The notes: generated by a model not told the origin, from the sequence alone. A stretch of 64,000 bases of DNA from Candidatus Bathyarchaeota archaeon (GCA_026014745.1 JAOZHS010000001.1:620001-684000); one strand, 5' to 3'; shown: positions 1 through 64,000, numbered from the stretch's first letter. Numbers and translations: made by a program.

Positions 1-138
1 GTTGCTGATTCTTTGACGATTCTAAATTTGCCTAGCATACCAGGTATTCCCAAGTTGGCGGGTGTTTTTGAAATCTCTTACAGCGTTATCATAATACTCT
101 ACCTGCTTCAGGCGGGTGTGCGTGAAAAGTTTAGGTAG
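1..138 (+). CDS. C-terminal fragment of a membrane protein (cut by window edge)
   Basis: Frame 1 is open from the first base to a TAG at 136-138 and encodes the last 45 residues of a protein that begins outside the window. The fragment has a hydrophobic stretch (around ISYSVIIILYLL) followed by a short basic tail (REKFR), as expected for a protein ending just after a membrane helix. It converges on the molybdopterin oxidoreductase gene, with 6 bp between the stops. A membrane redox partner for that enzyme is possible, but the fragment is too short to assign a family. Confidence 0.5.
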   Translation, partial: VADSLTILNLPSIPGIPKLAGVFEISYSVIIILYLLQAGVREKFR

Positions 139-144
139 GCTCGC

Positions 145-810
145 CTATGGTATGGTGGCGTTGTTGGGTAATCCGCGACTCTCCCAATATCCAAGGTAAT
201 CAGGGTTGTCGCTGACCTCGATTTGTGTAACCCATTTTATCCATTTGTAACCGTATTGACTCTCCGCGACAAGTTGGAAGGGGAATCCGCGTTCAGGTGG
301 CAGGGTGATATCGTTGACTTTGTATGCGAGCAGAATCTGGTTGTCGGCTATGTAGCTGAGCGGCAGCGCGGTGGAGTAATTGTCGGAGGCATAAAATATC
401 ACTGTGGTCGCGTTGGAGTCCACTCCTGCATGCTCAAGCAAATCTGAAACTAACACGCCTTCCCAGAGAATCTTAGCCGACCAACCCTCAACACAATAAA
501 GCGTCACTACCTTTTGGTAGCTTGGAAAATCGTTTAGGACTTGGTCATAGGTGTACTCAGCGGTCTGGTTTACTTTGCCACTGATTTGGAGGCGATAGGT
601 GGAGCCGTTTATGTATTGTATGCCTTTGACGGTGTTTTCTCTAATGTCGCCGACAGAGGAGAGGTCTTCGCCTTTGTACTCGCGGACTTCGGCGGGGTAA
701 AGCATGCTGGATTGGCTGCTCTGTAAAACCACCGTTACCACAATCAACCCTAAAACCACGAGGATTAGACTGATTGCAATGCCTTTGACTGACTGCTTTG
801 CTTTCTCCAT
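145..810 (-). CDS. membrane-anchored molybdopterin-dependent oxidoreductase (sulfite oxidase fold)
   Basis: The 221-residue protein has one N-terminal membrane helix (about 10-31) and then a single molybdopterin-binding domain of the sulfite oxidase/YedY type. Diagnostic features are the segment around Cys106 (TLYCVEGW), where the family places its molybdenum-ligating cysteine, the following W.GV..DLL element, and the C-terminal QYGYKWIKWV segment near 184-193. There is no heme or dimerisation domain, so it is the minimal form of the family. The helix predicts an enzyme tethered on the outer face of the membrane that passes electrons to a membrane partner. The substrate cannot be read from sequence. 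The upstream region contains a repeat also found near 31.5 kb and 63.9 kb. Confidence 0.8.
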   Translation of the reverse strand: MEKAKQSVKGIAISLILVVLGLIVVTVVLQSSQSSMLYPAEVREYKGEDLSSVGDIRENTVKGIQYINGSTYRLQISGKVNQTAEYTYDQVLNDFPSYQKVVTLYCVEGWSAKILWEGVLVSDLLEHAGVDSNATTVIFYASDNYSTALPLSYIADNQILLAYKVNDITLPPERGFPFQLVAESQYGYKWIKWVTQIEVSDNPDYLGYWESRGLPNNATIP

Positions 811-972
811 GAGCCGTTCGTTACTTCAAGGAAAACTGGGGGCTTTAAAGATACCTAAAAAATCCGTTTTGATTTGCCTGAAATCTTTTTTGCAGATTTG
901 CGCTTTCGGTTTTGGCTGAGGGTCAGTTAGAGGAGTCTACCCCTCCTTTTTTTTGGCGGGGTTTTCTACTGG

Positions 973-1035
973 TTTTCAACATGTTAATGGGTGGTTTCTG
1001 CGTCAATAGTGACCTACCCCTCTATAGTTTCTGCA
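973..1035 (+). repeat. diverged 63-bp repeat, copy A (copy B at 31454-31517, inverted)
   Basis: Two blocks are shared with the reverse complement of 31454-31517: TTTTCAACAT at the left, and a right block containing TGACCTACCCCTCT followed by TTTCTGCA. The spacer between the blocks is 21 bp in both copies but differs in sequence. Equal spacing with unlike spacers suggests a two-part binding site or an old mobile repeat. It lies in the 516-bp intergenic region between the oxidoreductase and the beta-CASP nuclease, in which no gene is seen. Confidence 0.6.
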
Positions 1036-1081
1036 TAGAACCACTAATAGGATCCAAATAGGCTGCAAATAGGTTCGTTGA
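1017..1081 (+). repeat. 65-bp repeat, left copy (inverted copy at 63911-63975)
   Basis: The reverse complement of 63911-63975 matches this segment with two mismatches over 65 bp. Inside it, AATAGG occurs three times at an exact 11-bp period (1046, 1057, 1068), with a weaker ATAGAA unit one step before. GAACC and GGTTC flank the array as a short inverted repeat. Nothing in it is coding. Its near-perfect conservation about 63 kb apart points to a multicopy element or a phased protein-binding site. Confidence 0.85.
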
Positions 1082-1326
1082 CAACAAAAGAAAGAGTGAA
1101 CACAGCAGTTGAAACACCTCAAAATGCACTTTCAACTTTAGATTCAAAAAATGCACCCTACAAGCTTCAGACCCAAATTTATCGTGTTTCATGACTATAG
1201 TCCCATATTTGAGTCAATAACTTAATATTAACCCGTGAACTTTTCAGGGCGATAAACGGCGGCAATCATTGGTTTGCCAGACTCGCTGGTGCAGATCGAT
1301 TTTGCAAAATCACGTTTACAACTAAA

Positions 1327-2598
1327 TTGGAGTATCAAGAATTGAAAATTGAAGTTCTCGGAGGAGCCAGAGAAGTCGGCGGCTCCTGCATTTCTATTGA
1401 ATCCGACTCATGCAAAGTTGCGCTAGATTACGGCACCAAACTAGACGAGGAACCTAAAAAGTTACCCCGCGATTTCGACGCCGTTATCATTAGCCACGCT
1501 CATCTTGACCACACGGGCAGTCTCCTTAGTTTATGTAAAAAAAACAGCCCCACTATCGTCGGCTCAGACATAACCCGCGATGTAACCGTTGATTTACTTC
1601 ACGACATGGTTAACATCCAAACCCAAAACGGCAACACAGAATTCGACGACAGCACCGCTGAAAAAGTGCGTGATTGCTGGTGGAGTCGTGACTCCGTAGC
1701 CTTGCCCGGTATGAAGATTAATTTGCAGTCTGCGGGGCATGTGGCTGGCGCAAAAATCACAAGTCTCGAAGCCGAAAAGAAACGAGTCGTCTACACTGGC
1801 GACTTCTGTCTTCACAACACCGAAATCTTGCAGGGTTGCAAGATGGAGGCTTTACCCAAAAAACCCGACGTCTTGATTATGGAGTGCACTTATGGCGGTA
1901 AGGTTAGACCTCCTCGGGAAGAGTTGATTGATGATTTCATTCGGGAAATGCTTACCACCATGCAGCACCACGGCAACATCCTAATCCCAACTTTTGCGTT
2001 TCACCGTAGCCAAGAAATGGCTAAACGCATCGACACCGCCATCGAACGCGGCATTCTCCCCAAATATCACGTCTACACCATATCCAACATCGCCCAAAAA
2101 ATCAACGGTTACTACAACCTAAACAAAGGCTTATTCACCAAAGAAATCAAACAACAGAAAAACCCCTTCAACTACCGCCACGTCAAGCACCTTTACCGCA
2201 CCAGCCAAATTCAAGAACCCGCCATAGTTATCTGCACTTCCGGGTTTGGTCACGCAGGCGCCAGCCTAAGATTGCTTAAAGATTGGTCCGGGAGTAAAGA
2301 CAACGCCGTTATCTTAACTTCAGGGTATCTACCCCCCGACAGCCCCCTCAAACAAGCCAAGGAAGAGGGCTTCTTCAAAACCGACGAAGAAACCTACACA
2401 GTAAACGCGGCAGTACGCCAAATTGAGCTTTCAGGACACGCAGACCAAAATGAACTCGTCAAATTCGTCAATAAACTTAAACCTAAACAGACGATTCTGG
2501 TGCACGGCGACCTCGAACAGGCAGAATTACTCTCAGAGAAAATCTCGGGCATAACCGATGTCTGCATCCCCAAACAAAACGAAGTCATAGACGCCTAA
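1327..2598 (+). CDS. metallo-beta-lactamase/beta-CASP RNA nuclease
   Basis: This 423-residue protein is an RNA-processing nuclease of the beta-CASP family (archaeal RNase J/aCPSF relatives). The metal-binding HAHLDH motif is at 57-62. Further metallo-beta-lactamase elements follow (SAGHVAGA, YTGDF), and the C-terminal beta-CASP signatures LSGHAD and VHGD are present. No KH domain precedes it, so it is the short form rather than aCPSF1. The annotated start is a TTG. A second TTG at 1342 would give the compact N-terminus LKIEVLGGAREVGG usual for the family and may be the true start. It stands alone, followed by a VOC gene. Confidence 0.88.
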   Translation: MEYQELKIEVLGGAREVGGSCISIESDSCKVALDYGTKLDEEPKKLPRDFDAVIISHAHLDHTGSLLSLCKKNSPTIVGSDITRDVTVDLLHDMVNIQTQNGNTEFDDSTAEKVRDCWWSRDSVALPGMKINLQSAGHVAGAKITSLEAEKKRVVYTGDFCLHNTEILQGCKMEALPKKPDVLIMECTYGGKVRPPREELIDDFIREMLTTMQHHGNILIPTFAFHRSQEMAKRIDTAIERGILPKYHVYTISNIAQKINGYYNLNKGLFTKEIKQQKNPFNYRHVKHLYRTSQIQEPAIVICTSGFGHAGASLRLLKDWSGSKDNAVILTSGYLPPDSPLKQAKEEGFFKTDEETYTVNAAVRQIELSGHADQNELVKFVNKLKPKQTILVHGDLEQAELLSEKISGITDVCIPKQNEVIDA

Positions 2599-2680
2599 CC
2601 CAGAAATATCCATTCCTTTTATTTAGAGTAGTTAAAACTATTTTTAAGCCCAATCCTTTAGTCCTGTTTTAGGTGAAGGT

Positions 2681-3109
2681 ATGCGGCAGAAACTTACTCT
2701 GGTAACGCTTGGTGTTGCCGATTTAGATCGAGCGGTTGATTTTTACGAGAAAGGCCTGGGCTGGAAACGCTCCTCTGTGAGCACTCCGAATCTGGCGGTG
2801 TTTTCTCTTGGCGGCATTGGTCTGGCTTTGTATTCAAGGAAATCCCTCGCGGAAGACGCAACAGTTGATGAGGCTGGAAGCGGCTTTTCAGGTATCACGC
2901 TATCCTTAAACGCCGTAAACGAGGCTGAAGTTGACGCTGTCCTCTCGGAGGCGGTTAGAGCTGGCGGAATGCTGGTTAAGCCTGCGCAGAAGGTTTTCTG
3001 GGGTGGATACAGCGGCTACTTCAAGGACCCTGATGGGCACCTACTTGAGGTTGCGTATAACCCGTTTTGGAAGTTAGACGCCGAGGGCAACGTGGTGCTG
3101 GAACCCTAA
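2681..3109 (+). CDS. VOC (glyoxalase/bleomycin resistance fold) protein
   Basis: The 142-residue protein has the two beta-alpha-beta-beta-beta repeats of the vicinal oxygen chelate superfamily. The first begins LVTLGVADLDRAVDFYEKGLGW and the second ends GYFKDPDGHLLEVAYNP, where the family's C-terminal acidic metal ligand sits. Such proteins include glyoxalases, dioxygenases and resistance proteins, so the reaction is not predictable. An ATG follows a GGTGA site. It is convergent with the Mrr/TIR-like gene, with 4 bp between their ends. Confidence 0.85.
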   Translation: MRQKLTLVTLGVADLDRAVDFYEKGLGWKRSSVSTPNLAVFSLGGIGLALYSRKSLAEDATVDEAGSGFSGITLSLNAVNEAEVDAVLSEAVRAGGMLVKPAQKVFWGGYSGYFKDPDGHLLEVAYNPFWKLDAEGNVVLEP

Positions 3110-3113
3110 AAAA

Positions 3114-4274
3114 TTAGAGTTTTCTAAAGTCACCCAGTACACTATTCAGATCCATCGCCGCATTAAACGAGAGGTCATCGCTGTCATATTCTATTCTTTT
3201 CAGACCCTTCAGATTCGCCGGTAAATCTATTTTCCGCTCAACCAGCAAGATGACTTGGGTGTCATATTTGAGGTAAGCCGCGTTAATTTCTGAGAGGACA
3301 TTTGGGTTGAGGATATAGAGTCCGCTGTAGCGTCTTTCTTGCTCGACAGCGGCGATGTTAATTATGGCGCAGTCGCATTCCTTCATTATTCCAAATTTGC
3401 CTTCAGAAATTGGAACGGTTGTTTCTTCTTTGTCGCCCATGACGTAATCGTAGTGAATGAACTCTAGCATTCTCTTTACTTGGTCAGCTACCTTTGTGTT
3501 ACTGTTAGAAATGAAGACCCGCGGTTTTGCGGAGAATTCACCTTGGACTTCACTGGGTCGTTTCTCAAAGGTTAACATTGGTTCTGATTTGGGTTTGGCT
3601 ATTGGTTCTTCGGGGGTATAGACTGGTACTGCTGAAGCTTCAAACGTGGCGGGTGCGCTGGCGAGGTTTCTGATTCTTTTGGCGTAACGTTTGTTTAGCA
3701 ACTCATAGGTGGGCAGTAACTCAAGAGCGATTCCGTTGTCTAGAGCGGTTACTTTTCCTTCTAAGGTGTCGCTTTCAAACTTGAATGCTACAATGGTGCC
3801 TTTTTGGGCTTTTCCTTTGACTAAGAGTTTGACAAAGTCTTCCACTTCAGCCAAGCTTACATGGTCAGATTGAATAATCAAGAGTGGTTGGCCTCCCTCG
3901 GTGTAGCCGTTTACTCCTGAAGCGGGGTCGGCTGGTTTGCCGTTAAATTTTTTGATAACCCACTCTTCGAATTGCCGGGAAGAATACTTTTGGAGCCTTT
4001 TTTCACTCACACTCTTCTTCTTAACCACAACAACCCCAGCTACGGCGGCGACAACTGCTACAACCGCTATTATTCCGCCGATAAGCAGCCAGTTAGTCGT
4101 GCCTGTTTGCGGTGCTTCTTCGGTTGGCGTTGCCTCGTCTGGCGCTACCGTTTGACAATAAGCTGGAACAACTATGACTGAAAAAAGGAAAAATACAATA
4201 AAAACCGTTGTAAGCAATTGTTTTTTCATGATTTTCGCATCCATAGATAGGGCAAATGGTTGACTCCCGACCAT
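3114..4274 (-). CDS. membrane-anchored protein with Mrr-like and TIR-like domains
   Basis: The product (386 residues from the first ATG) has a signal-like hydrophobic segment (19-40), a short Thr/Pro/Glu-rich loop, a second membrane helix (62-84) and a KKK stop-transfer. The rest should therefore be cytoplasmic. Residues about 102-196 resemble the Mrr-type PD-(D/E)xK domain found at the end of some DNA methylases, but the GxDG aspartate is Asn (GVNG, 120-123) and the QVK element reads IIQSD, so catalysis is probably lost. Residues 251-386 match the TIR-like predicted nucleotide-binding domain (PRVFISNSN, then LSEINAAYL and a LPANLKG segment). M16, at 4229, is the more likely start. An inferred role is a membrane-bound sensor or immunity effector. 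Confidence 0.65.
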   Translation of the reverse strand: MVGSQPFALSMDAKIMKKQLLTTVFIVFFLFSVIVVPAYCQTVAPDEATPTEEAPQTGTTNWLLIGGIIAVVAVVAAVAGVVVVKKKSVSEKRLQKYSSRQFEEWVIKKFNGKPADPASGVNGYTEGGQPLLIIQSDHVSLAEVEDFVKLLVKGKAQKGTIVAFKFESDTLEGKVTALDNGIALELLPTYELLNKRYAKRIRNLASAPATFEASAVPVYTPEEPIAKPKSEPMLTFEKRPSEVQGEFSAKPRVFISNSNTKVADQVKRMLEFIHYDYVMGDKEETTVPISEGKFGIMKECDCAIINIAAVEQERRYSGLYILNPNVLSEINAAYLKYDTQVILLVERKIDLPANLKGLKRIEYDSDDLSFNAAMDLNSVLGDFRKL

Positions 4275-4507
4275 AGGTAACTGCCTATAGTGAATAGAAG
4301 GTTATTGTTCTGTCGCCTTAAAAAACTATTGAATAAATACAAACACCTACTGTCAGCAGGGGTGTATTCGCATTTTGCTATTCAACGAGTTGCACTGTAA
4401 CCACAAAGCATGAGCGCGACGGTGCTGCGGAACCCTAAGTTGTCTAAAGCCTATTTAGCAACAAAATCAATTAAAAATATGGTTTTTTGGTTTTTGAGTT
4501 GAGGTTT

Positions 4508-4828
4508 ATGTCCCAAGAATTAAAAACAAAATTGCATCTGGTGGCTGAAGCAGATAAGATCCGTGAAGAGAAAGAGTTCGCCGAAGGATTTGAACGCTAC
4601 AAATCCCTTCTAATAAGAGTAGCAAAAGTCAGACCGTTTGATATGTTGCCCCAAAGCGAGGGACCCGAATTTTACAATGTACATCAGGTGATGCATGATT
4701 TGGCTGTTCTTGAGCGAGCTAATCTTTTGGTGGGCACCTTAAAAGAAACTGGCCGAAGCGAGTACTATCAATACGACCTTTCCCCGGAAGGCGAGCAGTT
4801 GGTCCTCGAGCTCTCCAAAGAAGCCTAA
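4508..4828 (+). CDS. small winged-helix-like protein, function unknown
   Basis: An ATG at 4508 preceded by GAGGT gives 106 residues, preferable to an in-frame TTG 21 bp upstream. The N-terminal half is charged and helical. The C-terminal half (QVMHDLAVLERANLLVGTLK followed by a short YYQYDLSPEG stretch) has the helix-wing-helix pattern of archaeal winged-helix regulators. No metal or ligand motif is visible. Its neighbours, the Mrr/TIR-like gene (divergent) and the channel gene (convergent), give no functional hint. DNA binding is an inference from the fold pattern only. Confidence 0.5.
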   Translation: MSQELKTKLHLVAEADKIREEKEFAEGFERYKSLLIRVAKVRPFDMLPQSEGPEFYNVHQVMHDLAVLERANLLVGTLKETGRSEYYQYDLSPEGEQLVLELSKEA

Positions 4829-4841
4829 AAACTGCTGCATC

Positions 4842-5564
4842 TTATTCCGTGCCTGTTTTGAGTACTTCATTTTGCGGGGGGTGCTTTTCTTTATTCCCCG
4901 CGATGTCTACTAAGCGTGATATGAAAATGGCGATAAACAACGTGCCAATAACTGGCTCTAACATTACCAGCGACTGCGCCTGCAAAGTGTTAGGCGTCAT
5001 AAGCCCCCCGATGGTAGTTAACGCGTAATAGCTAAAATAGATAAAATTAGAAAAATCGCTCTTAGGCGGAATCGCTGAACTCGAAAAAGAACCCGGCGCA
5101 TATATCTCAATCAAACGGTAAACCGAAGCGAAAGCTAACCCGATTAAAAGATAAGTCGAAACCCCGCCCCAGATGAAATCCATTTCAACAGTTTTTTTGC
5201 GTGTTGTTCTGATTATATTGATGAAAATCAAAACGCCAATGAGTGAGAAAGAAATGGCTGTGAAAAACCGTACGAGTTCTTCGCTGCGCATGCTTCCTTG
5301 AATCGTAAAGAACCAAACAAACGCTAAAGTCACCAAAACTACCCGTAGGGTGATGGAGCCGATTGTTTTTTCTTGTTTCACCGAAAACCCCGCAATAACC
5401 AGCACCACTGATACAATGGCTGAAAGAAAAATCTGCCCAAAATAGCCTTGACTATAGGGGATGAAAAGCAGATAAACTATGATGAAGAACACTAAGATGA
5501 AGTATTTTGAACCATAAACTCGCTCCTTAGCGCTGCGTAAAATGGAGGGTGCTATTTGAATCAC
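4842..5564 (-). CDS. ion channel-like membrane protein (2-TM pore domain)
   Basis: The 240-residue protein has six or seven hydrophobic segments. The last two flank a pore loop reading YYALTTIGGLMTP, which occupies the place of the potassium-channel selectivity filter (usually TTVGYGD). The GG in place of GYG or GFG makes strict potassium selectivity doubtful. No C-terminal RCK/TrkA domain follows: the protein ends about 25 residues after the last helix. The family is Ion_trans_2. Transport of a cation is likely, but the ion is not predictable. Confidence 0.7.
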   Translation of the reverse strand: MIQIAPSILRSAKERVYGSKYFILVFFIIVYLLFIPYSQGYFGQIFLSAIVSVVLVIAGFSVKQEKTIGSITLRVVLVTLAFVWFFTIQGSMRSEELVRFFTAISFSLIGVLIFINIIRTTRKKTVEMDFIWGGVSTYLLIGLAFASVYRLIEIYAPGSFSSSAIPPKSDFSNFIYFSYYALTTIGGLMTPNTLQAQSLVMLEPVIGTLFIAIFISRLVDIAGNKEKHPPQNEVLKTGTE

Positions 5565-5742
5565 CTAAAAACAGAAGACGACTCTACAAGAGTCCTATTA
5601 GCGCTGAATCATTTAAGCATTCATGGCTGCTATAATTGCTCCGCCGCCGCTGAATCGTTAACTTGCTGTCGGGGGTTATTGTTGGCAACGAAAAGTTAAT
5701 CAACACAGACCAAAACAATCGTCAACTAAATCGGTGAACTGT

Positions 5743-6123
5743 ATGGCTGTAGTTGTTAGGGACTCCTGTATTGAGGGCAAGGGCGTTTTTGCTACTCGCG
5801 ATTTCAAAAAAGGCGAAACAGTGATAAAATGGGACACCTCAAAGCAAATTACACCCGCCGAAGCAGAGCTGGTTTCCGAGACAGAAAAACGGTATTTAGC
5901 CTATCGGGACGGCAAAATCATTGTGCAGCAGACTCCCGCGAAATATGTCAATCATTGCTGCGACCCCAACACGCATGTGGTGGATTTCTGCGATGTTGCC
6001 TTAAGGGACATAAAAGCAGGCGAAGAAGTCACATCGGACTACTCAAACGATTTAGCCCCAGATGAAACTATGCCTTGCCATTGCGGAAGCAGAAACTGCA
6101 AAAAAACGATAAAGCGCAAATGA
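5743..6123 (+). CDS. SET-domain protein (putative protein lysine methyltransferase)
   Basis: The ATG at 5743 follows GGTGAACT and is preferred to an in-frame GTG at 5734. The 126-residue product is a minimal SET domain: the opening GKGVFATRDFKKGE, the NHCCDPNTHV segment that binds S-adenosylmethionine, the DYSNDLAP segment with the catalytic-tyrosine position, and a post-SET-like zinc cluster CHCGSRNCKK. No pre-SET domain is present. Archaeal SET proteins are known to modify chromatin-associated proteins, but the target here is unknown. It stands alone in the same direction as the next gene. Confidence 0.8.
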   Translation: MAVVVRDSCIEGKGVFATRDFKKGETVIKWDTSKQITPAEAELVSETEKRYLAYRDGKIIVQQTPAKYVNHCCDPNTHVVDFCDVALRDIKAGEEVTSDYSNDLAPDETMPCHCGSRNCKKTIKRK

Positions 6124-6250
6124 TGTCGGAGGTTGCTATTTGGCATGCAATTTCATAGGCTAAGATTTTCAAAAGCGGTTTGGAAAAGGCGTTGGGGGCG
6201 TTAAACGTATTAATCTGCTGCGATTAACTAATCCTCGAAGGGGATAGCTG

Positions 6251-6631
6251 TTGAATTCTACTGGTTGGTGGACTCTACATTTTGACTGGGGAATTAAAGG
6301 AAGTTACAATTGCACGCAAATATACTTCAATTTCGACGGAACCTTCGGGTACTTAGCAGGAGCAAACGAGGGAACATGGACCGAAGTAGACGGCGCCATA
6401 ATCTGGAGATTCAAAAGGGCACCAAACGAGGAAAACAACACCATTTACTCTGGTAATCTCAACCGAAATGTCATGTCAGGCATAATGTTCTCTGCAACTG
6501 GCGAGAGAGGACAATGGTACGCCGTGAAAAAAGGCACAAAATTATACCTAAATAAAGAAAACCCTTCCTTGCCGTACTTGGTTGAAAAACAGGCAACCGC
6601 CAAAATCGACGCAGCAGGAAGACAGCAATAG
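6251..6631 (+). CDS. small hypothetical beta-rich protein
   Basis: A TTG at 6251 after GAAGGGG opens a 126-residue frame. The sequence alternates hydrophobic and glycine-rich short strands (GWWTLHFDWG, IYFNFDGTFGYL, GTWTEVDGAIIWRF, GIMFSATGERGQWYAV). This pattern of short W/G-rich strands resembles lipocalin-like small barrels. There is no signal peptide. It ends 17 bp before the first tRNA-derived remnant and so may mark the outer edge of the mobile region. Family and function are unknown. Confidence 0.55.
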   Translation: MNSTGWWTLHFDWGIKGSYNCTQIYFNFDGTFGYLAGANEGTWTEVDGAIIWRFKRAPNEENNTIYSGNLNRNVMSGIMFSATGERGQWYAVKKGTKLYLNKENPSLPYLVEKQATAKIDAAGRQQ

Positions 6632-6647
6632 CAGGGAAAAATTAATC

Positions 6648-6705
6648 GGTGCAGGGCGGTGGGATTTGAACCCCCAACACAGTGGAGACATCGCCCGCAA
6701 AATCC
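6648..6705 (-). pseudogene. tRNA 3'-end remnant, outermost attachment-like site
   Basis: On the minus strand this reads as the T-arm and acceptor 3' strand of a tRNA, with TTCAAAT in the T loop and a CCCTGCA end, almost the same as the 3' end of tRNA-Leu at 14752. One base is inserted relative to the copies at 8645 and 14750. No matching 5' half is present upstream, so it is not a functional tRNA. Beyond the T-arm it resembles the 8645 remnant (GTGGAGA, then CCCGCA) rather than tRNA-Leu. Confidence 0.7.
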
Positions 6706-6779
6706 CTTTTTTTGGTGATGCACTACCTCCCGTAACTCGTTTCTCCGCATTTTCCAATTTTTGTTTAATCTGATAAAAG

Positions 6780-6787
6780 TTATATTA
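6780..6787 (+). promoter_or_regulatory. TATA box of the OLD-type ATPase gene
   Basis: TTATATTA lies 24-31 bp upstream of the ATG at 6811, the distance expected for an archaeal TATA box. This implies a leaderless or nearly leaderless mRNA. Confidence 0.5.
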
Positions 6788-6810
6788 ACTTAGCAATAAA
6801 CTAAGCATTC

Positions 6811-8451
6811 ATGATAGTAATCAAGGACTTAGAGATTACTAATTTCAAAAATATTAAGCACGCACATTTGAAGGGTTTGAGCCATGTCAATGTTTTCATT
6901 GGCCCAAATAATAGCGGTAAATCAAACCTTCTATTAGCGATTGAAAAGTTACGTGGGATCAGCGACAGACAAATAAACAGCCCCAATTTTGAAGAATGTG
7001 CTATTTGTCGGGAGCTGGAAAACTTAAGCAGAAAGCAATTCATCGATTATTCTTGGCAACTATCCGAAAGGGACGCTTTTGAAACAACAGTTATACCTAA
7101 ATTGTTTTTCCAATTTAGCGATGAATTTCTGGAAAGTTTTGAAGACTATAAAAAAAACGACATAGCGAAAATTGTTCAGGGCCTGATTGATAGTTATAAA
7201 GCTATGAATCGTAACTTGACAGAAAAAATGGTTGAAGAATACGTACACCACATGACGCAGTATTGTAAAAATCAGCTTGATTTTGATAATAAAACGCTAA
7301 AAAACAAGCATTCTTCTCTAATTCCAACCGCGACGATGCAGGTCATTAATCAAACTGTACTATACTGTCCTGAAGAGAGGCTGAAGAACTACAAAGGAAA
7401 AGATATTTCCGAATACATCAAGGGTAAAGACCTTGATGCTGATAAGCTTAAGGAAGTTCAAGACAGCATTAAAGAAATCGTAGACTCAGAATTGAAAACT
7501 TATACCTCGGGATCTCTGAATTATCGACGAGGACCACGAAAATTTTCAACACCCATTAATGAGCAAGGTTCAGGGGTGCGCTCCCTAATTTGTTTAGTAT
7601 TTGACATAATTTCCTCCAAAGAGCAGATAGTATTGATCGACGAGCCTGAATTAGGATTGAATCCGGCGGCAAAGAGAAAATTTATTAATTTTCTAAGAAA
7701 TGTCCCAAACAAGCAATTCTTCATAGCAACCCATGATCCAGCGTTCGTTAACCCCCGACTCTGGGATAATGGGCAACTCAGCATTTTTCTATATTCTGTT
7801 ACTAAAAATGAATTCGTGAAAGTATGTCTGGATCATAATTCTCACGATCCTAACACTTTTGCAGGCTATTTGCCCCATACTACTTGCCTCAAAGACTATC
7901 ATGTTTTCGTTGAAGGCACTTACGATGTCTATATTCATCAAATCTTTTTTAAGAAATTCATCGACGAATGCTATGATTTATTCAAGCAAAAACAAGGGTT
8001 CGCTTCCACGATTCAGCAGATTCAGAACCGAGTGGACTTTTATCATCTAGGGGGTGACTTTTGGGAACATCTTTTACATACAATCCCTCAAAAGCCTTAC
8101 ACTGCCCTTTTGATTTTTGACGGTGATAAGAAAGCGAAGGTACGCAACATTATCGACGTATTTAATCAGAATAAACTTGGAAATCTTCCAACGTTTAAAT
8201 TAGTCGAAAAAATCGATTCGGATCTTATTTCGGACAGCAATTCAATTCCAGTTTATGTTCTGGCTAAAGATAACATTGAGCAATACTTGAATCCTGTGCC
8301 CCTGCCTGAGAACAAGAGCCAAGGTCCCGATATAGCAAAAAGAATGGTTGATATCCCAGAGGAATTTGTCATGTTATATTCTAGTACTATAGGGATTATT
8401 TCACCCCAGTTTTTGTCTACGCTACAAGACCTTTGGCGTTCCAAAGTTTAA
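6811..8451 (+). CDS. OLD-family AAA ATPase with TOPRIM nuclease domain
   Basis: The 546-residue protein has an ABC/SMC-type ATPase core with Walker A GPNNSGKS at 31-38 and Walker B LIDEPELGLNP (Asp277, Glu278). A TOPRIM-like nuclease domain follows, with the glutamate motif FVEGTYDV (Glu368) and a DGD motif (Asp437, Asp439). This order is that of overcoming-lysogenization-defect (OLD) nucleases, which act in phage defence or DNA processing, sometimes with a UvrD-like partner (Gabija). No GajB-like helicase lies next to it, so it is more like a stand-alone OLD protein. It is the only gene between two tRNA remnants. Confidence 0.85.
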   Translation: MIVIKDLEITNFKNIKHAHLKGLSHVNVFIGPNNSGKSNLLLAIEKLRGISDRQINSPNFEECAICRELENLSRKQFIDYSWQLSERDAFETTVIPKLFFQFSDEFLESFEDYKKNDIAKIVQGLIDSYKAMNRNLTEKMVEEYVHHMTQYCKNQLDFDNKTLKNKHSSLIPTATMQVINQTVLYCPEERLKNYKGKDISEYIKGKDLDADKLKEVQDSIKEIVDSELKTYTSGSLNYRRGPRKFSTPINEQGSGVRSLICLVFDIISSKEQIVLIDEPELGLNPAAKRKFINFLRNVPNKQFFIATHDPAFVNPRLWDNGQLSIFLYSVTKNEFVKVCLDHNSHDPNTFAGYLPHTTCLKDYHVFVEGTYDVYIHQIFFKKFIDECYDLFKQKQGFASTIQQIQNRVDFYHLGGDFWEHLLHTIPQKPYTALLIFDGDKKAKVRNIIDVFNQNKLGNLPTFKLVEKIDSDLISDSNSIPVYVLAKDNIEQYLNPVPLPENKSQGPDIAKRMVDIPEEFVMLYSSTIGIISPQFLSTLQDLWRSKV

Positions 8452-8644
8452 GAATTGATTGTTTTAGGAAAACCAATGTTGCTTGTGTATTTAGTCCGCA
8501 CTAATTGCTGGGCTTTTTCGCATGATCGGGAGAAGAATAAGGGAAATACCAAACGGGCAGAGTTTGAGGGCGCTAAAATCTTTAGGAAACACAAGCTTTA
8601 GCAGAAACATCGCCAGCGGGACCCCCTTACTTTTTGTATTTAAA

Positions 8645-8702
8645 GGTGCAGGGGGTGGGATTTGAACTCTATCACCCGTGGAGAAATCACCCGCACATCT
8701 TC
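8645..8702 (-). pseudogene. tRNA 3'-end remnant, left attachment site (attL) of the 6.1-kb element
   Basis: Bases 8645-8667 are identical to 14750-14772, the 3' end of the intact tRNA-Leu(CAG), over 23 bp and in direct orientation. The identity covers the acceptor 3' strand and most of the T-arm. Outside this core the segment resembles the remnant at 6648. It is the expected leftover of integration into a tRNA 3' end. It lies 84 bp before the Rep gene. Confidence 0.8.
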
Positions 8703-8750
8703 CCTTTTTTCTTGCTATTGCACATTAGGGCTTTCTACTATGCCTAAACT

Positions 8751-9905
8751 TTGTCATCTCCTGAACTTTTTCCGAATGGACTCAAACCGTACACTGGAAG
8801 GCTTCCAAGTCGAATAGACCCTGATAGTGTTTTAACCTCTCAAGATGACAAGCTCTATCACAAAGTCAAGCTGCACGGGGTCTACAAAGACGAAACTGGC
8901 TGGCACATCAAAGAGGGCGAACCAAAAACAGAATACATCGATTATGGTGATAAATGGACTGGGCTAACCAAGTACGGCAAAAAGGGCTACAGCAAGAAAA
9001 ACAAGGCGCATTACTCAAGAGTCAGGAGCGGTCTTCTTGTCGGAGAGACTAATCAGGAAAGAATAGATTTTCTCACGCTAAGCACTCAATACAATAAGGA
9101 TAGACCTCAAGATAGACTCAAAAGAATTCCCGAGCTAAACTATGCGTTCACCAAGTTAAAGCAAAAAATAGAGTATTATTGGCAAAAGATGCGCTATGAA
9201 AAATTCTGTAAGAAAAACCACTTAGAACCCTATGAAGTGCATTCTCGCAAGAAAAGCGTTAAGTACCCTGAATATTGGGCTATGTTTCGCTCCAAATTCA
9301 AATACATCAAGGTAAAAACCGCCGAAGGAGGAGGCGTACTACACATTATTTTCCGCAAACCCAAAGATTACCCGCCAATTCCCAAAAACTGGCTACATAA
9401 GCAATGGTATACGATATGGGGTTCATGGAATACTTCAATTGAGGAAGTACCTTATTCGGATGTTGACCGAATGAGTCACTATGTAGTAGGCAAATATTTC
9501 GTAAAGCAACCGATTATACGCTTAAGTTATGGGCAGGAATGGGTATTCTGTGGTTTTGTTAAAAGCTTCAAAAGAATAATTGAGTGCTACGCTAACATGA
9601 AGCAATCTCCAGATACGCCTGAGAAGCATAAGCCCTTCAAGAGGGCTATTGAAGTCTGGAATAAGACAATAATGACTAATTGTTTACCAAAAAACACGCG
9701 TCAACGGTCTATCTTTGGAGCTATTGGAATGGATAGCAAATGGCACTCAAAAGGTTATGTAAAACCAGCCATTCAAAATATAGGGGTAGTTGGGTGTGAC
9801 TTCGATGTATGGCGAGAAAAAATTCATTTGAAATGGTGGGATTGTAGGATTGACTCGCCACGATATTTGGACAACAGGTATATTGTTGTTTGGCTAAACA
9901 AGTAG
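8751..9905 (+). CDS. HUH-type rolling-circle replication initiator (archaeal Rep)
   Basis: The 384-residue protein has the three ordered motifs of HUH endonucleases: motif 1 FLTLS at 107-111, motif 2 GVLHIIF around His198 (only one of the usual two histidines is clear), and motif 3 HYVVGKY with candidate catalytic Tyr244 and Lys248. The segment after motif 3 (QEWVFCGFVKSFK) resembles that of Rep proteins on archaeal small plasmids. Such proteins nick the origin and start rolling-circle replication. The TTG start at 8751 has no strong ribosome site, and the nearby ATG is out of frame. It is the first gene of the tRNA-Leu element. Confidence 0.7.
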   Translation: MSSPELFPNGLKPYTGRLPSRIDPDSVLTSQDDKLYHKVKLHGVYKDETGWHIKEGEPKTEYIDYGDKWTGLTKYGKKGYSKKNKAHYSRVRSGLLVGETNQERIDFLTLSTQYNKDRPQDRLKRIPELNYAFTKLKQKIEYYWQKMRYEKFCKKNHLEPYEVHSRKKSVKYPEYWAMFRSKFKYIKVKTAEGGGVLHIIFRKPKDYPPIPKNWLHKQWYTIWGSWNTSIEEVPYSDVDRMSHYVVGKYFVKQPIIRLSYGQEWVFCGFVKSFKRIIECYANMKQSPDTPEKHKPFKRAIEVWNKTIMTNCLPKNTRQRSIFGAIGMDSKWHSKGYVKPAIQNIGVVGCDFDVWREKIHLKWWDCRIDSPRYLDNRYIVVWLNK

Positions 9906-10007
9906 TTGAATCCGTTTGCACGCTACTATTTAGCGATATTTCCTGCCTAAAAGGTTGTTTCATTAGTTGGTGGCTAACTAACTTATTGCCGTACAAGCGG
10001 TTTAGAA

Positions 10008-10508
10008 TCAATTGGGGGATTTTTTACCTCGCTCGGAACAGAAGTCGTCTATTTGGATTAGAGCCTTAGATGCTGCACTTTCAATATCAGCAGTTGCCTC
10101 CTTAACACGCTCAATATCAATCCCTGAACCATCGTTTGATCGCGCATTTACATATTCAGTCCATATTGTTACTTTCGAGTTAAAACTGAGATAGGCTATT
10201 TGCAACTGCACAAGACTATTTACACTGTTTTGAGCTTTTTGCATAGGTCTATAAAGCAAAACAGCGGTGATAGAACTCAATCCACCTGCTGTTGAAATTA
10301 TACCTAAAGAAGTATTACCAACATGAAAAAATTCGACAATCGCTAGAATAATTAAACCGCCGCCAATTAGAAATGATGCCAGAGTCATCGAAAGTATAAC
10401 ACTCTGAGTGAGTCTCGCTCTACTAGCAGATTCATTTTGCATCTTAATTATTTCCTTTTGTAGTTGAGCGATTGGATGTAAAATTTTTGCATCATCATCA
10501 TTTTCCAT
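10008..10508 (-). CDS. two-TM membrane protein of the mobile element
   Basis: The 166-residue product has an N-terminal coiled region, two membrane helices (about 49-70 and 77-97) separated by a short loop, and a helical C-terminal tail. The pattern, a helical hairpin in the membrane followed by a conserved amphipathic R..KAQ..V..L helix, resembles the TRADD-N-associated membrane domain found in prokaryotic conflict systems. That assignment is tentative. It is transcribed away from the GTG-start gene at 10610, with a shared 100-bp promoter region. A role in element maintenance or defence is inferred from location only. Confidence 0.5.
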   Translation of the reverse strand: MENDDDAKILHPIAQLQKEIIKMQNESASRARLTQSVILSMTLASFLIGGGLIILAIVEFFHVGNTSLGIISTAGGLSSITAVLLYRPMQKAQNSVNSLVQLQIAYLSFNSKVTIWTEYVNARSNDGSGIDIERVKEATADIESAASKALIQIDDFCSERGKKSPN

Positions 10509-10567
10509 GAGTCAATACCACGGTTCGGATGTTAGTTTTTGTGCTAACTTCGTATGGGTGTAGGCAA

Positions 10568-10579
10568 TATATAAATAGA
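10568..10579 (+). promoter_or_regulatory. TATA box of the 10610-12399 operon
   Basis: ATATATAAATAG sits about 31-42 bp upstream of the GTG at 10610, in the divergent intergenic region with the gene at 10008-10508. It is one of the clearest archaeal TATA boxes in the window. Confidence 0.6.
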
Positions 10580-10609
10580 TTTTATAGCCTAATATCCTAA
10601 AACTGGCGT

Positions 10610-11101
10610 GTGCTTTTGGGCGACACATCACTTGTCCAAGAAATCGGTGAACAAATTTCACCTCTCGAAGCTAAAGGAAGAGCTTTACCATACGTGGAGC
10701 TCAGAAGCAACGCTAAAACGCTGTATGCTTGTGTGAAAAGGCTCAGAACACTTATTGCTGATGAGCGGTTCTATATTTTAATAGCTAACGAGTTCGAACA
10801 AGCTTACGAGGACATCTACTGTTCTGAAATGGCAAAATATCACTCGGATAACAAAGCGTCATGTCCTTTTGAACTTAAGGATTATGGTTTCTTTAATGAT
10901 GAACTGTCGACTATAGAAAAGGAACTCGAACAAATTCAGGAACCTGTTCGTTTGCTTAAGAAACATGAAACTGAAATTGTGGCTAAAATAGATGTTAGTC
11001 TTGTCAGGATCATGAAGAGCGCCCGCAGTATTATTACAAGAACTGATCAGAGAATTGAGACTATGACAACTATTGGAATAAGAAGAAGGGGCGGAGAATA
11101 A
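10610..11101 (+). CDS. unknown helical protein of the mobile element
   Basis: The 163-residue protein starts at a GTG. It is predominantly charged and helical, with long heptad-like runs (ELSTIEKELEQIQEPVRLLKK) that suggest a coiled coil. There is no membrane segment or signal peptide, and no recognisable catalytic motif. It lies 2 bp upstream of the TPR gene, so the two form an operon from the TATA box near 10570, and a protein-protein partnership is likely. I do not recognise the family. Confidence 0.55.
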   Translation: MLLGDTSLVQEIGEQISPLEAKGRALPYVELRSNAKTLYACVKRLRTLIADERFYILIANEFEQAYEDIYCSEMAKYHSDNKASCPFELKDYGFFNDELSTIEKELEQIQEPVRLLKKHETEIVAKIDVSLVRIMKSARSIITRTDQRIETMTTIGIRRRGGE

Positions 11102-11103
11102 AC

Positions 11104-12399
11104 ATGATAAAAAGTGACAAAATTAATACGTATTCTCCTATAAATGACGAGTCAAAGCTTGATGAGATTCGATTAAAATTAAACGGGGAACCCGCCAATC
11201 CAGCGCAGCTTTTAGTTAATCTAGTTGAGGTATCTTTACGATTATATGCGTTCTATTGTAGCAGAGACACCAAACAAGCCACGAATTTTTCATATTTTAT
11301 TGAAAACACAATAAAAGAATTTCAGTCAAACAGTAGAATTAACCGATCTGATAGAGAATTTATCAAGGCTCTACTTAAATATTGGAATAGTAAGGTTGCC
11401 GAATGCAGTCCAGAAATTGCTGAAAGGGCCCATCAAGACACAATTTCAGAGTTGGTTAAAAAATCTAAATTTGATGAAGCACTCGATAAATTACAGGAAT
11501 ATTATAAAGAGAGTAAAGAACGGGGTAACGACGAAGAGGCAATAAAATTACTTGGTGACATCGGTCGAATTTATAGAAGAAAAGGCGAGTCAGAAGATGC
11601 GTTATATTATTTCGAGTTAGCCTCCAAAAATGATCCCAGTTACTTGTTTGACGTTGCATATACACTGTCAGAGATGTCAAAATTTAATGAGTCTATTGAA
11701 GCATACCAGTCATTTTTGAAGATAGCACCTAAGAATAAATTCGCTTGGAACAATATCGGTTGGTCTTATTTAGGTGTAAAAGATAACATTAGAGCGCTTC
11801 AGTCTTTTGAAAGAGCACTTACGCTTGATAATGAAATTCAGCCGCTAATAGGGAAAGCAACGGTATATGGGATCATGAAGAAATACAATCAAGCGATTAA
11901 AATTCTTCAAGAAGTACTTAAGAAAAAGCCCCGAAACAAAAGTGCTTTGATCAATTTAACGCATATTTATAACGATTGTCTTCATGATAGCGAGAAAGCG
12001 TTGTATTACGCTAAGTTAGCTTTAAAAGTACATCCAAACCACTTTTATTCAAGACCAAATTTAGCCGAAATTCTTGTTACAGTTGGACAGTATGATGAGG
12101 CTATTAAAGAAGCAGAAGCAACTCTCCCGAACAAAGGTCACATTGAAATAAACATGTCGATGTACTTTGCTATTGCAGTAGCGTATTTCCTCAAAGGTCA
12201 AAAAATAGAAGGAGAACTATATTTGGGAGTAGTAAATGACATATACAATTCTCTTCCATCAGATTTCAAAAATGCTTGGTCCTATTCTGGAATTAGATAT
12301 TTTCTAAATAATTGTTCGTTAGATCAGTCAATAAAGGATAAGCTGTTTAAGATGCTCGACAGAATTGAAGCTATTCCAATGACGGAATCTGCATTCTAA
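11104..12399 (+). CDS. TPR-repeat protein of the mobile element
   Basis: The 431-residue protein carries about six tetratricopeptide repeats between roughly 120 and 350. Typical units include AIKLLGDIGRIYRRKGESEDAL, SIEAYQSFLKIAPKNKFAW and NNIGWSYLGVKDNIRALQSF. The N-terminal 110 residues are helical without recognisable repeats. TPR domains are scaffolds for protein binding and no enzyme domain is attached. The ATG lies 2 bp after the preceding stop, so it is translated from the same mRNA. Codon use is AT-rich, like the other genes of the element and unlike the host genes downstream of the tRNA. Confidence 0.8.
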   Translation: MIKSDKINTYSPINDESKLDEIRLKLNGEPANPAQLLVNLVEVSLRLYAFYCSRDTKQATNFSYFIENTIKEFQSNSRINRSDREFIKALLKYWNSKVAECSPEIAERAHQDTISELVKKSKFDEALDKLQEYYKESKERGNDEEAIKLLGDIGRIYRRKGESEDALYYFELASKNDPSYLFDVAYTLSEMSKFNESIEAYQSFLKIAPKNKFAWNNIGWSYLGVKDNIRALQSFERALTLDNEIQPLIGKATVYGIMKKYNQAIKILQEVLKKKPRNKSALINLTHIYNDCLHDSEKALYYAKLALKVHPNHFYSRPNLAEILVTVGQYDEAIKEAEATLPNKGHIEINMSMYFAIAVAYFLKGQKIEGELYLGVVNDIYNSLPSDFKNAWSYSGIRYFLNNCSLDQSIKDKLFKMLDRIEAIPMTESAF

Positions 12400-12439
12400 G
12401 CTCTAACAGTTTTCATCAAAAATAAAAGATGTCATAAAT

Positions 12440-12523
12440 ACACGAGTGTCAACCGCAAGCTAAAAATGAGGGGGGTTACCCGCTGACGGGGGGTGAACTC
12501 ATTTTTAGCGAGGATTGACGTGT
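12440..12523. repeat. long inverted repeat with G-rich loop, hairpin 1
   Basis: A perfect 12-bp inverted repeat, GCTAAAAATGAG at 12459-12470 and its complement at 12498-12509, encloses a 27-base G-rich loop. It extends outward as an imperfect stem (ACACGAGTGTCAA and GATTGACGTGT). It lies in a 346-bp gene-free stretch between the TPR gene and the regulator. A rolling-circle origin or a structured RNA are the main options. Confidence 0.75.
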
Positions 12524-12565
12524 AATACAACTTACAAACACAGCAAGCATTCATAATAGGGGCTG

Positions 12566-12598
12566 GCTAAAATTGGGTCTGGGGGTTCCAATTTTAGC
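12566..12598. repeat. inverted repeat, hairpin 2, related to hairpin 1
   Basis: GCTAAAATTGG (12566-12576) pairs perfectly with 12588-12598 around an 11-base G-rich loop. The stem begins with the same GCTAAAA as hairpin 1, so the two appear to be related units. A T-run (CTTTTT) follows at 12601-12606, so one role could be terminator. Confidence 0.7.
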
Positions 12599-12642
12599 GG
12601 CTTTTTGGTTCTTTTGTGCAAACATAAAGAACATCATTTTTG

Positions 12643-12668
12643 CTAAGCTTTTTTCAAAAAAGCGTTAG
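12643..12668. terminator. hairpin 3, A/T-rich, possible bidirectional terminator
   Basis: CTAA and TTAG flank GCTTTTTT and AAAAAAGC, forming a nearly perfect 12-bp stem with a minimal loop. It lies between convergent genes (TPR gene on plus, winged-helix gene on minus) and would place a T-run in RNA of either strand. Confidence 0.5.
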
Positions 12669-12690
12669 AACAGTTAGCGTTGTCGGCGCA

Positions 12691-12707
12691 GGCGAGCGAA
12701 GCTCGCC
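12691..12707. repeat. hairpin 4, GC-rich 7-bp stem with GAA loop
   Basis: GGCGAGC (12691-12697) pairs with GCTCGCC (12701-12707) across a GAA triloop. This is a compact GC-rich hairpin in an otherwise AT-rich element. It is the last of four consecutive inverted repeats before the winged-helix gene. Confidence 0.6.
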
Positions 12708-12745
12708 GAGCACTGTACTTGTTAAAATTATAAACGAACTTCAGA

Positions 12746-13468
12746 TTATGTTCTGCGACGCGAAGGGTCTTCTAAACCGTTTTTTGGAACTACCTTATTG
12801 TATTTCTCATTAAACTCTTCATACATTTTCTCAATTTTGCTAAACAACTTCTCCTTATAGCGAGGACAATCTCTACAACGCGTAACAATAGATTTCTCAT
12901 GCATCCGATACATCGGGTTCCCAATCACCTTCCAAAAAGCCTTATCATCACCAAACCGTTTCTTGCCCAAGTCATAAGTTACAATTTCCATCAACTCAAG
13001 AAGGCTCGAAATAACAAGATACTCAGCCTCTTCATTGACCCTTTTATCAAGTTGCTCATCTGATAGTTGCTCAAAGAACTCTCGCCTCTGACGAGCAGTA
13101 AGTCTATGTTCCCTAAGGCGTTTAGGGAAATGTTTCTGGTTTTTATAATCCAAATCTAATTGCTTTTTGACTTCCTCAACCGTAGCAGGTCGCACCAGCT
13201 CATAAATATCCTTAACCAAAGTGTACTCAGAAAATTGAAACCCCTTTTTACACTCAACTAACCCTGAATCAACCAAATGTTTTAAATGAATATCCAAATT
13301 TGGTCTTGACATCTTAATATCAAGAAATTTGAGCGCATCCAACAACATATCATGACGAAGGGCTCCCTTAATCCGTAATGCAAAAAAGATGTTCTTACAA
13401 CCAGAATCAAGATTTTCATGCTTTTCTAAGAGTGCGTCATCTTTTTCGTCCTTTGAGGTCACAAACAA
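12746..13468 (-). CDS. winged-helix DNA-binding protein of the mobile element
   Basis: The 240-residue protein has an N-terminal winged-helix domain (about 25-85) with recognition-helix-like text SRPNLDIHLKHLVDSGLVE, typical of ArsR/MarR-like archaeal regulators. A helical middle rich in Arg/Glu follows, and then a C-terminal CRDCPRYKEKL motif that could bind metal or a cluster together with other residues. It is transcribed away from the recombinase gene and toward the hairpin cluster. A role in controlling copy number or excision of the element is inferred from its position. Confidence 0.65.
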   Translation of the reverse strand: MFVTSKDEKDDALLEKHENLDSGCKNIFFALRIKGALRHDMLLDALKFLDIKMSRPNLDIHLKHLVDSGLVECKKGFQFSEYTLVKDIYELVRPATVEEVKKQLDLDYKNQKHFPKRLREHRLTARQRREFFEQLSDEQLDKRVNEEAEYLVISSLLELMEIVTYDLGKKRFGDDKAFWKVIGNPMYRMHEKSIVTRCRDCPRYKEKLFSKIEKMYEEFNEKYNKVVPKNGLEDPSRRRT

Positions 13469-13543
13469 ACCTGCCTGCGCAAATTTACCCTGATATTTTC
13501 CTTGCCCGTTAATATGCTAATCTCCCAATTTTGAATCGGTGAA

Positions 13544-13774
13544 ATTTACACGCTAATCAACGAAGACAAAGGAGGTGAAAAGGCAAGTAGAGAATGTCCT
13601 AATTGTAATAGTAAAAGAAACTGGAAAGATGGAACGCGGGAAACAAACTTAGGCTTAACCCAAAGATACCAATGTAAAACATGTGGTTTTCGCTTCAGCG
13701 ACTCTAAAAACTTAAATCTAGAAATTGCCCATAAGAGTATCAGCCAATTATGCGCTGAATTAGAGGCGAAAAAA
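13544..13774 (+). other. in-frame zinc-ribbon extension of the recombinase, no standard start codon
   Basis: The frame of the recombinase is open from 13535, just after a TGA at 13532-13534. It encodes a zinc ribbon: CPNC at 13595-13606, then CKTC at 13673-13684, within a sequence of the type QRYQCKTCGFRFSD. Such a ribbon is common at the N-terminus of archaeal integrases. No ATG, GTG or TTG lies in frame before it. An ATT at 13544 stands 5 bp after GGTG, and a GGAGGTG at 13571 precedes the cysteines. A rare start, a frameshift or a sequence error are all possible. Confidence 0.6.
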
Positions 13775-14710
13775 TTGGAAACTGCAACAGAAACAAAAAC
13801 TGTTGCGGGTGAATCAACTACACATACAAATAAAATCTTAGAGTACGCTTGGTGGCTAAAGAAGAACGGAAGAAGCGAATCAACTATCAATCCAAGAGTT
13901 AAACTGCTAAACCTGATGGTTAAACGAGGAGTTAACCTCTATGACCCCGAGACAGTCAAAGAAGTCATAGCTAAACAAACTTGGAGCAATGGCAGAAAAA
14001 ACAATGCTATAGATGCCTACTCATCTTTTCTTAAAATGATAGGCGGCAAATGGGAAGCACCAATTTACAAAAAAATACGAAAGCTACCGTTTATCCCTAA
14101 GGAAACCGAAATAGACCAACTGATTGCTGGATGCAGCAAAAAACTCGCCACATTCCTTCAGATGCTAAAAGAAACAGGTGCACGACGTGGCGAAATCTGG
14201 TCACTCAAATGGACAGACATAGACTTCGAAAGCAAGATTGTCAACATAACTCCTGAAAAGGGAAGTAACCCAAGAGTCGCACACCTAAGCAACAAATTAT
14301 TAGAAATGCTCAGCAACCTAAAGAAAATCTACGGAGACAGAGTATTCTCAACAGCAGACATGAATATTGAATACTTCGCTATAAACCTGCAAAGACAACG
14401 AAAAAAGCTCTCTAATAAGATAGGAAATCCACGTCTGTTAAGAATTCACTTCCACACATTCCGCTATTGGAAAGGCACAATGCTATACCACCAGACTAAA
14501 GATATGTACTATGTAATGCAACGACTCGGACATAGGAACATACAAAACACTCTGCTATATGTGCAACTTGAAGAAGCGCTATTTCAAGGCGAATGCGAAT
14601 ACATCTCAAAGGTCGCAAAGACGGAGGCTGACATTTGCTCTCTGATAGAAGCTGGATTTGAGTATGTTACAGACTTCCAAGGCTCAAAGATTTTCAAGAA
14701 AAGAAAGTAG
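13775..14710 (+). CDS. tyrosine recombinase/integrase (XerA-like)
   Basis: Counted from the TTG at 13775 the protein has 311 residues. An N-terminal SAM-like core-binding domain (to about 105) is followed by the catalytic domain, with Arg137 in TGARRGE, His227 and Arg230 in HFHTFRYW, His253 in RLGHRN, and the nucleophile Tyr262 in LLYVQ. These are the residues of active tyrosine recombinases. The reading frame very likely continues upstream into a zinc ribbon (separate entry), so the true protein may be about 388 residues. It reads toward tRNA-Leu, 41 bp away, the usual position for an integrase that inserts DNA at a tRNA 3' end. Confidence 0.88.
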   Translation: METATETKTVAGESTTHTNKILEYAWWLKKNGRSESTINPRVKLLNLMVKRGVNLYDPETVKEVIAKQTWSNGRKNNAIDAYSSFLKMIGGKWEAPIYKKIRKLPFIPKETEIDQLIAGCSKKLATFLQMLKETGARRGEIWSLKWTDIDFESKIVNITPEKGSNPRVAHLSNKLLEMLSNLKKIYGDRVFSTADMNIEYFAINLQRQRKKLSNKIGNPRLLRIHFHTFRYWKGTMLYHQTKDMYYVMQRLGHRNIQNTLLYVQLEEALFQGECEYISKVAKTEADICSLIEAGFEYVTDFQGSKIFKKRK

Positions 14711-14751
14711 CGCCTCACCCTTTACACCCTAGGCTATTTTGCTTATATTGG

Positions 14752-14836
14752 TGCAGGGGGTGGGATTTGAACCCACGAACCTCTACAGGATAGGCTCCTG
14801 AAGCCTACGCCTTTGACCATGCTCGGCGACCCCTGC
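14752..14836 (-). tRNA. tRNA-Leu(CAG)
   Basis: The minus strand folds as a class II tRNA: acceptor GCAGGGG paired with CCCCTGC and discriminator A, a D-arm starting GCCGAGC, an anticodon stem TAGGC/GCCTA with loop TTCAGGA (anticodon CAG), a variable arm, and a T-arm GTGGG-TTCAAAT-CCCAC. CCA is encoded at 14749-14751. Its 3' half is the right attachment site of the 6.1-kb element, and the gene remains complete after insertion. Confidence 0.93.
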
Positions 14837-15006
14837 ACACGCAGGCTATACCTCAATCTCTTCAACTAAATAAATACGTTACCACGCCAAAAAGGGCTCA
14901 ATCGAAACCTTCTTTCCCTTCTTATTTTTTTAGTTACCGCTGCAAAATGTTTTTAGCACCGATTCCCAAGAGGAGTAGCAACCTTTAGAGGACATTAAAC
15001 AAAAAA

Positions 15007-15873
15007 ATGGCTGATCTCGCGCAAGGCGGAAAAGTAGCAAAACGCTCTTTTTTCATCCAAATACTGGTTGGCTTATCCGAACTATTCATGGGCATATTCA
15101 CCCTAAGCATTGCGCTTATCGCTGACGGCATCCAATCCTTCGCGGACGCAGGTGTTTCCCTGATAGTTTGGATAGGGCTAAAAATCTCAAGAAAAGCCCC
15201 CGATAAACAATTCCAATTTGGCTACCACCGAGTCGAAACCCTAAGCAGCATAGTTGCTGCCCTTTTCATGGCAACCATAGGCGCAATCACCCTAATTCAA
15301 TCATACCGAGAACTCTTAAACCCCACACCCGTAGCAAACTCTGAAGTAGCATTAGTTGTTGCTTTAGCAGCTGCCACTGTTTCGTCTCTGCTTCTAATCT
15401 ACAAGCGGCGTGCTGCCCGAAAATATGGTTCTTTAGCATTAAAAACAGATGCTTCAAACTCGATAAAAGACGTCCTCACATCTGTCATCGCATTCGTAGG
15501 CATTGCCTTAAGCAGCTTCTTTGGCATTATCCAGACAGACGCAATTGCAGGTATCATAATCTCTTTGTTTGTCTTTACAATGGTTTATCCCATAATCAAA
15601 GAAGCCTCCCTTGTGCTTGTAGACTCATTTAATTCCCCTGAAATCGTTGATGCAATCGATGAAATAGCCAAAAGTTTGCCTCAGGTTAAGCAGGTGCATA
15701 GTATACGTATGCGGAAGATGGGTTCTTACCTCATCGGTGACATGCATATAGTTTTAAGGGGCAATATGACTGTGGAAGAAGCTTGGGCGGTTGCATCTCG
15801 GATAGAAGCACAAATCCAAAAAGAGTACCCTGACATATTGGAAATGAGTGTTATTCTTGAGCCCTATAAGTAA
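15007..15873 (+). CDS. cation diffusion facilitator (CDF) metal transporter
   Basis: The 288-residue protein has the six-helix CDF core, with metal-site motifs DGIQSFADAG (helix 2) and DASNSIKD (helix 5). These correspond to the HxxxD/DxxxD site usual for the family, but with His replaced by Asp or Asn. A loop FGYHRVETLSS precedes helix 3. The C-terminal cytoplasmic domain (about 205-288) contains VKQVHSIRMRKMGSYLIGDMHI. CDF proteins export Zn, Fe, Mn or other divalent cations in exchange for protons. The site variation leaves the metal unsettled. The ATG is clear, and the gene begins 170 bp past tRNA-Leu in host-like codon use. Confidence 0.88.
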   Translation: MADLAQGGKVAKRSFFIQILVGLSELFMGIFTLSIALIADGIQSFADAGVSLIVWIGLKISRKAPDKQFQFGYHRVETLSSIVAALFMATIGAITLIQSYRELLNPTPVANSEVALVVALAAATVSSLLLIYKRRAARKYGSLALKTDASNSIKDVLTSVIAFVGIALSSFFGIIQTDAIAGIIISLFVFTMVYPIIKEASLVLVDSFNSPEIVDAIDEIAKSLPQVKQVHSIRMRKMGSYLIGDMHIVLRGNMTVEEAWAVASRIEAQIQKEYPDILEMSVILEPYK

Positions 15874-15964
15874 AAGGGTGTCTTATAGCTAAACTCACTT
15901 TGAAACTTCCTTTAAATAAGGGCGGGGTCTATAGAGCTAACTGACGAGTCAACGCGGGTTATTC

Positions 15965-16306
15965 ATGAATATCGGAAAAACCGTTTACTTCACAGACCGC
16001 GAAGAGTGGCGTAATTGGTTATCAGAACATTACGACAAAGAGAAAGAAATCTGGTTAATTTACCCTAAAAAGGCAAGTGGCAAACCCCGTATCCCATACG
16101 ATGATGCCGTGGAAGAGGCCCTGTGTTTTGGCTGGATTGACAGCACTGCCAAGCGCATTGACGAAAACAGTTATGCCCAACGCTTCTCGCCGCGCAACCC
16201 AAAAACTCCCTATTCAGAGTCTAACAAGCAGCGGCTGCGGAAATTAGTTGCGCAGGGCAAAGTTTTACCTGCCGTGGTGGCGGCAGTCACAGATATTCTC
16301 AAGTAA
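15965..16306 (+). CDS. YdeI/OmpD-associated-like protein, short form
   Basis: The 113-residue protein shows the YdeI-like signature: EWRNWLSEHYDKEKEIWLIYPKK at the N-terminus, then DAVEEALCFGWIDS, and a YAQRFSPRNPKTPYSESN segment. Family members usually run to about 190 residues with a C-terminal helical extension. Here the protein stops soon after the VLPAVVAAV segment, so it is a short version or C-terminally truncated. The biochemical role is not established. It lies 43 bp before tRNA-His. Confidence 0.75.
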   Translation: MNIGKTVYFTDREEWRNWLSEHYDKEKEIWLIYPKKASGKPRIPYDDAVEEALCFGWIDSTAKRIDENSYAQRFSPRNPKTPYSESNKQRLRKLVAQGKVLPAVVAAVTDILK

Positions 16307-16351
16307 GCGTTTAGGGAGCAAAATTCTGCGGGTGGAGAAATTAGTTTGTGG

Positions 16352-16425
16352 GGCCGGGGCAGGGATTTGAACCCTGGCGAAAGGCTCCACAGGCCTCTAT
16401 GCTGCCAAGCTACATCACCCCGGCC
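16352..16425 (-). tRNA. tRNA-His(GTG)
   Basis: On the minus strand the acceptor GCCGGGG pairs with CCCCGGC. An encoded G precedes position 1 (G-1), the discriminator is C, and CCA is encoded at 16349-16351. The anticodon stem GAGGC/GCCTT carries loop CTGTGGA (anticodon GTG), and the T-arm is CAGGG-TTCAAAT-CCCTG. The G-1:C73 pair is the histidine identity signal and confirms the call. Confidence 0.93.
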
Positions 16426-16642
16426 ACTTTTTATGCAAAACTTGCATCTCGGCTGTTTTTCCCGAGTTTAAAGCTTGGCTTTGTTAGAGTCATAGCAAAC
16501 TCCTTATTTTCGTTTGCGGAAGATTTTCCCGCTGCCATACTTCATGTTCTCTCGGTAATCAAAACATCCAGCTATGGTCTGCTTTTTTTGGACCACTTTA
16601 CAAAGAGATGATTTCTAAAAAAAAGAAAAAGAGATTGTTATT

Positions 16643-19222
16643 TTATGCGCGTTTTTTGAGCATTAAGCCGAGGAATACGCCGACTATTGCAATGGCTATT
16701 ATGATTGCTGCTGTGGAGATTGCAAAGTACATCTCTGTAGGTGGTGCGGCTGCTACTGGCTGCTGGGTTGGGGTTGGTGCTGCTTCGTCTACGGCGAAGG
16801 CGGTTTCTGCATTTGATGGCCAGTAAGCTTCTGAGCCTTCAAAGGTTGCGATAACAGTGTATTTGCCTGCTATGTCGGGTGTCCATTGATAACTGTAGAA
16901 TCCGCTGGCATCGGTTGTTGCGGTGCCAATCGGTCGATAGTTACCGTTGGAGTCAAGTACATTGAGTTCTACGGTGACTCCGATGGTGTCTGTGGGTTTA
17001 GGTTTCTGCATGTAGACATATTCCATCCAGGCGCTCATGCTGCTATCTGAGACTACGGGGACTCCGTTGGGGAACCGTGCTGCCTGCTCGTTTTGGCTTG
17101 TGCCGCTTGAGATGTCTAATATGTTGCCTTCAATGAGTACGCTGCTGCCCTCGGCGGTGACTTTCGGCGAGGCCGTGACTGAGGTTTGGGTTGGACCTTT
17201 GCCTAGACAATAGATTTGTTGGTCATAGAGGTTAAGGTACACGATGTGGTCGTCTGCTACTGCCATGCTTCCGTCTGCTGCCCAGCCGTCTATGCTCCAG
17301 ATTTCGTCGCCGCTGGTTGCGTTAATGCAGTATACTTTTAGTCCTTTGAAGTGTGGTGCGTTGGCTGAGTGTATGCTGCATCCTGTGTAGATTTTGTCAT
17401 CTGCAATAGCGCCAAACAGGAAGGGGTAGTCTCCATAGAGAATGTCTATAGTGCTAGGAACGGTGTAATTCCAGAGCAATGCGCCGTCAGTTTCGTCGTA
17501 ACAGTAGATTTTACCTGCCAAGCCCGTAGTGTAGAGTTTGCCATTGGCTGCTGTGTAGCTACCTGTACCGTAGACGCCTATGGTGCCTGAAGGTCCACTG
17601 TAGTAGTTCCAATCGCCTTCTGAATCGGTTGGACCCCACAGTTTAGCGCCAGTGTCAAGATTGTAGCCCCACCATTGCATAGTTTCTTTTTCATACATAG
17701 TGAATACGCGTGCATCTGCATCAACTGTTCCAAAAGTTAGAGTGCGGTTACCGCTTGGTGCTTGGATGTTGGTTGACCACAGTAAGGTGCCTCTTGATTC
17801 TGGTTTGAGACTAATCGCCCAGACTGTGCCTTGCTGAGAGGTTGCGCCAACGCCTCCAATGGTGCCCGTGCTTGCTACCAAGATGTCTTCGGCAATTACT
17901 TTGCGAATTGCTGATCCGGCTGGGATTGATGAGGGTAAAGTCACGTTCCAACTGTATGATTGGCTCATGTTTACTGTTTTTCCAACTGGTCGCCATTGGT
18001 AGTTAGAGCTTGTAGTTCCTGCGACTCCTGCCGCTGTTAGTGCTGGTGAGGCTGTGTTGTTCCAGCATGCCGCCCATTTATTGACTGCGTCAAGTTTAAA
18101 GACGAGAATTTCGCCGTTTGGTCCGTAGTCTATGGTGCCTGAAGGTACATCTGTTAGGGTGAATAGCAATTCACCGCTTTCTGGGTCATAGGCTTTCCAT
18201 GTTCCAGAACCCATGCCAAAGCCAATTACAAAGGTTCCTCCGGGGGTGTTCCATAGATATCCGCTGGGGATGACGCCGTGCTGGTTCATGGATTCGTAGT
18301 CATAGAGTTGGCCAAATGAGATGCTGATGTTTTTGTACCAGATTTGTTCTCCGGTGAGTAGGTCGACACATACGTATCCGCCGCCTGTTGGGTCGTCGCT
18401 TCTTGGGAGTTCATAGAAAAGGTTGCCGTCCATTATGATTACGCCGTTGCGGAATTTGCCTTCATATTCTGTTCCTGAATAGTAGGTCATTCCATCTTCT
18501 GAGAGGTAGGTTTCTCCTCCGACTACTCCTCCGCTTTGGAACGGTTTAGTCCATGCGATGTGTGCAGTGTTTGGTGCAATACCGTCCGGTTGAACTCTTC
18601 CTTCGATTCCCATGCCGCCTCCTGGCCATTGTGCTAGCCAGTTAGAGGCTATTGAGTACCAGCCTGTGTTTTGTCCTTCAATGGGGCGAGTCCAATATTC
18701 TGTTGGCAGAGGGTAGCCGATGGGTATCAATGCTTGTTCTTGCACTGTGATGGTGGTGGTTGCGTTGCTGGCTAAGTAGGTGTCGTTTACATAGGGGCTG
18801 TCTGTGCCAAGTAGACCTGTTGGTCCTTCCCGTTTTGCAACTTGTCCTGGGAAGATAAATTCGAAGGTGTACTCTCCTGTTGTGTCTGGGGTGTACGTTG
18901 TGTATCCCCCGCCTACTGTGTCTGTGCTGTATGGGCCGAGTGTGTCGGTTGTGTTGTCGGGTTTTGTGACTACAATTTCTATGTTTCGCCATACGTCGCC
19001 GGCGAGGCCTGCCGCAGTTGGTGGTACCTTATCGAGCCAGAAAACTATCGTTGCGGTTTGCCCTACTCCGATGGGATCTGGGCTTACACCGATGTATGCG
19101 TAGGTTGGGATAGTCCAGGGTGGTGTGTGCGCGTCAGTTGACAGTGGAATTATTGCAAGCGATATGACCAATGTCAAGGTCAAAGAAAATATTGTCTTCT
19201 TTTTGTTTTTGCTAATTTGCAT
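16643..19222 (-). CDS. secreted PQQ-like beta-propeller protein with C-terminal membrane anchor
   Basis: The start is set at 19222 because GAGGAG precedes that ATG and a signal peptide (KKKTIFSLTLTLVISLAIIP) follows at once. The 859-residue product then has an Ig-like domain (to about 145) and a long propeller region with repeated blade endings such as LLTGEQIWYKN, LDTGAKLWGP, TDGALLWNY and TSGDEIWSIDG, as in PQQ-binding-like enzymes. A second Ig-like domain (ITTDASGFYSYQWTPDIAGKYTV type) and a terminal helix with basic tail LGLMLKKRA close it. Whether PQQ or any ligand is bound is unknown. It is divergent from a TrmB regulator, which probably controls it. Confidence 0.82.
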   Translation of the reverse strand: MQISKNKKKTIFSLTLTLVISLAIIPLSTDAHTPPWTIPTYAYIGVSPDPIGVGQTATIVFWLDKVPPTAAGLAGDVWRNIEIVVTKPDNTTDTLGPYSTDTVGGGYTTYTPDTTGEYTFEFIFPGQVAKREGPTGLLGTDSPYVNDTYLASNATTTITVQEQALIPIGYPLPTEYWTRPIEGQNTGWYSIASNWLAQWPGGGMGIEGRVQPDGIAPNTAHIAWTKPFQSGGVVGGETYLSEDGMTYYSGTEYEGKFRNGVIIMDGNLFYELPRSDDPTGGGYVCVDLLTGEQIWYKNISISFGQLYDYESMNQHGVIPSGYLWNTPGGTFVIGFGMGSGTWKAYDPESGELLFTLTDVPSGTIDYGPNGEILVFKLDAVNKWAACWNNTASPALTAAGVAGTTSSNYQWRPVGKTVNMSQSYSWNVTLPSSIPAGSAIRKVIAEDILVASTGTIGGVGATSQQGTVWAISLKPESRGTLLWSTNIQAPSGNRTLTFGTVDADARVFTMYEKETMQWWGYNLDTGAKLWGPTDSEGDWNYYSGPSGTIGVYGTGSYTAANGKLYTTGLAGKIYCYDETDGALLWNYTVPSTIDILYGDYPFLFGAIADDKIYTGCSIHSANAPHFKGLKVYCINATSGDEIWSIDGWAADGSMAVADDHIVYLNLYDQQIYCLGKGPTQTSVTASPKVTAEGSSVLIEGNILDISSGTSQNEQAARFPNGVPVVSDSSMSAWMEYVYMQKPKPTDTIGVTVELNVLDSNGNYRPIGTATTDASGFYSYQWTPDIAGKYTVIATFEGSEAYWPSNAETAFAVDEAAPTPTQQPVAAAPPTEMYFAISTAAIIIAIAIVGVFLGLMLKKRA

Positions 19223-19330
19223 GTTTATTTTCTCCTCTAACTGGCTTACTCGATGGTTATTGCTTAAAAAAAAGAGCCATAAGTCTGTTAGATTACGCTC
19301 TGTCGTAAGAGAAACTGACGACAGCAGAAA

Positions 19331-20197
19331 ATGATAAATAACAATAAGGCGGTTATTAATTTGGGGTGGGTGTTCGTCTTGGTTTGGGTTGATGAAACTC
19401 AAGCGTTGATGAATTTAGGCGTTTCTGCTGGTCAGTCGAAAGTTTACTTGGCGCTTTTACGTTTGGGTGCTGATTCACGCGTTTATGCGATAGCGAAATT
19501 ATCGAATGTGCCTCGTCAAGATGTATATCGGTTGCTGGAGGAGCTAGAACGGTTAGGCATAGTGCAGAAGACGCTTGACCATCCAGCGCGGTTTAGTGCA
19601 TTGTCGCCTAAAGATGCTGCCAATATGCTTTTAGAACGCAGACGAAACGAATTGGCAGATATGGAACAGCAAGCCGGTGTTTTCGTAAAACAAGTACGGC
19701 CTTTTGGGAATGAGGCTCCCCCGCAGAGTGACCAGTTTTTCTTAGCACGTGAACGAGAGGCTGTTAGTTGTAGTGTTCTAAAATCGTTTGAAAAAGCCGA
19801 GCGGACAATGCGAATAGTTACCCCTGTGGCTGAGTTTTTACCTTGGCTTACCATCACCCATAAGGCTGCTATGGATGCGTTAAATCGAGGGGTTTCCATC
19901 TTTTGGATAACTAACCAGCCGCGTGAACCCCTGATTTTCCCTGGGTTTCTTAAAGATATGATAAACCACAAAAATTTTAGTTATCGCTTAGTAAATTCAC
20001 CGCCTAAAGCGAAAGTTGGAATTATGGATGCCTCGGAAGTAATTTTAGGGTTGTTTGCGGATTCTGCTTTTTTGGTTTCGCCAAGTTTGTGGTCGAATAA
20101 TCCTTCAATGGTGGCTATTGCGGACCATTATTTCCAGTCACTATGGCGGCATGAGCGCAACCAGAAAGTTATCAAACCCATATTTTCTCAAACATAA
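19331..20197 (+). CDS. TrmB-family transcriptional regulator
   Basis: The 288-residue protein has an N-terminal winged helix of the TrmB type (NLGVSAGQSKVYLALLRLG, then NVPRQDVYRLLEELERLGIV) followed by a helical linker and a C-terminal PLD-like domain with no sugar-binding domain. Start choice is uncertain: the ATG at 19331 adds an unusual hydrophobic leader, and a GTG at 19370 or TTG at 19379 after GGGGTGGG would give the compact form normal for the family. It is divergent from the PQQ-like protein gene across about 110 bp, which suggests direct control of that gene. Confidence 0.82.
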   Translation: MINNNKAVINLGWVFVLVWVDETQALMNLGVSAGQSKVYLALLRLGADSRVYAIAKLSNVPRQDVYRLLEELERLGIVQKTLDHPARFSALSPKDAANMLLERRRNELADMEQQAGVFVKQVRPFGNEAPPQSDQFFLAREREAVSCSVLKSFEKAERTMRIVTPVAEFLPWLTITHKAAMDALNRGVSIFWITNQPREPLIFPGFLKDMINHKNFSYRLVNSPPKAKVGIMDASEVILGLFADSAFLVSPSLWSNNPSMVAIADHYFQSLWRHERNQKVIKPIFSQT

Positions 20198-20266
20198 ACA
20201 CAACATACTAATTGCGGCAAAAAGGGGGCTGGCTCTTCCCGCAACCAAATCCCAATTCTATGACTA

Positions 20267-21004
20267 TCACTGGCTGTATTCTACGGTTATGTCTCCGTTT
20301 CCAGATACAAGCGCTAAAGTGAGGTTGCCTTTTCCGCCCGTTGTTGTGCCCATAAGCCGCGTCGCAGTGTCGGTGCTTGTATCTAATGAAATTCCTTGGT
20401 GGGTGATTTTGCCGTTTCCAACGCTGGCAGCCACCTGAAACAGGGTATTCTGCATTAAGCCAATGTTGATGTTGCCGTTTAGCGTCATGGCGTCGATTTC
20501 GCTGGCGCCGCCGTCTTTGATGTCTATGTTGCCTTTGTTGGTGGTTGCCACTACTGTGGTGTCGTTTAGTTGGGGTTTGATTATGTTTCCATTTGCGGTG
20601 GTGAGGGTTAGGTTGTATTTGTTGGTGTTTGGCACTTTGATTAGCAGGTTTGCTTTGTAATTTGTTGAGTCGCTGCTTAGAAGTAACGAGGTAGCGGTTA
20701 GGGTGGTTAGGTTGTCGGTTTTGTTTTCATTGGTGGAGGTTGTTACGTCAGATAGGTATCCGTCGGGTGCGGTTATGGTGTAGATGATTTCGATTTGGTT
20801 GCCCGAGGTCACTTGGATTTCTATGTCGCCGTTGAAGGTGGCAGCATCAATCTTCACGTTTTCTAACGGTGTGTAGACGGTTTTGTCCTCTCTTTGGGCT
20901 AACGGCGCATTAGCGTGATACCAAAAAGCGTAGGCGCATACTGACAGTAAGGTAGCTATTACGACTAATGCAAAGATGATGCTTCTGTTAGACCGTTTCC
21001 TCAT
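20267..21004 (-). CDS. secreted/anchored DUF4097-like beta-helix protein
   Basis: The 245-residue protein has an N-terminal membrane helix (about 8-27) and then repeated strand units with the pattern NGDIEI, NGNII, KGNIDI, NGNINIG, NGDITV. This repeated G-N/D-I periodicity is that of the DUF4097 right-handed beta-helix family. The protein should be exported and anchored by its N-terminus. No catalytic motif is visible. It is convergent with the TrmB gene. The family has no settled role. Confidence 0.7.
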   Translation of the reverse strand: MRKRSNRSIIFALVVIATLLSVCAYAFWYHANAPLAQREDKTVYTPLENVKIDAATFNGDIEIQVTSGNQIEIIYTITAPDGYLSDVTTSTNENKTDNLTTLTATSLLLSSDSTNYKANLLIKVPNTNKYNLTLTTANGNIIKPQLNDTTVVATTNKGNIDIKDGGASEIDAMTLNGNINIGLMQNTLFQVAASVGNGKITHQGISLDTSTDTATRLMGTTTGGKGNLTLALVSGNGDITVEYSQ

Positions 21005-21206
21005 GTTTTCTTCTCCGGAGGGTTAGTTTCTGAACGGTTTGGCGGTTTTAAATCTTCCCCTAACGGGGGATGCCCCCTTTTTTCAATCGGGGGATAAACA
21101 TGAAACTAAATTCCCAAACAACTCTGAGGTTTCAGGTACGTAACTATGTTTCGTGGTTACTTAAATCTAAAATCAACCCTAATAAAACCAACAAGGAGAA
21201 CCCATA

Positions 21207-21953
21207 ATGAATGAATCAGCCATAACAATTAACAACCTCACCAAAAAATACGAGGATAAACTGGCTGTTGACCACCTCAACCTCGAAGTAGCCAAAGGTG
21301 AACTCTTCGGGCTGCTGGGACCCAACGGTGCAGGAAAAACCACTGCCATAAGCATCCTCTGCGGATTGATAAAACCCACCAGCGGCTCCGCCCAAATCTG
21401 CGGTCTCGACGTTTTACATGACACCCAAAAAGTCAAAGAACTCATCGGCGTCTGCATCCAAGAAACCGCCATCTACCCCTATCTTAGCGGGAAAGAAAAT
21501 CTTGAACTGTTCGGCAACCTCTACGGGCTCGACAAAAAAACCATTCGCCAAAGAACCAATCTGCTTCTTTCCAAAGTTGGCTTAGAAAACGAAGCCAAAC
21601 GTGTCACTGGCAAATACAGCGGCGGCATGAAACGTCGCCTAAGCCTCGCCCTAGCGCTCATCCATGATCCTCAGATTGCTTTTCTTGATGAACCCACCGT
21701 CGCCATGGACCCCCAGAGTCGTCATGCGGTTTGGGACTTCATAAAAGAACAGAAAGCCCAAGGCAAAACCATCATCCTCACAACCCACTACATGGAAGAA
21801 GCCGAAGAACTCTGCGACCGCGTCGGCGTCATTGACCACGGCAAACTCCTCGCACTCGGAGCACCCAAGGAACTTGTCGCAAAAAACGGCGTCAAAAACC
21901 TCGAAGACCTCTTCATTCAACTCACGGGCAGAAACATACGGGAGGAACAATAA
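21207..21953 (+). CDS. ABC transporter ATP-binding protein (ABC-2 exporter type)
   Basis: The 248-residue ATPase has Walker A GPNGAGKTT, Q-loop QETAIYPYLSG, signature YSGGMKRRLSLA, Walker B IAFLDEPTVAMDP and the H-loop histidine in LTTHYMEEAEEL. The domain order and C-terminal tail are those of DrrA/CcmA-type exporters. The ATG at 21207 follows AAGGAG. The next gene starts at the base after this stop, so the two are translated together and form one exporter. The substrate (drug, lipid or other) is not predictable. Confidence 0.93.
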   Translation: MNESAITINNLTKKYEDKLAVDHLNLEVAKGELFGLLGPNGAGKTTAISILCGLIKPTSGSAQICGLDVLHDTQKVKELIGVCIQETAIYPYLSGKENLELFGNLYGLDKKTIRQRTNLLLSKVGLENEAKRVTGKYSGGMKRRLSLALALIHDPQIAFLDEPTVAMDPQSRHAVWDFIKEQKAQGKTIILTTHYMEEAEELCDRVGVIDHGKLLALGAPKELVAKNGVKNLEDLFIQLTGRNIREEQ

Positions 21954-23120
21954 ATGAACCTACAACGCGTCCTCGCCCTATCTGTGAAGGAACTTAAAAA
22001 GACCGTTCGGGAACCCGCTGTCCTCTTCATGATTTTCCTGTTTCCCATCATTTTCGTGTTTGCGTTTGGGGCATCGTTTGGAGGCGGCTTCGGCGGCGAA
22101 GCGACAGTGACCTATCAAGTCGGCGTCGTCAACCTAGACAACCACGGCAACCAGCAAGGCGCACAAACCTTCATGGGTACGTTGCAAAACATGTCCATAA
22201 TCAACCTAAGCATCTATGACACCAACCAAACCGCCCAGTCTGACCTAAGCGAAGGAAAAATCCAAGCCATAGTTGTCATCCCCGCGGATTTCTCCGACAG
22301 CCTCGCATCGTTCATCGCCTCGCCGACTAGCCCAAGCAACTGGATCAACACCACCGTTCCCCTCTACCTCGATAAAGGCTCCATGGTTGCCACCCAGGCA
22401 ATTCCACCCGTCATCCAGCAAGTCCTAGCTGCCATAGTTAGCCAAAACCAACAAGCCACCCCCAGTCCCATTCAGCTGCAAACTGCCTCATTAGTCGAGG
22501 TTACAAAGCAGTCTTCTGCCCTTGACTTCATCGCGCCGGGCATGTTCACGTTTGCGTCGATATTCCTGATCATGATGGTGGCGCAGTCGTTTACGCAGGA
22601 CCGAGAAAACGGCATGATGAAACGTATCCGTATCTCCCCGATAACCTCCACAGAATTCATGACAAGCCAAGTGCTCTCCTACATGGTGATAGCGCTCATT
22701 CAAGCTGCGCTGCTGTTCGTCTTGATTTACGCTTTGGGCTTCAGACCCCCCGTCGGCATCTCCGCCTACACCTTTGCCTTCATAATGGTGCTGATCTTCT
22801 CAATATCCAACGTGGGCTTTGGCTTAATCACCGCAACCATCTCCAAATCCTCCAGCGCAGCCACAGGCTTAAGCTTCCTCTTCGTGCTCCCACAACTATT
22901 CCTCGGAACCTTCGTGAGTTCATCCCTCTCAGGCAGCGCCCAAGTCGTAAGCAACATCGTGCCCAGCCACTACGTCACCGACGCCTTAACCTCTTTGTTC
23001 CTTCGGGGCGCAAGCATAACCAGCGGAACCGTGCTCATCGACTTCGCCGTAACTCTTGGCTCATGTGTTGCTATCCTTGCAGTCGGTATCGTGCTCTACG
23101 CAAAGTACTACAAAATCTAA
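21954..23120 (+). CDS. ABC-2 type transporter permease
   Basis: The 388-residue permease has a first membrane helix near 26-46, a large extracellular domain (about 50-185), and five further helices in the C-terminal half, as in ABC-2 permeases. The motif FTQDRENGMMKRIRISPI between helices 2 and 3 is typical of the family's coupling region. It directly follows the ATPase gene. A T-rich stretch after the stop (23121-23150) is a likely terminator. Confidence 0.92.
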   Translation: MNLQRVLALSVKELKKTVREPAVLFMIFLFPIIFVFAFGASFGGGFGGEATVTYQVGVVNLDNHGNQQGAQTFMGTLQNMSIINLSIYDTNQTAQSDLSEGKIQAIVVIPADFSDSLASFIASPTSPSNWINTTVPLYLDKGSMVATQAIPPVIQQVLAAIVSQNQQATPSPIQLQTASLVEVTKQSSALDFIAPGMFTFASIFLIMMVAQSFTQDRENGMMKRIRISPITSTEFMTSQVLSYMVIALIQAALLFVLIYALGFRPPVGISAYTFAFIMVLIFSISNVGFGLITATISKSSSAATGLSFLFVLPQLFLGTFVSSSLSGSAQVVSNIVPSHYVTDALTSLFLRGASITSGTVLIDFAVTLGSCVAILAVGIVLYAKYYKI

Positions 23121-23420
23121 TCTCCTTTTTTATTCAATTTTTTTGTTTGATGGAAGATTTTTCTCAGGTCTATTGATTCGTCTGAGCTGAGACCTCAGAG
23201 GTATACCCTCTCCTTTGTATAAAATAAAAATAGGCAAGCGTCAGTGAAACTAGAGTTTAACATTTTCTTGTTGTTTTATCAAACGATACTGCTTATCCAC
23301 TTGGAGCGTCTATAACGAGTCTAATATTGGTGAATGGTTTCGTTAGAGTAAAGATAAGAGCGCTATCTTAGGGTAACAGTATTTAACTGCCCAATTTGAT
23401 ACTTCTATTGGCTGATTTAT
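23121..23420. other. intergenic region, mostly featureless
   Basis: This 300-bp stretch starts with T-runs (TTTTTT at 23126 and TTTTTTT at about 23140) suited to termination of the ABC operon. A near-palindrome AGAGGTATACCCTCT lies at 23197-23211, about 210 bp before the next gene. No open frame with coding character and no RNA gene was seen. Confidence 0.4.
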
Positions 23421-24047
23421 TTGGTTACGCCTTGGCGAGAACCCTACCACGTTGTAATAGAAGTAGAAAACAAAGAATGCAAAATGGTCGCTAAACTTGC
23501 CAAACTAGGCTTTAAGCGACTCAAAGTGGTCGATGTAAGAAGTTCTAGCAGCGGCTGCGTACGCCACCTAATGGATGTCGGCGTAGATCAAGCTAAAAAA
23601 GTCCCCCAAGAACTCGCCGCCAAAGGATACGTCAAAGGCAGATCAGCACTTTGGTTAGAAAGCGAAGGCTGCAGCGTATGCAACACCATATTATCCCACG
23701 GGGCGTTTTTGGTTTCAGGCAAAAGCCTCCAAGATAGCCTCATCACTTACAGTTTTATGGTGCCAACCGTTGAAGCCTACCGCGGAATAATTGCCGATTT
23801 AGCAAAAGCAGGGCATAGCGTCACGGTCCGTAAGGCGGGCAAATTCGAACCACAAATAGGTACTTTAACGGAGAATCAGGAGCGGATTTTCTGGTTGGCC
23901 CTCAAAAGCGGATTTTTTGATTATCCACGACAAATTGGGATGGCTGAGTTAGCCCACAAGCTGGGAATCAGCACAGCGACGCTTTCAGAAATTATGCGTA
24001 GGGGTACTCGGCGACTATTAGAGCACTACTTTAAACAAGAATTATAG
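23421..24047 (+). CDS. bat-type (HTH_10) transcriptional regulator
   Basis: The 208-residue protein starts at a TTG. Its C-terminal 55 residues are the helix-turn-helix of the bacterio-opsin activator (HTH_10) family: LTENQERIFWLALKSGFFDYPR, then IGMAELAHKLGISTATLSEIMRRGTRRL. The N-terminal part is an unassigned sensory domain with conserved cysteines (SSSGCVRHL, SEGCSVCNTIL) that could sense redox or bind metal. It lies just upstream of a histidine kinase. This is a common archaeal arrangement that suggests, but does not prove, a shared pathway. Confidence 0.8.
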   Translation: MVTPWREPYHVVIEVENKECKMVAKLAKLGFKRLKVVDVRSSSSGCVRHLMDVGVDQAKKVPQELAAKGYVKGRSALWLESEGCSVCNTILSHGAFLVSGKSLQDSLITYSFMVPTVEAYRGIIADLAKAGHSVTVRKAGKFEPQIGTLTENQERIFWLALKSGFFDYPRQIGMAELAHKLGISTATLSEIMRRGTRRLLEHYFKQEL

Positions 24048-24142
24048 TATGTGCGCATGATGAAAAAAATTGTTTCAATCCCTAAGTTAAATTTCAAAGG
24101 GTAGAAAAGCAACGATATTACTCTATTACTTGGCAGAAAAAC

Positions 24143-26002
24143 ATGCGATTAAGAACGCAATTCTTAATCAGCCTCGTTGTTTTTGCGCTGCTTATCGCTT
24201 TGGTCGTTAGCTATGTTTTTGTGATGGATTTGCAGTTGCGACAACTCGAGGATGAACGAGAACTGGCAAGAAAAATAGGAGCCGACGCCAGTACGCTTGG
24301 CTCTACGTCAATGGATTATTACTTAACTCGCCACGACGTGTCTCATTGGCGAGCAACCATCGGCTTGCTCTATGTTGAGGTTTCAAAATTAGACGCCATT
24401 TCCGAGCAAGCTCTAATTGACATTATACGGTCGGATTTAGAAAGCGCCAACGAAACCTTCAACCAAACAGCTATGCCCCTAGATAACGCCCCCCTAAATC
24501 AAACCGCCCTCATGGACCCCGCCTATTTGGATGCCATGAGCAACACCTCGATGCGGGTTCAACAATTAGCCCTCGACGCGCAACTGCTCGCCGACTTGAT
24601 TGAACAACAAAAAAACCAAGTCAACCAAACTTACCTTGTGTTACTTATCACTTTGATTGGCTTATTTGTTGCTTACTTCCTTTTGGTGTATCAATTATTC
24701 TTCAAGCGCACACTGCAATCCATTGCGTATCTGCGGGCAAAAACCAAAAAAATAAACGTTGACATCCAGCCCCCCTCTGGGAAGCCTCCGCAGGATGAAC
24801 TTGACCAGTTAACTTCTGAATTTGAGGGCGTGTTGGGTAACTGGGAGAAAACGGTGGCTTCCAAAGAGGCGTTGGAGAAGGAGGTTTCTGAACGCAAAAA
24901 AGCCGAGCAGGCACTACGGGAAGCGCAGGTTAAACTCCAAGAATATACCCGTGACTTGGAAAAAATTGTGGATGAACGCACCAAAAAAATACGGGAAAAC
25001 GAGCAAAGCTACCGCGAATTGTACGAGAGTTTTGGGGAAGCCTTCATCGCTACCGATTGGGAATTGACTATAATCCATTGGAATAATGCGGCGGAACTCT
25101 TGACCAACGTGAAATCTTCGGATGCGTTAGGCAAAAAAATCTATGAGGTTCTCCCTGAGATGGATTTGGTGGATGTTACGCCCTATTTTGAGTTGCTTCA
25201 AAACAAGCAGCCTGCCCGATTCATGATGAACTCGTTAAGCCGCCAAACCAACGCTCCTGCGATTTATGAAATTTCAACTTACCCCGCCACTCAGGGCATC
25301 ATAATTATTGTGGAGGATAAAACTGAGGAAGAGCAGACTAAGCGGCTTTCCGCGATTGGGCAGACTGCGGGTATGGTGGGACATGACATCCGCAATCCGT
25401 TGCAGGCCATTACAAGCGACCTCTACCTGATACGAGAGGAACTCAAGGATTCCGCATGCTACAAGGAGCAGCCGGGTTTGCAGGAGAGCCTCTCAACTAT
25501 TGAAGAGAACGTTTTCTACATTAACAAAATCGTTAGTGACCTTCAAGATTACACTCGTCCGCTGGCGCCTGTATGTAAAAAAGTGAATATAGCGGATTTA
25601 TTGCAGAACACGCTAAAAGCTGTCCATGTGCCCCAAAACATCGAGGTCAACATTGAGGCTCCAACGGATTTAGTGATTGACACCGACCCCGATTATCTTA
25701 TGCGGGCGCTCACTAACTTGGTGACCAATGCGGGGCAAGCGATGCCTAACGGCGGCAAACTGTTTTTGAAAGCCAAAAAAGCGGAAGCAAAAATGGTGAT
25801 TTCTGTGCGCGATACAGGTGTGGGAATACCCGCGGGGGTTAGGGAACGGATTTTTACGCCGCTGTTTACAACGAAGTCGAAGGGGCAGGGGTTGGGGTTA
25901 GCTGTGGTTAAGCGGTTGGTTGAGGGATTAGGGGGCACTATTAGTTTTGAGAGTTGGGAGGGTGAGGGAACAGAGTTTCGAATGGAGTTGCCCCTGACTT
26001 GA
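24143..26002 (+). CDS. membrane sensor histidine kinase with PAS domain
   Basis: The 619-residue kinase has an N-terminal helix (about 7-27), an extracellular helical sensor, a second helix (about 157-177), a HAMP-like/coiled-coil region to about 285, a PAS domain (about 290-400, with WNNAAELLTNVK), and a HisKA/HATPase core. The phosphoacceptor is His414 in GHDIRNPLQAI. The N-box is NLVTNAGQAMPNG, G1 is DTGVGIP, and G2 is KGQGLGLAVVKRL. All catalytic elements are present. No response regulator is adjacent, but a bat-type regulator precedes it. Confidence 0.9.
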   Translation: MRLRTQFLISLVVFALLIALVVSYVFVMDLQLRQLEDERELARKIGADASTLGSTSMDYYLTRHDVSHWRATIGLLYVEVSKLDAISEQALIDIIRSDLESANETFNQTAMPLDNAPLNQTALMDPAYLDAMSNTSMRVQQLALDAQLLADLIEQQKNQVNQTYLVLLITLIGLFVAYFLLVYQLFFKRTLQSIAYLRAKTKKINVDIQPPSGKPPQDELDQLTSEFEGVLGNWEKTVASKEALEKEVSERKKAEQALREAQVKLQEYTRDLEKIVDERTKKIRENEQSYRELYESFGEAFIATDWELTIIHWNNAAELLTNVKSSDALGKKIYEVLPEMDLVDVTPYFELLQNKQPARFMMNSLSRQTNAPAIYEISTYPATQGIIIIVEDKTEEEQTKRLSAIGQTAGMVGHDIRNPLQAITSDLYLIREELKDSACYKEQPGLQESLSTIEENVFYINKIVSDLQDYTRPLAPVCKKVNIADLLQNTLKAVHVPQNIEVNIEAPTDLVIDTDPDYLMRALTNLVTNAGQAMPNGGKLFLKAKKAEAKMVISVRDTGVGIPAGVRERIFTPLFTTKSKGQGLGLAVVKRLVEGLGGTISFESWEGEGTEFRMELPLT

Positions 26003-26095
26003 TTTGCGACCAAAAATTGGGGTTTCGAAATCCCTTACATGTTTGGGACAACAGCTATTTGCGGAACCTCCCACAATATATTCATAGTGATTGAG

Positions 26096-27712
26096 ATGAG
26101 TCAAAACCAAATGTTCTGTTACCAATGCGAACAAACCGCCAAGGGAACAGGCTGCACCACCATAGGCGTCTGCGGCAAAAACCCACAAGTCGCCACCCTC
26201 CAAGACCTCCTCGTCTACAAACTCCGCGAACTCAGCCAACTCGCACTCCAAACTCAAAAGGCAGGCGACAGCGACCAAAAAATTGATGCCTTCACCGCCG
26301 AAGCCCTATTTGTAACGCTCACAAACGTCAACTTCGACCCCCAAGCAATCGTAAGTTATCTGCGAAAAACCGAGCAGTACATCGAACAACTAAAGAAAAA
26401 AACATCAACCCCCCTCAACATTCTCCCCCTAGAAAACACGCTCGAAGGTTTAGTAGCACAGGGCAAACAGCACGGCGTCAACGCTGATGCCCCAGAAAAC
26501 CTTGACCTACACTCCCTAAAGTGGCTACTGACCATCGGCTTAAAAGGAGTAGCCGCCTACACCTACCACGCCTACCTCCTAGGAAAACAAGACCCAGCCG
26601 TCTTCGACTTTATCTATGAGGCTCTTGCTTCGCACTTCAACAAGTCGCTTGGAGCCAACGAGTATGTAGGTTTAGTCTTCAAATGCGGCGCAGTCAACCT
26701 CCGCGCTATGGAGCTCCTTGACGCGGGCAACACCCAAACCTACGGCAACCCCGTCCCCACTAAAGTTCCCCTCGGACACAAAAAAGGCAAAGCCATCCTC
26801 GTCTCAGGCCATGACCTCATGGACCTAGAGGCAATCCTCAAACAAACCCAAGGCAAAGGCATAACCGTCTACACCCACGGAGAAATGCTACCCACACACG
26901 GTTACCCCAAACTCAAAGCTTATTCACACTTCTACGGACACTACGGCACCGCATGGCAAAATCAACAAAAAGAATTCGCCCAATTCCCCGGCGCCATCCT
27001 GATGACCACCAACTGCATCCAACGCCCCATGGACAGCTACAACGCCAACATCTTCACCGCTGGACCCGTCGGCTACCCCGGCGTCATCCACATCCAAGAC
27101 CACAACTTTACCCCCGTAATCGAAAAAGCCCTATCACTCCCCGGCTTCCCAGACGACCAAGAAGGCAAAACTGTTCTTGTGGGCTTTGGACACAACGCTG
27201 TCCTCTCAGTAGCCGACAAAGTCATCGGCGCAGTTAAAGCTGGACACATCAAACGCTTCATACTCGTCGGAGGATGCGACGGCGCCAAACCTGGACGCAG
27301 CTACTACACAGAATTCGTCGAGAAAGCACCCAAAAACACCATCATCCTCACCTTAGCCTGCGGCAAATTCCGCTTCTTCGACAAAGAACTCGGCACCATC
27401 GACGAAATCCCACGACTGCTCGACATCGGACAATGCAACGACGCTTACAGCGCAGTCAAAATCGCCCAAGCCCTCGCTGACGCCTTCCACGTCGGAGTCA
27501 ACGACCTTCCGCTATCTATGGTGCTCTCATGGTATGAACAGAAAGCCGTAGCCATCCTGCTCTCGCTGCTCTATTTGGGCATAAAAGACATCCGCATCGG
27601 ACCCAGCCTCCCCGCCTTCATAACCCCCGGTATCCTCAACGTGTTGGTTGAGAAATTCAACATCATGCCCATAAAAACAGCAGACGAAGACCTCAAAGAA
27701 ATAATGAAATAA
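26096..27712 (+). CDS. hcp: hybrid cluster protein (hydroxylamine reductase-like)
   Basis: The ATG at 26096 gives the family's usual N-terminus, with the cysteine cluster CYQCEQTAKGTGC...C (spacing C-2-C-8-C-5-C) that holds the cubane cluster. The rest (to 538 residues) contains the family signatures NLRAMELLDAGNT, the acidic VSGHDLMDLEAIL segment, THGEMLPTHGYP, MTTNCIQRP, a GGCDGAKPGRSYYTEF segment and the IGQCNDAYSA element that supplies ligands to the hybrid Fe-S-O cluster. HCP is linked to nitric oxide and hydroxylamine detoxification. Codons are strongly C-ending, which suggests high expression. The earlier in-frame ATG at 26039 is less likely. Confidence 0.93.
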   Translation: MSQNQMFCYQCEQTAKGTGCTTIGVCGKNPQVATLQDLLVYKLRELSQLALQTQKAGDSDQKIDAFTAEALFVTLTNVNFDPQAIVSYLRKTEQYIEQLKKKTSTPLNILPLENTLEGLVAQGKQHGVNADAPENLDLHSLKWLLTIGLKGVAAYTYHAYLLGKQDPAVFDFIYEALASHFNKSLGANEYVGLVFKCGAVNLRAMELLDAGNTQTYGNPVPTKVPLGHKKGKAILVSGHDLMDLEAILKQTQGKGITVYTHGEMLPTHGYPKLKAYSHFYGHYGTAWQNQQKEFAQFPGAILMTTNCIQRPMDSYNANIFTAGPVGYPGVIHIQDHNFTPVIEKALSLPGFPDDQEGKTVLVGFGHNAVLSVADKVIGAVKAGHIKRFILVGGCDGAKPGRSYYTEFVEKAPKNTIILTLACGKFRFFDKELGTIDEIPRLLDIGQCNDAYSAVKIAQALADAFHVGVNDLPLSMVLSWYEQKAVAILLSLLYLGIKDIRIGPSLPAFITPGILNVLVEKFNIMPIKTADEDLKEIMK

Positions 27713-27733
27713 ACGCCCCTTTGGGCGCCCCTT

Positions 27734-28078
27734 TTATTTTTGTTTCTTTTCAGCTTGCTTTTTAGCGAATTCTTGTAAGTTAACTTCGACGGGTTTGCCC
27801 TCTTCCATTATGTAGAATGAAAAGTCGTATTCGGCGCAGTAATTTTTGACTTCTAAATATTTCTCCATGTTGCCTTCAAACATTTCTGGCGTTACAATCT
27901 GGCAAATTTTTGTTAGGCAGCCTTTCTTTTCAGCTTTAAGGTCAGGCATAACTGGGTCCATGTTTTTGGGTTTGCTCCAATTCTCTAACTCTGTGTCTAC
28001 TTCCCAGTGGTCCTTTTTTAGTTTCTCAGCAATTTTGAGTACGCATGCATCATGTGGCTCTTCTTTTTGGTCAACCAT
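27734..28078 (-). CDS. small soluble protein, unknown function
   Basis: From the ATG at 28078 the protein has 114 residues; a second ATG two codons earlier would add MF. A charged, helical sequence includes a PDLKAEKKGCLTKICQIVT stretch faintly like the active-site strand of PD-(D/E)xK folds, and a helix NMEKYLEVKNYCAEYDFSF. Three cysteines are spaced along the chain. It is convergent with hcp, 22 bp away. I do not recognise the family. Confidence 0.6.
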   Translation of the reverse strand: MVDQKEEPHDACVLKIAEKLKKDHWEVDTELENWSKPKNMDPVMPDLKAEKKGCLTKICQIVTPEMFEGNMEKYLEVKNYCAEYDFSFYIMEEGKPVEVNLQEFAKKQAEKKQK

Positions 28079-28162
28079 AAACATCCCACAAATCTAAACA
28101 AGCTCTAGACGCGGCTTGCTTAAAGTCCTTGCGTTTTAGCCCCAAAAAAAGAGGCGTTTCTT

Positions 28163-28753
28163 CTAAGAGAAAGGTTCGGGAGCATTGAGCTTTTTTAGAA
28201 CCCACGCCATGTTTTGCCCCAGCGCCTCCATGGTTTTTAAGCCTTCAGCGTCGTTTTCGACTTCGCCGGGGAGACGCCCAACGCCGATGTTCCAGTAGAT
28301 GGAGCCGGGGACAATCATTTGGCTGATGAGAAAGAAATGGTTAATCGCATCAAACGTTGGTATGCCGCCTGCTCTGCGTACCGCCACCACCGCTGCCCCT
28401 ACTTTCCGCTTAAATAGCCCCCCATTACTCATTGCCACATAGCCTGCGCGGTCGATGAGTGCCTTTAATTCGGGTGTCATCATCGAGAAATATGTGGGTG
28501 AACCCAAAATGATTCCGTCCGCTTCAGCCATTTTTTGGATGTATTGGTTTACGTTGTCGTTTACGATTTTGCATTCTTTGTTTTTGAGTTCTCGGCAGGT
28601 GCCACATGCAATGCAGCCGTGAATTTGTTGTCCGCCAAGCTGGATGAATTCCGTTTGTATGTCCTCGCTTTCTAACACGTTAAGAACACGTCGGAGAAGT
28701 GTTGCGGTGTTTCCGTCTTTTCTTGGACTGCCATTAAAAGCAACAACTTTCAT
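28163..28753 (-). CDS. iron-sulfur flavoprotein (NADPH-dependent FMN reductase family)
   Basis: The 196-residue protein has the flavodoxin-like fold start MKVVAFNGSPRKDGNTATLL, which binds the FMN phosphate. A compact cysteine cluster CX2CX2CX7C (GCIACGTCRELKNKEC) follows, typical of archaeal iron-sulfur flavoproteins, and then SPTYFSMMTPELKALIDR. It should carry FMN and one [4Fe-4S] cluster and move electrons. Physiological donors in this family include ferredoxin. It is near hcp, which fits an oxidative or nitrosative stress neighbourhood. Confidence 0.88.
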   Translation of the reverse strand: MKVVAFNGSPRKDGNTATLLRRVLNVLESEDIQTEFIQLGGQQIHGCIACGTCRELKNKECKIVNDNVNQYIQKMAEADGIILGSPTYFSMMTPELKALIDRAGYVAMSNGGLFKRKVGAAVVAVRRAGGIPTFDAINHFFLISQMIVPGSIYWNIGVGRLPGEVENDAEGLKTMEALGQNMAWVLKKLNAPEPFS

Positions 28754-28798
28754 GAATACTCGCCACTAAACTGTGGTTGCCCATCCTAAAAGGGTTAG

Positions 28799-29731
28799 CT
28801 ACGATGGAGCTTTAGCGTTTCTTCGGAACCTGCCCGTTGCTACGCGTATGCCAATTGCTAAGCAGACAAACGCCACAATAATGATAACGACCTCTATGGG
28901 GAACTGCAAAGGTGCCTCGACAGGCGTTGTGGGGTCATTCATGAGGGGGTAGCGGTCTTGATTCAAGACGTCTATCACATAGTAGGTGTCGCCTATGCCG
29001 TCGCCATTTGTGTCGGTGCCGTTGTAGTCGCTCCAGTAGTTGCCTTCTCGTCCGTTGTCCCAGTTATGGGGCGGTTCAGTTGTGTTGTAGTCACTGCATT
29101 GGCAACCGTTTAGTTGAATGCTGTTCTCTTCAAAGCAGTTACCCGCTATGATTATGTCGTCAGGGACGTCGCCCTCTCCGTTGTTAAAACCGTAGAAGAT
29201 GCCAAAGGAGTTGTTTGCGATGTAGTTGTTTGTGACGGTGGTGTTTGAACCTGAAAGCATGATGCCTATGACGTTGCCCGTCACGAAGTTGTCGGCTATG
29301 GTGTTGTTTTGGGTCCACATGTAAACGCCGATGCTAAAGTTCTTGACATTGAGGTTCGAAACGGCTATCCCTTCAACGTGAAGTCCTAAATCTACGCCTA
29401 TCGTGTAGGTTTGAGTGCTGTTGTATGGCTCGCCGTCTGAGCCTATAAACAAAAGGTCTGTTTCCTCGCCAGTGTACTGTCCCCATAGGGTATGGCCGGC
29501 ACCGTTTAGGGCTATGTTGCTTTTGAAGATTTTTATGGTTGCGTAGATGTCGCCGGTGAAGGTGTAGGTGTCGCCGTTTCGTTGGATGGGTACCGTGGAG
29601 GGCGAAACGGTGCCGTCTTCTTTTATGAGTATGGTTGGAGGCATTCCCTGCGCTTTTGACGGTTGAACACAGATGGGTGCTAACACAGCTAAAACCACCA
29701 GAATCATCGCGACAACCAGTTTTCTTTTCAA
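28799..29731 (-). CDS. NosD-like secreted beta-helix protein
   Basis: The 310-residue protein starts at a TTG after GGAGGGG. It has a signal peptide (about 4-22), parallel beta-helix repeats of the CASH/NosD type (NNTIADNFVTGNVIGIML, NTTVTNNYIANNSFGIFYG) around 130-200, and a C-terminal segment with calcium-like DTNGDGIGDTYYVID and membrane helix (about 276-296). In nitrous oxide respiration NosD delivers copper-sulfur to NosZ, but many archaeal relatives are unrelated surface proteins. It is transcribed just downstream of the NapH/NosR-like gene (13 bp), so the pair is an operon. Confidence 0.75.
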   Translation of the reverse strand: MKRKLVVAMILVVLAVLAPICVQPSKAQGMPPTILIKEDGTVSPSTVPIQRNGDTYTFTGDIYATIKIFKSNIALNGAGHTLWGQYTGEETDLLFIGSDGEPYNSTQTYTIGVDLGLHVEGIAVSNLNVKNFSIGVYMWTQNNTIADNFVTGNVIGIMLSGSNTTVTNNYIANNSFGIFYGFNNGEGDVPDDIIIAGNCFEENSIQLNGCQCSDYNTTEPPHNWDNGREGNYWSDYNGTDTNGDGIGDTYYVIDVLNQDRYPLMNDPTTPVEAPLQFPIEVVIIIVAFVCLAIGIRVATGRFRRNAKAPS

Positions 29732-29744
29732 GTTAACCCCTCCC

Positions 29745-31349
29745 TTATTCTCCTTTTATTGTGTCTGTTTTATTTAACCAGTTCCGCGATTTACAAACCG
29801 TCTTGCCCGCGAACTTGAACTCTAAGCAGCCTTCATGGGGACACATCTCCACACAACGCAGACAATAGATGCATTGAGAGGTTGCGACATCGCCGCTTTT
29901 GCCTTCATAGACTTCTTTGACTTGCGTGGGGCAGACGCGTTTGCATATTCCGCATTTGGTGCATTTGGTTTCAGTTTTGTTTAAGCGGACGCCGCTTATC
30001 CATTTGAAGGGTGGAAAACGGTTAAATAACGCGATTATGGCGCCCAGTGGACAGATTTGGCACCATGAACGCTTGAAAAAGAATGCTGCAGCAGTGACTA
30101 TGCCTAAGATCACGAGGTTTATGGAGGTTAAAAAGAAGCCTAACTGCCAGAATTGTCCCGTAGTGCCCTGTGTAACCCATTCAGGTTTCATTAAACCTAC
30201 TGCGGTCTCGGCTAAAAGGCACAGTGGCTTCATGGGGCACACGGCACAGAACGGCGCGGAATAGAACGTGTAAACTTCCCCGCCTTTCTGCGTACCCTCA
30301 ATGAGTGGTGAAGTGAGGAAGGCTTGAGAAGCAAAAATCACGCTCAAGATTATTAGAAGTGCCAAGGTAAGGTAGCCTAACTGGTGGAAGCGCTCGTTAA
30401 ATTTGTCGGAGAACAAGCGGCGTTTGATTCTTAGGGCTTTTCTCAGTCGCGCAACTAAATCAACGTATAAGCCAAAGGGGCAAACCCAACCGCAGAAAAC
30501 TCTGCCTAAAACCACCCCCGACAGTATAAGTACGCCTAAAACTATGGCTAAACGCTCCAAACCTGTGGAGAAGTATTCTACGCCCCATCCTACCCCGGTT
30601 CCTGCAAACGGGTAAATATAGGTTTGAAGCTGCCACAACGCGCAGGTTACAGTTCGCCCACAGGGGTAGTAACAGCCAAAGACGGGTGCTGGAACCCCAT
30701 CGGGCATATCGACGCCCAAGATGTTTGTTGAGAGATTGATTTCATGAGGCTGCAACTCAGTAGTCGGTGACAGGTAACCATAGTGGTCGACGAATATCCC
30801 GAAGAACACCAAAAACAAGAAACCGATTTGCACCATTAACCGGATGGCGCTGATTTTTCTGGTATAGTTTCTGCGTCCCAAGAAAATCACTATGCCCCCA
30901 AACGCCATGAAGGCAATGAATGTGGTGAATGCTTTGTAGTTTGGTTTATAGACCGAGGCTATGCTAGGTGTTGGCTCAGGCGAGTCTGGGTCGGCTGGGT
31001 CGGTTACTTGTGCGTATAGTCGGTTAGCTATGTGGCCGTCTATGGGAAAAATATTCCAGTAGCCAACTTGGTCAAGCGTTTGGGTTACTGAGTAATTGCC
31101 TGTTACTGGGTCAGTGAGTACTACGCGGTCAATATAGGTGTAGTCTGGTCGAGTAAAGGCAACACGTACCGTTTTGTTTTCTTCAGGGGGACATATGCTG
31201 CCGTAGATTGTTACGTTTTCGTTTATGTAGACTTGGGTGCGGTCGATGTCGGCGGTTATGCAGGGACCAAAACAGGGGTTAGCCGGTTGGATGCATTGCG
31301 TGCAGAGGATGGTCGCGGCGATGAATACTGCAATCGTTATGGATAGCAC
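29745..31349 (-). CDS. NapH/NosR-like polyferredoxin membrane protein
   Basis: The 534-residue protein starts at a GTG and opens with a signal-like helix and an extracellular Ig-like domain (about 30-110). At least five membrane helices follow, with CPFG/CP-type motifs on the cytoplasmic side: CGWVCPFGLYVD, FCAVCPMKPLC, CQICPLGAI. The C-terminus carries two [4Fe-4S] motifs, CTKCGICKRVCP and CIYCLRCVEMCP. This is the NapH/NosR/CcoG group of membrane electron carriers. It should connect the quinol or ferredoxin pool to an outside redox protein, perhaps the Moco oxidoreductase at 145-810. The two genes share an upstream repeat. Confidence 0.85.
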   Translation of the reverse strand: MLSITIAVFIAATILCTQCIQPANPCFGPCITADIDRTQVYINENVTIYGSICPPEENKTVRVAFTRPDYTYIDRVVLTDPVTGNYSVTQTLDQVGYWNIFPIDGHIANRLYAQVTDPADPDSPEPTPSIASVYKPNYKAFTTFIAFMAFGGIVIFLGRRNYTRKISAIRLMVQIGFLFLVFFGIFVDHYGYLSPTTELQPHEINLSTNILGVDMPDGVPAPVFGCYYPCGRTVTCALWQLQTYIYPFAGTGVGWGVEYFSTGLERLAIVLGVLILSGVVLGRVFCGWVCPFGLYVDLVARLRKALRIKRRLFSDKFNERFHQLGYLTLALLIILSVIFASQAFLTSPLIEGTQKGGEVYTFYSAPFCAVCPMKPLCLLAETAVGLMKPEWVTQGTTGQFWQLGFFLTSINLVILGIVTAAAFFFKRSWCQICPLGAIIALFNRFPPFKWISGVRLNKTETKCTKCGICKRVCPTQVKEVYEGKSGDVATSQCIYCLRCVEMCPHEGCLEFKFAGKTVCKSRNWLNKTDTIKGE

Positions 31350-31453
31350 GGTTCTTTGCTTAATGTCCCATACCCCTACAGTTCATACGGAGTATTGCTT
31401 GATATAATTTTGCAAATATCCCCTAGCATGTTTGGAGACTAATAGCTGACCCC

Positions 31454-31517
31454 TGCAGAAATTCTAAGAGGGGTAGGTCAGTATTGTCGGGTTTAAGGGT
31501 CAAAAGTATGTTGAAAA
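31454..31517 (-). repeat. diverged 63-bp repeat, copy B (copy A at 973-1035)
   Basis: The reverse complement carries TTTTCAACAT, a 21-base spacer, and then TGACCTACCCCTCT and TTTCTGCA, in the same order and spacing as 973-1035. It lies upstream of the NapH/NosR-like gene, between it and the divergent SGNH hydrolase. ACCCC and GGGGT around 31450-31474 also form a short dyad. Confidence 0.6.
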
Positions 31518-31625
31518 CATTTGATTATGCGCGGCTTATATCTGCGGATTCTCCCCCACGCTCGGGAGAGCTATATCTCAAACATTAAAAAATATCAAAC
31601 ATGCATTAAACAAGTAGAAAACGCA

Positions 31626-32285
31626 ATGAAGAAAAATACCCTGTTGTCCGCTCTAACAATTATTCTTGTAGCCCTAGCCTTAAGCCTCACAGCATACTAT
31701 CTAACGGCTCAGCTCTCTTCTTCTCCCATACGGGTTGCCTGCGTCGGCGACAGCATAACCAAGGGTTTCCACTACCCCCAAATCCTCGGAGAACTGCTTG
31801 GCCCAACCTATGTCGTACAAAACTTCGGTACAGGAGGCGCCTCCGTCGCCCAAAACGCTAAAACCCCCTACATAAATCAATCCATCTTTTTAGCAGCCAA
31901 AAAATTCCAACCCGACATAGTAATAATTATGCTGGGAACCAACGACGCCTCCCCAATCAACCACCAATACAACGGCACATTCGTGTCTGACTACTTAAAA
32001 CTCATCAACCAATTCCGCGAGTTGGATAGCGCACCCCAAATCTGGCTCGTTGAACCCCCACCCATCTTTAACAATGGCACCGGCCTTAGCACACACTTCT
32101 TTGCCGACACCATAGTTCCTCTTATCCAGCAAACCGCACAGCAAGCCCAATTGCCCCTGATAGATTTGTACACGGTTATGGCGAATCGTTCAGACCTTTT
32201 GTGGGATGGCGTACACCCGACTCCAACTGGGGCAGAGGTTATTGCATCAACAATCTATGACGCCATCACAAACTCAACTTCTTAG
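31626..32285 (+). CDS. SGNH/GDSL hydrolase, membrane-anchored
   Basis: The ATG at 31626 places a signal-anchor helix at once (NTLLSALTIILVALALSLTAYYL); the earlier ATG at 31521 would add 35 unlikely residues. The 219-residue product has the GDSL-type blocks in order: block I VGDSITKG with the nucleophilic serine, block III GTNDAS, and block V DGVHPTPTG with the catalytic Asp-x-x-His. An external esterase or acyl hydrolase, acting on sugars or lipids, is expected. It stands alone. Confidence 0.88.
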   Translation: MKKNTLLSALTIILVALALSLTAYYLTAQLSSSPIRVACVGDSITKGFHYPQILGELLGPTYVVQNFGTGGASVAQNAKTPYINQSIFLAAKKFQPDIVIIMLGTNDASPINHQYNGTFVSDYLKLINQFRELDSAPQIWLVEPPPIFNNGTGLSTHFFADTIVPLIQQTAQQAQLPLIDLYTVMANRSDLLWDGVHPTPTGAEVIASTIYDAITNSTS

Positions 32286-32501
32286 CGCTTGGTACTCCAG
32301 CTAAGTATAACAACCATTAATCGAAATACCCCTCATAACCGCGCTAACTCTGCTCATCTGCCTTGTTATTCTTGTGCCCCTCAAAAAGATACCTCACGTC
32401 AAAGACATAGTCGGTTAAAGGCATCTTTTTAGGCGTTTGAGACGTGGCTTCTTGAAAAAACTCTTATGTACCTGACTCTAACATAGAGCAAGCGATGTAA
32501 C

Positions 32502-32876
32502 ATGCAAAGCGATACGGAAGCCAAAATCAAGCAAGACCTGCTTGTAGAAATTGCTAATCTAGAGCAAAATTATTTGGTGATTAAAGCGTTTATTTCGGGT
32601 AAAGATGTTGAAGTGTCGGCTCTGGGTGAAAGTATCTTGTCCTTTAAGGGCAGTTTGAGTCGTGCCAGCGCGTTTGTTTTGGCTCTCTACAACCTAAAGG
32701 GGGTACGCGTGAATATTCCTTGGGAGCAGCTTTTTACGAGTTTGGATTATGCTTTGGCCACATTGACAACTGCGCCTCGCAAAGCCGCAGTGCAGGCGAT
32801 TTTAGCTATGGCTGACCCCCAGATGGGACAAGTGCTTTCGTACTTTTCAGCCCTCAAAGAATCAATAAATAAGTAA
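32502..32876 (+). CDS. helical protein, unknown function
   Basis: The 124-residue protein begins at an ATG near a weak ribosome site. It is helical throughout, with an N-terminal coiled segment (EAKIKQDLLVEIANLEQNYLV) and a small-residue-rich C-terminus (APRKAAVQAILAMADPQMGQVLSYF). No membrane helix, metal site or known domain is visible. It is convergent with the marC gene. Confidence 0.55.
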   Translation: MQSDTEAKIKQDLLVEIANLEQNYLVIKAFISGKDVEVSALGESILSFKGSLSRASAFVLALYNLKGVRVNIPWEQLFTSLDYALATLTTAPRKAAVQAILAMADPQMGQVLSYFSALKESINK

Positions 32877-32899
32877 CCCTCCCTTTTCTCTTTCTGCAT

Positions 32900-33523
32900 T
32901 TAGCCAAGAAGGCTAAACACACAGCGCGTAAATCCCGTAAAGTGAGTTACGCCCGTGAGGATGTATTGGATGGCGATTGCCGCAATCAAAAGCGCCATAA
33001 CTCTGGCAATGACTAAGGCACCTGTTTTGCCCAAAAAACGGAAAATGACGCTTGTGTAGCGTAGAATAACCCATGTTATAGAGATGACGATGATTACGGC
33101 GACTATGGCGACGATGGTGGTGTAGGTTTGAAGGTTAAATATCGTGGTGGTTATGGCTCCTGGTCCTACCAAAAGCGGCATAGCGATGGGAACCGCTCCG
33201 AGGCATTCGGGGGATTCAGAGGGTTTTTCTTCTTTACTGCCTGAAATAAGAATTCTGATTGAGATAATTAGGAGCAAGATGCCGCCTGCAATTTCAAAAC
33301 TCTCAATAGTTATGCCGAAAAGCGACAATATCTCGTTTCCCAAAAAAGCAAAAACCAGCAACAAAATAAACCCCACCAAACACGCCACATTATACACTTT
33401 TCTTCTCTGGACGTCTGACATATTTTCGGTTAACCCCATAAAGATGGGTATGTTACCGAATGGGTCAACGATGATAAAGAGCGCAATGGCAGCTTTAGCT
33501 AAATCACTTAAAAAATCCAACAA
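32900..33523 (-). CDS. MarC-family integral membrane protein
   Basis: The 207-residue protein has six hydrophobic helices and the MarC/UPF0056 signatures: IVDPFGNIPIFMGLT near the N-terminus and AVPIAMPLLVGPGAITTTI after the third helix. Family members were once thought to be multidrug antiporters, but the function is not proven. Length and topology are normal for the family. It stands alone, with convergent neighbours on its 3' side. Confidence 0.92.
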   Translation of the reverse strand: MLDFLSDLAKAAIALFIIVDPFGNIPIFMGLTENMSDVQRRKVYNVACLVGFILLLVFAFLGNEILSLFGITIESFEIAGGILLLIISIRILISGSKEEKPSESPECLGAVPIAMPLLVGPGAITTTIFNLQTYTTIVAIVAVIIVISITWVILRYTSVIFRFLGKTGALVIARVMALLIAAIAIQYILTGVTHFTGFTRCVFSLLG

Positions 33524-33584
33524 AACCCCAAACTACAAAGAACACTGAAAGAAAAATGAAGATAAAAAGTTAACGAAAAGGAAA

Positions 33585-34493
33585 TTAGAAATATTTTTGC
33601 CAGCTGGCTACCCAACCGAGAAACTCCTCGACTGGTTGCCCACCATAACTACGAAGTCGCTGCCGCAAGTCTGCACTTTGCAGTGCCGCTTTCTGGAAAT
33701 TAACCATTTCCTGTTGACCGTCAGTCAAGTAGAGGAAGCCCTCGAGGTCACCAACTCTAGCGCACCGTGCTGTCACAGTTAAGATTTCGCGTGGAGGCGG
33801 GACGTCTTGGGGGAGGTCTCCTGGGCCATACACGTAGAAGCTGATGAAGAAGGGTCTTTGGAGGATTTTCTTAAAGCCCCGCGTAAGCATTTCCCAGTAC
33901 CACGGTGTAGCATAGTTTTTGCTAAACATAACAACGCAAAATTTGTCAGCGATTTTTTTAAAGTCCTCAAAATCCACCCCGTATCTTTCATAGGAGCTGA
34001 CGGGGTCAGGTTGGAGACAGAAAGTTAGTTCATTTTTGACGACGCCACGGATTTGCTCTAGGTATTCTGTGATTTCTTTTCGGCGCCATTCCAACCAACC
34101 TAAACCACTTTTCTTCCATCGCTCTTGGCATCGGGGACAGTTACAGTGGTCATGGTCAGCGAAGTATTGACTATTCAACCATATGCCGGGGGATTGGCGG
34201 TCAACTTCTGCAATGTATTTGAGTTGTTCTTCTCGGTAGTCGGGTTGAGTGGCGCACAGTACGCTCCAGTAAATGTTAAAGTTGTTATTGCCAAATTGTG
34301 CGGGGCCCAGAGGTGATTGGGAGACCCAGTCGGGGTGGAGTTGGGCGGTTGCGGTGTCGGCGAAGACGGCGAGGTTGCTGTACATGTCGGGTTGGGGGCG
34401 GATTCGTAGGCCTGTTTCGGGTTTTACTCGCAGGACGTGGAAGTCAAATCCGGGTGTTTTTTGGGGTTGGAAGGTGTATGAACCGAATTTCAT
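33585..34493 (-). CDS. probable TIM-barrel (glycoside hydrolase-like) protein
   Basis: The 302-residue protein has alternating strand-helix units (GIWLNSQYFADHDHCNCPRC, LTFCLQPDPVSSYERYGVD, KFCVVMFSKNYATPWYWEM, PFFISFYVYGPGD) suggestive of a beta/alpha barrel. The HCNCPRCQERW segment is common in glycoside hydrolase-like barrels of unknown specificity and may bind zinc. It lacks a signal peptide, so it acts inside the cell. Acidic residues after the strands could be catalytic, but none can be named with confidence. The family is not recognised precisely. Confidence 0.5.
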   Translation of the reverse strand: MKFGSYTFQPQKTPGFDFHVLRVKPETGLRIRPQPDMYSNLAVFADTATAQLHPDWVSQSPLGPAQFGNNNFNIYWSVLCATQPDYREEQLKYIAEVDRQSPGIWLNSQYFADHDHCNCPRCQERWKKSGLGWLEWRRKEITEYLEQIRGVVKNELTFCLQPDPVSSYERYGVDFEDFKKIADKFCVVMFSKNYATPWYWEMLTRGFKKILQRPFFISFYVYGPGDLPQDVPPPREILTVTARCARVGDLEGFLYLTDGQQEMVNFQKAALQSADLRQRLRSYGGQPVEEFLGWVASWQKYF

Positions 34494-34764
34494 GTTGGTT
34501 TCCCGTCGAAAAGAAGCGGTTGTGTTGTAGATAAGTTTTTGGTGGTGTGGCGGTTTTGGGTTGGTTTTGTTTTTCGGAGCAGTTTACGGCTCTCTTTGAT
34601 ACGTTAAACAAGTGGATAGGTTGTTGGTAATTTTATGTCCAGTTGGGTAGTTTTAAATATGAGAACGTAATAGTTGTGCAGTAAAAACCAAAAAAAGTTA
34701 AACATGCGTATAGCGATGCGCGGGTTCACTATAAATTCCAAAGCAACCACCTCGAGGTCCGCTT

Positions 34765-35235
34765 ATGAGAAAAAAAACCCTGAACACAGAAATAGACAAA
34801 ACCGACGCCCAAATACTGGGGATTCTTCAGGAAAACTGCCAGCAAAGCTTCCGCAAGATAGCTGGCAAAATGCGCATATCTGGTGTGATGGCCTCGGATA
34901 GAATAAAACGCCTCGAAGACCGCGGAATAGTCAAGGGGTATACCGCAATCTTGGATCCAATAAAGTTGGGGTATGATTTAACTGCAGTGATTTTTATTCA
35001 AACTGAGGGGGGTGGTTACCTTAAGGATTTGGAGACTGCTTTATCGCAGCTGGCTAATGTTATTACGTTATACGAGATTACGGGCGAGTTTGACATTGTA
35101 GCGGTTGTTAAGCTTAAGGATCGTGATAGTCTCAATACTTTGATTAAGGATTTGCTTGTGGCTCCACATATTAAGAAGACGATGACTAATATTGCGCTTA
35201 ATGTTGTGAAAGAGGGTTTTAAGGTTCAAATTTAG
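34765..35235 (+). CDS. Lrp/AsnC-family transcriptional regulator
   Basis: The 156-residue protein has the family's N-terminal helix-turn-helix (TDAQILGILQENCQQSFRKIAGKM, then MASDRIKRLEDRGIVKGYTAILD) and a C-terminal RAM ligand-binding domain (YEITGEFDIVAVVKLKDRDSLN). GAGGT precedes the ATG. It lies 165 bp upstream of the first amt gene, in the same direction. The position suggests it controls nitrogen-related genes, perhaps through the palindrome at 35331. This is inference from position only. Confidence 0.92.
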   Translation: MRKKTLNTEIDKTDAQILGILQENCQQSFRKIAGKMRISGVMASDRIKRLEDRGIVKGYTAILDPIKLGYDLTAVIFIQTEGGGYLKDLETALSQLANVITLYEITGEFDIVAVVKLKDRDSLNTLIKDLLVAPHIKKTMTNIALNVVKEGFKVQI

Positions 35236-35330
35236 ATTTTTTGGACAAACGCTTAGGTTTTCTTTTATTGACCTTTAATATATCTATTATTTTGCTGCTT
35301 TTGTGTGTATTTTTTCAATTTTTCTTAAAT

Positions 35331-35361
35331 GTTATGAACAAATCACAACTACACTTATATT
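35331..35361 (+). promoter_or_regulatory. operator palindrome and TATA box of the first amt gene
   Basis: GTTATGA-ACAAA-TCACAAC at 35331-35349 is an inverted repeat with one mismatch. It sits just upstream of a TATA-like CTTATATT (about 35354-35361). An almost identical arrangement precedes the permease gene at 37161. A binding site directly upstream of the TATA box usually means activation in archaea. Confidence 0.65.
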
Positions 35362-35400
35362 GACTGTACACCAACCGTCTTGTAAAATGGTGAAATTAAC

Positions 35401-36966
35401 ATGAGAAAAACACGGGTAATATCAAAAACATCAAACTTGTTACAAAAAGCACTCGAAAAGCACTCTGAAATCTTCATGAAAAAGAAATTCTTCATACTCG
35501 CAGGCATACTCGTCACTTGCTTAGCCATGAGCATCGGACAAGCATACGCACAAACCCCTGACCCACTAACAACCACAAGCACCGCAGTAAGCATCGCTTG
35601 GACACTAGCCATGGGCGCGTTAGTCTGGTTCATGCAGCTCGGCTTCGCGTTTCTCGGAGCAGGCTTTATTCGGCAGAAAAACCAGGTCAACTACTGGACC
35701 AAAAGCTACATCGACTTCAGCGTCGGTGTAGTAATCTTTGCAGTTATCGGCTTTGGCTTAATGTTCGGTGGTTCCGGAGCCTCATTCCCAACAGGCATCG
35801 ACTCAACAGGCGCAATAATATACACCACCTTACCTGGCTTAGGTGACGGCAACTCATTCATCGGCTGGAGCGGCTTTTTACTAGCAGGCGAAGCAACTAA
35901 CACGTTAACATTGGTGTACTTCTTCTGGCAAGCAGTCTTCGCAGCCACATCAGTCACAATCGTGGCAGGAATGGTTGCCGAAAGAATGAAATTCCAAGCT
36001 TACCTCCTCTACACCGTACTTATCAACATACTCATCTATCCAGTCTACGGCCACTGGGTATGGGGTGGCGGTTGGCTCGCAACATTGCCATTCGGTGTCG
36101 GTGTCAGAGACTTCGCAGGTTCAGGTGTCGTCCACGCAGTCGGTGGCTTCACAGGTTTGGCGGCCTGCTGGCTTGTCGGCCCCAGAATCGGCAAGTACGG
36201 TAAAAACGGTGAAGTCCGCAGCTTCGGTTACACAAACGTGCCATACATCGTTATGGGTACCATGATCCTGTTCCTTGGCTGGTTCGGCTTCAACCCTGGC
36301 AGCTCATTAACCACGCTTGATGGTGTTACTCCACTGGTTGCAGTAAACACTTACCTTGCAGGTGGTGTCGGTGCAGTTATGGGTGTAGTCATAAGCTATC
36401 TTGACCGCAAACACTTCACTGGACCCGACATTCAGGCAGTCTGCACAGGCGCACTTGCTGGTCTAGTAGCAATCACAGCACCATGCGCTTATGTTGACCC
36501 CTGGGCAGCACTAATCATCGGTATCATCGCAGCTCCATTGGCACTCTACGGCAACTTCTTCGTTGAACGCAAGCTGAAAATTGACGACCCAGTCGGCGCA
36601 TTCGGTATCCACGGCATCAACGGTCTCTTCGGTCTACTCAGTGTCGGCCTCTTTGCAAACGGTCTATACGGCGGCGTCAACGGTATACTAGTCAACGGCG
36701 GTGCAGGTACAGGGCAGTTAATTGCACAATTAATTGACTGTGCAGTTTGTGCTGGCTTTGCTTTCGGTATGGGCTTGCTGATCTTTGGCGTCATCAAATA
36801 CACAATTGGTCTTAGAGCTCCGCATCACGAAGAAATCAAAGGCTTAGACATCAGCGAACATGGCTTCAGCGCTTACCCAGAAGTTGAGATGAAACCCGAA
36901 GCAAAAGAATGGGTTACTGCCGAATCCTTCGATAAAGAACTGCTTGACAAACAGGGCAAGGAATAA
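35401..36966 (+). CDS. amt: ammonium transporter Amt (first of three)
   Basis: The frame from 35401 gives 521 residues; the ATG at 35476 gives a typical signal-like start (KKKFFILAGILVTCLAMSIG) and is the likely one. Eleven membrane helices follow, with Amt signatures: the FMQLGFAFLGAGFIRQKN segment in helix 1-2, the VHAVGGFTGLAACWLVGPR segment holding the first pore region, GWFGFNPGSS, and DDPVGAFGIHGINGLFG with the twin-histidine region. The family conducts ammonium/ammonia. It is upstream-linked to an Lrp regulator and an operator. No GlnK gene is adjacent, unlike most archaeal amt loci. Confidence 0.94.
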   Translation: MRKTRVISKTSNLLQKALEKHSEIFMKKKFFILAGILVTCLAMSIGQAYAQTPDPLTTTSTAVSIAWTLAMGALVWFMQLGFAFLGAGFIRQKNQVNYWTKSYIDFSVGVVIFAVIGFGLMFGGSGASFPTGIDSTGAIIYTTLPGLGDGNSFIGWSGFLLAGEATNTLTLVYFFWQAVFAATSVTIVAGMVAERMKFQAYLLYTVLINILIYPVYGHWVWGGGWLATLPFGVGVRDFAGSGVVHAVGGFTGLAACWLVGPRIGKYGKNGEVRSFGYTNVPYIVMGTMILFLGWFGFNPGSSLTTLDGVTPLVAVNTYLAGGVGAVMGVVISYLDRKHFTGPDIQAVCTGALAGLVAITAPCAYVDPWAALIIGIIAAPLALYGNFFVERKLKIDDPVGAFGIHGINGLFGLLSVGLFANGLYGGVNGILVNGGAGTGQLIAQLIDCAVCAGFAFGMGLLIFGVIKYTIGLRAPHHEEIKGLDISEHGFSAYPEVEMKPEAKEWVTAESFDKELLDKQGKE

Positions 36967-36984
36967 TCTAAATTCCTTTACCCC

Positions 36985-37035
36985 CACTCTTTTCTTTTTT
37001 TAAATCTTTACTCTGTTTTTACTGTTTTTTGGTTG
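36985..37035 (+). terminator. T-rich terminator after the first amt gene
   Basis: Runs of T (TTTTCTTTTTTT, then TTTTT and TTTTTT) follow the amt stop within 25-70 bp on the coding strand, as expected for intrinsic archaeal termination. No hairpin is needed or seen. Confidence 0.45.
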
Positions 37036-37087
37036 AATGTTGAGCTAATTTCTGTTTTACTTTCTATATTTTCAGTTTTTCCTAAAA

Positions 37088-37117
37088 GTTATGAACAAAT
37101 CATAACCAACTTTATAT
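37088..37117 (+). promoter_or_regulatory. operator palindrome and TATA box of the permease gene
   Basis: GTTATGA-ACAAA-TCATAAC at 37088-37106 is a perfect 7-bp inverted repeat with a 5-bp spacer. The TATA element TTTATAT follows at 37111-37117. The flanking bases (TTTTTCCTAAAA upstream) also match those before the first amt gene. Confidence 0.7.
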
Positions 37118-37160
37118 CCAATACAGTCCATCGTCAAAGAAAACATCCAACATACGAGGA

Positions 37161-38423
37161 TTGATTGACCTGCCAATCGACGCACAAATCATCATTCTAC
37201 CCATCTTCATAGCTTGCTATGCGCTAGCCCTAAGCCGCAAAGTTAAACTCGCCTACGCCTCAGTCGGCGCCTTAATCGCCCTAATAGTAATCGGCCTCAT
37301 ATCCTGGCAAGACACCCTCTTTGTAGCCATACAGTGGGATGTCCTCGCCGTCATCTGGGGCTTCATGATGGTATCCTTCATATTCTCCGAAAGCAAAATG
37401 CCCGAACTAATCGCCAACAAAATCTTAACCCACATAAAAATAGAAAAATACGCTTTACTCGCAATCTGCGCTGTCGCGGCATTCTTGTCCGCTTTCATGG
37501 CAAACGTCGCGGTCCTCTTTTTGATGGCGCCTGTAGCTATTCAAATGGCAAAGAAACTTGGCTCTCCCCTCTTCCCCTACATAGTTTCTGTGGGGGTATC
37601 TGCAAACATGGTTACAACAACCACCATGATCGCTGATCCTCCCGCACTTATCTTAGCCATCCAGACGGGAATGTCCCCGCTTGATTTCTATTGGTTCCAA
37701 GGAAGAGTAGGATTGGGCGCAATCACTGTAGTGGGCGTCATGGCAGCTATGCTTACGCTTTTGCTTATCTTCCGCAAAATGAACAAACGAATCGAAATCG
37801 AGCCCGAAGAAATCAAAGTTTCAAAACTCCCCACAATACTGTTCCTCGTCGGTATAGTGATTTTGGCGCTTGCCCCCGAAATCCACCTCAGCTTGGGGGT
37901 CGTAGGTTTAGCTGTGGGTATTGTAGCCCTTCTCATAGGTAGAAAAGATGCTAAACGCATGATTGTAGAGTTCGACTGGAACTCTCTAATCTTCCTTGCA
38001 GGTATCTTTGCCGTTATCTATACGCTTTCAACCTCTGGGCTCCTGACAGACTTTGCTCAGGGCATCATAAACGCAGGAGTTAGTAACCCCAGTATGCTCT
38101 TAGCTGTTGTAGTGTGGATGTCCGTGGGGCTTTCCTCGTTTATTGACCCCAACGCCTACACAGTACTGATGATTCCAGTCTGTCAACAGTTGGCAACCTT
38201 TAGTGGCATGAGTGCTTGGCCCCTTCTCTTTGGAACACTCGTCGGAACTGGGAGCGGCGCCAACATTCTTCCTATGGGTGCAGCCACAAACGTGTTTGCC
38301 TGTGGTTTGCTGGAGAAAAACAACTGTTTGGTCAGCACGAAAGAATACATCAAAATCGGTTTACCCCTATCCGTCGTTGCAGTAGCCACTGCAAACGTGC
38401 TGCTGTGGATATTTTGGCTGTGA
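37161..38423 (+). CDS. SLC13/ArsB-type (ion transporter superfamily) permease
   Basis: The 420-residue permease starts at a TTG after GAGGA and has about eleven helices with two inverted halves, as in the IT superfamily (ArsB, NhaD, SLC13). Recognisable segments are SAFMANVAVLFLMAPVAIQMA in the first half and a SSFIDPNAYTVLMIP and GANILPMGAATNVFACGLL pair in the second, where substrate and sodium sites lie. The substrate could be a dicarboxylate, arsenite or sodium/proton exchange. The operator shared with the amt gene suggests a link to nitrogen status. Confidence 0.8.
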   Translation: MIDLPIDAQIIILPIFIACYALALSRKVKLAYASVGALIALIVIGLISWQDTLFVAIQWDVLAVIWGFMMVSFIFSESKMPELIANKILTHIKIEKYALLAICAVAAFLSAFMANVAVLFLMAPVAIQMAKKLGSPLFPYIVSVGVSANMVTTTTMIADPPALILAIQTGMSPLDFYWFQGRVGLGAITVVGVMAAMLTLLLIFRKMNKRIEIEPEEIKVSKLPTILFLVGIVILALAPEIHLSLGVVGLAVGIVALLIGRKDAKRMIVEFDWNSLIFLAGIFAVIYTLSTSGLLTDFAQGIINAGVSNPSMLLAVVVWMSVGLSSFIDPNAYTVLMIPVCQQLATFSGMSAWPLLFGTLVGTGSGANILPMGAATNVFACGLLEKNNCLVSTKEYIKIGLPLSVVAVATANVLLWIFWL

Positions 38424-38506
38424 TAAAATGACAAACAAAAGCAAACAACTCTATCATGTGCGGAAAAAAAAGTTAAATTAAATAAAAACAAAAGAGGTAA
38501 TGTGGA

Positions 38507-38806
38507 ATGCCTGAAGTGCGCACGAAAAAAGGAAAAAACTTCAAAGAAATAATTGAAGAAGAAAAAAACAAAGGTAAAACTACCAAAAAAATAATGCATG
38601 CTCTGACCAGCATCAACCAAGAAGTGGTCTATGGTGGCTCTTTCCTTTTCCTATTTGTGATAATCACCGTCACAATCTACTCTGCGTTTGCTCCGGACGT
38701 TTATGTTTGGGCGGGGTTGCTGATTGTCGCCGCTGTTATTAGTTCGCTTTTTGCCTCACGCGTTAGTAGTGCGCTTAAGCGGAACCAGTGGAAGTATAAT
38801 AGTTAA
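38507..38806 (+). CDS. small two-helix membrane protein
   Basis: The 99-residue protein has a highly charged lysine/glutamate-rich N-terminus (to about 35) and two membrane helices (about 43-62 and 66-84) with a short turn, ending in a basic tail. AAAGAGGT lies before the ATG. It sits between the permease and the second amt gene, in the same direction. It may be an accessory subunit for a transporter, but no family is recognised. Confidence 0.6.
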   Translation: MPEVRTKKGKNFKEIIEEEKNKGKTTKKIMHALTSINQEVVYGGSFLFLFVIITVTIYSAFAPDVYVWAGLLIVAAVISSLFASRVSSALKRNQWKYNS

Positions 38807-39115
38807 AACCGTTTAGTTTAGTTTCTTTTCTTTCTTTTTAGTGCTTTTTTGTTGGTTAGTGGTTATTTGGTGGTTGTTGCAGTTTTTTGGTTTGGTTACT
38901 TAGCTAGTTGCCTAGTTGATTGTTGGATATGTGTTAAATAGAGGGGTGTTTTTGTATTTTATTGTTGAACGTTTGGGAACTTTTTGGTTTTTTTCAGGAC
39001 GTTCATTCATTAATCGGGTTTTTTTAACTTCAAACGGATATTTTTATATACTTGTTGTGAGATAAATGCTCAACTAATAAACAAATAGCTAAACAAATGT
39101 TAAGAGGAAAACTTT
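38807..39115 (+). other. T-rich intergenic region upstream of the second amt gene
   Basis: The coding strand is strongly T- and G-rich (many TTTT and GGTT runs). It holds a terminator-like stretch at about 38820-38845 and a clear TATA box TTTATATA at 39043-39050, 65 bp before the ATG. GAACGT and ACGTTC form a spaced dyad near 38968-39005. The palindrome found before the first amt gene is absent here. No gene is seen. Confidence 0.45.
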
Positions 39116-40405
<1,290 letters not shown>

Positions 40406-40419
40406 GCTAAATGCTCACC

Positions 40420-40434
40420 CTCTATTTTTTTTCG
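40420..40434 (+). terminator. T-run terminator after the second amt gene
   Basis: A T-run of eight (CTATTTTTTTTCG) lies 15-30 bp after the stop codon on the coding strand, as expected for intrinsic archaeal termination. Confidence 0.45.
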
Positions 40435-40658
40435 ATTGATTTTGATATTTCATGCTTGAACAGATGTGTCTGTTTTGTTGCTTTTTTGGACAATTAGCGG
40501 ATTCATTGGCTTATAATTGATGATTGTTGAAAAATTAACCGATTATTGTTCACTGGCTTGAACATTTATCGATTTTATGAGTCTTTATCGAAGCGAATGT
40601 ATAGTTTAAATATTTGTTTGACAAACCAAGGGTTAATTACGAAACTAACGGGAAAGAG

Positions 40659-41945
40659 ATGGCTGTCAACTTCGCGGACATAGCATGGCTTCTAATGTCA
40701 ACTGCCCTAGTTATGCTAATGACGCCGGCGCTTGCTTTCTTCTACGGCGGCTTAGTCCGAAGAAAAAACCTCGTCTCCACTCTCGTACAATGCATCATCA
40801 TCTTTGCTGTAGTCAGCTTGGTATGGTTCTTCTGGGGATACAGCCTCGTGTTTGGCCCCAGCGTCGGCGGAGTCATCGGAAACCTCTCCCTCGTTGGCTT
40901 ACACGGCATAACCATAAACACCACCAGCCCCTACGCACCCAACATCCCCGAAATCCTCTTCTTTGCCTTCCAACTCAAATTCGCCGCAATCACTCCCGCC
41001 CTCATCATTGGCGCCTGCGCCGAACGCATCCGATTCAAATCACTCCTCATCTTTGTGCTTCTTTGGTCCACTCTCATCTACTGCCCAATTGCCCACTGGA
41101 TGTGGAACAGCGACGGCTGGCTTCACCTATTGGGCGCCTATGACTTTGCAGGCGGTATCGTAGTCCACATCGCTGCGGGTCTCTCAGCTTTGGCAGCCGC
41201 TCTCATTGTGGGGCGACGCAAAGGTTGCGTGTATTGGAAAGACCAACTAAAAGTTCTCAACCAACAAGCCCCTAATGCACCTCCCATGGGTACAGAATTC
41301 AAACCCACAAACATCCCATATGTTATCTTAGGCGCTGGACTTTTGTGGTTTGGCTGGTTTGGTTTCAACGGTGGAAGTGCATTAGCTGCAGATGCGATTG
41401 CGGTTTCAGCTGTGGTTTCTACTAATTTGGCGGCGGCTGCAGCGGCAGTTAGCTGGATGCTTCTTGACTGGGTAATCAAAGGCAAACCCTCCGCGATTGG
41501 CATCTCAGTGGGCGCTGTTTGTGGTATGGCCGCGGTTACTGCCGCAGCAGGCTACATAGATTTCACCTCCGCGGTAATCATCGGCTTAGCTGCAGGCATA
41601 ATTTCAAATCTTATAGCTAACTGGCGTGCTGGACGCTCCAGAATCGACGATACCCTCGACGTGTTTGCCTGTCATGGTGTTGGCGGCATTATCGGCGCGG
41701 TCGCGGTTGGGCTATTTGCGACGGCAGCGGTAAACCCCGTTGTACAAGGGCTATTCTTTGGTAACCCTGCGCAGCTTGCGATTCAGGCGTTAGCGGTTGT
41801 GGTTGTGGCAGCCTTTTCTTTCGTTGGCTCTTATCTACTGTTGCGGTTGGTGGATGTGTTTACGCCTGTCCGCGTAAGTCCCAAAGAAGAAGACGAAGGC
41901 CTAGATCTAAGTCAACACGGCGAAGAAGCCTACCAGCTTGGCTAA
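40659..41945 (+). CDS. amt: ammonium transporter Amt (third of three)
   Basis: The ATG at 40659 follows GGGAAAGAG and gives an N-terminus that aligns with the second copy; an earlier TTG-type frame start at 40614 would add 15 residues. The 428-residue protein repeats the Amt motifs (FFYGGLVRRKNLVST, GACAERIRFKSLLI, VVHIAAGLSALAAALIVGRRKG, GWFGFNGGSA, DDTLDVFACHGVGGIIGAV). The C-terminal tail EEDEGLDLSQHGEEAYQL is nearly the same as in the second copy, and such tails are where GlnK docks in other systems. A TATA-like TTTAAATATT lies about 55 bp upstream. Confidence 0.95.
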   Translation: MAVNFADIAWLLMSTALVMLMTPALAFFYGGLVRRKNLVSTLVQCIIIFAVVSLVWFFWGYSLVFGPSVGGVIGNLSLVGLHGITINTTSPYAPNIPEILFFAFQLKFAAITPALIIGACAERIRFKSLLIFVLLWSTLIYCPIAHWMWNSDGWLHLLGAYDFAGGIVVHIAAGLSALAAALIVGRRKGCVYWKDQLKVLNQQAPNAPPMGTEFKPTNIPYVILGAGLLWFGWFGFNGGSALAADAIAVSAVVSTNLAAAAAAVSWMLLDWVIKGKPSAIGISVGAVCGMAAVTAAAGYIDFTSAVIIGLAAGIISNLIANWRAGRSRIDDTLDVFACHGVGGIIGAVAVGLFATAAVNPVVQGLFFGNPAQLAIQALAVVVVAAFSFVGSYLLLRLVDVFTPVRVSPKEEDEGLDLSQHGEEAYQLG

Positions 41946-42062
41946 GTTACCTGCGTCTCAATTTTAGTAGAACAAGCCTCTCCATCCTGACTGCGGCGCA
42001 ATTAGAACCATTGAGTAAACTGTATAACCAACCGCGCCCCAAACCCTAAAGGAGAACCCTGC

Positions 42063-43418
42063 ATGAATAGCCGTTTACCCCTCGTAACCCTTTTGGCTGC
42101 CCTGATTGTTTTTCCTGTTGCATTGTGTGTTTTGCCGGTTTCCGCTGTGCAGGATATTCCTATCTTGGGTTATCCTTATGTTGCTCATCAGGCAAGCGGA
42201 ACTGGCCAAAGCTATTTTGTTTATGGCTCAAATTTCCATCTTAACGGGGCGGCAACTATCACTTCCATGTCCACCCTGATGTATATTGCATATGACATTA
42301 CTACACCCGATGAGGATACCACTTATCGGTTTGCCATTTACCAAGACAACAGCGGGTCCGTGGGTCAGTTAATTGGTCAAACCGAATCGGGAAGCATCAG
42401 TAAACCCGCCGTCGTATATCCACCAATGCAAGAGGACGATTGGCAGACACTAAACTTTGACACTCCCCTATCACTATCCGCTGGAACATACTGGTTAGTT
42501 GTAGCTGCACATGGCCCAAACGTTATGGTTTACAACGATATGAGCAACCAATCTTACCAGATGGCAATGAGCTACTTAGAAAGCCTGACTTTTCCCTCAA
42601 CTTTGACTTCAGTAAACTACATCAACAACGATGTTTGTGCAATCTACGCTTCGGGCCAGGGCACTCCATCCTTGGCTGCTGCTCCGTCGCCTGATGCAAA
42701 TAATCCCGGAATGTCGACTCTATCGGTTAACTGTCAAAACGTGGATTCAGCAGCTGGCAAAGTCGAAATATTCGGCAGGCTATCAGTCTACGGCGCCAGT
42801 TTACCCCAAGAACCCCTAGAGTTTGCTTACCGCGTCCTCGGCGACGTAGCATGGCAACCCATCGCGACAACAACCACCTCTAGCGATGGAACCTACTCAG
42901 TGGATTGGTTCCCTCCAGCGCCAGGGAACTACCAGATTAACGCTACCTTCTGGGGAAACACAATATCCAGCTTCGCGTTTAAAGCCATAAACGTATTAGT
43001 TGCAGCTTCGGGTGAAAATCAATCTAAAACTGTTTTCTCTGTGGACTCTAACTCAACCGTGGCAGATTTAGCGTTTGACTCATCAACTTCTCAATTAAGA
43101 TTCTCCGTAACTGGGTCAACTGGAACAACAGGATACGTTGACGTTTGTATCAGCAAAGACCTCGCCACTGACCCCTCAGCCATTCAAGCTTTCATTGACG
43201 GAAACCAAACCAGTTACACCGTAACCTCTGGCGAGGACTGTTGGATATTGCACTTTGCCTATCATCACAGTTCCCACGACATTATCTTCAGTTTAGAGGG
43301 GGCAGATACGCCCACAACGCCTGAGATGCCCTCGGCTGCTTTGCCCTTAATACTCACTGCTTTGTTTGCGGTCGCTGTTGCTGTGGTGGTGTTGAAGCGT
43401 AGAAACACAAACCCCTAA
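42063..43418 (+). CDS. secreted surface protein with C-terminal PE-type membrane anchor
   Basis: AAAGGAGA precedes the ATG. The 451-residue protein has a signal peptide (to about 28), a beta-sandwich domain to about 198 resembling carbohydrate-binding or choice-of-anchor folds, an Ig-like domain (about 215-315) and a third domain (about 325-415) that is shared with the protein at 52187-53299. It ends in TPEMPSAALPLILTAL, a membrane helix and a KRRN tail. This Pro-Glu then helix then basic ending resembles archaeal PEFG-like sorting signals. An extracellular role is clear, but any ligand is not. Confidence 0.7.
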   Translation: MNSRLPLVTLLAALIVFPVALCVLPVSAVQDIPILGYPYVAHQASGTGQSYFVYGSNFHLNGAATITSMSTLMYIAYDITTPDEDTTYRFAIYQDNSGSVGQLIGQTESGSISKPAVVYPPMQEDDWQTLNFDTPLSLSAGTYWLVVAAHGPNVMVYNDMSNQSYQMAMSYLESLTFPSTLTSVNYINNDVCAIYASGQGTPSLAAAPSPDANNPGMSTLSVNCQNVDSAAGKVEIFGRLSVYGASLPQEPLEFAYRVLGDVAWQPIATTTTSSDGTYSVDWFPPAPGNYQINATFWGNTISSFAFKAINVLVAASGENQSKTVFSVDSNSTVADLAFDSSTSQLRFSVTGSTGTTGYVDVCISKDLATDPSAIQAFIDGNQTSYTVTSGEDCWILHFAYHHSSHDIIFSLEGADTPTTPEMPSAALPLILTALFAVAVAVVVLKRRNTNP

Positions 43419-43527
43419 TTACCCCTTCTTTTTAGAAATTCCCCAGATGTCCAAGAAAAAATTCGATATTTGAGAAATCGATTTTTATACAACAAAAAAG
43501 CCTCAACATATCAAAGGAAGCAAGACT

Positions 43528-43872
43528 ATGGCTGTCTTTTTGGTGTCCACCTACATAATAAAACCTGAAAAACTTCTGCAGCATCAGGCTTGGGGCAAAA
43601 ACCTAGTAGCCTCCATGAAGAAGCACCCTGAATTGTTTAGGGAAGTGTCCTCGCTTAGGGTTTTTCGCCAAAAAAGCGACGGTGGCGCCCGCAGGTTCAT
43701 TGCCCTGTGGGAATTTAAGACCGTGGCTGACAAAAAAAGCTGGGAACATCGACTTCAAAAAGACAAAGAGTTGATGGGGTTTAGTTCGGAGTTTGGGTCT
43801 TTAATCTTGCCGAACAGTTTTTCAAGGAATACTTGGAAACCTGTTAAGTCAATGCGGCGTGTCCACGCGTAG
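43528..43872 (+). CDS. small ferredoxin-fold-like protein
   Basis: The 114-residue protein starts at an ATG after a purine-rich AAAGGAAG. Its pattern of strand, helix, strand, strand, helix (FLVSTYIIKPEKLLQHQAW, then RFIALWEFKTVADKKSWEHRL) resembles dimeric alpha-beta barrel proteins such as antibiotic monooxygenase-like folds. No catalytic residue is evident. The family is not recognised. Confidence 0.55.
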   Translation: MAVFLVSTYIIKPEKLLQHQAWGKNLVASMKKHPELFREVSSLRVFRQKSDGGARRFIALWEFKTVADKKSWEHRLQKDKELMGFSSEFGSLILPNSFSRNTWKPVKSMRRVHA

Positions 43873-43977
43873 TTTTTCTCTCAGAAAGAATTTTAGCGTG
43901 AGCCAGAGATTTTGCTATTTGGTTACGCTTTTATAGTTAGATTTCATATATGCGGGGACTAAAGGGAAAGCTTGCTC

Positions 43978-44736
43978 ATGAAACTTTACGCGGGATTTCA
44001 AGGGATAATTGAAAAAACTTTTTTCAAGGGTAAAGCCAACAAAAAAAGCGTTTACTTGACCTACGTGATTGCCAATGTCATCTTGATGGTTTTGCTTTTC
44101 TTTCTGCTGCTAAATACTTATGCCTATGACTGGACTGGCCAATTGTATCCTGAGGGCTCAGGGTTCCGGTTGCAGACGGGCTTAGACACTGCAATTCCTT
44201 TTGTTCCGCAGATGGTGATTTTTTATGTGTACTTGTTTTATCCACTTGTTATTTTGACGATGCTTTACTTTGCATTCGTTGATTATCGAAAAGGATACGC
44301 TTTAGGTTGGTCACTGGTGGCAATTAACGCCATATCCGTACTCATCTACATAGTATTCCCCGTTTCAACCTTCTGGTACCGACAAGAACTGCTTACCCAT
44401 CCCTTAGTGGGCAATGTCTGGGCAACCCAAGTCTACGACATATTCACCACTGATACTTCGTTTAACTGCTTCCCAAGTTTGCATGCAGCCGTGTCGACAA
44501 TCTGCTTCTTTGCTTGGTTCCAATATGCCAAGCTAAAACCCAACAACATAAGCAAGATAGCTGCGGCTGCAGCGTTTATTGTCGCGGCGGGTGTTGTTTT
44601 GTCTACGTTATTCATCAAGCAGCATTATATTGTTGATGAAGTTGCTGGCGTCGCGCTTGCTTGGGGTGTGGGGACGTTAGTGTTCAAGAAACTCTACAAA
44701 CCTCCCAGTGAAACGCTGGGAAGCAATTTTAACTAA
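43978..44736 (+). CDS. PAP2-superfamily membrane phosphatase/transferase
   Basis: The ATG at 43978 follows GGGAAAG and is preferred to a TTG two codons earlier. The 252-residue protein has about six helices and the PAP2 core: a CFPSLHAAVST segment with the catalytic histidine and KQHYIVDEVAGV with the second histidine. This is the form seen in inositol-phosphorylceramide synthase-like and lipid phosphatase enzymes. The substrate is probably a phosphorylated lipid at the membrane surface. Confidence 0.85.
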   Translation: MKLYAGFQGIIEKTFFKGKANKKSVYLTYVIANVILMVLLFFLLLNTYAYDWTGQLYPEGSGFRLQTGLDTAIPFVPQMVIFYVYLFYPLVILTMLYFAFVDYRKGYALGWSLVAINAISVLIYIVFPVSTFWYRQELLTHPLVGNVWATQVYDIFTTDTSFNCFPSLHAAVSTICFFAWFQYAKLKPNNISKIAAAAAFIVAAGVVLSTLFIKQHYIVDEVAGVALAWGVGTLVFKKLYKPPSETLGSNFN

Positions 44737-44931
44737 ATTTTTTCATTAATCCTGTTCCCAGTACATCTTTTTTAGACAAAAACGATGCAAACAGCGTGGC
44801 GTACACGCTTTTTTCGGTTTTCAGTTAGCTTTTCTGGAATATTTCGTGTTTAGGAATATCCTTCTTAAGACTTACGACTGTACGTTCTGTTGAGGAGAAA
44901 GGAGAACCTTCACAAAAAAGAGGAACAAAAA

Positions 44932-45093
44932 ATGATCGACGAAGAAATCTTTATAAAAATTTTAGATAGCCCAAATGGCGATTACGCGGTTCAAGCTCAA
45001 ATACTCGCCTGTATGAAGCCCCTAGGTTGGTAAATGATCAACCGTGTTAAGGCAAATGATGCAGCCCAAAAAATAGTGGTGAGAATAAGTTAG
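44932..45093 (+). pseudogene. short frame interrupted by one in-frame stop
   Basis: An ATG after GAGGAAC opens 33 codons ending at a TAA (45031-45033). An ATG follows at once in the same frame and runs 19 more codons to 45093. The peptide (IDEEIFIKILDSPNGDYAVQ) is not recognised. The good ribosome site and unbroken frame around one stop suggest a small decayed gene, or a real 33-residue peptide. Confidence 0.25.
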
Positions 45094-45135
45094 GGCGTGG
45101 ACCATGGGATTTGAACCACGCGGCCTTTTGACCCA
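45094..45135 (-). pseudogene. tRNA-Ser 3'-end remnant
   Basis: On the minus strand the segment reads GGGTCAAAAGGCCGCGTGG, then TTCAAATCCCA, close to the variable arm and T-arm of tRNA-Ser(GCT) at 49779 (GTGGTCGAAAGGCCGCGTGG). No anticodon arm or 5' half follows. It is in direct orientation to the intact tRNA-Ser and to another remnant at 48424. Confidence 0.6.
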
Positions 45136-45172
45136 GATGAAGGTTTCCACTTACGCTTCAACATAGTGCATT

Positions 45173-48100
45173 TTATGCGTAAGCATATTTTATCGATTCA
45201 ATTTGATAGTTGATTTGACCGTTTTTGTTTTTTTGCGGAATTGTGATTACGAATTTTGCGCCCTGCCCTGGTTCTCCAAGCTCTTGGATTTGCCAGCCGT
45301 AAATCTCCATCATCTTTTTTATCAGGAATAACCCAAAGCCTGTGCTATTACCGGTGCTGAAGCCTTCATTGAAAAGGCGCGATTTGATTCCAAGCGGTAT
45401 TCCCACCCCATCATCCTCATAAATCAACCTGAGATTTGTCTCATCTGCTTTTTCATAGTAGACCCTTATTGTCGTAGCTGTCTTGCCATATTTTCTTGTG
45501 TTGTCAATAAAATTGTAAAACATTTGCCGCAAAAACGAGTCTGCTAATACCGTTAACCCGTTACATTCATTAACTATTAGCGGAAGTTTGCCTGAAAAAA
45601 GAGTTTTAGCTTCATCCAACACCTTGCTTACGTTAACAGAAGTTAATCTTTCCACGCCTAACTGCTCATACGTCTTGGCAAAATTAATGATTCCTTCGAT
45701 CTCATCTGCAATCTGCATCATTTTATCGAGAGATTTCGCGATGTCAGTTTGGTCTGGGTTCTTGTTCTTTATCAAATATGAATAACCTTTAATTGCGCTA
45801 AGCTTGTTTCGGACATCATGTCTAGTCAAGCTGCCAACTACACCTAGTTTTTCATTAACCAACACCAACTGGTCCATAACGCTGCTCAATTTTTCTTCAG
45901 CTCTAATGCGGTCAGTAATGTCTCTAGCTATAGCTACAATGCACCTTTTGCCTTCCAGTTGAAGTGCAGCCATAGAAATCTCCATTGGAAATTCTGTTCC
46001 GTCTTTTCTACGAGCTGGAACCTCTAAAAGCTTGCCTGTTTTTTTCTTGTTTTCATCTGGACCAAGTTTTGAACTGAACTTGCCTTTCGATGTAAAGCGA
46101 GTGGGAATAATTGTTTCGCTCACTTTTGCTCCAATTATTTCTTTTTCTTTGTACCCGAAAATTTTCTCAGCGGCGGGATTCCAATATGCTATTCGGTCCT
46201 CTTCATCAAACATGAATATTGCGTCAATAGCTGATTCATTGATTGCACGGAACTTAGTTTCGCTTGCCTGTAATTTTTGCTGCATCTGTTTCTTCTCAGC
46301 TATGTCTACAATAAATTCCAATGCCGCTGTCACGTTTTTAGCCTTGTCTTTTAGGGGTGTGGTAATGATTTCAACAAAATATCCCCTGTTGCCCTTACCC
46401 GCTTCTTGGAAACATTCATGAGAATCTTTATCGACTCCGTATTCGAAGATTTTTTTAGCACCGCAATCGGCGCAAATTCGGTCTAAATTATGAAGCGCAG
46501 CATAGCACTGTTTTCCCTCTATCTCGCCGCCGCAGTTATTTTTTACGAATTTGTTCGCGTACAACACACGGTGCTCTTTGCTTATAATTGCAAAGCCGGC
46601 GCCCAGATTTTCTGTAATCGCTTCAAGGATAACTTGGTTCTGTTTAAGAGTATCATCCATTTTCTTGCGTTCGCTGATGTCTCTTATGATAACTTGAGAG
46701 CCGACAATTTTCCCATTTTCCCATATTGGATTGCCTCTGTATTCTGCATCTTTTTTTCCAATAGGCGTGATTACTTCAATTTCACCTTGAGTCGAGTTGC
46801 CTTGCGTTAATTGTTGCAGGTCAGCAGCTATCCGAGGCCAATACTTTTTAGGAATTAGCTCCAATGCGTCGTTTCCGATAATTTTTTCTCTTTTGAATCC
46901 ATAATTTTCTATAGCTTTATTTACGGAAGTGATTCGTCCCGTCAAATCAGCGGTGTATATGACATCGCCAGCATTCTCAAAGAGACTTCTGTATTTCTCT
47001 TCTGAAACTCTAAGCAGTTCTTCAGTTTTCTTGCGCTCAGAGATATCACGTGCGATGCCCAAGAGGCAAGGTTTGCCTTTCAATTTCAAAGCTGAAATCG
47101 AGAGTTCCATAGGAAATTCTGGGCTACCTTTTCTGAGTGATGATAATTCAATAATTCTTCCAGAGTTTTCAACAATTTTCTCACTGTTTGATAGTTGCTT
47201 AAGAAAACCTATATAGAAACCTCGATGCTGGGGCGGGATCAATAACGTTTCTAGGGGCTTGTTTAGTGCTTCTTCTGTTAAGTAACCAAAAGTTTTTTCT
47301 GCCGCAGGATTATAGTAAACGATTTTGCCTTCACTGTTCACCAATATGATTGCATCCATTGCGGAGTTGCTTATTTTACGGAACTTGTCTTCGCTTTCCA
47401 GCAGCTTTTCTTCTAGTTTCTTACGTTCGGTTACGTCGACGTTGTATCCGTACCAAATAATTTCGCCATTAGCCAATTTCTCAGGTATCGATTGACCCCA
47501 CATCCAGTGGACCTCTTGGCCTGGAATTTGCACTCTGTACTCACATACCCAAGGTGTCAAATGCTCAGCTGAATATTTTATTGAATTAATCACTTTGTCA
47601 AAATCTTCAGGAACTATTACTTTCGCTATAGGCGAGAAATCATCTCGAACATCTTGAGGTGAACAACCAAACATTTTTTGTATAGCTTCATTAACAAAGG
47701 GCACACAAAATGTTCTATCCGTTTTCATCTTGAATTGGTACAACATTCCGGATGTTTGAGCTGAAAGTTTTTTAAAACGCGTATCGTTTTCCATTTTTGC
47801 TTTTTTTATTCTCTTGTTTTCCACTATCATTCGGATGCCGTGTGATAGTTCGCCGTAAACGGTTTCTGGTGAACCTTGCTTGTTATAGTATCCGTTGGCG
47901 CCAAGGTTTAGTGCCTTAATGGCAACTTCTTCTCTGCCTTTCCCTGTGAACAGTATAAAGGGAATCTCATTATTGCTCCTACGCAGTTGCGTTAGGAATT
48001 CAAGCCCGTTTTTTTGTGGCATCTCAAAATCAGAAATTACCACATCATAATCGCCCGTTTCCAGCTTCTTTAAGGCATCATCAACATTTAGGGCAGTATC

Positions 48101-48259
48101 AATCTTGAAGTTGCCCTCAGTTAACAGAATCTGTTTTGTTATCTCCAACATACAAGCGTCATCGTCAACATGTAAAACGTGAATTTCCTGTGTTTTATCT
48201 AAAAAAGTCAAATCGGTAGAATTAACTGTGATCTGATTGACCTGATTTAGCATCTGCAA
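45173..48259 (-). CDS. cytoplasmic hybrid sensor: receiver-PAS(5)-histidine kinase
   Basis: The 1,028-residue protein opens with a receiver domain (about 25-145, phosphoacceptor Asp77 in VVISDFEMP), followed by five PAS domains between about 155 and 790. A kinase core follows, with His814 in SLTRHDVRNKLSAI, an N-box FIDNTRKYG, and G-boxes EDDGVGIP and STGFGLFLIKKM. It has no membrane helix. The fourth PAS domain is rich in cysteine (NNCGG, CYAAL, CADCG, HECFQ), which could bind a metal, Fe-S cluster or heme. A dyad just upstream (48289-48311) may be an operator. No adjacent output regulator is seen. Confidence 0.88.
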   Translation of the reverse strand: MQMLNQVNQITVNSTDLTFLDKTQEIHVLHVDDDACMLEITKQILLTEGNFKIDTALNVDDALKKLETGDYDVVISDFEMPQKNGLEFLTQLRRSNNEIPFILFTGKGREEVAIKALNLGANGYYNKQGSPETVYGELSHGIRMIVENKRIKKAKMENDTRFKKLSAQTSGMLYQFKMKTDRTFCVPFVNEAIQKMFGCSPQDVRDDFSPIAKVIVPEDFDKVINSIKYSAEHLTPWVCEYRVQIPGQEVHWMWGQSIPEKLANGEIIWYGYNVDVTERKKLEEKLLESEDKFRKISNSAMDAIILVNSEGKIVYYNPAAEKTFGYLTEEALNKPLETLLIPPQHRGFYIGFLKQLSNSEKIVENSGRIIELSSLRKGSPEFPMELSISALKLKGKPCLLGIARDISERKKTEELLRVSEEKYRSLFENAGDVIYTADLTGRITSVNKAIENYGFKREKIIGNDALELIPKKYWPRIAADLQQLTQGNSTQGEIEVITPIGKKDAEYRGNPIWENGKIVGSQVIIRDISERKKMDDTLKQNQVILEAITENLGAGFAIISKEHRVLYANKFVKNNCGGEIEGKQCYAALHNLDRICADCGAKKIFEYGVDKDSHECFQEAGKGNRGYFVEIITTPLKDKAKNVTAALEFIVDIAEKKQMQQKLQASETKFRAINESAIDAIFMFDEEDRIAYWNPAAEKIFGYKEKEIIGAKVSETIIPTRFTSKGKFSSKLGPDENKKKTGKLLEVPARRKDGTEFPMEISMAALQLEGKRCIVAIARDITDRIRAEEKLSSVMDQLVLVNEKLGVVGSLTRHDVRNKLSAIKGYSYLIKNKNPDQTDIAKSLDKMMQIADEIEGIINFAKTYEQLGVERLTSVNVSKVLDEAKTLFSGKLPLIVNECNGLTVLADSFLRQMFYNFIDNTRKYGKTATTIRVYYEKADETNLRLIYEDDGVGIPLGIKSRLFNEGFSTGNSTGFGLFLIKKMMEIYGWQIQELGEPGQGAKFVITIPQKNKNGQINYQIESIKYAYA

Positions 48260-48288
48260 TAGTCAAATCCCAACAAAAGGTTGCTTGA

Positions 48289-48311
48289 GTTCATAAATAA
48301 TAGTTATGAAC
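48289..48311 (-). promoter_or_regulatory. 8-bp inverted repeat upstream of the hybrid kinase gene
   Basis: GTTCATAA (48289-48296) and TTATGAAC (48304-48311) form a perfect inverted repeat with a 7-bp spacer, 30-52 bp before the kinase start. The half TTATGAAC also occurs in the amt and permease operators (GTTATGAAC). Confidence 0.5.
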
Positions 48312-48423
48312 CGCGAATACTGAGCAATAAAATCTATTTTGGACTCATGCGAAGCTGCGCTGTTCAGATACGTATTGAAACCAGCCCACAGACTCGCCAA
48401 GTATTAAAATAGAAAATGTAGTG

Positions 48424-48450
48424 ACGCGGGATGTTAGATTTGCACCCACG
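48424..48450 (-). pseudogene. second tRNA-Ser 3'-end remnant
   Basis: The plus-strand bases CGCGGGATG, then TTTGCACCCACG resemble the 3' end of tRNA-Ser(GCT) at 49779-49804 (CGCGGGATG, then ATTGAACCCACG), in the same orientation. It is shorter and more diverged than the intact gene. It lies in the 364-bp gap between the kinase and flavodoxin genes, which has no gene. Confidence 0.5.
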
Positions 48451-48623
48451 TTTAAATTCCACACAAGATATCTCGAAAAAAGGGGTATAAGTCTTTCATC
48501 ATCAATGGGAGTGAGTCGGACCGGACCTACCCCCAAATGGGTTTTGAGTCTTATCACTCAATAGCCAACTCTAAGCCAAAGTCTAATATTCTAAGACAAA
48601 CAAAAACGAGAGCGTGGTTGAAA

Positions 48624-49112
48624 ATGAAGGGCATTGTTATTTATGACACCTCCTCCGGAAACACTAAGAAAATCGCAGAGACAATTGCAGAAACTTTTAA
48701 GGAGTCTGGAATAGAAATTGATCTCTTCTACGTAAAAGATGCAAAGAAGTTGAACGCAAAAGACTACGATTTTCTGGTCCTCGGTTCCCCAACCAGATTT
48801 GGCACGATGAGCTTCGCCGTCAAATCTTTTTTGGGCAAAGTTAAGACTGAAGAATGGATGACCAAGCCTTTCGCAGCCTTTGACACCGAAAACCCTGAGA
48901 ACGTTGAGAAATCTCGTGCCGAAAATAAGAATTGGAGCGCAGCTGAAAAGATTGTCGAAAACCTAAGAGAGAAGAAAATGAACCAACTTCTGCCCGTTCT
49001 AAAGTCTCTTGTGGAGTCCAAGTTGAATGGAACACTTCTTGAAGGAGAAATCGACCGCGCAAAAGACTACGCAAAGCAACTCGCCGCAAAATTGAAAGAA
49101 ACCACACCATAA
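48624..49112 (+). CDS. flavodoxin
   Basis: The ATG at 48624 gives the normal flavodoxin start MKGIVIYDTSSGNTKKIAETIA, in which TSSGNTKK binds the FMN phosphate; an earlier ATG at 48537 would add 29 residues. The 162-residue protein continues with FLVLGSPTRFGTMS and PFAAFDTENPEN. It is a small FMN electron carrier for low-potential reactions. GACCTACCCCC lies about 90 bp upstream, resembling the repeat before the two other redox genes. Confidence 0.85.
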   Translation: MKGIVIYDTSSGNTKKIAETIAETFKESGIEIDLFYVKDAKKLNAKDYDFLVLGSPTRFGTMSFAVKSFLGKVKTEEWMTKPFAAFDTENPENVEKSRAENKNWSAAEKIVENLREKKMNQLLPVLKSLVESKLNGTLLEGEIDRAKDYAKQLAAKLKETTP

Positions 49113-49133
49113 TGCGATGAAAGGTGTTTTGAC

Positions 49134-49517
49134 TTAGTTTTTCCATTTAATTGCTTTGACCCCGCCTGCTATACCCAATATGAAGCCCACTATGAATCCC
49201 CCACCCATGATTACGCTGGGTACCGAAAACACAATTATCATTATACCCCATACTTTCTTGTTTGCAGGCTTATTGCGAAGCATTAAGGTGGCAAATAGTA
49301 CTAGAAGACCCAGTATCAAACCAATAGCGGAGAGAGTGTAAAAAAGCATTGGATCATTGCCTGTTGATCCTGGCAGAACAGGCATGATATCAAGAAACCA
49401 TCTGGCTACAATTGCCAATCCCGCAGCATTGATTAATATTAAAATGCCTGCTGTTAAAGACAAAGTAAAAGCTTTAGATGATTTTACGGTTTGGTCCAGA
49501 TTTTTTACGCCCCTCAT
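49134..49517 (-). CDS. four-helix membrane protein, unknown function
   Basis: The 127-residue protein has four hydrophobic helices separated by short polar loops, and a lysine-rich end (KAIKWKN). The last helix is glycine-rich (MGGGFIVGFILGIAGGV), as in DUF4064-like proteins. No charged residue lies inside the helices, so a transporter is not supported. It is convergent with the flavodoxin gene. Confidence 0.6.
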   Translation of the reverse strand: MRGVKNLDQTVKSSKAFTLSLTAGILILINAAGLAIVARWFLDIMPVLPGSTGNDPMLFYTLSAIGLILGLLVLFATLMLRNKPANKKVWGIMIIVFSVPSVIMGGGFIVGFILGIAGGVKAIKWKN

Positions 49518-49778
49518 TTGTTCGTATTTTAGGATAGCCCGAAATGCATTTAACTTTTGTCAATTATTCTATGAACTTATAGCTCATTCTTTCTCCAATT
49601 TCGAATCTGTCACACGTTAAATTGGGTTAAATCTTTTGTATGTTAATGGTGATTTGTGAGGTCCATGTTAACTGTAACGCGGGTTTAAACCTATAGGCAG
49701 ATTTACGCCAAAGTCTACAGAAATTAATTCAGTAGAAGAGCTGAAAATAAGCTGATTTTGAAGCTAATTTTGAAATGG

Positions 49779-49862
49779 CGCGGGATGTGGGAATTGAACC
49801 CACGCGGCCTTTCGACCACAGACTTAGCAGGCCTGCCCCATACCAGGCTTGGGGAATCCCGC
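49779..49862 (-). tRNA. tRNA-Ser(GCT)
   Basis: The minus strand forms a class II tRNA with acceptor GCGGGAT/ATCCCGC, discriminator G, encoded CCA at 49776-49778, anticodon stem CAGGC/GTCTG with loop CTGCTAA (anticodon GCT), a long variable arm, and a T-arm GTGGG-TTCAATT-CCCAC. Two diverged copies of its 3' end lie upstream at 45094 and 48424, in direct orientation. Confidence 0.93.
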
Positions 49863-50115
49863 ACGCCTTGATTTAACTGTTCAACGCCTGATTTAGACTT
49901 ATTGGGATGTTCATTTGAACCCCTAAGTGGTCAGTCTCAGCCATTTGAGTGTAAGGTAATTTAATTAAAGTTTTCTGAGCATTTAACGCGCTGTCCTTGA
50001 CTGCTTGTTGCATTGCATCTTTTTTGTCTGTTGGTGATAGATGAACTTGCTTTTGCTATAATACTTAGTCAAGAAACTTTGACGAAAAAGCACATAAGCA
50101 GATTATAATTTCACA

Positions 50116-51153
50116 ATGTTATTGGTTGAATTGAAAACAACACGATTATTATTGTTAACATTACTAGTGCTCTCCACTCTTGTGGGTAGCTTACAAAATA
50201 TTGAGGTGGCAGACGCTAATCCTCCGGTAGAACCCAAATTTGTCGGTATGAAGGTGACAGTAACAAGCCCCGTGAGTAATCAAAGTATCTCAAGTAATAA
50301 TCTGCTTGTTAACTTTAGAGTTGATGTTCCTGTAGATGAAATTTATTCTCTTGGCTACCCCAAACAAGAATATATCAGCAAAGAAGCGAGAACCTATGCG
50401 CTCATTGAACTGGATAAAAAAGTAGCAGAGCGTCCAACATTTTTAGAATTTCCAATCAATTATTCTCTTCCTCAAAGAACGGTGAATTATTCGTTTGAAC
50501 TTGCCAATTTAACGCAGGGACAACATACTCTCTTGGTTCGATTAAGTTATGACTTCCAAATTCCTGGCTGCATACAAATCGACAGCATTGGAGACTCAGG
50601 TTTGATTTATTTCACAATTCTGTCAGCAGATGCTCCGCCTTATACCTCTCAAGATATAAACTACAAAATGGATTTCCTTAGCCCCAATAGCAACCTAGCA
50701 CACACAGGCTCGATGCAGCTACACTATAACGTAGAATGGGCTAAGGGAAATTGGACAAGCTGGATAAAACCTTTCTTTAGTTTTAGCATAGACAACAAAA
50801 CGATAGTTGACACCAATGGCGGACAGCAGAAAATTTACTTTAAGGTTGCAGATCGGGCAATAACAGAAACCAACGACACAATTGACATTTCTAAACTATC
50901 AAATGGTGAACATACACTTACAGTATACGCATGGGGCGACATAAATGAGGCAAATGTGATGACTACTCGATTTAATTACACCCTAGCAACCTTCAATTTT
51001 GTGGTTGACAATGGTCCTTTTTCTTTGTTTCCGTCAAGTTCACTTGTAATTCTGGGCTTAGTGATAGTTACTGCGATATCTGTTTCACTTGTTTACTTCA
51101 GAAGAAGGCGCCTAAATGCGTGGAAACGAAAATTGCTAAGTCAAGAAATGTAA
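50116..51153 (+). CDS. secreted Ig-like surface protein with membrane anchor (first of a pair)
   Basis: The 345-residue protein has a signal peptide, two Ig-like units each containing a SNGEHTLTVYAWGD-type or GQHTLLVRLSYD-type strand, and a C-terminal helix with basic tail YFRRRRLNAWKRK. The next gene encodes a related protein, so the pair arose by duplication. Many asparagine-x-threonine/serine sites would allow N-glycosylation. A cell-surface structural or binding role is expected. Confidence 0.65.
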   Translation: MLLVELKTTRLLLLTLLVLSTLVGSLQNIEVADANPPVEPKFVGMKVTVTSPVSNQSISSNNLLVNFRVDVPVDEIYSLGYPKQEYISKEARTYALIELDKKVAERPTFLEFPINYSLPQRTVNYSFELANLTQGQHTLLVRLSYDFQIPGCIQIDSIGDSGLIYFTILSADAPPYTSQDINYKMDFLSPNSNLAHTGSMQLHYNVEWAKGNWTSWIKPFFSFSIDNKTIVDTNGGQQKIYFKVADRAITETNDTIDISKLSNGEHTLTVYAWGDINEANVMTTRFNYTLATFNFVVDNGPFSLFPSSSLVILGLVIVTAISVSLVYFRRRRLNAWKRKLLSQEM

Positions 51154-51188
51154 AACTTCATAAGAATCCGCGTTTTACTGTATTTGAG

Positions 51189-52127
51189 ATGAAAAAGCTA
51201 GTAGTTGCTTCTTTAATCATTCTGTTGCTGTCAATTTCGATAGTGATAGCTGCGGCAAACGCTAATCCTTTTCCCCCAAAAAAATCATACATCAGCATAA
51301 CCTCCCCGCAACCCTACACTAACTTCATCTATCAAAACACAACCCTGCCACTTACAATATCACTAAATCTCTTAGTAGACGACACTTCAGGGGCGGTTCC
51401 TGAGGTTACTCATGTTACTTACAGTTTGGATGGTCAGGCAAACGTAACCCTCTCGGATATCCCAAAGTCTGGACGTGAATACACCGTTGAGGACTCATTT
51501 GGGGGGCTGCATCAGGAAGCCAACTACGTCGCCATAACGGTTGAAGCAGGAACACTGAGCGGTCTCTCAGATGGGAAACATATAGTTGATGTCTATTCCT
51601 TTGATGCTGATGGCGGTGTATTGTCCGCTTCTGTTGCCTTTGAGGTTTTAACCGCTTACAAAATCCCCGAAGTGACCCTGATTTCTCCACAAAATCAAAC
51701 GTATACTGCTGCTGAGATTCCACTTACTTTCATAGTTAGTGGGGAATATGAGCAGTTATGTTACGCCATTGATTACCTGCGCACGAGCCTTAACATTAGT
51801 ATTGCGGGAAATACGACTGTGAATTTGTCGGGCTTACAAAACGGTTACCACGAGCTAAGAGTCTATGCCAATACTCCGGGACATTATGGTGGTTTAGCCT
51901 CAACGTACTTCATGGTTAATATAGACGCAAATTCCGTTGATGGCTCCATCGCAACGATTTCACCTGATATTTCTCCCACGGTTGCGCCAACAGAGTCAAC
52001 TCAAGTTAATCTGCAAACAGAACTTGACCCTAATCAGGCGATTTTAATTGGAGTGGTTTCTGTAGCCATTATATTGGCTGTTGCTTTAGGCTCTTTGGCT
52101 TACTTTAAGCGTACAAGGGCACGATAG
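51189..52127 (+). CDS. secreted Ig-like surface protein with membrane anchor (second of a pair)
   Basis: The ATG at 51189 directly precedes a signal peptide (KKLVVASLIILLLSISIVIA); the longer frame from 51120 overlaps the previous gene. The 312-residue product has two Ig-like units (ITSPQPYTNFIYQNTTLPL, LISPQNQTYTAAEIPLTF) with the motif LSDGKHIVDVYSFDADG, then a Thr/Ser/Pro-rich linker and a C-terminal helix with KRTRAR tail. It lies 36 bp after its paralogue, in one operon. Confidence 0.65.
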   Translation: MKKLVVASLIILLLSISIVIAAANANPFPPKKSYISITSPQPYTNFIYQNTTLPLTISLNLLVDDTSGAVPEVTHVTYSLDGQANVTLSDIPKSGREYTVEDSFGGLHQEANYVAITVEAGTLSGLSDGKHIVDVYSFDADGGVLSASVAFEVLTAYKIPEVTLISPQNQTYTAAEIPLTFIVSGEYEQLCYAIDYLRTSLNISIAGNTTVNLSGLQNGYHELRVYANTPGHYGGLASTYFMVNIDANSVDGSIATISPDISPTVAPTESTQVNLQTELDPNQAILIGVVSVAIILAVALGSLAYFKRTRAR

Positions 52128-52186
52128 ACAAAATCTCTATTCTTACGTCTTGAACAGTGTAGTAATACCCTTGACTGGATATGTCC

Positions 52187-53299
52187 TTAACCTTGACGGG
52201 GTACTTTTTTCTTCCAGAAAATCGCCAGACTTAGTGCTACCACAAAAACTGCCACTGCTGCTGTACTGATTTCGGGAACTTGGGGGGTGGTGGTTGCTTG
52301 TGGCCCCGAGGTTGCTGTAGGTGTGGCGGTTGCGGCGGTCTGGGGTAGGGCTCCAAGAATCTGGATGGGGTCTGTGTTGCGGATGTGAGTGAAGGAGATT
52401 TCTGTGGAGTCGGCGTTTTCGGTTATGGTGGGCGTGATTTGTTGAGTGCCCTGCGTGACCGTGAAGGGTGCTTGGAGGAGGGTTTTGGGGACGGCGACTT
52501 TGCAGTAGCCGCTGGTGTAGCTGATGGCTTGTGCCGTGAACTGCAGACGCCGCGCTGAAGCATCATACGTGGCTCCGCTTGTTGCTGAGTCGCTGACAAA
52601 CCCAATTGTTTGTGCGCCTGTATCTGTGTTCACAATGAGGCTGCTGGTTAAGGCTTTGTCCTCGACGGGTAGGGTTGCGCCTGAAGCTTTATCTGGCGAC
52701 CCAAAATAGACTGTTCCGCTGTAGCCTTGAGTGGTGGCGCCAAATCCCACCGCGAATCCTATGGCGTGTCCCTTTTTGAAGGTATAATCAATGTTAGTGC
52801 TCAGACTATACTGGGTGGGGGTTGAGCTGAGGGCGTTGGCTCCAATGGTGTAGGGCGCTTCCGTTATGAACTGTTGGACTTCTTGGTCGTTTTCGTCTAT
52901 GTCCACTAACCCCATGCCATAGCCTGAACCGCTGAATAACCCGCTGAGTTTGAAGGTGCTGCTAAGATACGTGCGCATGTTCACGGTGCCCACGACGTGG
53001 AGGTCCATGGGTAAACGGATAACCCAAACCACTGACGCCGAATAATAAGCCCAACCGTCTCTTTGCCCCGTAATCATTGCGTCTAGGGTTACTTGCCCCG
53101 CGGTGGAGGCGTCTGCTGCAGCTCCGTCGGCGCCGTCGTAGACGCAGAAGGAATTGTTGTCTGCCCGCAGAAGCACGCTGTAATTGTGGAAGGTCAACTG
53201 GTAAGTGGCGATGTTTGTTTGTGCAGTTGTGGTTGGGGTTGTGCAGAGTAGGCTGCCTAAAATCAGCGTGGTTATCAGCAGCGCTATGGGGGCTTTCAT
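52187..53299 (-). CDS. secreted protein with C-terminal PE-type membrane anchor
   Basis: The 370-residue protein has a signal peptide (to about 26), a large beta-rich domain, a C-terminal domain (about 235-315) shared with the protein at 42063 (SYTSGYCKVAVPKTLL, then EISFTHIRNTDPIQI), a Thr/Pro/Ala linker, and the ending VPEISTAAVAVFVVAL with a KKK tail. Its first codon overlaps the stop of the upstream membrane-protein gene (53296) by 4 bp, so they are translated together. It closes the operon that starts with the marker-11-like gene. Confidence 0.7.
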   Translation of the reverse strand: MKAPIALLITTLILGSLLCTTPTTTAQTNIATYQLTFHNYSVLLRADNNSFCVYDGADGAAADASTAGQVTLDAMITGQRDGWAYYSASVVWVIRLPMDLHVVGTVNMRTYLSSTFKLSGLFSGSGYGMGLVDIDENDQEVQQFITEAPYTIGANALSSTPTQYSLSTNIDYTFKKGHAIGFAVGFGATTQGYSGTVYFGSPDKASGATLPVEDKALTSSLIVNTDTGAQTIGFVSDSATSGATYDASARRLQFTAQAISYTSGYCKVAVPKTLLQAPFTVTQGTQQITPTITENADSTEISFTHIRNTDPIQILGALPQTAATATPTATSGPQATTTPQVPEISTAAVAVFVVALSLAIFWKKKVPRQG

Positions 53300-53982
53300 G
53301 GATGGACTTCTGCCTCGATTTTGTTGGGTTTTAAGCCTAACCCTAGCTGGTTGGCGATTCGTTCTTTGTTGCCTGCAAACGTGGAGATGTATGCGCCTAA
53401 CTGATGCAGCAGTATCGGTGTGATGATGTTGCCTGAGATAAGAAAACCGATGGATGCAACTGTATCTTCATAGGCTAAGCCTTTTGCAATGAAATTCATG
53501 CCGCCGAACATGCGTTCGCCGCTTTTTTCTTTAGGGAAAAGTGCGTGTGCCCCAACATGTGTTGCCCAACGTGCGAGGATTGCGAGGCCAGCGCTGACCA
53601 GAAATGGGATGCCTAAGAGTGTGAAGGCTAAAATGAACAAGGGAAGTACGGCGCCGCTCCAATGAGTCTCGGCGATGAAGCCGTCGTCGCATCCTCGAAG
53701 GGTTATCGACCAGAACTTCTCGAAGTCCTCGCGGGTTTTGATGTAACTTAACCCCTTAACGTATAAGCCATAGGCAAGGCTGGTTCTGGCAAGCAGCGTC
53801 GTCAACGTCAGGATTATCGCGGCTACAAACAAGCCCGCCCATAGGGTGCTAAGCGTGAAGCCCATCTGTTCTGCTGTTAGGATGCCGAAACCCAGCGGGG
53901 AAACTGCGATGGCAAAGGCTATTTGATATGAAAGATAAATTATGGCTGCGGCCAATGATTTTCCTTTTATTCGCCGCTTCAT
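53296..53982 (-). CDS. multi-helix membrane protein in the marker-11-like operon
   Basis: The 228-residue protein has about four or five hydrophobic segments and ends in a hydrophilic tail. A conserved-looking polar loop (SITLRGCDDGFIAETHWSG) lies between helices, and the segment AHALFPKEKSGERMFGGMNF is also polar. It starts 4 bp after the marker-11-like gene and overlaps the secreted-protein gene, so three products are probably made from one mRNA. I do not recognise the family. Confidence 0.6.
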   Translation of the reverse strand: MKRRIKGKSLAAAIIYLSYQIAFAIAVSPLGFGILTAEQMGFTLSTLWAGLFVAAIILTLTTLLARTSLAYGLYVKGLSYIKTREDFEKFWSITLRGCDDGFIAETHWSGAVLPLFILAFTLLGIPFLVSAGLAILARWATHVGAHALFPKEKSGERMFGGMNFIAKGLAYEDTVASIGFLISGNIITPILLHQLGAYISTFAGNKERIANQLGLGLKPNKIEAEVHP

Positions 53983-53986
53983 GTTG

Positions 53987-54985
53987 CTACCCTGCTGTTA
54001 CTTTTTCACTTTTAAAGGGTGTGATTGCCTCTTCTAAGTCGTCCACTAAGCCCACCACGGATAATGCTCCGATTAAGCCGCGTTCGCCGGTTATGGGTAT
54101 CATTTTTACGCCTGCCTGTTCCGCTGCCCTGTACGCTTCCGAAACGGTTACTTGCTCTCTTTTGACTTTGCGTGAGTATTCTTTGAGTACTTCTGGTGCC
54201 ATCACTTTTTTGCTAACTACCATGCCTGTTTCTTTGGAGATTGTATACTTGCGGACCAGCCGCTCAAAATCTTTGACTAGTTCATCCTCTTTGCCGGGGG
54301 TTACAGCGAAAACTAGGCCTGACGAGGCGTTGTTAGTGGTTTTTGCGGGGTTTGCTGGCCAGTTGAGTGAGAGGGTTAAGCGCATGAAGCGGTAGTCTTT
54401 GGTTGCCCTGTCAAGTACTGAAGCCATCTGTAGTGCTGTGTTGAATGTGGCTCCTTTGGTGGATGAGTCGGTGTCGTCTACGCCAATCACAACTTTACTG
54501 TAGAGTTGGTATTCTGTGTCGAATGCTCTGCCATGTGGGTTTCCTGGGTGCTCTGTGCATCGTAGTGCTCCGGTGGAGAATAGGCGGATAAGGTCTGGTG
54601 CGCCTCCTATGCCTTTGTAGGAGACCACGACGGTTTTGGCAAGCTTTTTGACTTCGGTTATGGCAAGCGGTACAAAGCTTGGTATCAAAGTTGAATCTGC
54701 TTTCCCTATTTTTAGGTGGCTTACATAGAGATCGCCAAACATTGGGTTAGCCATTGGATAAGCCAAATCTTTTACGCCTCCTATGCCTCCTCCTCGGAAA
54801 AAGTACGATTTTGCACCTGTGACAAGCGATCCGAACCATGTTGGACATCGGTTAGCCGTCTCGATTACTTCCCCATCTTCGCCCACGAGCGCTATTGCGT
54901 TCCACTGTTTTTTGAGGTATTTTTGCCTGACAAATTCCTGTTGGCCCAAAAAATCGTATGTTTTAATTTTTAGGTTGGTTAACAT
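53987..54985 (-). CDS. putative methanogenesis marker protein 11 / TiaS-like domain protein
   Basis: The 332-residue soluble protein contains HPGNPHGRAFDTEYQLYSKV followed by VIGVDDTDSSTKGATF, the signature of the marker-11 family. That family is related to the nucleotide-binding domain of the tRNA-agmatidine enzyme TiaS (GIDDTDS). Further conserved text includes PITGERGLIGALSVVGL. Marker 11 was described as confined to methanogens, and its function is not known. No mcr or other methanogenesis gene is seen in this window. It heads an operon with a membrane protein and a secreted protein. Confidence 0.6.
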   Translation of the reverse strand: MLTNLKIKTYDFLGQQEFVRQKYLKKQWNAIALVGEDGEVIETANRCPTWFGSLVTGAKSYFFRGGGIGGVKDLAYPMANPMFGDLYVSHLKIGKADSTLIPSFVPLAITEVKKLAKTVVVSYKGIGGAPDLIRLFSTGALRCTEHPGNPHGRAFDTEYQLYSKVVIGVDDTDSSTKGATFNTALQMASVLDRATKDYRFMRLTLSLNWPANPAKTTNNASSGLVFAVTPGKEDELVKDFERLVRKYTISKETGMVVSKKVMAPEVLKEYSRKVKREQVTVSEAYRAAEQAGVKMIPITGERGLIGALSVVGLVDDLEEAITPFKSEKVTAG

Positions 54986-55092
54986 TTCCTAAAAAATCGC
55001 TCCTTCAATTCATGCAAGCAACTGCAAAAAATGTTGCCCATTTAAAACTTGCTTGCAAACAAGAGTAATATGCAAACTCTGGTAAATTAACT

Positions 55093-55100
55093 TTTATATA
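55093..55100 (+). promoter_or_regulatory. TATA box of the MacB-like permease gene
   Basis: TTTATATA lies 66-73 bp upstream of the TTG start at 55166 and is the only clear TATA element in the 180-bp divergent region with the marker-11-like gene. Confidence 0.5.
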
Positions 55101-55165
55101 GTGCAAGTCCTCACTGTCTTTTACCGCTGAAGTGCTGATGTTTTAGGCGGGAAGAGGCTTATTTT

Positions 55166-57880
55166 TTGTCTTTTACATCTATAGCGATACGTAATATTCC
55201 AAAGCGTAAGCTCCGAAACGGCTTAACAGTGCTCGCGGTAATTTTAGGTGTCACTCTGATTGTAGGTGTAAACATCGCCTTTGACAGCGTCTACGACCAA
55301 TTCGGGCGCACCGTTAACCAAGCCGTCGGAAACGTCGATATCGGAGTCCGCTCCGCCCTAAACCTCCCATTTAACGAAACCACCCTCAACACCGTAAACG
55401 CTACCGATGGCGTTGCGGACTATTATGGTCGTCTAAACGCGTTAGCCAATGTCTCGATGAGAGGTGACTTGCAAAACGCGGTGCTCATCGGCGTTAACAC
55501 AACCTCCGACTTCGATTACAATGACGCCTCCGCCATGAACATCACGGGGCAAACTTTTTTAGCTGTCAACAGTTCCGATGCCGTTTTCGATGACCGTTTG
55601 AACTGTTCAATTGGCAAAAGAGTATCTGTCACGGTTCAAACTGGCACTTACCCTGACACGAAAAATCACACTTACACCTTAAAGGTGGTGGGTCTCTATC
55701 ATGTTAGTGAATTTGAGGAACAATACGGCGGTCTTTTTGGACAAGGCTACAGCGGCTACCGCATCTTTGTGGATTTAACACGAGCCCAAACCATGCTAAA
55801 CGCCACTGACAAAATCAACGCCATCAGCATCAAACTCGTTGACCCCGAGCAGACCACCCAAGTTGTCAACGAACTCAGCAGCAACCTGGGCACTGACTAT
55901 ATTGTGAACCCCGTTAAGGAAAGTCTGCTAAACGTTGTAGGCAAAGCCACTTCGGGCCTCCAGAGCGGTCTGCAGATAATGTCGGTGATGGCACTATGCG
56001 TCGCCATAGTCATCGTACTCAACACAATGTACATGAACATCGGCGAACGCACACACGAAATCGGTATTCTCCGAAGTCAAGGTGCCTCAACTGGGCAAGT
56101 GTTTTGGATTTTCTTCTCAGAAAGCCTAATCCTTGGCATAGTCGGCGTCTCTATAGGGTTAGTTGCGGGGCTCTTTGTCACTGACATCTTTCGCTACTTT
56201 ACGGCAAGGATTTTTCAGCCCTTCTCGCCGGGCATAACCTTCCACTTAGCCTTCCCACCGTCAACCACACAGAACCTGATTTTAGGCGCTGCTGCTGGAT
56301 TGTTAACCGTCATGCTAGGTGGCCTTTTCCCCGCGCTATCTGCCTGCAAAACCACCATCATTAACGCTCTGCGTCCCTCAATGCGTAAACCCGGTAACCA
56401 ACGCACTGCCCTCAAACTGGTCCTCATAGGGTTGCCCCTTACCATTTTTGGCGCTTTCATCTTCATGTGGTATGACATGTTTTCTGAGTACGGCATCGGC
56501 TTATACGTAGTCTCAGCATTAGCGCCAATCGCCATGTTAGGCGTCACCTTGCTGGCGGCAGGGCTTCTACGCAGCGGCGGACCCGTGATTGAGCGGGGAC
56601 TGTTTGCGTTTGGCAAAACCCGAAAAATCATCTCCCGCAACGTCGAACGCAACCTACTGCGAAGCACCATCTGTTTTGCCCTCATCGGGATATCGCTGAG
56701 TTTGGTTATCGTCATGGGTGGCGCCCAAATTGGCACAGTCGCGGGAGTCCAAAACGTTATCCGTTCCTTTTCTAGCTCCGATTTAACGGTGATGTCTGAT
56801 GACATGATTTCTAGAGACTTCACCACGAACATAACCAAAATTGAAGCCATAAACGCCACAACCCCCGTGCTCGTAATACCTGACCATACCATCCTGCAAA
56901 ATGATGACCCTGATGCCCTGTTTAACTCGTCATCTACTGTGCTCGCTATTGACCCGTTGTCTTATCCTAAGGTTATGTCGATGACGTTTAGCGAGGACAC
57001 TCCAAATGATGTCTTTGAACGCCTGTCACAAAATAATACCATCATTTTGACTTCGCCGCTGGCTAAATCTCTCAACGTCACGGTCGGCGACACCGTAAAA
57101 ATCCGTGTTGTAGAATACGAAAACCGCACAATCGAATACGAAACCCCGCAATACAGCTACGTCTATCATTATACTGTTCCTGTTTTGGCGTGGCGTAACT
57201 TCACGGTGGTCGGTGTAGCGCAGGGCGCTTGGCTGGATGTTATGTCTTTTGGGAATTTTGTTCTCTCTGAAGCCTCCTACATGTCTTATGGTAACGTTGA
57301 CGAAGCTTTCCCCGATAATGACAACTATAATGCGTCGGCTAACCTTTTTTTTGTTAAAATCGACCCTGGCAGTAACATAGAGCAAACCCGAATTAGCCTC
57401 CAAGACGCCTATGGCAAAGAATACAAACTAAGCATAACCACCTACGATGACGCCGTGGAACGTGTGCAAAGTAGCATCGACGAAATCTTCTACATCCTCT
57501 ACTCCATCGTTTTGTTCGCGGTTTTAAACGCGGGGATTGGTGTTGCAGCCATCATGATAATGAATGTGGCGGAGCGGCGCCGCGAAATCGGCATTTTCCG
57601 TTCGCAAGGTATGAGCAAACCGCAGGTTGTTACCTCAATAATTGGGGAAGCAACCTTTCTGGGTGTGGTTGGGTTTGCAATGGGCATCGTTGTGGGGTTG
57701 ATGTTCCATCGTGTCACTGTAAGTTACATGCGGCTGGAAGGTTTCCCGATGGCGTTTATGATTCCTTATGAAGCGATGGCAATCACTTTGGTTTTAGCTC
57801 TGTTGACTGCGGTTATTAGTGCTGTTTACCCCGCGGATAAGGCAGCTAAACAAAACATCGTGGACGCCATCCGCACCTAA
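55166..57880 (+). CDS. MacB/FtsX-type ABC transporter permease (fused two-domain)
   Basis: The 904-residue protein starts at a TTG. It holds two copies of the MacB periplasmic domain plus FtsX unit. The first unit has a helix at about 18-38, an extracellular domain to about 255 and helices to about 390. The second begins at about 420 and ends in helices near 775-890. Each unit has the conserved RxxEIGIxRSQGxS/T coupling motif (HEIGILRSQGAS and REIGIFRSQGMS). Such permeases transmit mechanical work or export from the membrane. The cognate ATPase is probably the gene at 58362, separated by one opposite-strand gene. Confidence 0.92.
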   Translation: MSFTSIAIRNIPKRKLRNGLTVLAVILGVTLIVGVNIAFDSVYDQFGRTVNQAVGNVDIGVRSALNLPFNETTLNTVNATDGVADYYGRLNALANVSMRGDLQNAVLIGVNTTSDFDYNDASAMNITGQTFLAVNSSDAVFDDRLNCSIGKRVSVTVQTGTYPDTKNHTYTLKVVGLYHVSEFEEQYGGLFGQGYSGYRIFVDLTRAQTMLNATDKINAISIKLVDPEQTTQVVNELSSNLGTDYIVNPVKESLLNVVGKATSGLQSGLQIMSVMALCVAIVIVLNTMYMNIGERTHEIGILRSQGASTGQVFWIFFSESLILGIVGVSIGLVAGLFVTDIFRYFTARIFQPFSPGITFHLAFPPSTTQNLILGAAAGLLTVMLGGLFPALSACKTTIINALRPSMRKPGNQRTALKLVLIGLPLTIFGAFIFMWYDMFSEYGIGLYVVSALAPIAMLGVTLLAAGLLRSGGPVIERGLFAFGKTRKIISRNVERNLLRSTICFALIGISLSLVIVMGGAQIGTVAGVQNVIRSFSSSDLTVMSDDMISRDFTTNITKIEAINATTPVLVIPDHTILQNDDPDALFNSSSTVLAIDPLSYPKVMSMTFSEDTPNDVFERLSQNNTIILTSPLAKSLNVTVGDTVKIRVVEYENRTIEYETPQYSYVYHYTVPVLAWRNFTVVGVAQGAWLDVMSFGNFVLSEASYMSYGNVDEAFPDNDNYNASANLFFVKIDPGSNIEQTRISLQDAYGKEYKLSITTYDDAVERVQSSIDEIFYILYSIVLFAVLNAGIGVAAIMIMNVAERRREIGIFRSQGMSKPQVVTSIIGEATFLGVVGFAMGIVVGLMFHRVTVSYMRLEGFPMAFMIPYEAMAITLVLALLTAVISAVYPADKAAKQNIVDAIRT

Positions 57881-58284
57881 AGGTGCTGGTGGATGCGGCG
57901 GTAATAGTCAAAGCAGGCAAAAATAGTCAACGCGTCGATGAATATGCCTCCGACTAAAAGCCATGGCGAGGGAACTACAAGCACCGCGGGAAAGAGGCCT
58001 GTTAGGTAGAGAATATGGAATGTGATGCCTCCGCAATAGAGAAACACCAGTATCGCGGCGGGGTAGCGGTTTTTGGTGAAGAAATAAAGCAGGCTTGTAA
58101 TGCCCACCAGCAAGGTGCCTGGCAAGACGAAGTCGGCGATTCGCAATCCGCCAAAGATAGTGGTGTCGGAGATAAAGTTGGGCGGCAACAGCAAGGGTAG
58201 GGTAAAGTGGAAAACTCCAAACACTACAATAAGCCCCGCTTCGAGGGTACTGATTTTCAATTGCTGCATTTGTCTGTTGCCCAT
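57877..58284 (-). CDS. four-helix membrane protein, unknown function
   Basis: The 135-residue protein has four hydrophobic helices with few charged residues inside, and short loops. It ends in a polar segment FDYYRRIHQHL. Its 3' end overlaps that of the permease gene by 4 bp on the opposite strand. It lies between the permease and its probable ATPase, but in reverse direction, so co-expression with them is not supported. No family is recognised. Confidence 0.6.
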   Translation of the reverse strand: MGNRQMQQLKISTLEAGLIVVFGVFHFTLPLLLPPNFISDTTIFGGLRIADFVLPGTLLVGITSLLYFFTKNRYPAAILVFLYCGGITFHILYLTGLFPAVLVVPSPWLLVGGIFIDALTIFACFDYYRRIHQHL

Positions 58285-58361
58285 AAGTTTTTTAGTACAA
58301 ACTACCTAAAGTTATTTTGGTTAGTATTCATCGCTGACCCGATTTTTAGAGGAAAACTAAC

Positions 58362-59072
58362 ATGTCAGTTAAGGTTGTGGAAGTCGAAAAAACCTACAAG
58401 CTAGGGGAAAATAAGGTTCATGCCCTAAAAGGCATAAACATGGAACTAAAAAAAGGCGAGTTTGTCGCGTTTATGGGACCCTCAGGCTCAGGAAAAACCA
58501 CGCTGTTAAACCTCATCGGAGTCCTCGATAAACCGACCAAAGGCAAAATCTACGTGGATGACATCGACTTAACCAAGCTAAAAGAGAAAGAATTAACTAA
58601 ACTGCGCCGCGGCACCATCGGCTTCATCTTCCAATTCTACAACCTCATCCCCGTACTCTCTGCCTTTGAAAACGTAGAGTTGCCTATGCTTATCGCTGGC
58701 GTGCCCGCCAAAGAGCGGGAGGTTCGCGCGCAAGAGCTTCTTAAAATGGTGGGGTTAGGTGAGCGTAGTAATCATCGTCCTGACGAGCTTAGCGGCGGCG
58801 AGCAGCAGCGGGTTGCTATTGTGCGGGCTTTGGCTAATCGTCCCCACATTGTTTTGGCGGATGAGCCTACGGGTGATTTGGATTCTAAAACTGGCAAAGA
58901 CGTCATCAAGGCGCTGCGGGACCTCTCCAACAGGGAGGGCGCAACCGTCATCGTTGTCACCCATGACCCTACTGTTGCGAGTTTGGCGGATCGCGTGTTT
59001 GAGATGCGTGATGGCTGCATAACTAGTGAACGTTGCAATGACTTAACCGCTAATCCCCCACTGGTAACCTAA
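58362..59072 (+). CDS. ABC transporter ATP-binding protein (LolD/MacB type)
   Basis: The 236-residue ATPase has Walker A GPSGSGKTT, a Q-loop FQFYNLIPVLSA, signature LSGGEQQRVAIVRAL, Walker B IVLADEPTGDLDS and the H-loop in VVTHDPTVA. The sequence is of the LolD/MacB subgroup that pairs with FtsX-like permeases, so it most likely drives the permease at 55166. GAGG precedes the ATG. The permease gene is separated only by a small opposite-strand gene. Confidence 0.93.
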   Translation: MSVKVVEVEKTYKLGENKVHALKGINMELKKGEFVAFMGPSGSGKTTLLNLIGVLDKPTKGKIYVDDIDLTKLKEKELTKLRRGTIGFIFQFYNLIPVLSAFENVELPMLIAGVPAKEREVRAQELLKMVGLGERSNHRPDELSGGEQQRVAIVRALANRPHIVLADEPTGDLDSKTGKDVIKALRDLSNREGATVIVVTHDPTVASLADRVFEMRDGCITSERCNDLTANPPLVT

Positions 59073-59164
59073 ACTTGTGGAGTGATGCGCTCAAGAGCCG
59101 ATAATCATAAAAGCCCACGGCGCAAACACACGCTATAGGAACATGGAGCCACAGAGGGGTACCT

Positions 59165-60007
59165 TTGAGTGTAGAGTTGCCTGAAGCGCACATATTTGGT
59201 TTGCAAATGAGCAAAGAACTCGTAGGCAAACAAATCCAAACCTGTAGTTTGTTGGGTTGTGAGAAATTCCAGAAGTTAGGCTTCATAAACACCTACCTCT
59301 CCGACTTCGATAAGCTGGCGGGCGGCAAAATCCAATCCGTAGCTTCTCGGGGCAACGTGCTGCGCGTAAAACTCGACAACGGCGTGAACTTGTTGTTGGC
59401 ACCTGAATATGGCGGCAAAATCCTCTACCACCCAGCAGGCAGTGTGGCGCCCAAAAAGTTTCACCTAAAAGTCACCTTCAATGACCAAACCAGCTTCACC
59501 GTCACCTTAACCGGCATGGGCATCATCCAAGCCCTCCCCGACGCCGACCTCAACAGCAGCTACGTGTACCGCCGCGACTTCTCCGATGTGCCTTCCCCCC
59601 TTAACTCTAAAGAGTTCACTTTGGAGCGTTTCCGCGGGGATTTAGCTAAAAAGAACGTGAACCTAAAAGCTGCCCTAGTCGGCAAAGACGCAGTTATTGT
59701 TGGGTTGGGTAATTGCATGTTTCAAGATGTGGTTTTCCGTGCGGGGCTGCATCCTAAACGTAGGGCCTCTGAGCTGTCTGATGCGGAGAAGCAGACGCTT
59801 TTTGATGCGGTTCGGCATGTGGTGGCTGAGCGGATTCGGCTTGGCGGCAAAGAGGAGTTTGTGGATTTCTATGGGCAACGCGGCGGCTATGTGGCGGCTA
59901 TGGGTCCTAACCTGAAGGCTTTGCCCTGCATTGCCTGCGGCACCGAAGTTTCCAAGCTCAGCATAGGCGGCGGCGTGGCGTATTTTTGTTCTAAATGTCA
60001 GCGGTAA
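59165..60007 (+). CDS. divergent Fpg/Nei-family DNA glycosylase-like protein
   Basis: The 280-residue protein has the three-part Fpg/Nei layout: an N-terminal beta-sandwich beginning SVELPEAHIFGLQMSKEL, an H2TH-like helical domain, and a C-terminal zinc finger with CIAC and CSKC pairs. In active enzymes the mature protein starts PELPE, with Pro as the nucleophile. Here that position is Val (VELPEA), as in some other divergent members. The usual proline chemistry is therefore doubtful, and the protein may be a lesion-binding relative or use another residue. The start is a TTG at 59165. Confidence 0.75.
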   Translation: MSVELPEAHIFGLQMSKELVGKQIQTCSLLGCEKFQKLGFINTYLSDFDKLAGGKIQSVASRGNVLRVKLDNGVNLLLAPEYGGKILYHPAGSVAPKKFHLKVTFNDQTSFTVTLTGMGIIQALPDADLNSSYVYRRDFSDVPSPLNSKEFTLERFRGDLAKKNVNLKAALVGKDAVIVGLGNCMFQDVVFRAGLHPKRRASELSDAEKQTLFDAVRHVVAERIRLGGKEEFVDFYGQRGGYVAAMGPNLKALPCIACGTEVSKLSIGGGVAYFCSKCQR

Positions 60008-60115
60008 CCTCAGAAACGCTTCTGCGGCAAGAAAGGTTTTTTAGTTAAAGGGTTAAAAACCTTAAATAGAAACGTTTAAAGCCAATTTAAATAGGCAATT
60101 ATTAGTTGGGATTGA

Positions 60116-60544
60116 ATGGTGAAGAAGCTTTCCAAAGCAGAAACGAAGTTTGTGCAGCAATTACCCGTGGGACGTCTCGCAACAGCTACGGAGGACTGTG
60201 AACCCGTAGTCCGACCGGTCTGGCCAGTGTTTGACGGCGTATACGTCTATTTCGCATCAGACCCTGATACGCCAAAGCTGGAGCACATCGAATCTAACCC
60301 TCAGGTATCGATTGTGTTTGACGATTTTGACAACGCGAACTGGTCAATTATGCGTGGCATCCGCATCCAAGGCGAAGCCGAAATCATGTGGAACGGCGAA
60401 GAATACCGCTACGCCCACGACCTCCTAAAAGAGAAATACCCCGAATACCGCAGCGAAAACGGCAGCTGGAAAGAAGGCGACCTACCCATCGTCAAAATCA
60501 CACCCACCAACTACAACAAATGGCAAATAGGCACAAAATTCTAA
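60116..60544 (+). CDS. PPOX-class flavin/F420-binding protein
   Basis: The 142-residue protein has the split-barrel signature of the pyridoxamine 5'-phosphate oxidase class: FVQQLPVGRLATATEDCEPVVRPVW, VYVYFASDPDTPKLEHIESNPQVSIVFDDF, and a C-terminal IVKITPTNYNKW. Such archaeal proteins bind FMN or coenzyme F420. Which cofactor is used is not decided by the sequence. The ATG follows a weak site, and the gene stands alone. Confidence 0.85.
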   Translation: MVKKLSKAETKFVQQLPVGRLATATEDCEPVVRPVWPVFDGVYVYFASDPDTPKLEHIESNPQVSIVFDDFDNANWSIMRGIRIQGEAEIMWNGEEYRYAHDLLKEKYPEYRSENGSWKEGDLPIVKITPTNYNKWQIGTKF

Positions 60545-60714
60545 AACAACCCCCTTATCTGGCAACTCCACACAATGCCGCTTTTTTAATCTATAATTTA
60601 TTGCTTCTTTTTTATTTGGTAGCATGCAAGGAATACTATAAGTAAATTATGCAAAACAAGAAATAGAAAATCGGAAACTAATCATTCGAAAACTAGCATA
60701 TCAGTTTCAACTAG

Positions 60715-60723
60715 ATTATAATA
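60715..60723 (+). promoter_or_regulatory. TATA-like element of the short-Argonaute operon
   Basis: ATTATAATA lies 39-47 bp upstream of the TTG start at 60762, followed by GAGGGTGG at about 60749-60756 as ribosome-binding site. The spacing suits a short leader. Confidence 0.5.
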
Positions 60724-60761
60724 CAACCAAGTGCCCTCTAAGACTGCGAGGGTGGACTAGT

Positions 60762-62183
60762 TTGACCATACACTTCCTATTTGGAAGAAGAGAGTCCTTA
60801 CAGGGTAAATCAGAAGCCTATAAGAAAAGTGTCCGCGAGTATCTAGAAGCTTCCGGCTTTTCACAAACAATTGATTCTTCAATCCAAGGCTCTTTTCCCG
60901 ATATGATTTTCGTTAATCCATCTGCAGACCCTAACAGAAAATTTATTGTAGAATCAAAAGCCGAGCTTATCTCTTTAAAGTCAGTCAAGTTAGCCCAAGA
61001 ACTAATTAAGTACGTCCGATTGTCAGATGCAATTGGACCTGATACTAGGTTTAAACTGTTTGCTCAAGGGGTAAAAAAACCAAGTGAATGGGACTCAGTT
61101 TTTTCGGAAACTAACGATTTTGACAAAGTAAAGAAGTGGTGTTTTTGGTACAATGAATCCTGTTTAGAGAAAGAGGAAAAGCCATTAGATGAAGTAGACT
61201 TTAAGAGAATTCAACTTTTCTTTGCTCGAAGCGAAGTCATTGTCGGAAATGTAGTCGACCTCCAACAGGCTGCTCAGGCAATGCAGTGCATTTCTAATTT
61301 GTCCTTTCCTAAAATGTCCGAAGATCTTTTAAGCCTCGCCCAAAGAAGAACATCGCCTGTCTCTAAGAAGAGCAAACTTGTTATGAACATTCTACCTATC
61401 TCCGTGCCAGAGGTTTACTACATAGCCAAGACAAACTTGGTGGAAAAGAAACAAATTTACGAGCGCTTTAAAGATACGGTGATTCCTCCTTTTATATTCA
61501 CCAAAGAAAAACAAATTATGAGTTTTGCTGAATTCACAAATGGCAACCCTCTTACTTCACTTGTAATAGGTGAGGTCAGCACTTTAAAAACAAGCGATTT
61601 TCAGCATAACAATCCTTCTTTCTCTTCTGAATTGGTTAATATCCATCTAAGGCGAATTTTTTGGAACAGGGGACTGTATAGAGACCCCGATGCTGACGTT
61701 CTTTTCTATCCTATGTTTGATAAAACGAATGAACGGTTGGATCTAATCGACCATAGAGGCAAACCACGCTGGGTCGTTAAAAAAATAGTTTTTAAAGAAG
61801 ACACCAAGTACCACAAGAGCGGCGACATCAACTTTTTCTTTCATAGAGGCGTAGAGTTGAGAACGCCTACATATTGGAATACTTCCTTTGTAGAGCTTAT
61901 ACCCCGAAGATATTATACACTTGATGGTGAGAACCGTACAACAGGTGATATAAGGGCAAAAATAGACCGTAAGTTTAGGAATCCCAATTTTGATAGAAGC
62001 AAAACAAGACTCGGATTAATGAGGTTTTGGAGGCACCTTTTGTTTGAGTCAGATTTTATCAAGCCCCCTGAAGAGTGGTTCAATAAGTTTCAATTTGGTA
62101 ACTTCGAAAGTGTCTCTGTTAACTGGGCTCCTGATGTTATCGATAGAAATCAAATGAGTTTATGGGACTATAAAGGAGAATAA
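60762..62183 (+). CDS. PD-(D/E)xK nuclease-APAZ effector of a short Argonaute system (DREN-APAZ-like)
   Basis: The 473-residue protein starts at a TTG after GAGGGTGG. Its N-terminal part has a PD-(D/E)xK nuclease active site, Asp47 in SFPDM and Glu64-x-Lys66 in VESKAE. The C-terminal half has APAZ-domain features, including FFHRGVELRTPTYWNTSFVEL and a segment with YYTLDGENRTTGD and FRHLLFE-like FWRHLLFES. This layout is that of the SPARDA partner (DREN-APAZ), which is activated by a short Argonaute bound to target DNA. The Argonaute gene follows after 6 bp. An Mrr-type APAZ protein is an alternative reading. Confidence 0.8.
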   Translation: MTIHFLFGRRESLQGKSEAYKKSVREYLEASGFSQTIDSSIQGSFPDMIFVNPSADPNRKFIVESKAELISLKSVKLAQELIKYVRLSDAIGPDTRFKLFAQGVKKPSEWDSVFSETNDFDKVKKWCFWYNESCLEKEEKPLDEVDFKRIQLFFARSEVIVGNVVDLQQAAQAMQCISNLSFPKMSEDLLSLAQRRTSPVSKKSKLVMNILPISVPEVYYIAKTNLVEKKQIYERFKDTVIPPFIFTKEKQIMSFAEFTNGNPLTSLVIGEVSTLKTSDFQHNNPSFSSELVNIHLRRIFWNRGLYRDPDADVLFYPMFDKTNERLDLIDHRGKPRWVVKKIVFKEDTKYHKSGDINFFFHRGVELRTPTYWNTSFVELIPRRYYTLDGENRTTGDIRAKIDRKFRNPNFDRSKTRLGLMRFWRHLLFESDFIKPPEEWFNKFQFGNFESVSVNWAPDVIDRNQMSLWDYKGE

Positions 62184-62189
62184 TGAACA

Positions 62190-63659
62190 ATGAACGTGGC
62201 CCTTTTAAGTGAACCAAAACTATTTTTCAGCGAAAAAGAGACTTGTACAGATCCCCAAGTAGGGTTATTAAATTATGGCCCTTATGGGGGTGCCAAAACT
62301 AAGAAACCTGAGAAAGAAAAGGTGACAATCCATGCTGGAATTATTGGCACCCTTAGAAGCATAAATGCTGCCAAAAGTTTTCTTGAAAGGTTAAATGGCC
62401 GTATCTCTGCACAAGAGAGTACGTCTAAGCAATACAAAGGAATAGACTTTCCTGGGCTAGGATTGAATGGACCTCTGCGATTTGAGATTGTTATTGACGA
62501 AAACGATGTCTTAGACATCAATCGAGAATTTATCCGATATCTCTCTCGCTTAGATAGAAGAGAACGCATTAAGGAAGCGGTCGCAAAATATTGTGAGAAA
62601 TTCGACGTTTTGGCTGAAGCTCATCCCAAGCCAGATATCATCTTGCTCCCTCTTGATGATGAATTACTTGCTCTTTGTAAGGACCCTGACGTTAAAGTTG
62701 ACCGCATTGTATATCAAAAAAGGGATTTTGGTGATCCAGAAAGTGCTAACGCCCCCATGTTCGATTTTCATCATCATTTAAAAGCTCAGGCAGCACTTCC
62801 TAGACGCGATTTTGTCACTCAAATGTTAAATCCCAAAACAATGGTATTCTCTGATGAGAGACAAAGTGCGGCCTTAATCGCTTGGAACTTCTCAGTCGGC
62901 ACTTACTATAAGGCAACAGGCACTCCTTGGAAATTAGCAGATATAAATGATGACACTTGCTACATTGGGATCTCTTTTTATCGAGAAATAATCAAGGACA
63001 AAATGGCGATGAGAGCAAGTATCGCACAGGTTTATATGAGGACTGGTGAGAGTCAAGTAATTACTGGGAGACCTTTTGAATGGGATGAAAAAGTCAGAGG
63101 TCGCCATGTTTGGTTGACTTCGTATCAGATGGAAGAGTTAGTTGCGGGGTCCATAAGAATCTTTTTTGATCAACGTCAGAAAAATCCAAAGAGGTTAGTC
63201 GTGCATAAATCGACTCATTTCTCAGAAGATGAAATCAAAGGCTGCATAGATGGCAGTAAAAATATCGATCAGATCGATTTAGTGCATGTAAGTGAAGATA
63301 TCGGCTTTAGAGCGTATCATCACAAATACGATTTTCCTGTCGTACGTGGTACTTTGATTACTAATAGCAAGCAACCAAACGACGCAATGTTATTTACTTC
63401 TGGTTACGTTCCCACTATTGGAACCTATCCCGGTCCTTCTGCACCAAAACCGCTTCATCTTAAGTGCCAAAGGATTGATTCATCCATCGAAATGATAAGT
63501 TCAGATATTCTGGGGCTCAGCAAGCTTGATTGGAACTCTTGCACATTCTATACAAGATTGCCTGTCACAATAGGGGTCTCAGAAAAAGTTGGGGACATTT
63601 TGGCTGAGATGGCAATCGCGAATATTTCGCCTCCAACAAGCTATCGATATTATATGTGA
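62190..63659 (+). CDS. short prokaryotic Argonaute (MID-PIWI, catalytically inactive)
   Basis: The 489-residue protein has MID and PIWI domains only, without N or PAZ. PIWI landmarks include CYIGISFYR (257-265), RLVVHKSTHFSEDEIKGCIDG, VVRGTLITN and LSKLDWNSCTFYTRLPVTIG, with a terminal YRYYM that normally places the C-terminal carboxylate in the guide pocket. The first catalytic Asp of the DEDX tetrad is missing (YIGIS), so it should bind guide and target without cutting. It follows the nuclease-APAZ gene by 6 bp, as one operon. AT-rich codons suggest acquisition by transfer. Confidence 0.82.
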   Translation: MNVALLSEPKLFFSEKETCTDPQVGLLNYGPYGGAKTKKPEKEKVTIHAGIIGTLRSINAAKSFLERLNGRISAQESTSKQYKGIDFPGLGLNGPLRFEIVIDENDVLDINREFIRYLSRLDRRERIKEAVAKYCEKFDVLAEAHPKPDIILLPLDDELLALCKDPDVKVDRIVYQKRDFGDPESANAPMFDFHHHLKAQAALPRRDFVTQMLNPKTMVFSDERQSAALIAWNFSVGTYYKATGTPWKLADINDDTCYIGISFYREIIKDKMAMRASIAQVYMRTGESQVITGRPFEWDEKVRGRHVWLTSYQMEELVAGSIRIFFDQRQKNPKRLVVHKSTHFSEDEIKGCIDGSKNIDQIDLVHVSEDIGFRAYHHKYDFPVVRGTLITNSKQPNDAMLFTSGYVPTIGTYPGPSAPKPLHLKCQRIDSSIEMISSDILGLSKLDWNSCTFYTRLPVTIGVSEKVGDILAEMAIANISPPTSYRYYM

Positions 63660-64000
63660 CGTTTTCTCACATTTTTTCTATTTTTTCCTTTTTTGAATAT
63701 GATTTGTTGTGTTTTTTTGTTTTGTGGGGTTTGTTTTTTTGGTTGGGGGGTGGGTTTGGGTGGTTGTTTGGGTTGTTTTTTAATTGGTTTTTTGTTTGGT
63801 GGAATTGCTTATAGGGTTGGTGGGGGTTTGGGTTTTTGACGGGCGAAAAACGCTTTATGGGCCATGCTAGTGCCCGCTTGCATTGCGCTGTTCACTGCTT
63901 TCCGATGCTTTCAGCGAACCTATTTGTAGCCTATTTGGATCCTATTAGTGGTTCTATGCAGAAACTATAGAGGGGGAGGGGGCACCGCCTCATATTTGGA
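63660..64000. other. G/T-rich intergenic end of the window
   Basis: A T-rich stretch at 63664-63700 probably ends the Argonaute operon. From about 63710 to 63840 one strand is almost purely G and T (runs such as GGTTGGGGGGTGGG and GGTTGTTTGGGTTG), a striking strand bias. The inverted 65-bp repeat follows at 63911-63975. No gene is seen. Confidence 0.5.
63911..63975 (-). repeat. 65-bp repeat, right copy (inverted relative to 1017-1081)
   Basis: This is the reverse complement of 1017-1081, with two mismatches. The three AATAGG units at 11-bp spacing and the GAACC/GGTTC flanks are kept. Sequence similarity stops on both sides. It lies 251 bp downstream of the Argonaute gene. Confidence 0.85.

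What the first reader, a model, noticed from the sequence alone, without database searches (positions are those of the whole stretch)
8645..14772. A 6.1-kb integrated plasmid-like element at tRNA-Leu with exact 23-bp attachment repeats
The repeat at 8645-8667 equals 14750-14772 exactly, inside the 3' end of tRNA-Leu(CAG). The segment between carries an HUH-type Rep, a recombinase with a complete active site next to the tRNA, a regulator and a hairpin cluster. The predicted excised circle is 6,105 bp. This appears to be a self-contained replicon with few recognisable relatives among its cargo genes.
Basis: partly seen in the sequence, partly recalled or inferred. Interest (0 to 1): 0.75.

Follow-up and report, generated by a model that had tools for sequence, protein, structure and literature searches.

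The report
Integrated mini-plasmid in a Bathyarchaeia chromosome
A 6.1-kb mobile DNA element with its own integrase and a probable rolling-circle replication gene sits in a tRNA gene of an uncultured Bathyarchaeia archaeon; it belongs to a previously uncharacterised, widespread family that also leaves behind small integrase-less cassettes carrying defence or toxin-antitoxin genes.

Summary
An exact 23-bp repeat (8645-8667 = 14750-14772) bounds a 6,105-bp, low-GC (38.6% against 45%) segment at the 3' end of tRNA-Leu(CAG). Congeneric genomes have a single-copy, integrase-free tRNA-Leu(CAG) site.

It is one member of a Bathyarchaeia family. A 5,429-bp sister sits in tRNA-Phe of the same genome. 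It shares the integrase, the regulator (91% aa) and the 80-bp left arm, but has a different Rep. Three more rep+int elements (5.5-6.4 kb) with flanking repeats occur in related genomes.

A left-end motif (GANATCNCCCGCAN4-6CCCTT) has 45 hits in the family against 0 for the control; the own genome's 3 hits are all at element ends.

The Rep is a divergent HUH-type protein related to the rolling-circle Rep of Thermotoga pRQ7. Its HUH motif reads VLH: the first histidine is missing in all 14 aligned family Reps, including two inovirus-like ones.

Circularisation would place int directly upstream of rep (145 and 148 nt), as in virus SNJ2, so replication is plausibly switched on by excision.

Four similar cassettes were found elsewhere.

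Excision, replication and mobility are inferred, not shown.

The parts
8645..8667 (+). attL, exact 23-bp copy of the tRNA-Leu(CAG) 3' end
14750..14772 (+). attR, inside the 3' end of tRNA-Leu(CAG)
14749..14836 (-). tRNA-Leu(CAG), integration target, intact
8679..8758 (+). Left arm: motif TGGNGANATCNCCCGCA(N4-6)CCCTTTTTT (core at 8683); 85% identical to the sister element's arm, homology ending just after the Rep start codon
8751..9905 (+). Rep: divergent HUH-type rolling-circle initiator (motif 1 FLTLSTQ, motif 2 EGGGVLHIIF, Tyr motif SHYVVGKYF); TTG start at the position homologous to the sister's Rep start
10008..10508 (-). Cargo: 166-aa protein, weak match to 2-TM domains associated with conflict systems
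10610..11101 (+). Cargo: 163-aa protein with no relative in 257 Bathyarchaeia genomes
11104..12399 (+). Cargo: 431-aa TPR-repeat protein
12459..12598 (+). Two strong hairpins (12459-12509 and 12566-12598) with related stems; candidate origin
12746..13468 (-). Winged-helix (ArsR-like) regulator, 91% aa identical to the sister element's, divergent from int
13535..14710 (+). Zn-ribbon tyrosine integrase with complete catalytic set; first standard start codon only at 13775
6648..6673 (+). Older att-like copy (imperfect) at the left end of the tandem cassette
6687..6708 (+). Left-arm motif of the tandem cassette
6811..8451 (+). Cassette cargo: 546-aa OLD/AriA/AbiL-like AAA ATPase, candidate defence gene
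8560..8601 (+). Remnant of an integrase C terminus (EFEGAKIFRKHKL*); 88% DNA identity to the int 3' end of a related genome
8602..8644 (+). Right-arm remnant of the cassette; with att, 83% identical to the int-tRNA spacer of the tRNA-Leu(CAG) element in G024

Best explanation
The segment is an integrative mini-plasmid. Its Zn-ribbon tyrosine integrase recombines the 23-bp core at the tRNA-Leu(CAG) 3' end, which keeps the tRNA intact, and excises a 6,105-bp circle (inferred). In the circle the int gene lies 145 nt upstream of the rep gene in the same direction, so transcription from the int side can drive rep only after excision (inferred by analogy with SNJ2). Rep, a one-histidine variant of the HUH family related to the rolling-circle Rep of pRQ7, would nick an origin, possibly at the hairpin pair, and replicate the circle by rolling circle. 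The regulator, divergent from int, probably represses int/excision. The genes between rep and the regulator are exchangeable cargo. Integrase-less cassettes with the same two ends, such as 6649-8644, would be deletion derivatives that related integrases can move in trans (inferred). Shown: anatomy, family, site occupancy in relatives, Rep homology and fold. Inferred: activity of every step.
For: Exact att repeat in a tRNA 3' end, low GC of element and cassette. Congeneric tRNA-Leu(CAG) sites with one att copy and no integrase of this family, e.g. G031 and G029, with the window's left-side neighbour (CPSF-like gene) close by. Sister element in tRNA-Phe, 5,429 bp, same core genes, different Rep. 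Three further rep+int elements of 5.5-6.4 kb with flanking repeats and the same rep -> int orientation. End motif: 45 hits against 0 in the control; in the own genome only at three element ends. Rep: pRQ7 Rep by tblastn (E=9e-3), catalytic motifs aligned; model of residues 78-306 (pLDDT 83) gives 34 viral hits at E<1e-3, those named being microvirus replication initiators, and SIRV1 ORF119 in the PDB (prob 0.87). Int-rep joining with an excision-dependent replicon is shown for SNJ2 (PMC13107129). Int-tail cassettes.
Against: No circular junction or free circle was available. The first His of HUH is missing, so catalysis is uncertain. The integrase frame lacks a standard start codon before 13775. 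PDB fold hits are weak (no E<=1e-3), profile comparison with the sister's HUH Rep is weak (probability 21%), and pRQ7 similarity alone is marginal. The hairpins are not conserved in sister elements. No test was made for a separate rep promoter.
Confidence: 0.72

Rival explanations
1. A dead or domesticated remnant: once mobile, now immobile, because the integrase lost its start codon and the Rep lost a catalytic histidine.
For: No ATG/GTG/TTG before 13775 in the int frame; VLH instead of HUH in Rep.
Against: att repeats are still exact; all large ORFs are open; the missing His is shared by the whole Rep family across genera and by two inovirus-like bacterial Reps, so it is not local decay; the Zn-ribbon coding region upstream of 13775 is still open and conserved with the sister.
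Confidence: 0.17
2. A small provirus (inovirus- or pleolipovirus-like) rather than a plasmid, with unrecognised virion genes among the cargo.
For: Two bacterial contigs, one with inovirus-like gene content, share the one-His Rep; a 2-TM cargo protein is present; coat proteins can be unrecognisable.
Against: No structural or morphogenesis match in PHROGs; no Zot-like ATPase among the ORFs; cargo differs completely between sister elements.
Confidence: 0.08
3. Replication by another route or none: the Rep-like protein acts in mobilisation or regulation and the element is simply an integrating island.
For: One catalytic His missing; none of six short Rep- or int-bearing contigs tested is circular.
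Against: Motif 1, the single His, Tyr and fold are retained in all 14 aligned Reps; the alternative Rep in the sister element has a full HUH motif and a Pfam Rep match at the same position, so this slot holds replication initiators.
Confidence: 0.15

Closest known systems
SNJ2 provirus (betapleolipovirus, haloarchaea; PMC13107129)
   Same: Tyrosine integrase; circularisation places the integrase gene in a co-directional unit with the replication gene; replication follows excision.
   Different: SNJ2 Rep belongs to Rep-Arvir (related to Rep_trans); the Rep here is HUH-related; no virion genes found; Bathyarchaeia host.
Thermotoga mini-plasmids pRQ7/pRKU1 (846 bp, rolling circle; PMC3398313)
   Same: Homologous Rep core with motif 1, HUH region and Tyr motif.
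   Different: pRQ7 Rep has both histidines (HMH) and is a bare one-gene plasmid; here one His, long insertions, integrase, regulator and cargo.
Cryptic integrated elements of Thaumarchaeota (PMC6563490)
   Same: Archaeal elements integrated at tRNA 3' ends by tyrosine integrases, with short att repeats.
   Different: The shared left-arm motif, Rep swapping at the start codon and int-tail cassettes are specific to what is described here, as far as the searched text shows.
cis-mobilizable elements / ssrA islands of Dehalococcoides (PMC3146451)
   Same: Tandem att-flanked modules, some without an integration module, next to modules with one.
   Different: Serine recombinase at ssrA there; here a tyrosine integrase whose C-terminal codons remain in each cassette.

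Membership tests
tRNA-targeting integrative element (tyrosine integrase) | Direct repeat of the tRNA 3' end at both boundaries | tested here: met
   23 bp exact
tRNA-targeting integrative element (tyrosine integrase) | Catalytic R, K, HxxR, H, Y | tested here: met
tRNA-targeting integrative element (tyrosine integrase) | Unoccupied site in relatives | tested here: met
   no integrase of this family at most congeneric tRNA-Leu(CAG) loci read; G031 and G029 share the neighbour gene
tRNA-targeting integrative element (tyrosine integrase) | Excised circle | not testable with these tools
   no reads
SSV1-type (suicidal) archaeal integrase | att inside the int gene so that integration splits it; R...KxxR...Y | tested here: not met
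   int intact, HxxR; definition from PMC8371274
pNOB8-type archaeal integrase | R...YxxR...Y | tested here: not met
   HTFR/HTLR
HUH endonuclease Rep | His-U-His metal motif | tested here: not met
   VLH; only the second His invariant in 14 sequences
HUH endonuclease Rep | Catalytic tyrosine after motif 2 | tested here: met
   Y244 and Y249 invariant in 14 Reps; pRQ7 Rep also has Tyr in this region
HUH endonuclease Rep | HUH fold | tested here: met
   domain model pLDDT 83; microvirus initiators at E<1e-3; SIRV1 ORF119 prob 0.87; PDB E-values weak
HUH endonuclease Rep | Nicking/rolling-circle activity | not testable with these tools
   -
Inovirus/pleolipovirus provirus | Virion or morphogenesis genes | tested here: not met
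   no PHROG structural hit
cis-mobilizable element (for 6649-8644) | att sites both sides, no integrase, next to an integrase-bearing element | tested here: met
cis-mobilizable element (for 6649-8644) | Moves with help of another element | not testable with these tools
Rep-Arvir (SNJ2) | Sequence/structure membership | not tested
   no Rep-Arvir sequence was compared

The most novel reading that the evidence does not exclude
Bathyarchaeia host a cassette economy at tRNA genes. A Zn-ribbon integrase family with a diagnostic left-arm signature moves autonomous mini-replicons and also, in trans, 1.3-2.5-kb integrase-less cassettes that keep the arm and an integrase C-terminal tail and carry single defence, toxin-antitoxin or metabolic genes. 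The autonomous members replicate only after excision, using a functional one-histidine branch of the HUH family.
Probability: 0.3. Interest if true: 0.7.

Novelty: new variant of a known kind. Interest (0 to 1): 0.52.

Why it matters
Bathyarchaeia are abundant and uncultured, and the literature search found viruses but no mini-plasmid family for them. The family gives a sequence handle (end motif, integrase, two interchangeable Reps) to find elements in metagenomes, and small replicons that could become genetic tools. It poses two testable questions: can a Rep with one of the two HUH histidines nick DNA, and is excision-coupled replication, known from one haloarchaeal virus, a general archaeal strategy? 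The cassettes suggest a route by which defence and toxin-antitoxin genes accumulate at archaeal tRNA genes.

Tried and rejected
Viral-contig scan with the regulator: no relatives. Phage collection with Rep: none. PDB sequence profiles for both Reps: nothing meaningful. Full-length Rep model: pLDDT 65, uninformative fold hits, so the catalytic domain was modelled. Rep1 and the sister's Rep2 are not alignable by BLASTP and only weakly by profile. SET-domain neighbour as a synteny marker failed: found only in our own genome. Circular contigs: none of six short contigs has a terminal overlap. Hairpin conservation across elements: rejected. tRNA T-loop test upstream of all motif hits: only 8 of 33 match a strict pattern (chance 1.7%), so many motif sites are not in tRNA genes or the pattern is too strict. 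The idea that the segment is ordinary chromosome was rejected.

Full report
OBSERVATION. The 23-bp repeat is exact and unique in the window; one copy is the 3' end of tRNA-Leu(CAG), and the copies lie 6,105 bp apart. Chance expectation is about 1e-6 pairs. The element has 38.6% GC against 45-46% for its surroundings. The window is C1:620001-684000 of a 2.7-Mb, three-contig genome. The genome is Bathyarchaeia: its family relative G060 carries the contigs that match Candidatus Bathyarchaeota archaeon DYS_1 (identity inferred from equal contig lengths and Rep positions).

EMPTY SITES. Twelve congeneric tRNA-Leu(CAG) loci were read, some on short contigs. Most show no integrase of this family at that tRNA. 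In G031 and G029 the CPSF-like gene that lies 12 kb away in our genome sits 1.2 and 2.4 kb from the tRNA. G024 has a related integrase at the same tRNA, and G021 a different integrase followed by an OLD-TOPRIM gene.

SISTER ELEMENT. C3 of the same genome holds a 5,429-bp element at tRNA-Phe(GAA) with a 21-bp repeat. The regulator is 91% identical in protein, the integrase 54%, and the left arm 85% in DNA. Its Rep has a standard HUH motif (YPHIHC) and a Pfam Rep match, but is not alignable with the window Rep. The arm homology (window 8679-8758) runs to just past the TTG start codon of both Reps, so the Reps look as if swapped at the start codon (sequence; inference).

FAMILY. Integrases of this family occur in 155 of 257 Bathyarchaeia genomes. 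Where the tRNA was found next to the integrase, the int 3' end usually faces the tRNA 3' end: Leu, Phe, Pro or Cys. Three more rep+int elements have flanking repeats: G060:C17 6,070 bp, G062 6,354 bp, G140 5,467 bp; in all, rep and int point the same way with rep at the left end. A tRNA-Pro element of 7,891 bp has a 42-bp repeat but no match to either Rep. The motif GANATCNCCCGCAN4-6CCCTT gives 45 hits in 28 of 91 family genomes and none for the reversed control. The own genome has exactly three hits: windows 6687 and 8683, and the C3 element end.

REP. The window Rep has relatives in 9 further Bathyarchaeia genomes of 257 searched and in two bacterial contigs, at least one with inovirus-like gene content. 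Fourteen sequences share TL of motif 1, EGxGVxH and two tyrosines; the first HUH histidine is absent in all. tblastn finds the Rep of Thermotoga plasmids pRKU1 and pRQ7 at E=9e-3; pRQ7 Rep reads HMH at the aligned position, matches Pfam REP_ORF2-G2P at 2e-15, and pRQ7 replicates by rolling circle (PMC3398313). The domain model (residues 78-306, pLDDT 83) matches viral proteins at E<1e-3, those named being microvirus replication initiators; PDB matches are weak, the most plausible being SIRV1 ORF119 (prob 0.87). I read it as an HUH-related Rep with a VUH motif.

HOW IT MAY WORK. Int stop to attR is 39 nt and attL to Rep start is 106 nt, so excision puts rep 145 nt behind int; for the sister I computed 148 nt. 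In SNJ2 the same joining creates the replication operon, transcribed from within int (PMC13107129). The regulator is divergent from int and the intergenic DNA is part of the 93% identical block, which suggests that it controls int. These steps are inferred. The hairpin pair is an origin candidate only.

INTEGRASE-LESS CASSETTES. Left of attL lies an att-like copy plus arm motif (6648-6712), an OLD/AriA/AbiL-like AAA ATPase (6811-8451), and then EFEGAKIFRKHKL*, the C terminus of this integrase family (88% DNA identity to the G004 int 3' end), plus a spacer that with att is 83% identical to the G024 right arm. It is thus a 1,996-bp element that lost all but the int tail. Similar modules: own genome C2 at tRNA-Leu(TAG), about 1.27 kb with an XRE regulator and DUF2178 protein; G061, 1,467 bp with a VapBC-like PIN/MazE-like pair; G067, 2,503 bp; G085, creatininase with a longer int remnant, repeat not found. 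They may be movable by related integrases, as proposed for cis-mobilizable islands (PMC3146451), or may simply be decaying elements; the data do not decide.

CARGO. The 163-aa protein has no relative in 257 genomes, and the 166-aa 2-TM protein one weak relative. The latter's weak match to conflict-associated 2-TM domains, next to a TPR protein, permits a defence role but is not evidence for one.

VERDICT. A real integrated mini-plasmid-like element, a member of an uncharacterised Bathyarchaeia family; mechanism partly by analogy. Novelty: a new variant of a known kind. No paper found in the searched library describes this family; that library is incomplete.

Noticed in passing
window 13535-13775: The integrase frame is open and conserved upstream of 13775 but has no ATG/GTG/TTG; a strong SD-like AGGAGGTGA lies inside the frame and GGAGGTGA is conserved in the sister. 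Start mechanism unexplained.
   Followed up: partly
L010 (G000:C2:672000-680000), 1214-5228: tRNA-Leu(TAG) carries a further int-tail cassette (1214-2485) and a 2.7-kb segment bounded by a 42-bp repeat holding an Hrq1/MrfA-type helicase.
   Followed up: partly
L142 (G021:C97): At the same tRNA-Leu(CAG) another integrase type and an OLD-family AAA-TOPRIM gene are found, suggesting that this tRNA is a recurrent site for such genes.
   Followed up: partly
L028 2607-3347 and L029 4486-5370: Two bacterial contigs (one in a Nitrospira MAG, one IMG/VR with a Zot-like gene) carry Reps with the same one-histidine motif GNGVLH.
   Followed up: partly
window 8740: Both sister elements share an ATG with the same first codons (ATG CCT AAN CTT TGN CAT) just before the Rep start but in another frame; possible leader peptide.
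   Followed up: no
window 1013-1102 and 63889-63979: A 91-bp inverted pair, 90% identical, at opposite ends of the window.
   Followed up: no
window 39128-40398 and 40677-41938: Tandem 1.3-kb duplication at 67% identity.
   Followed up: no
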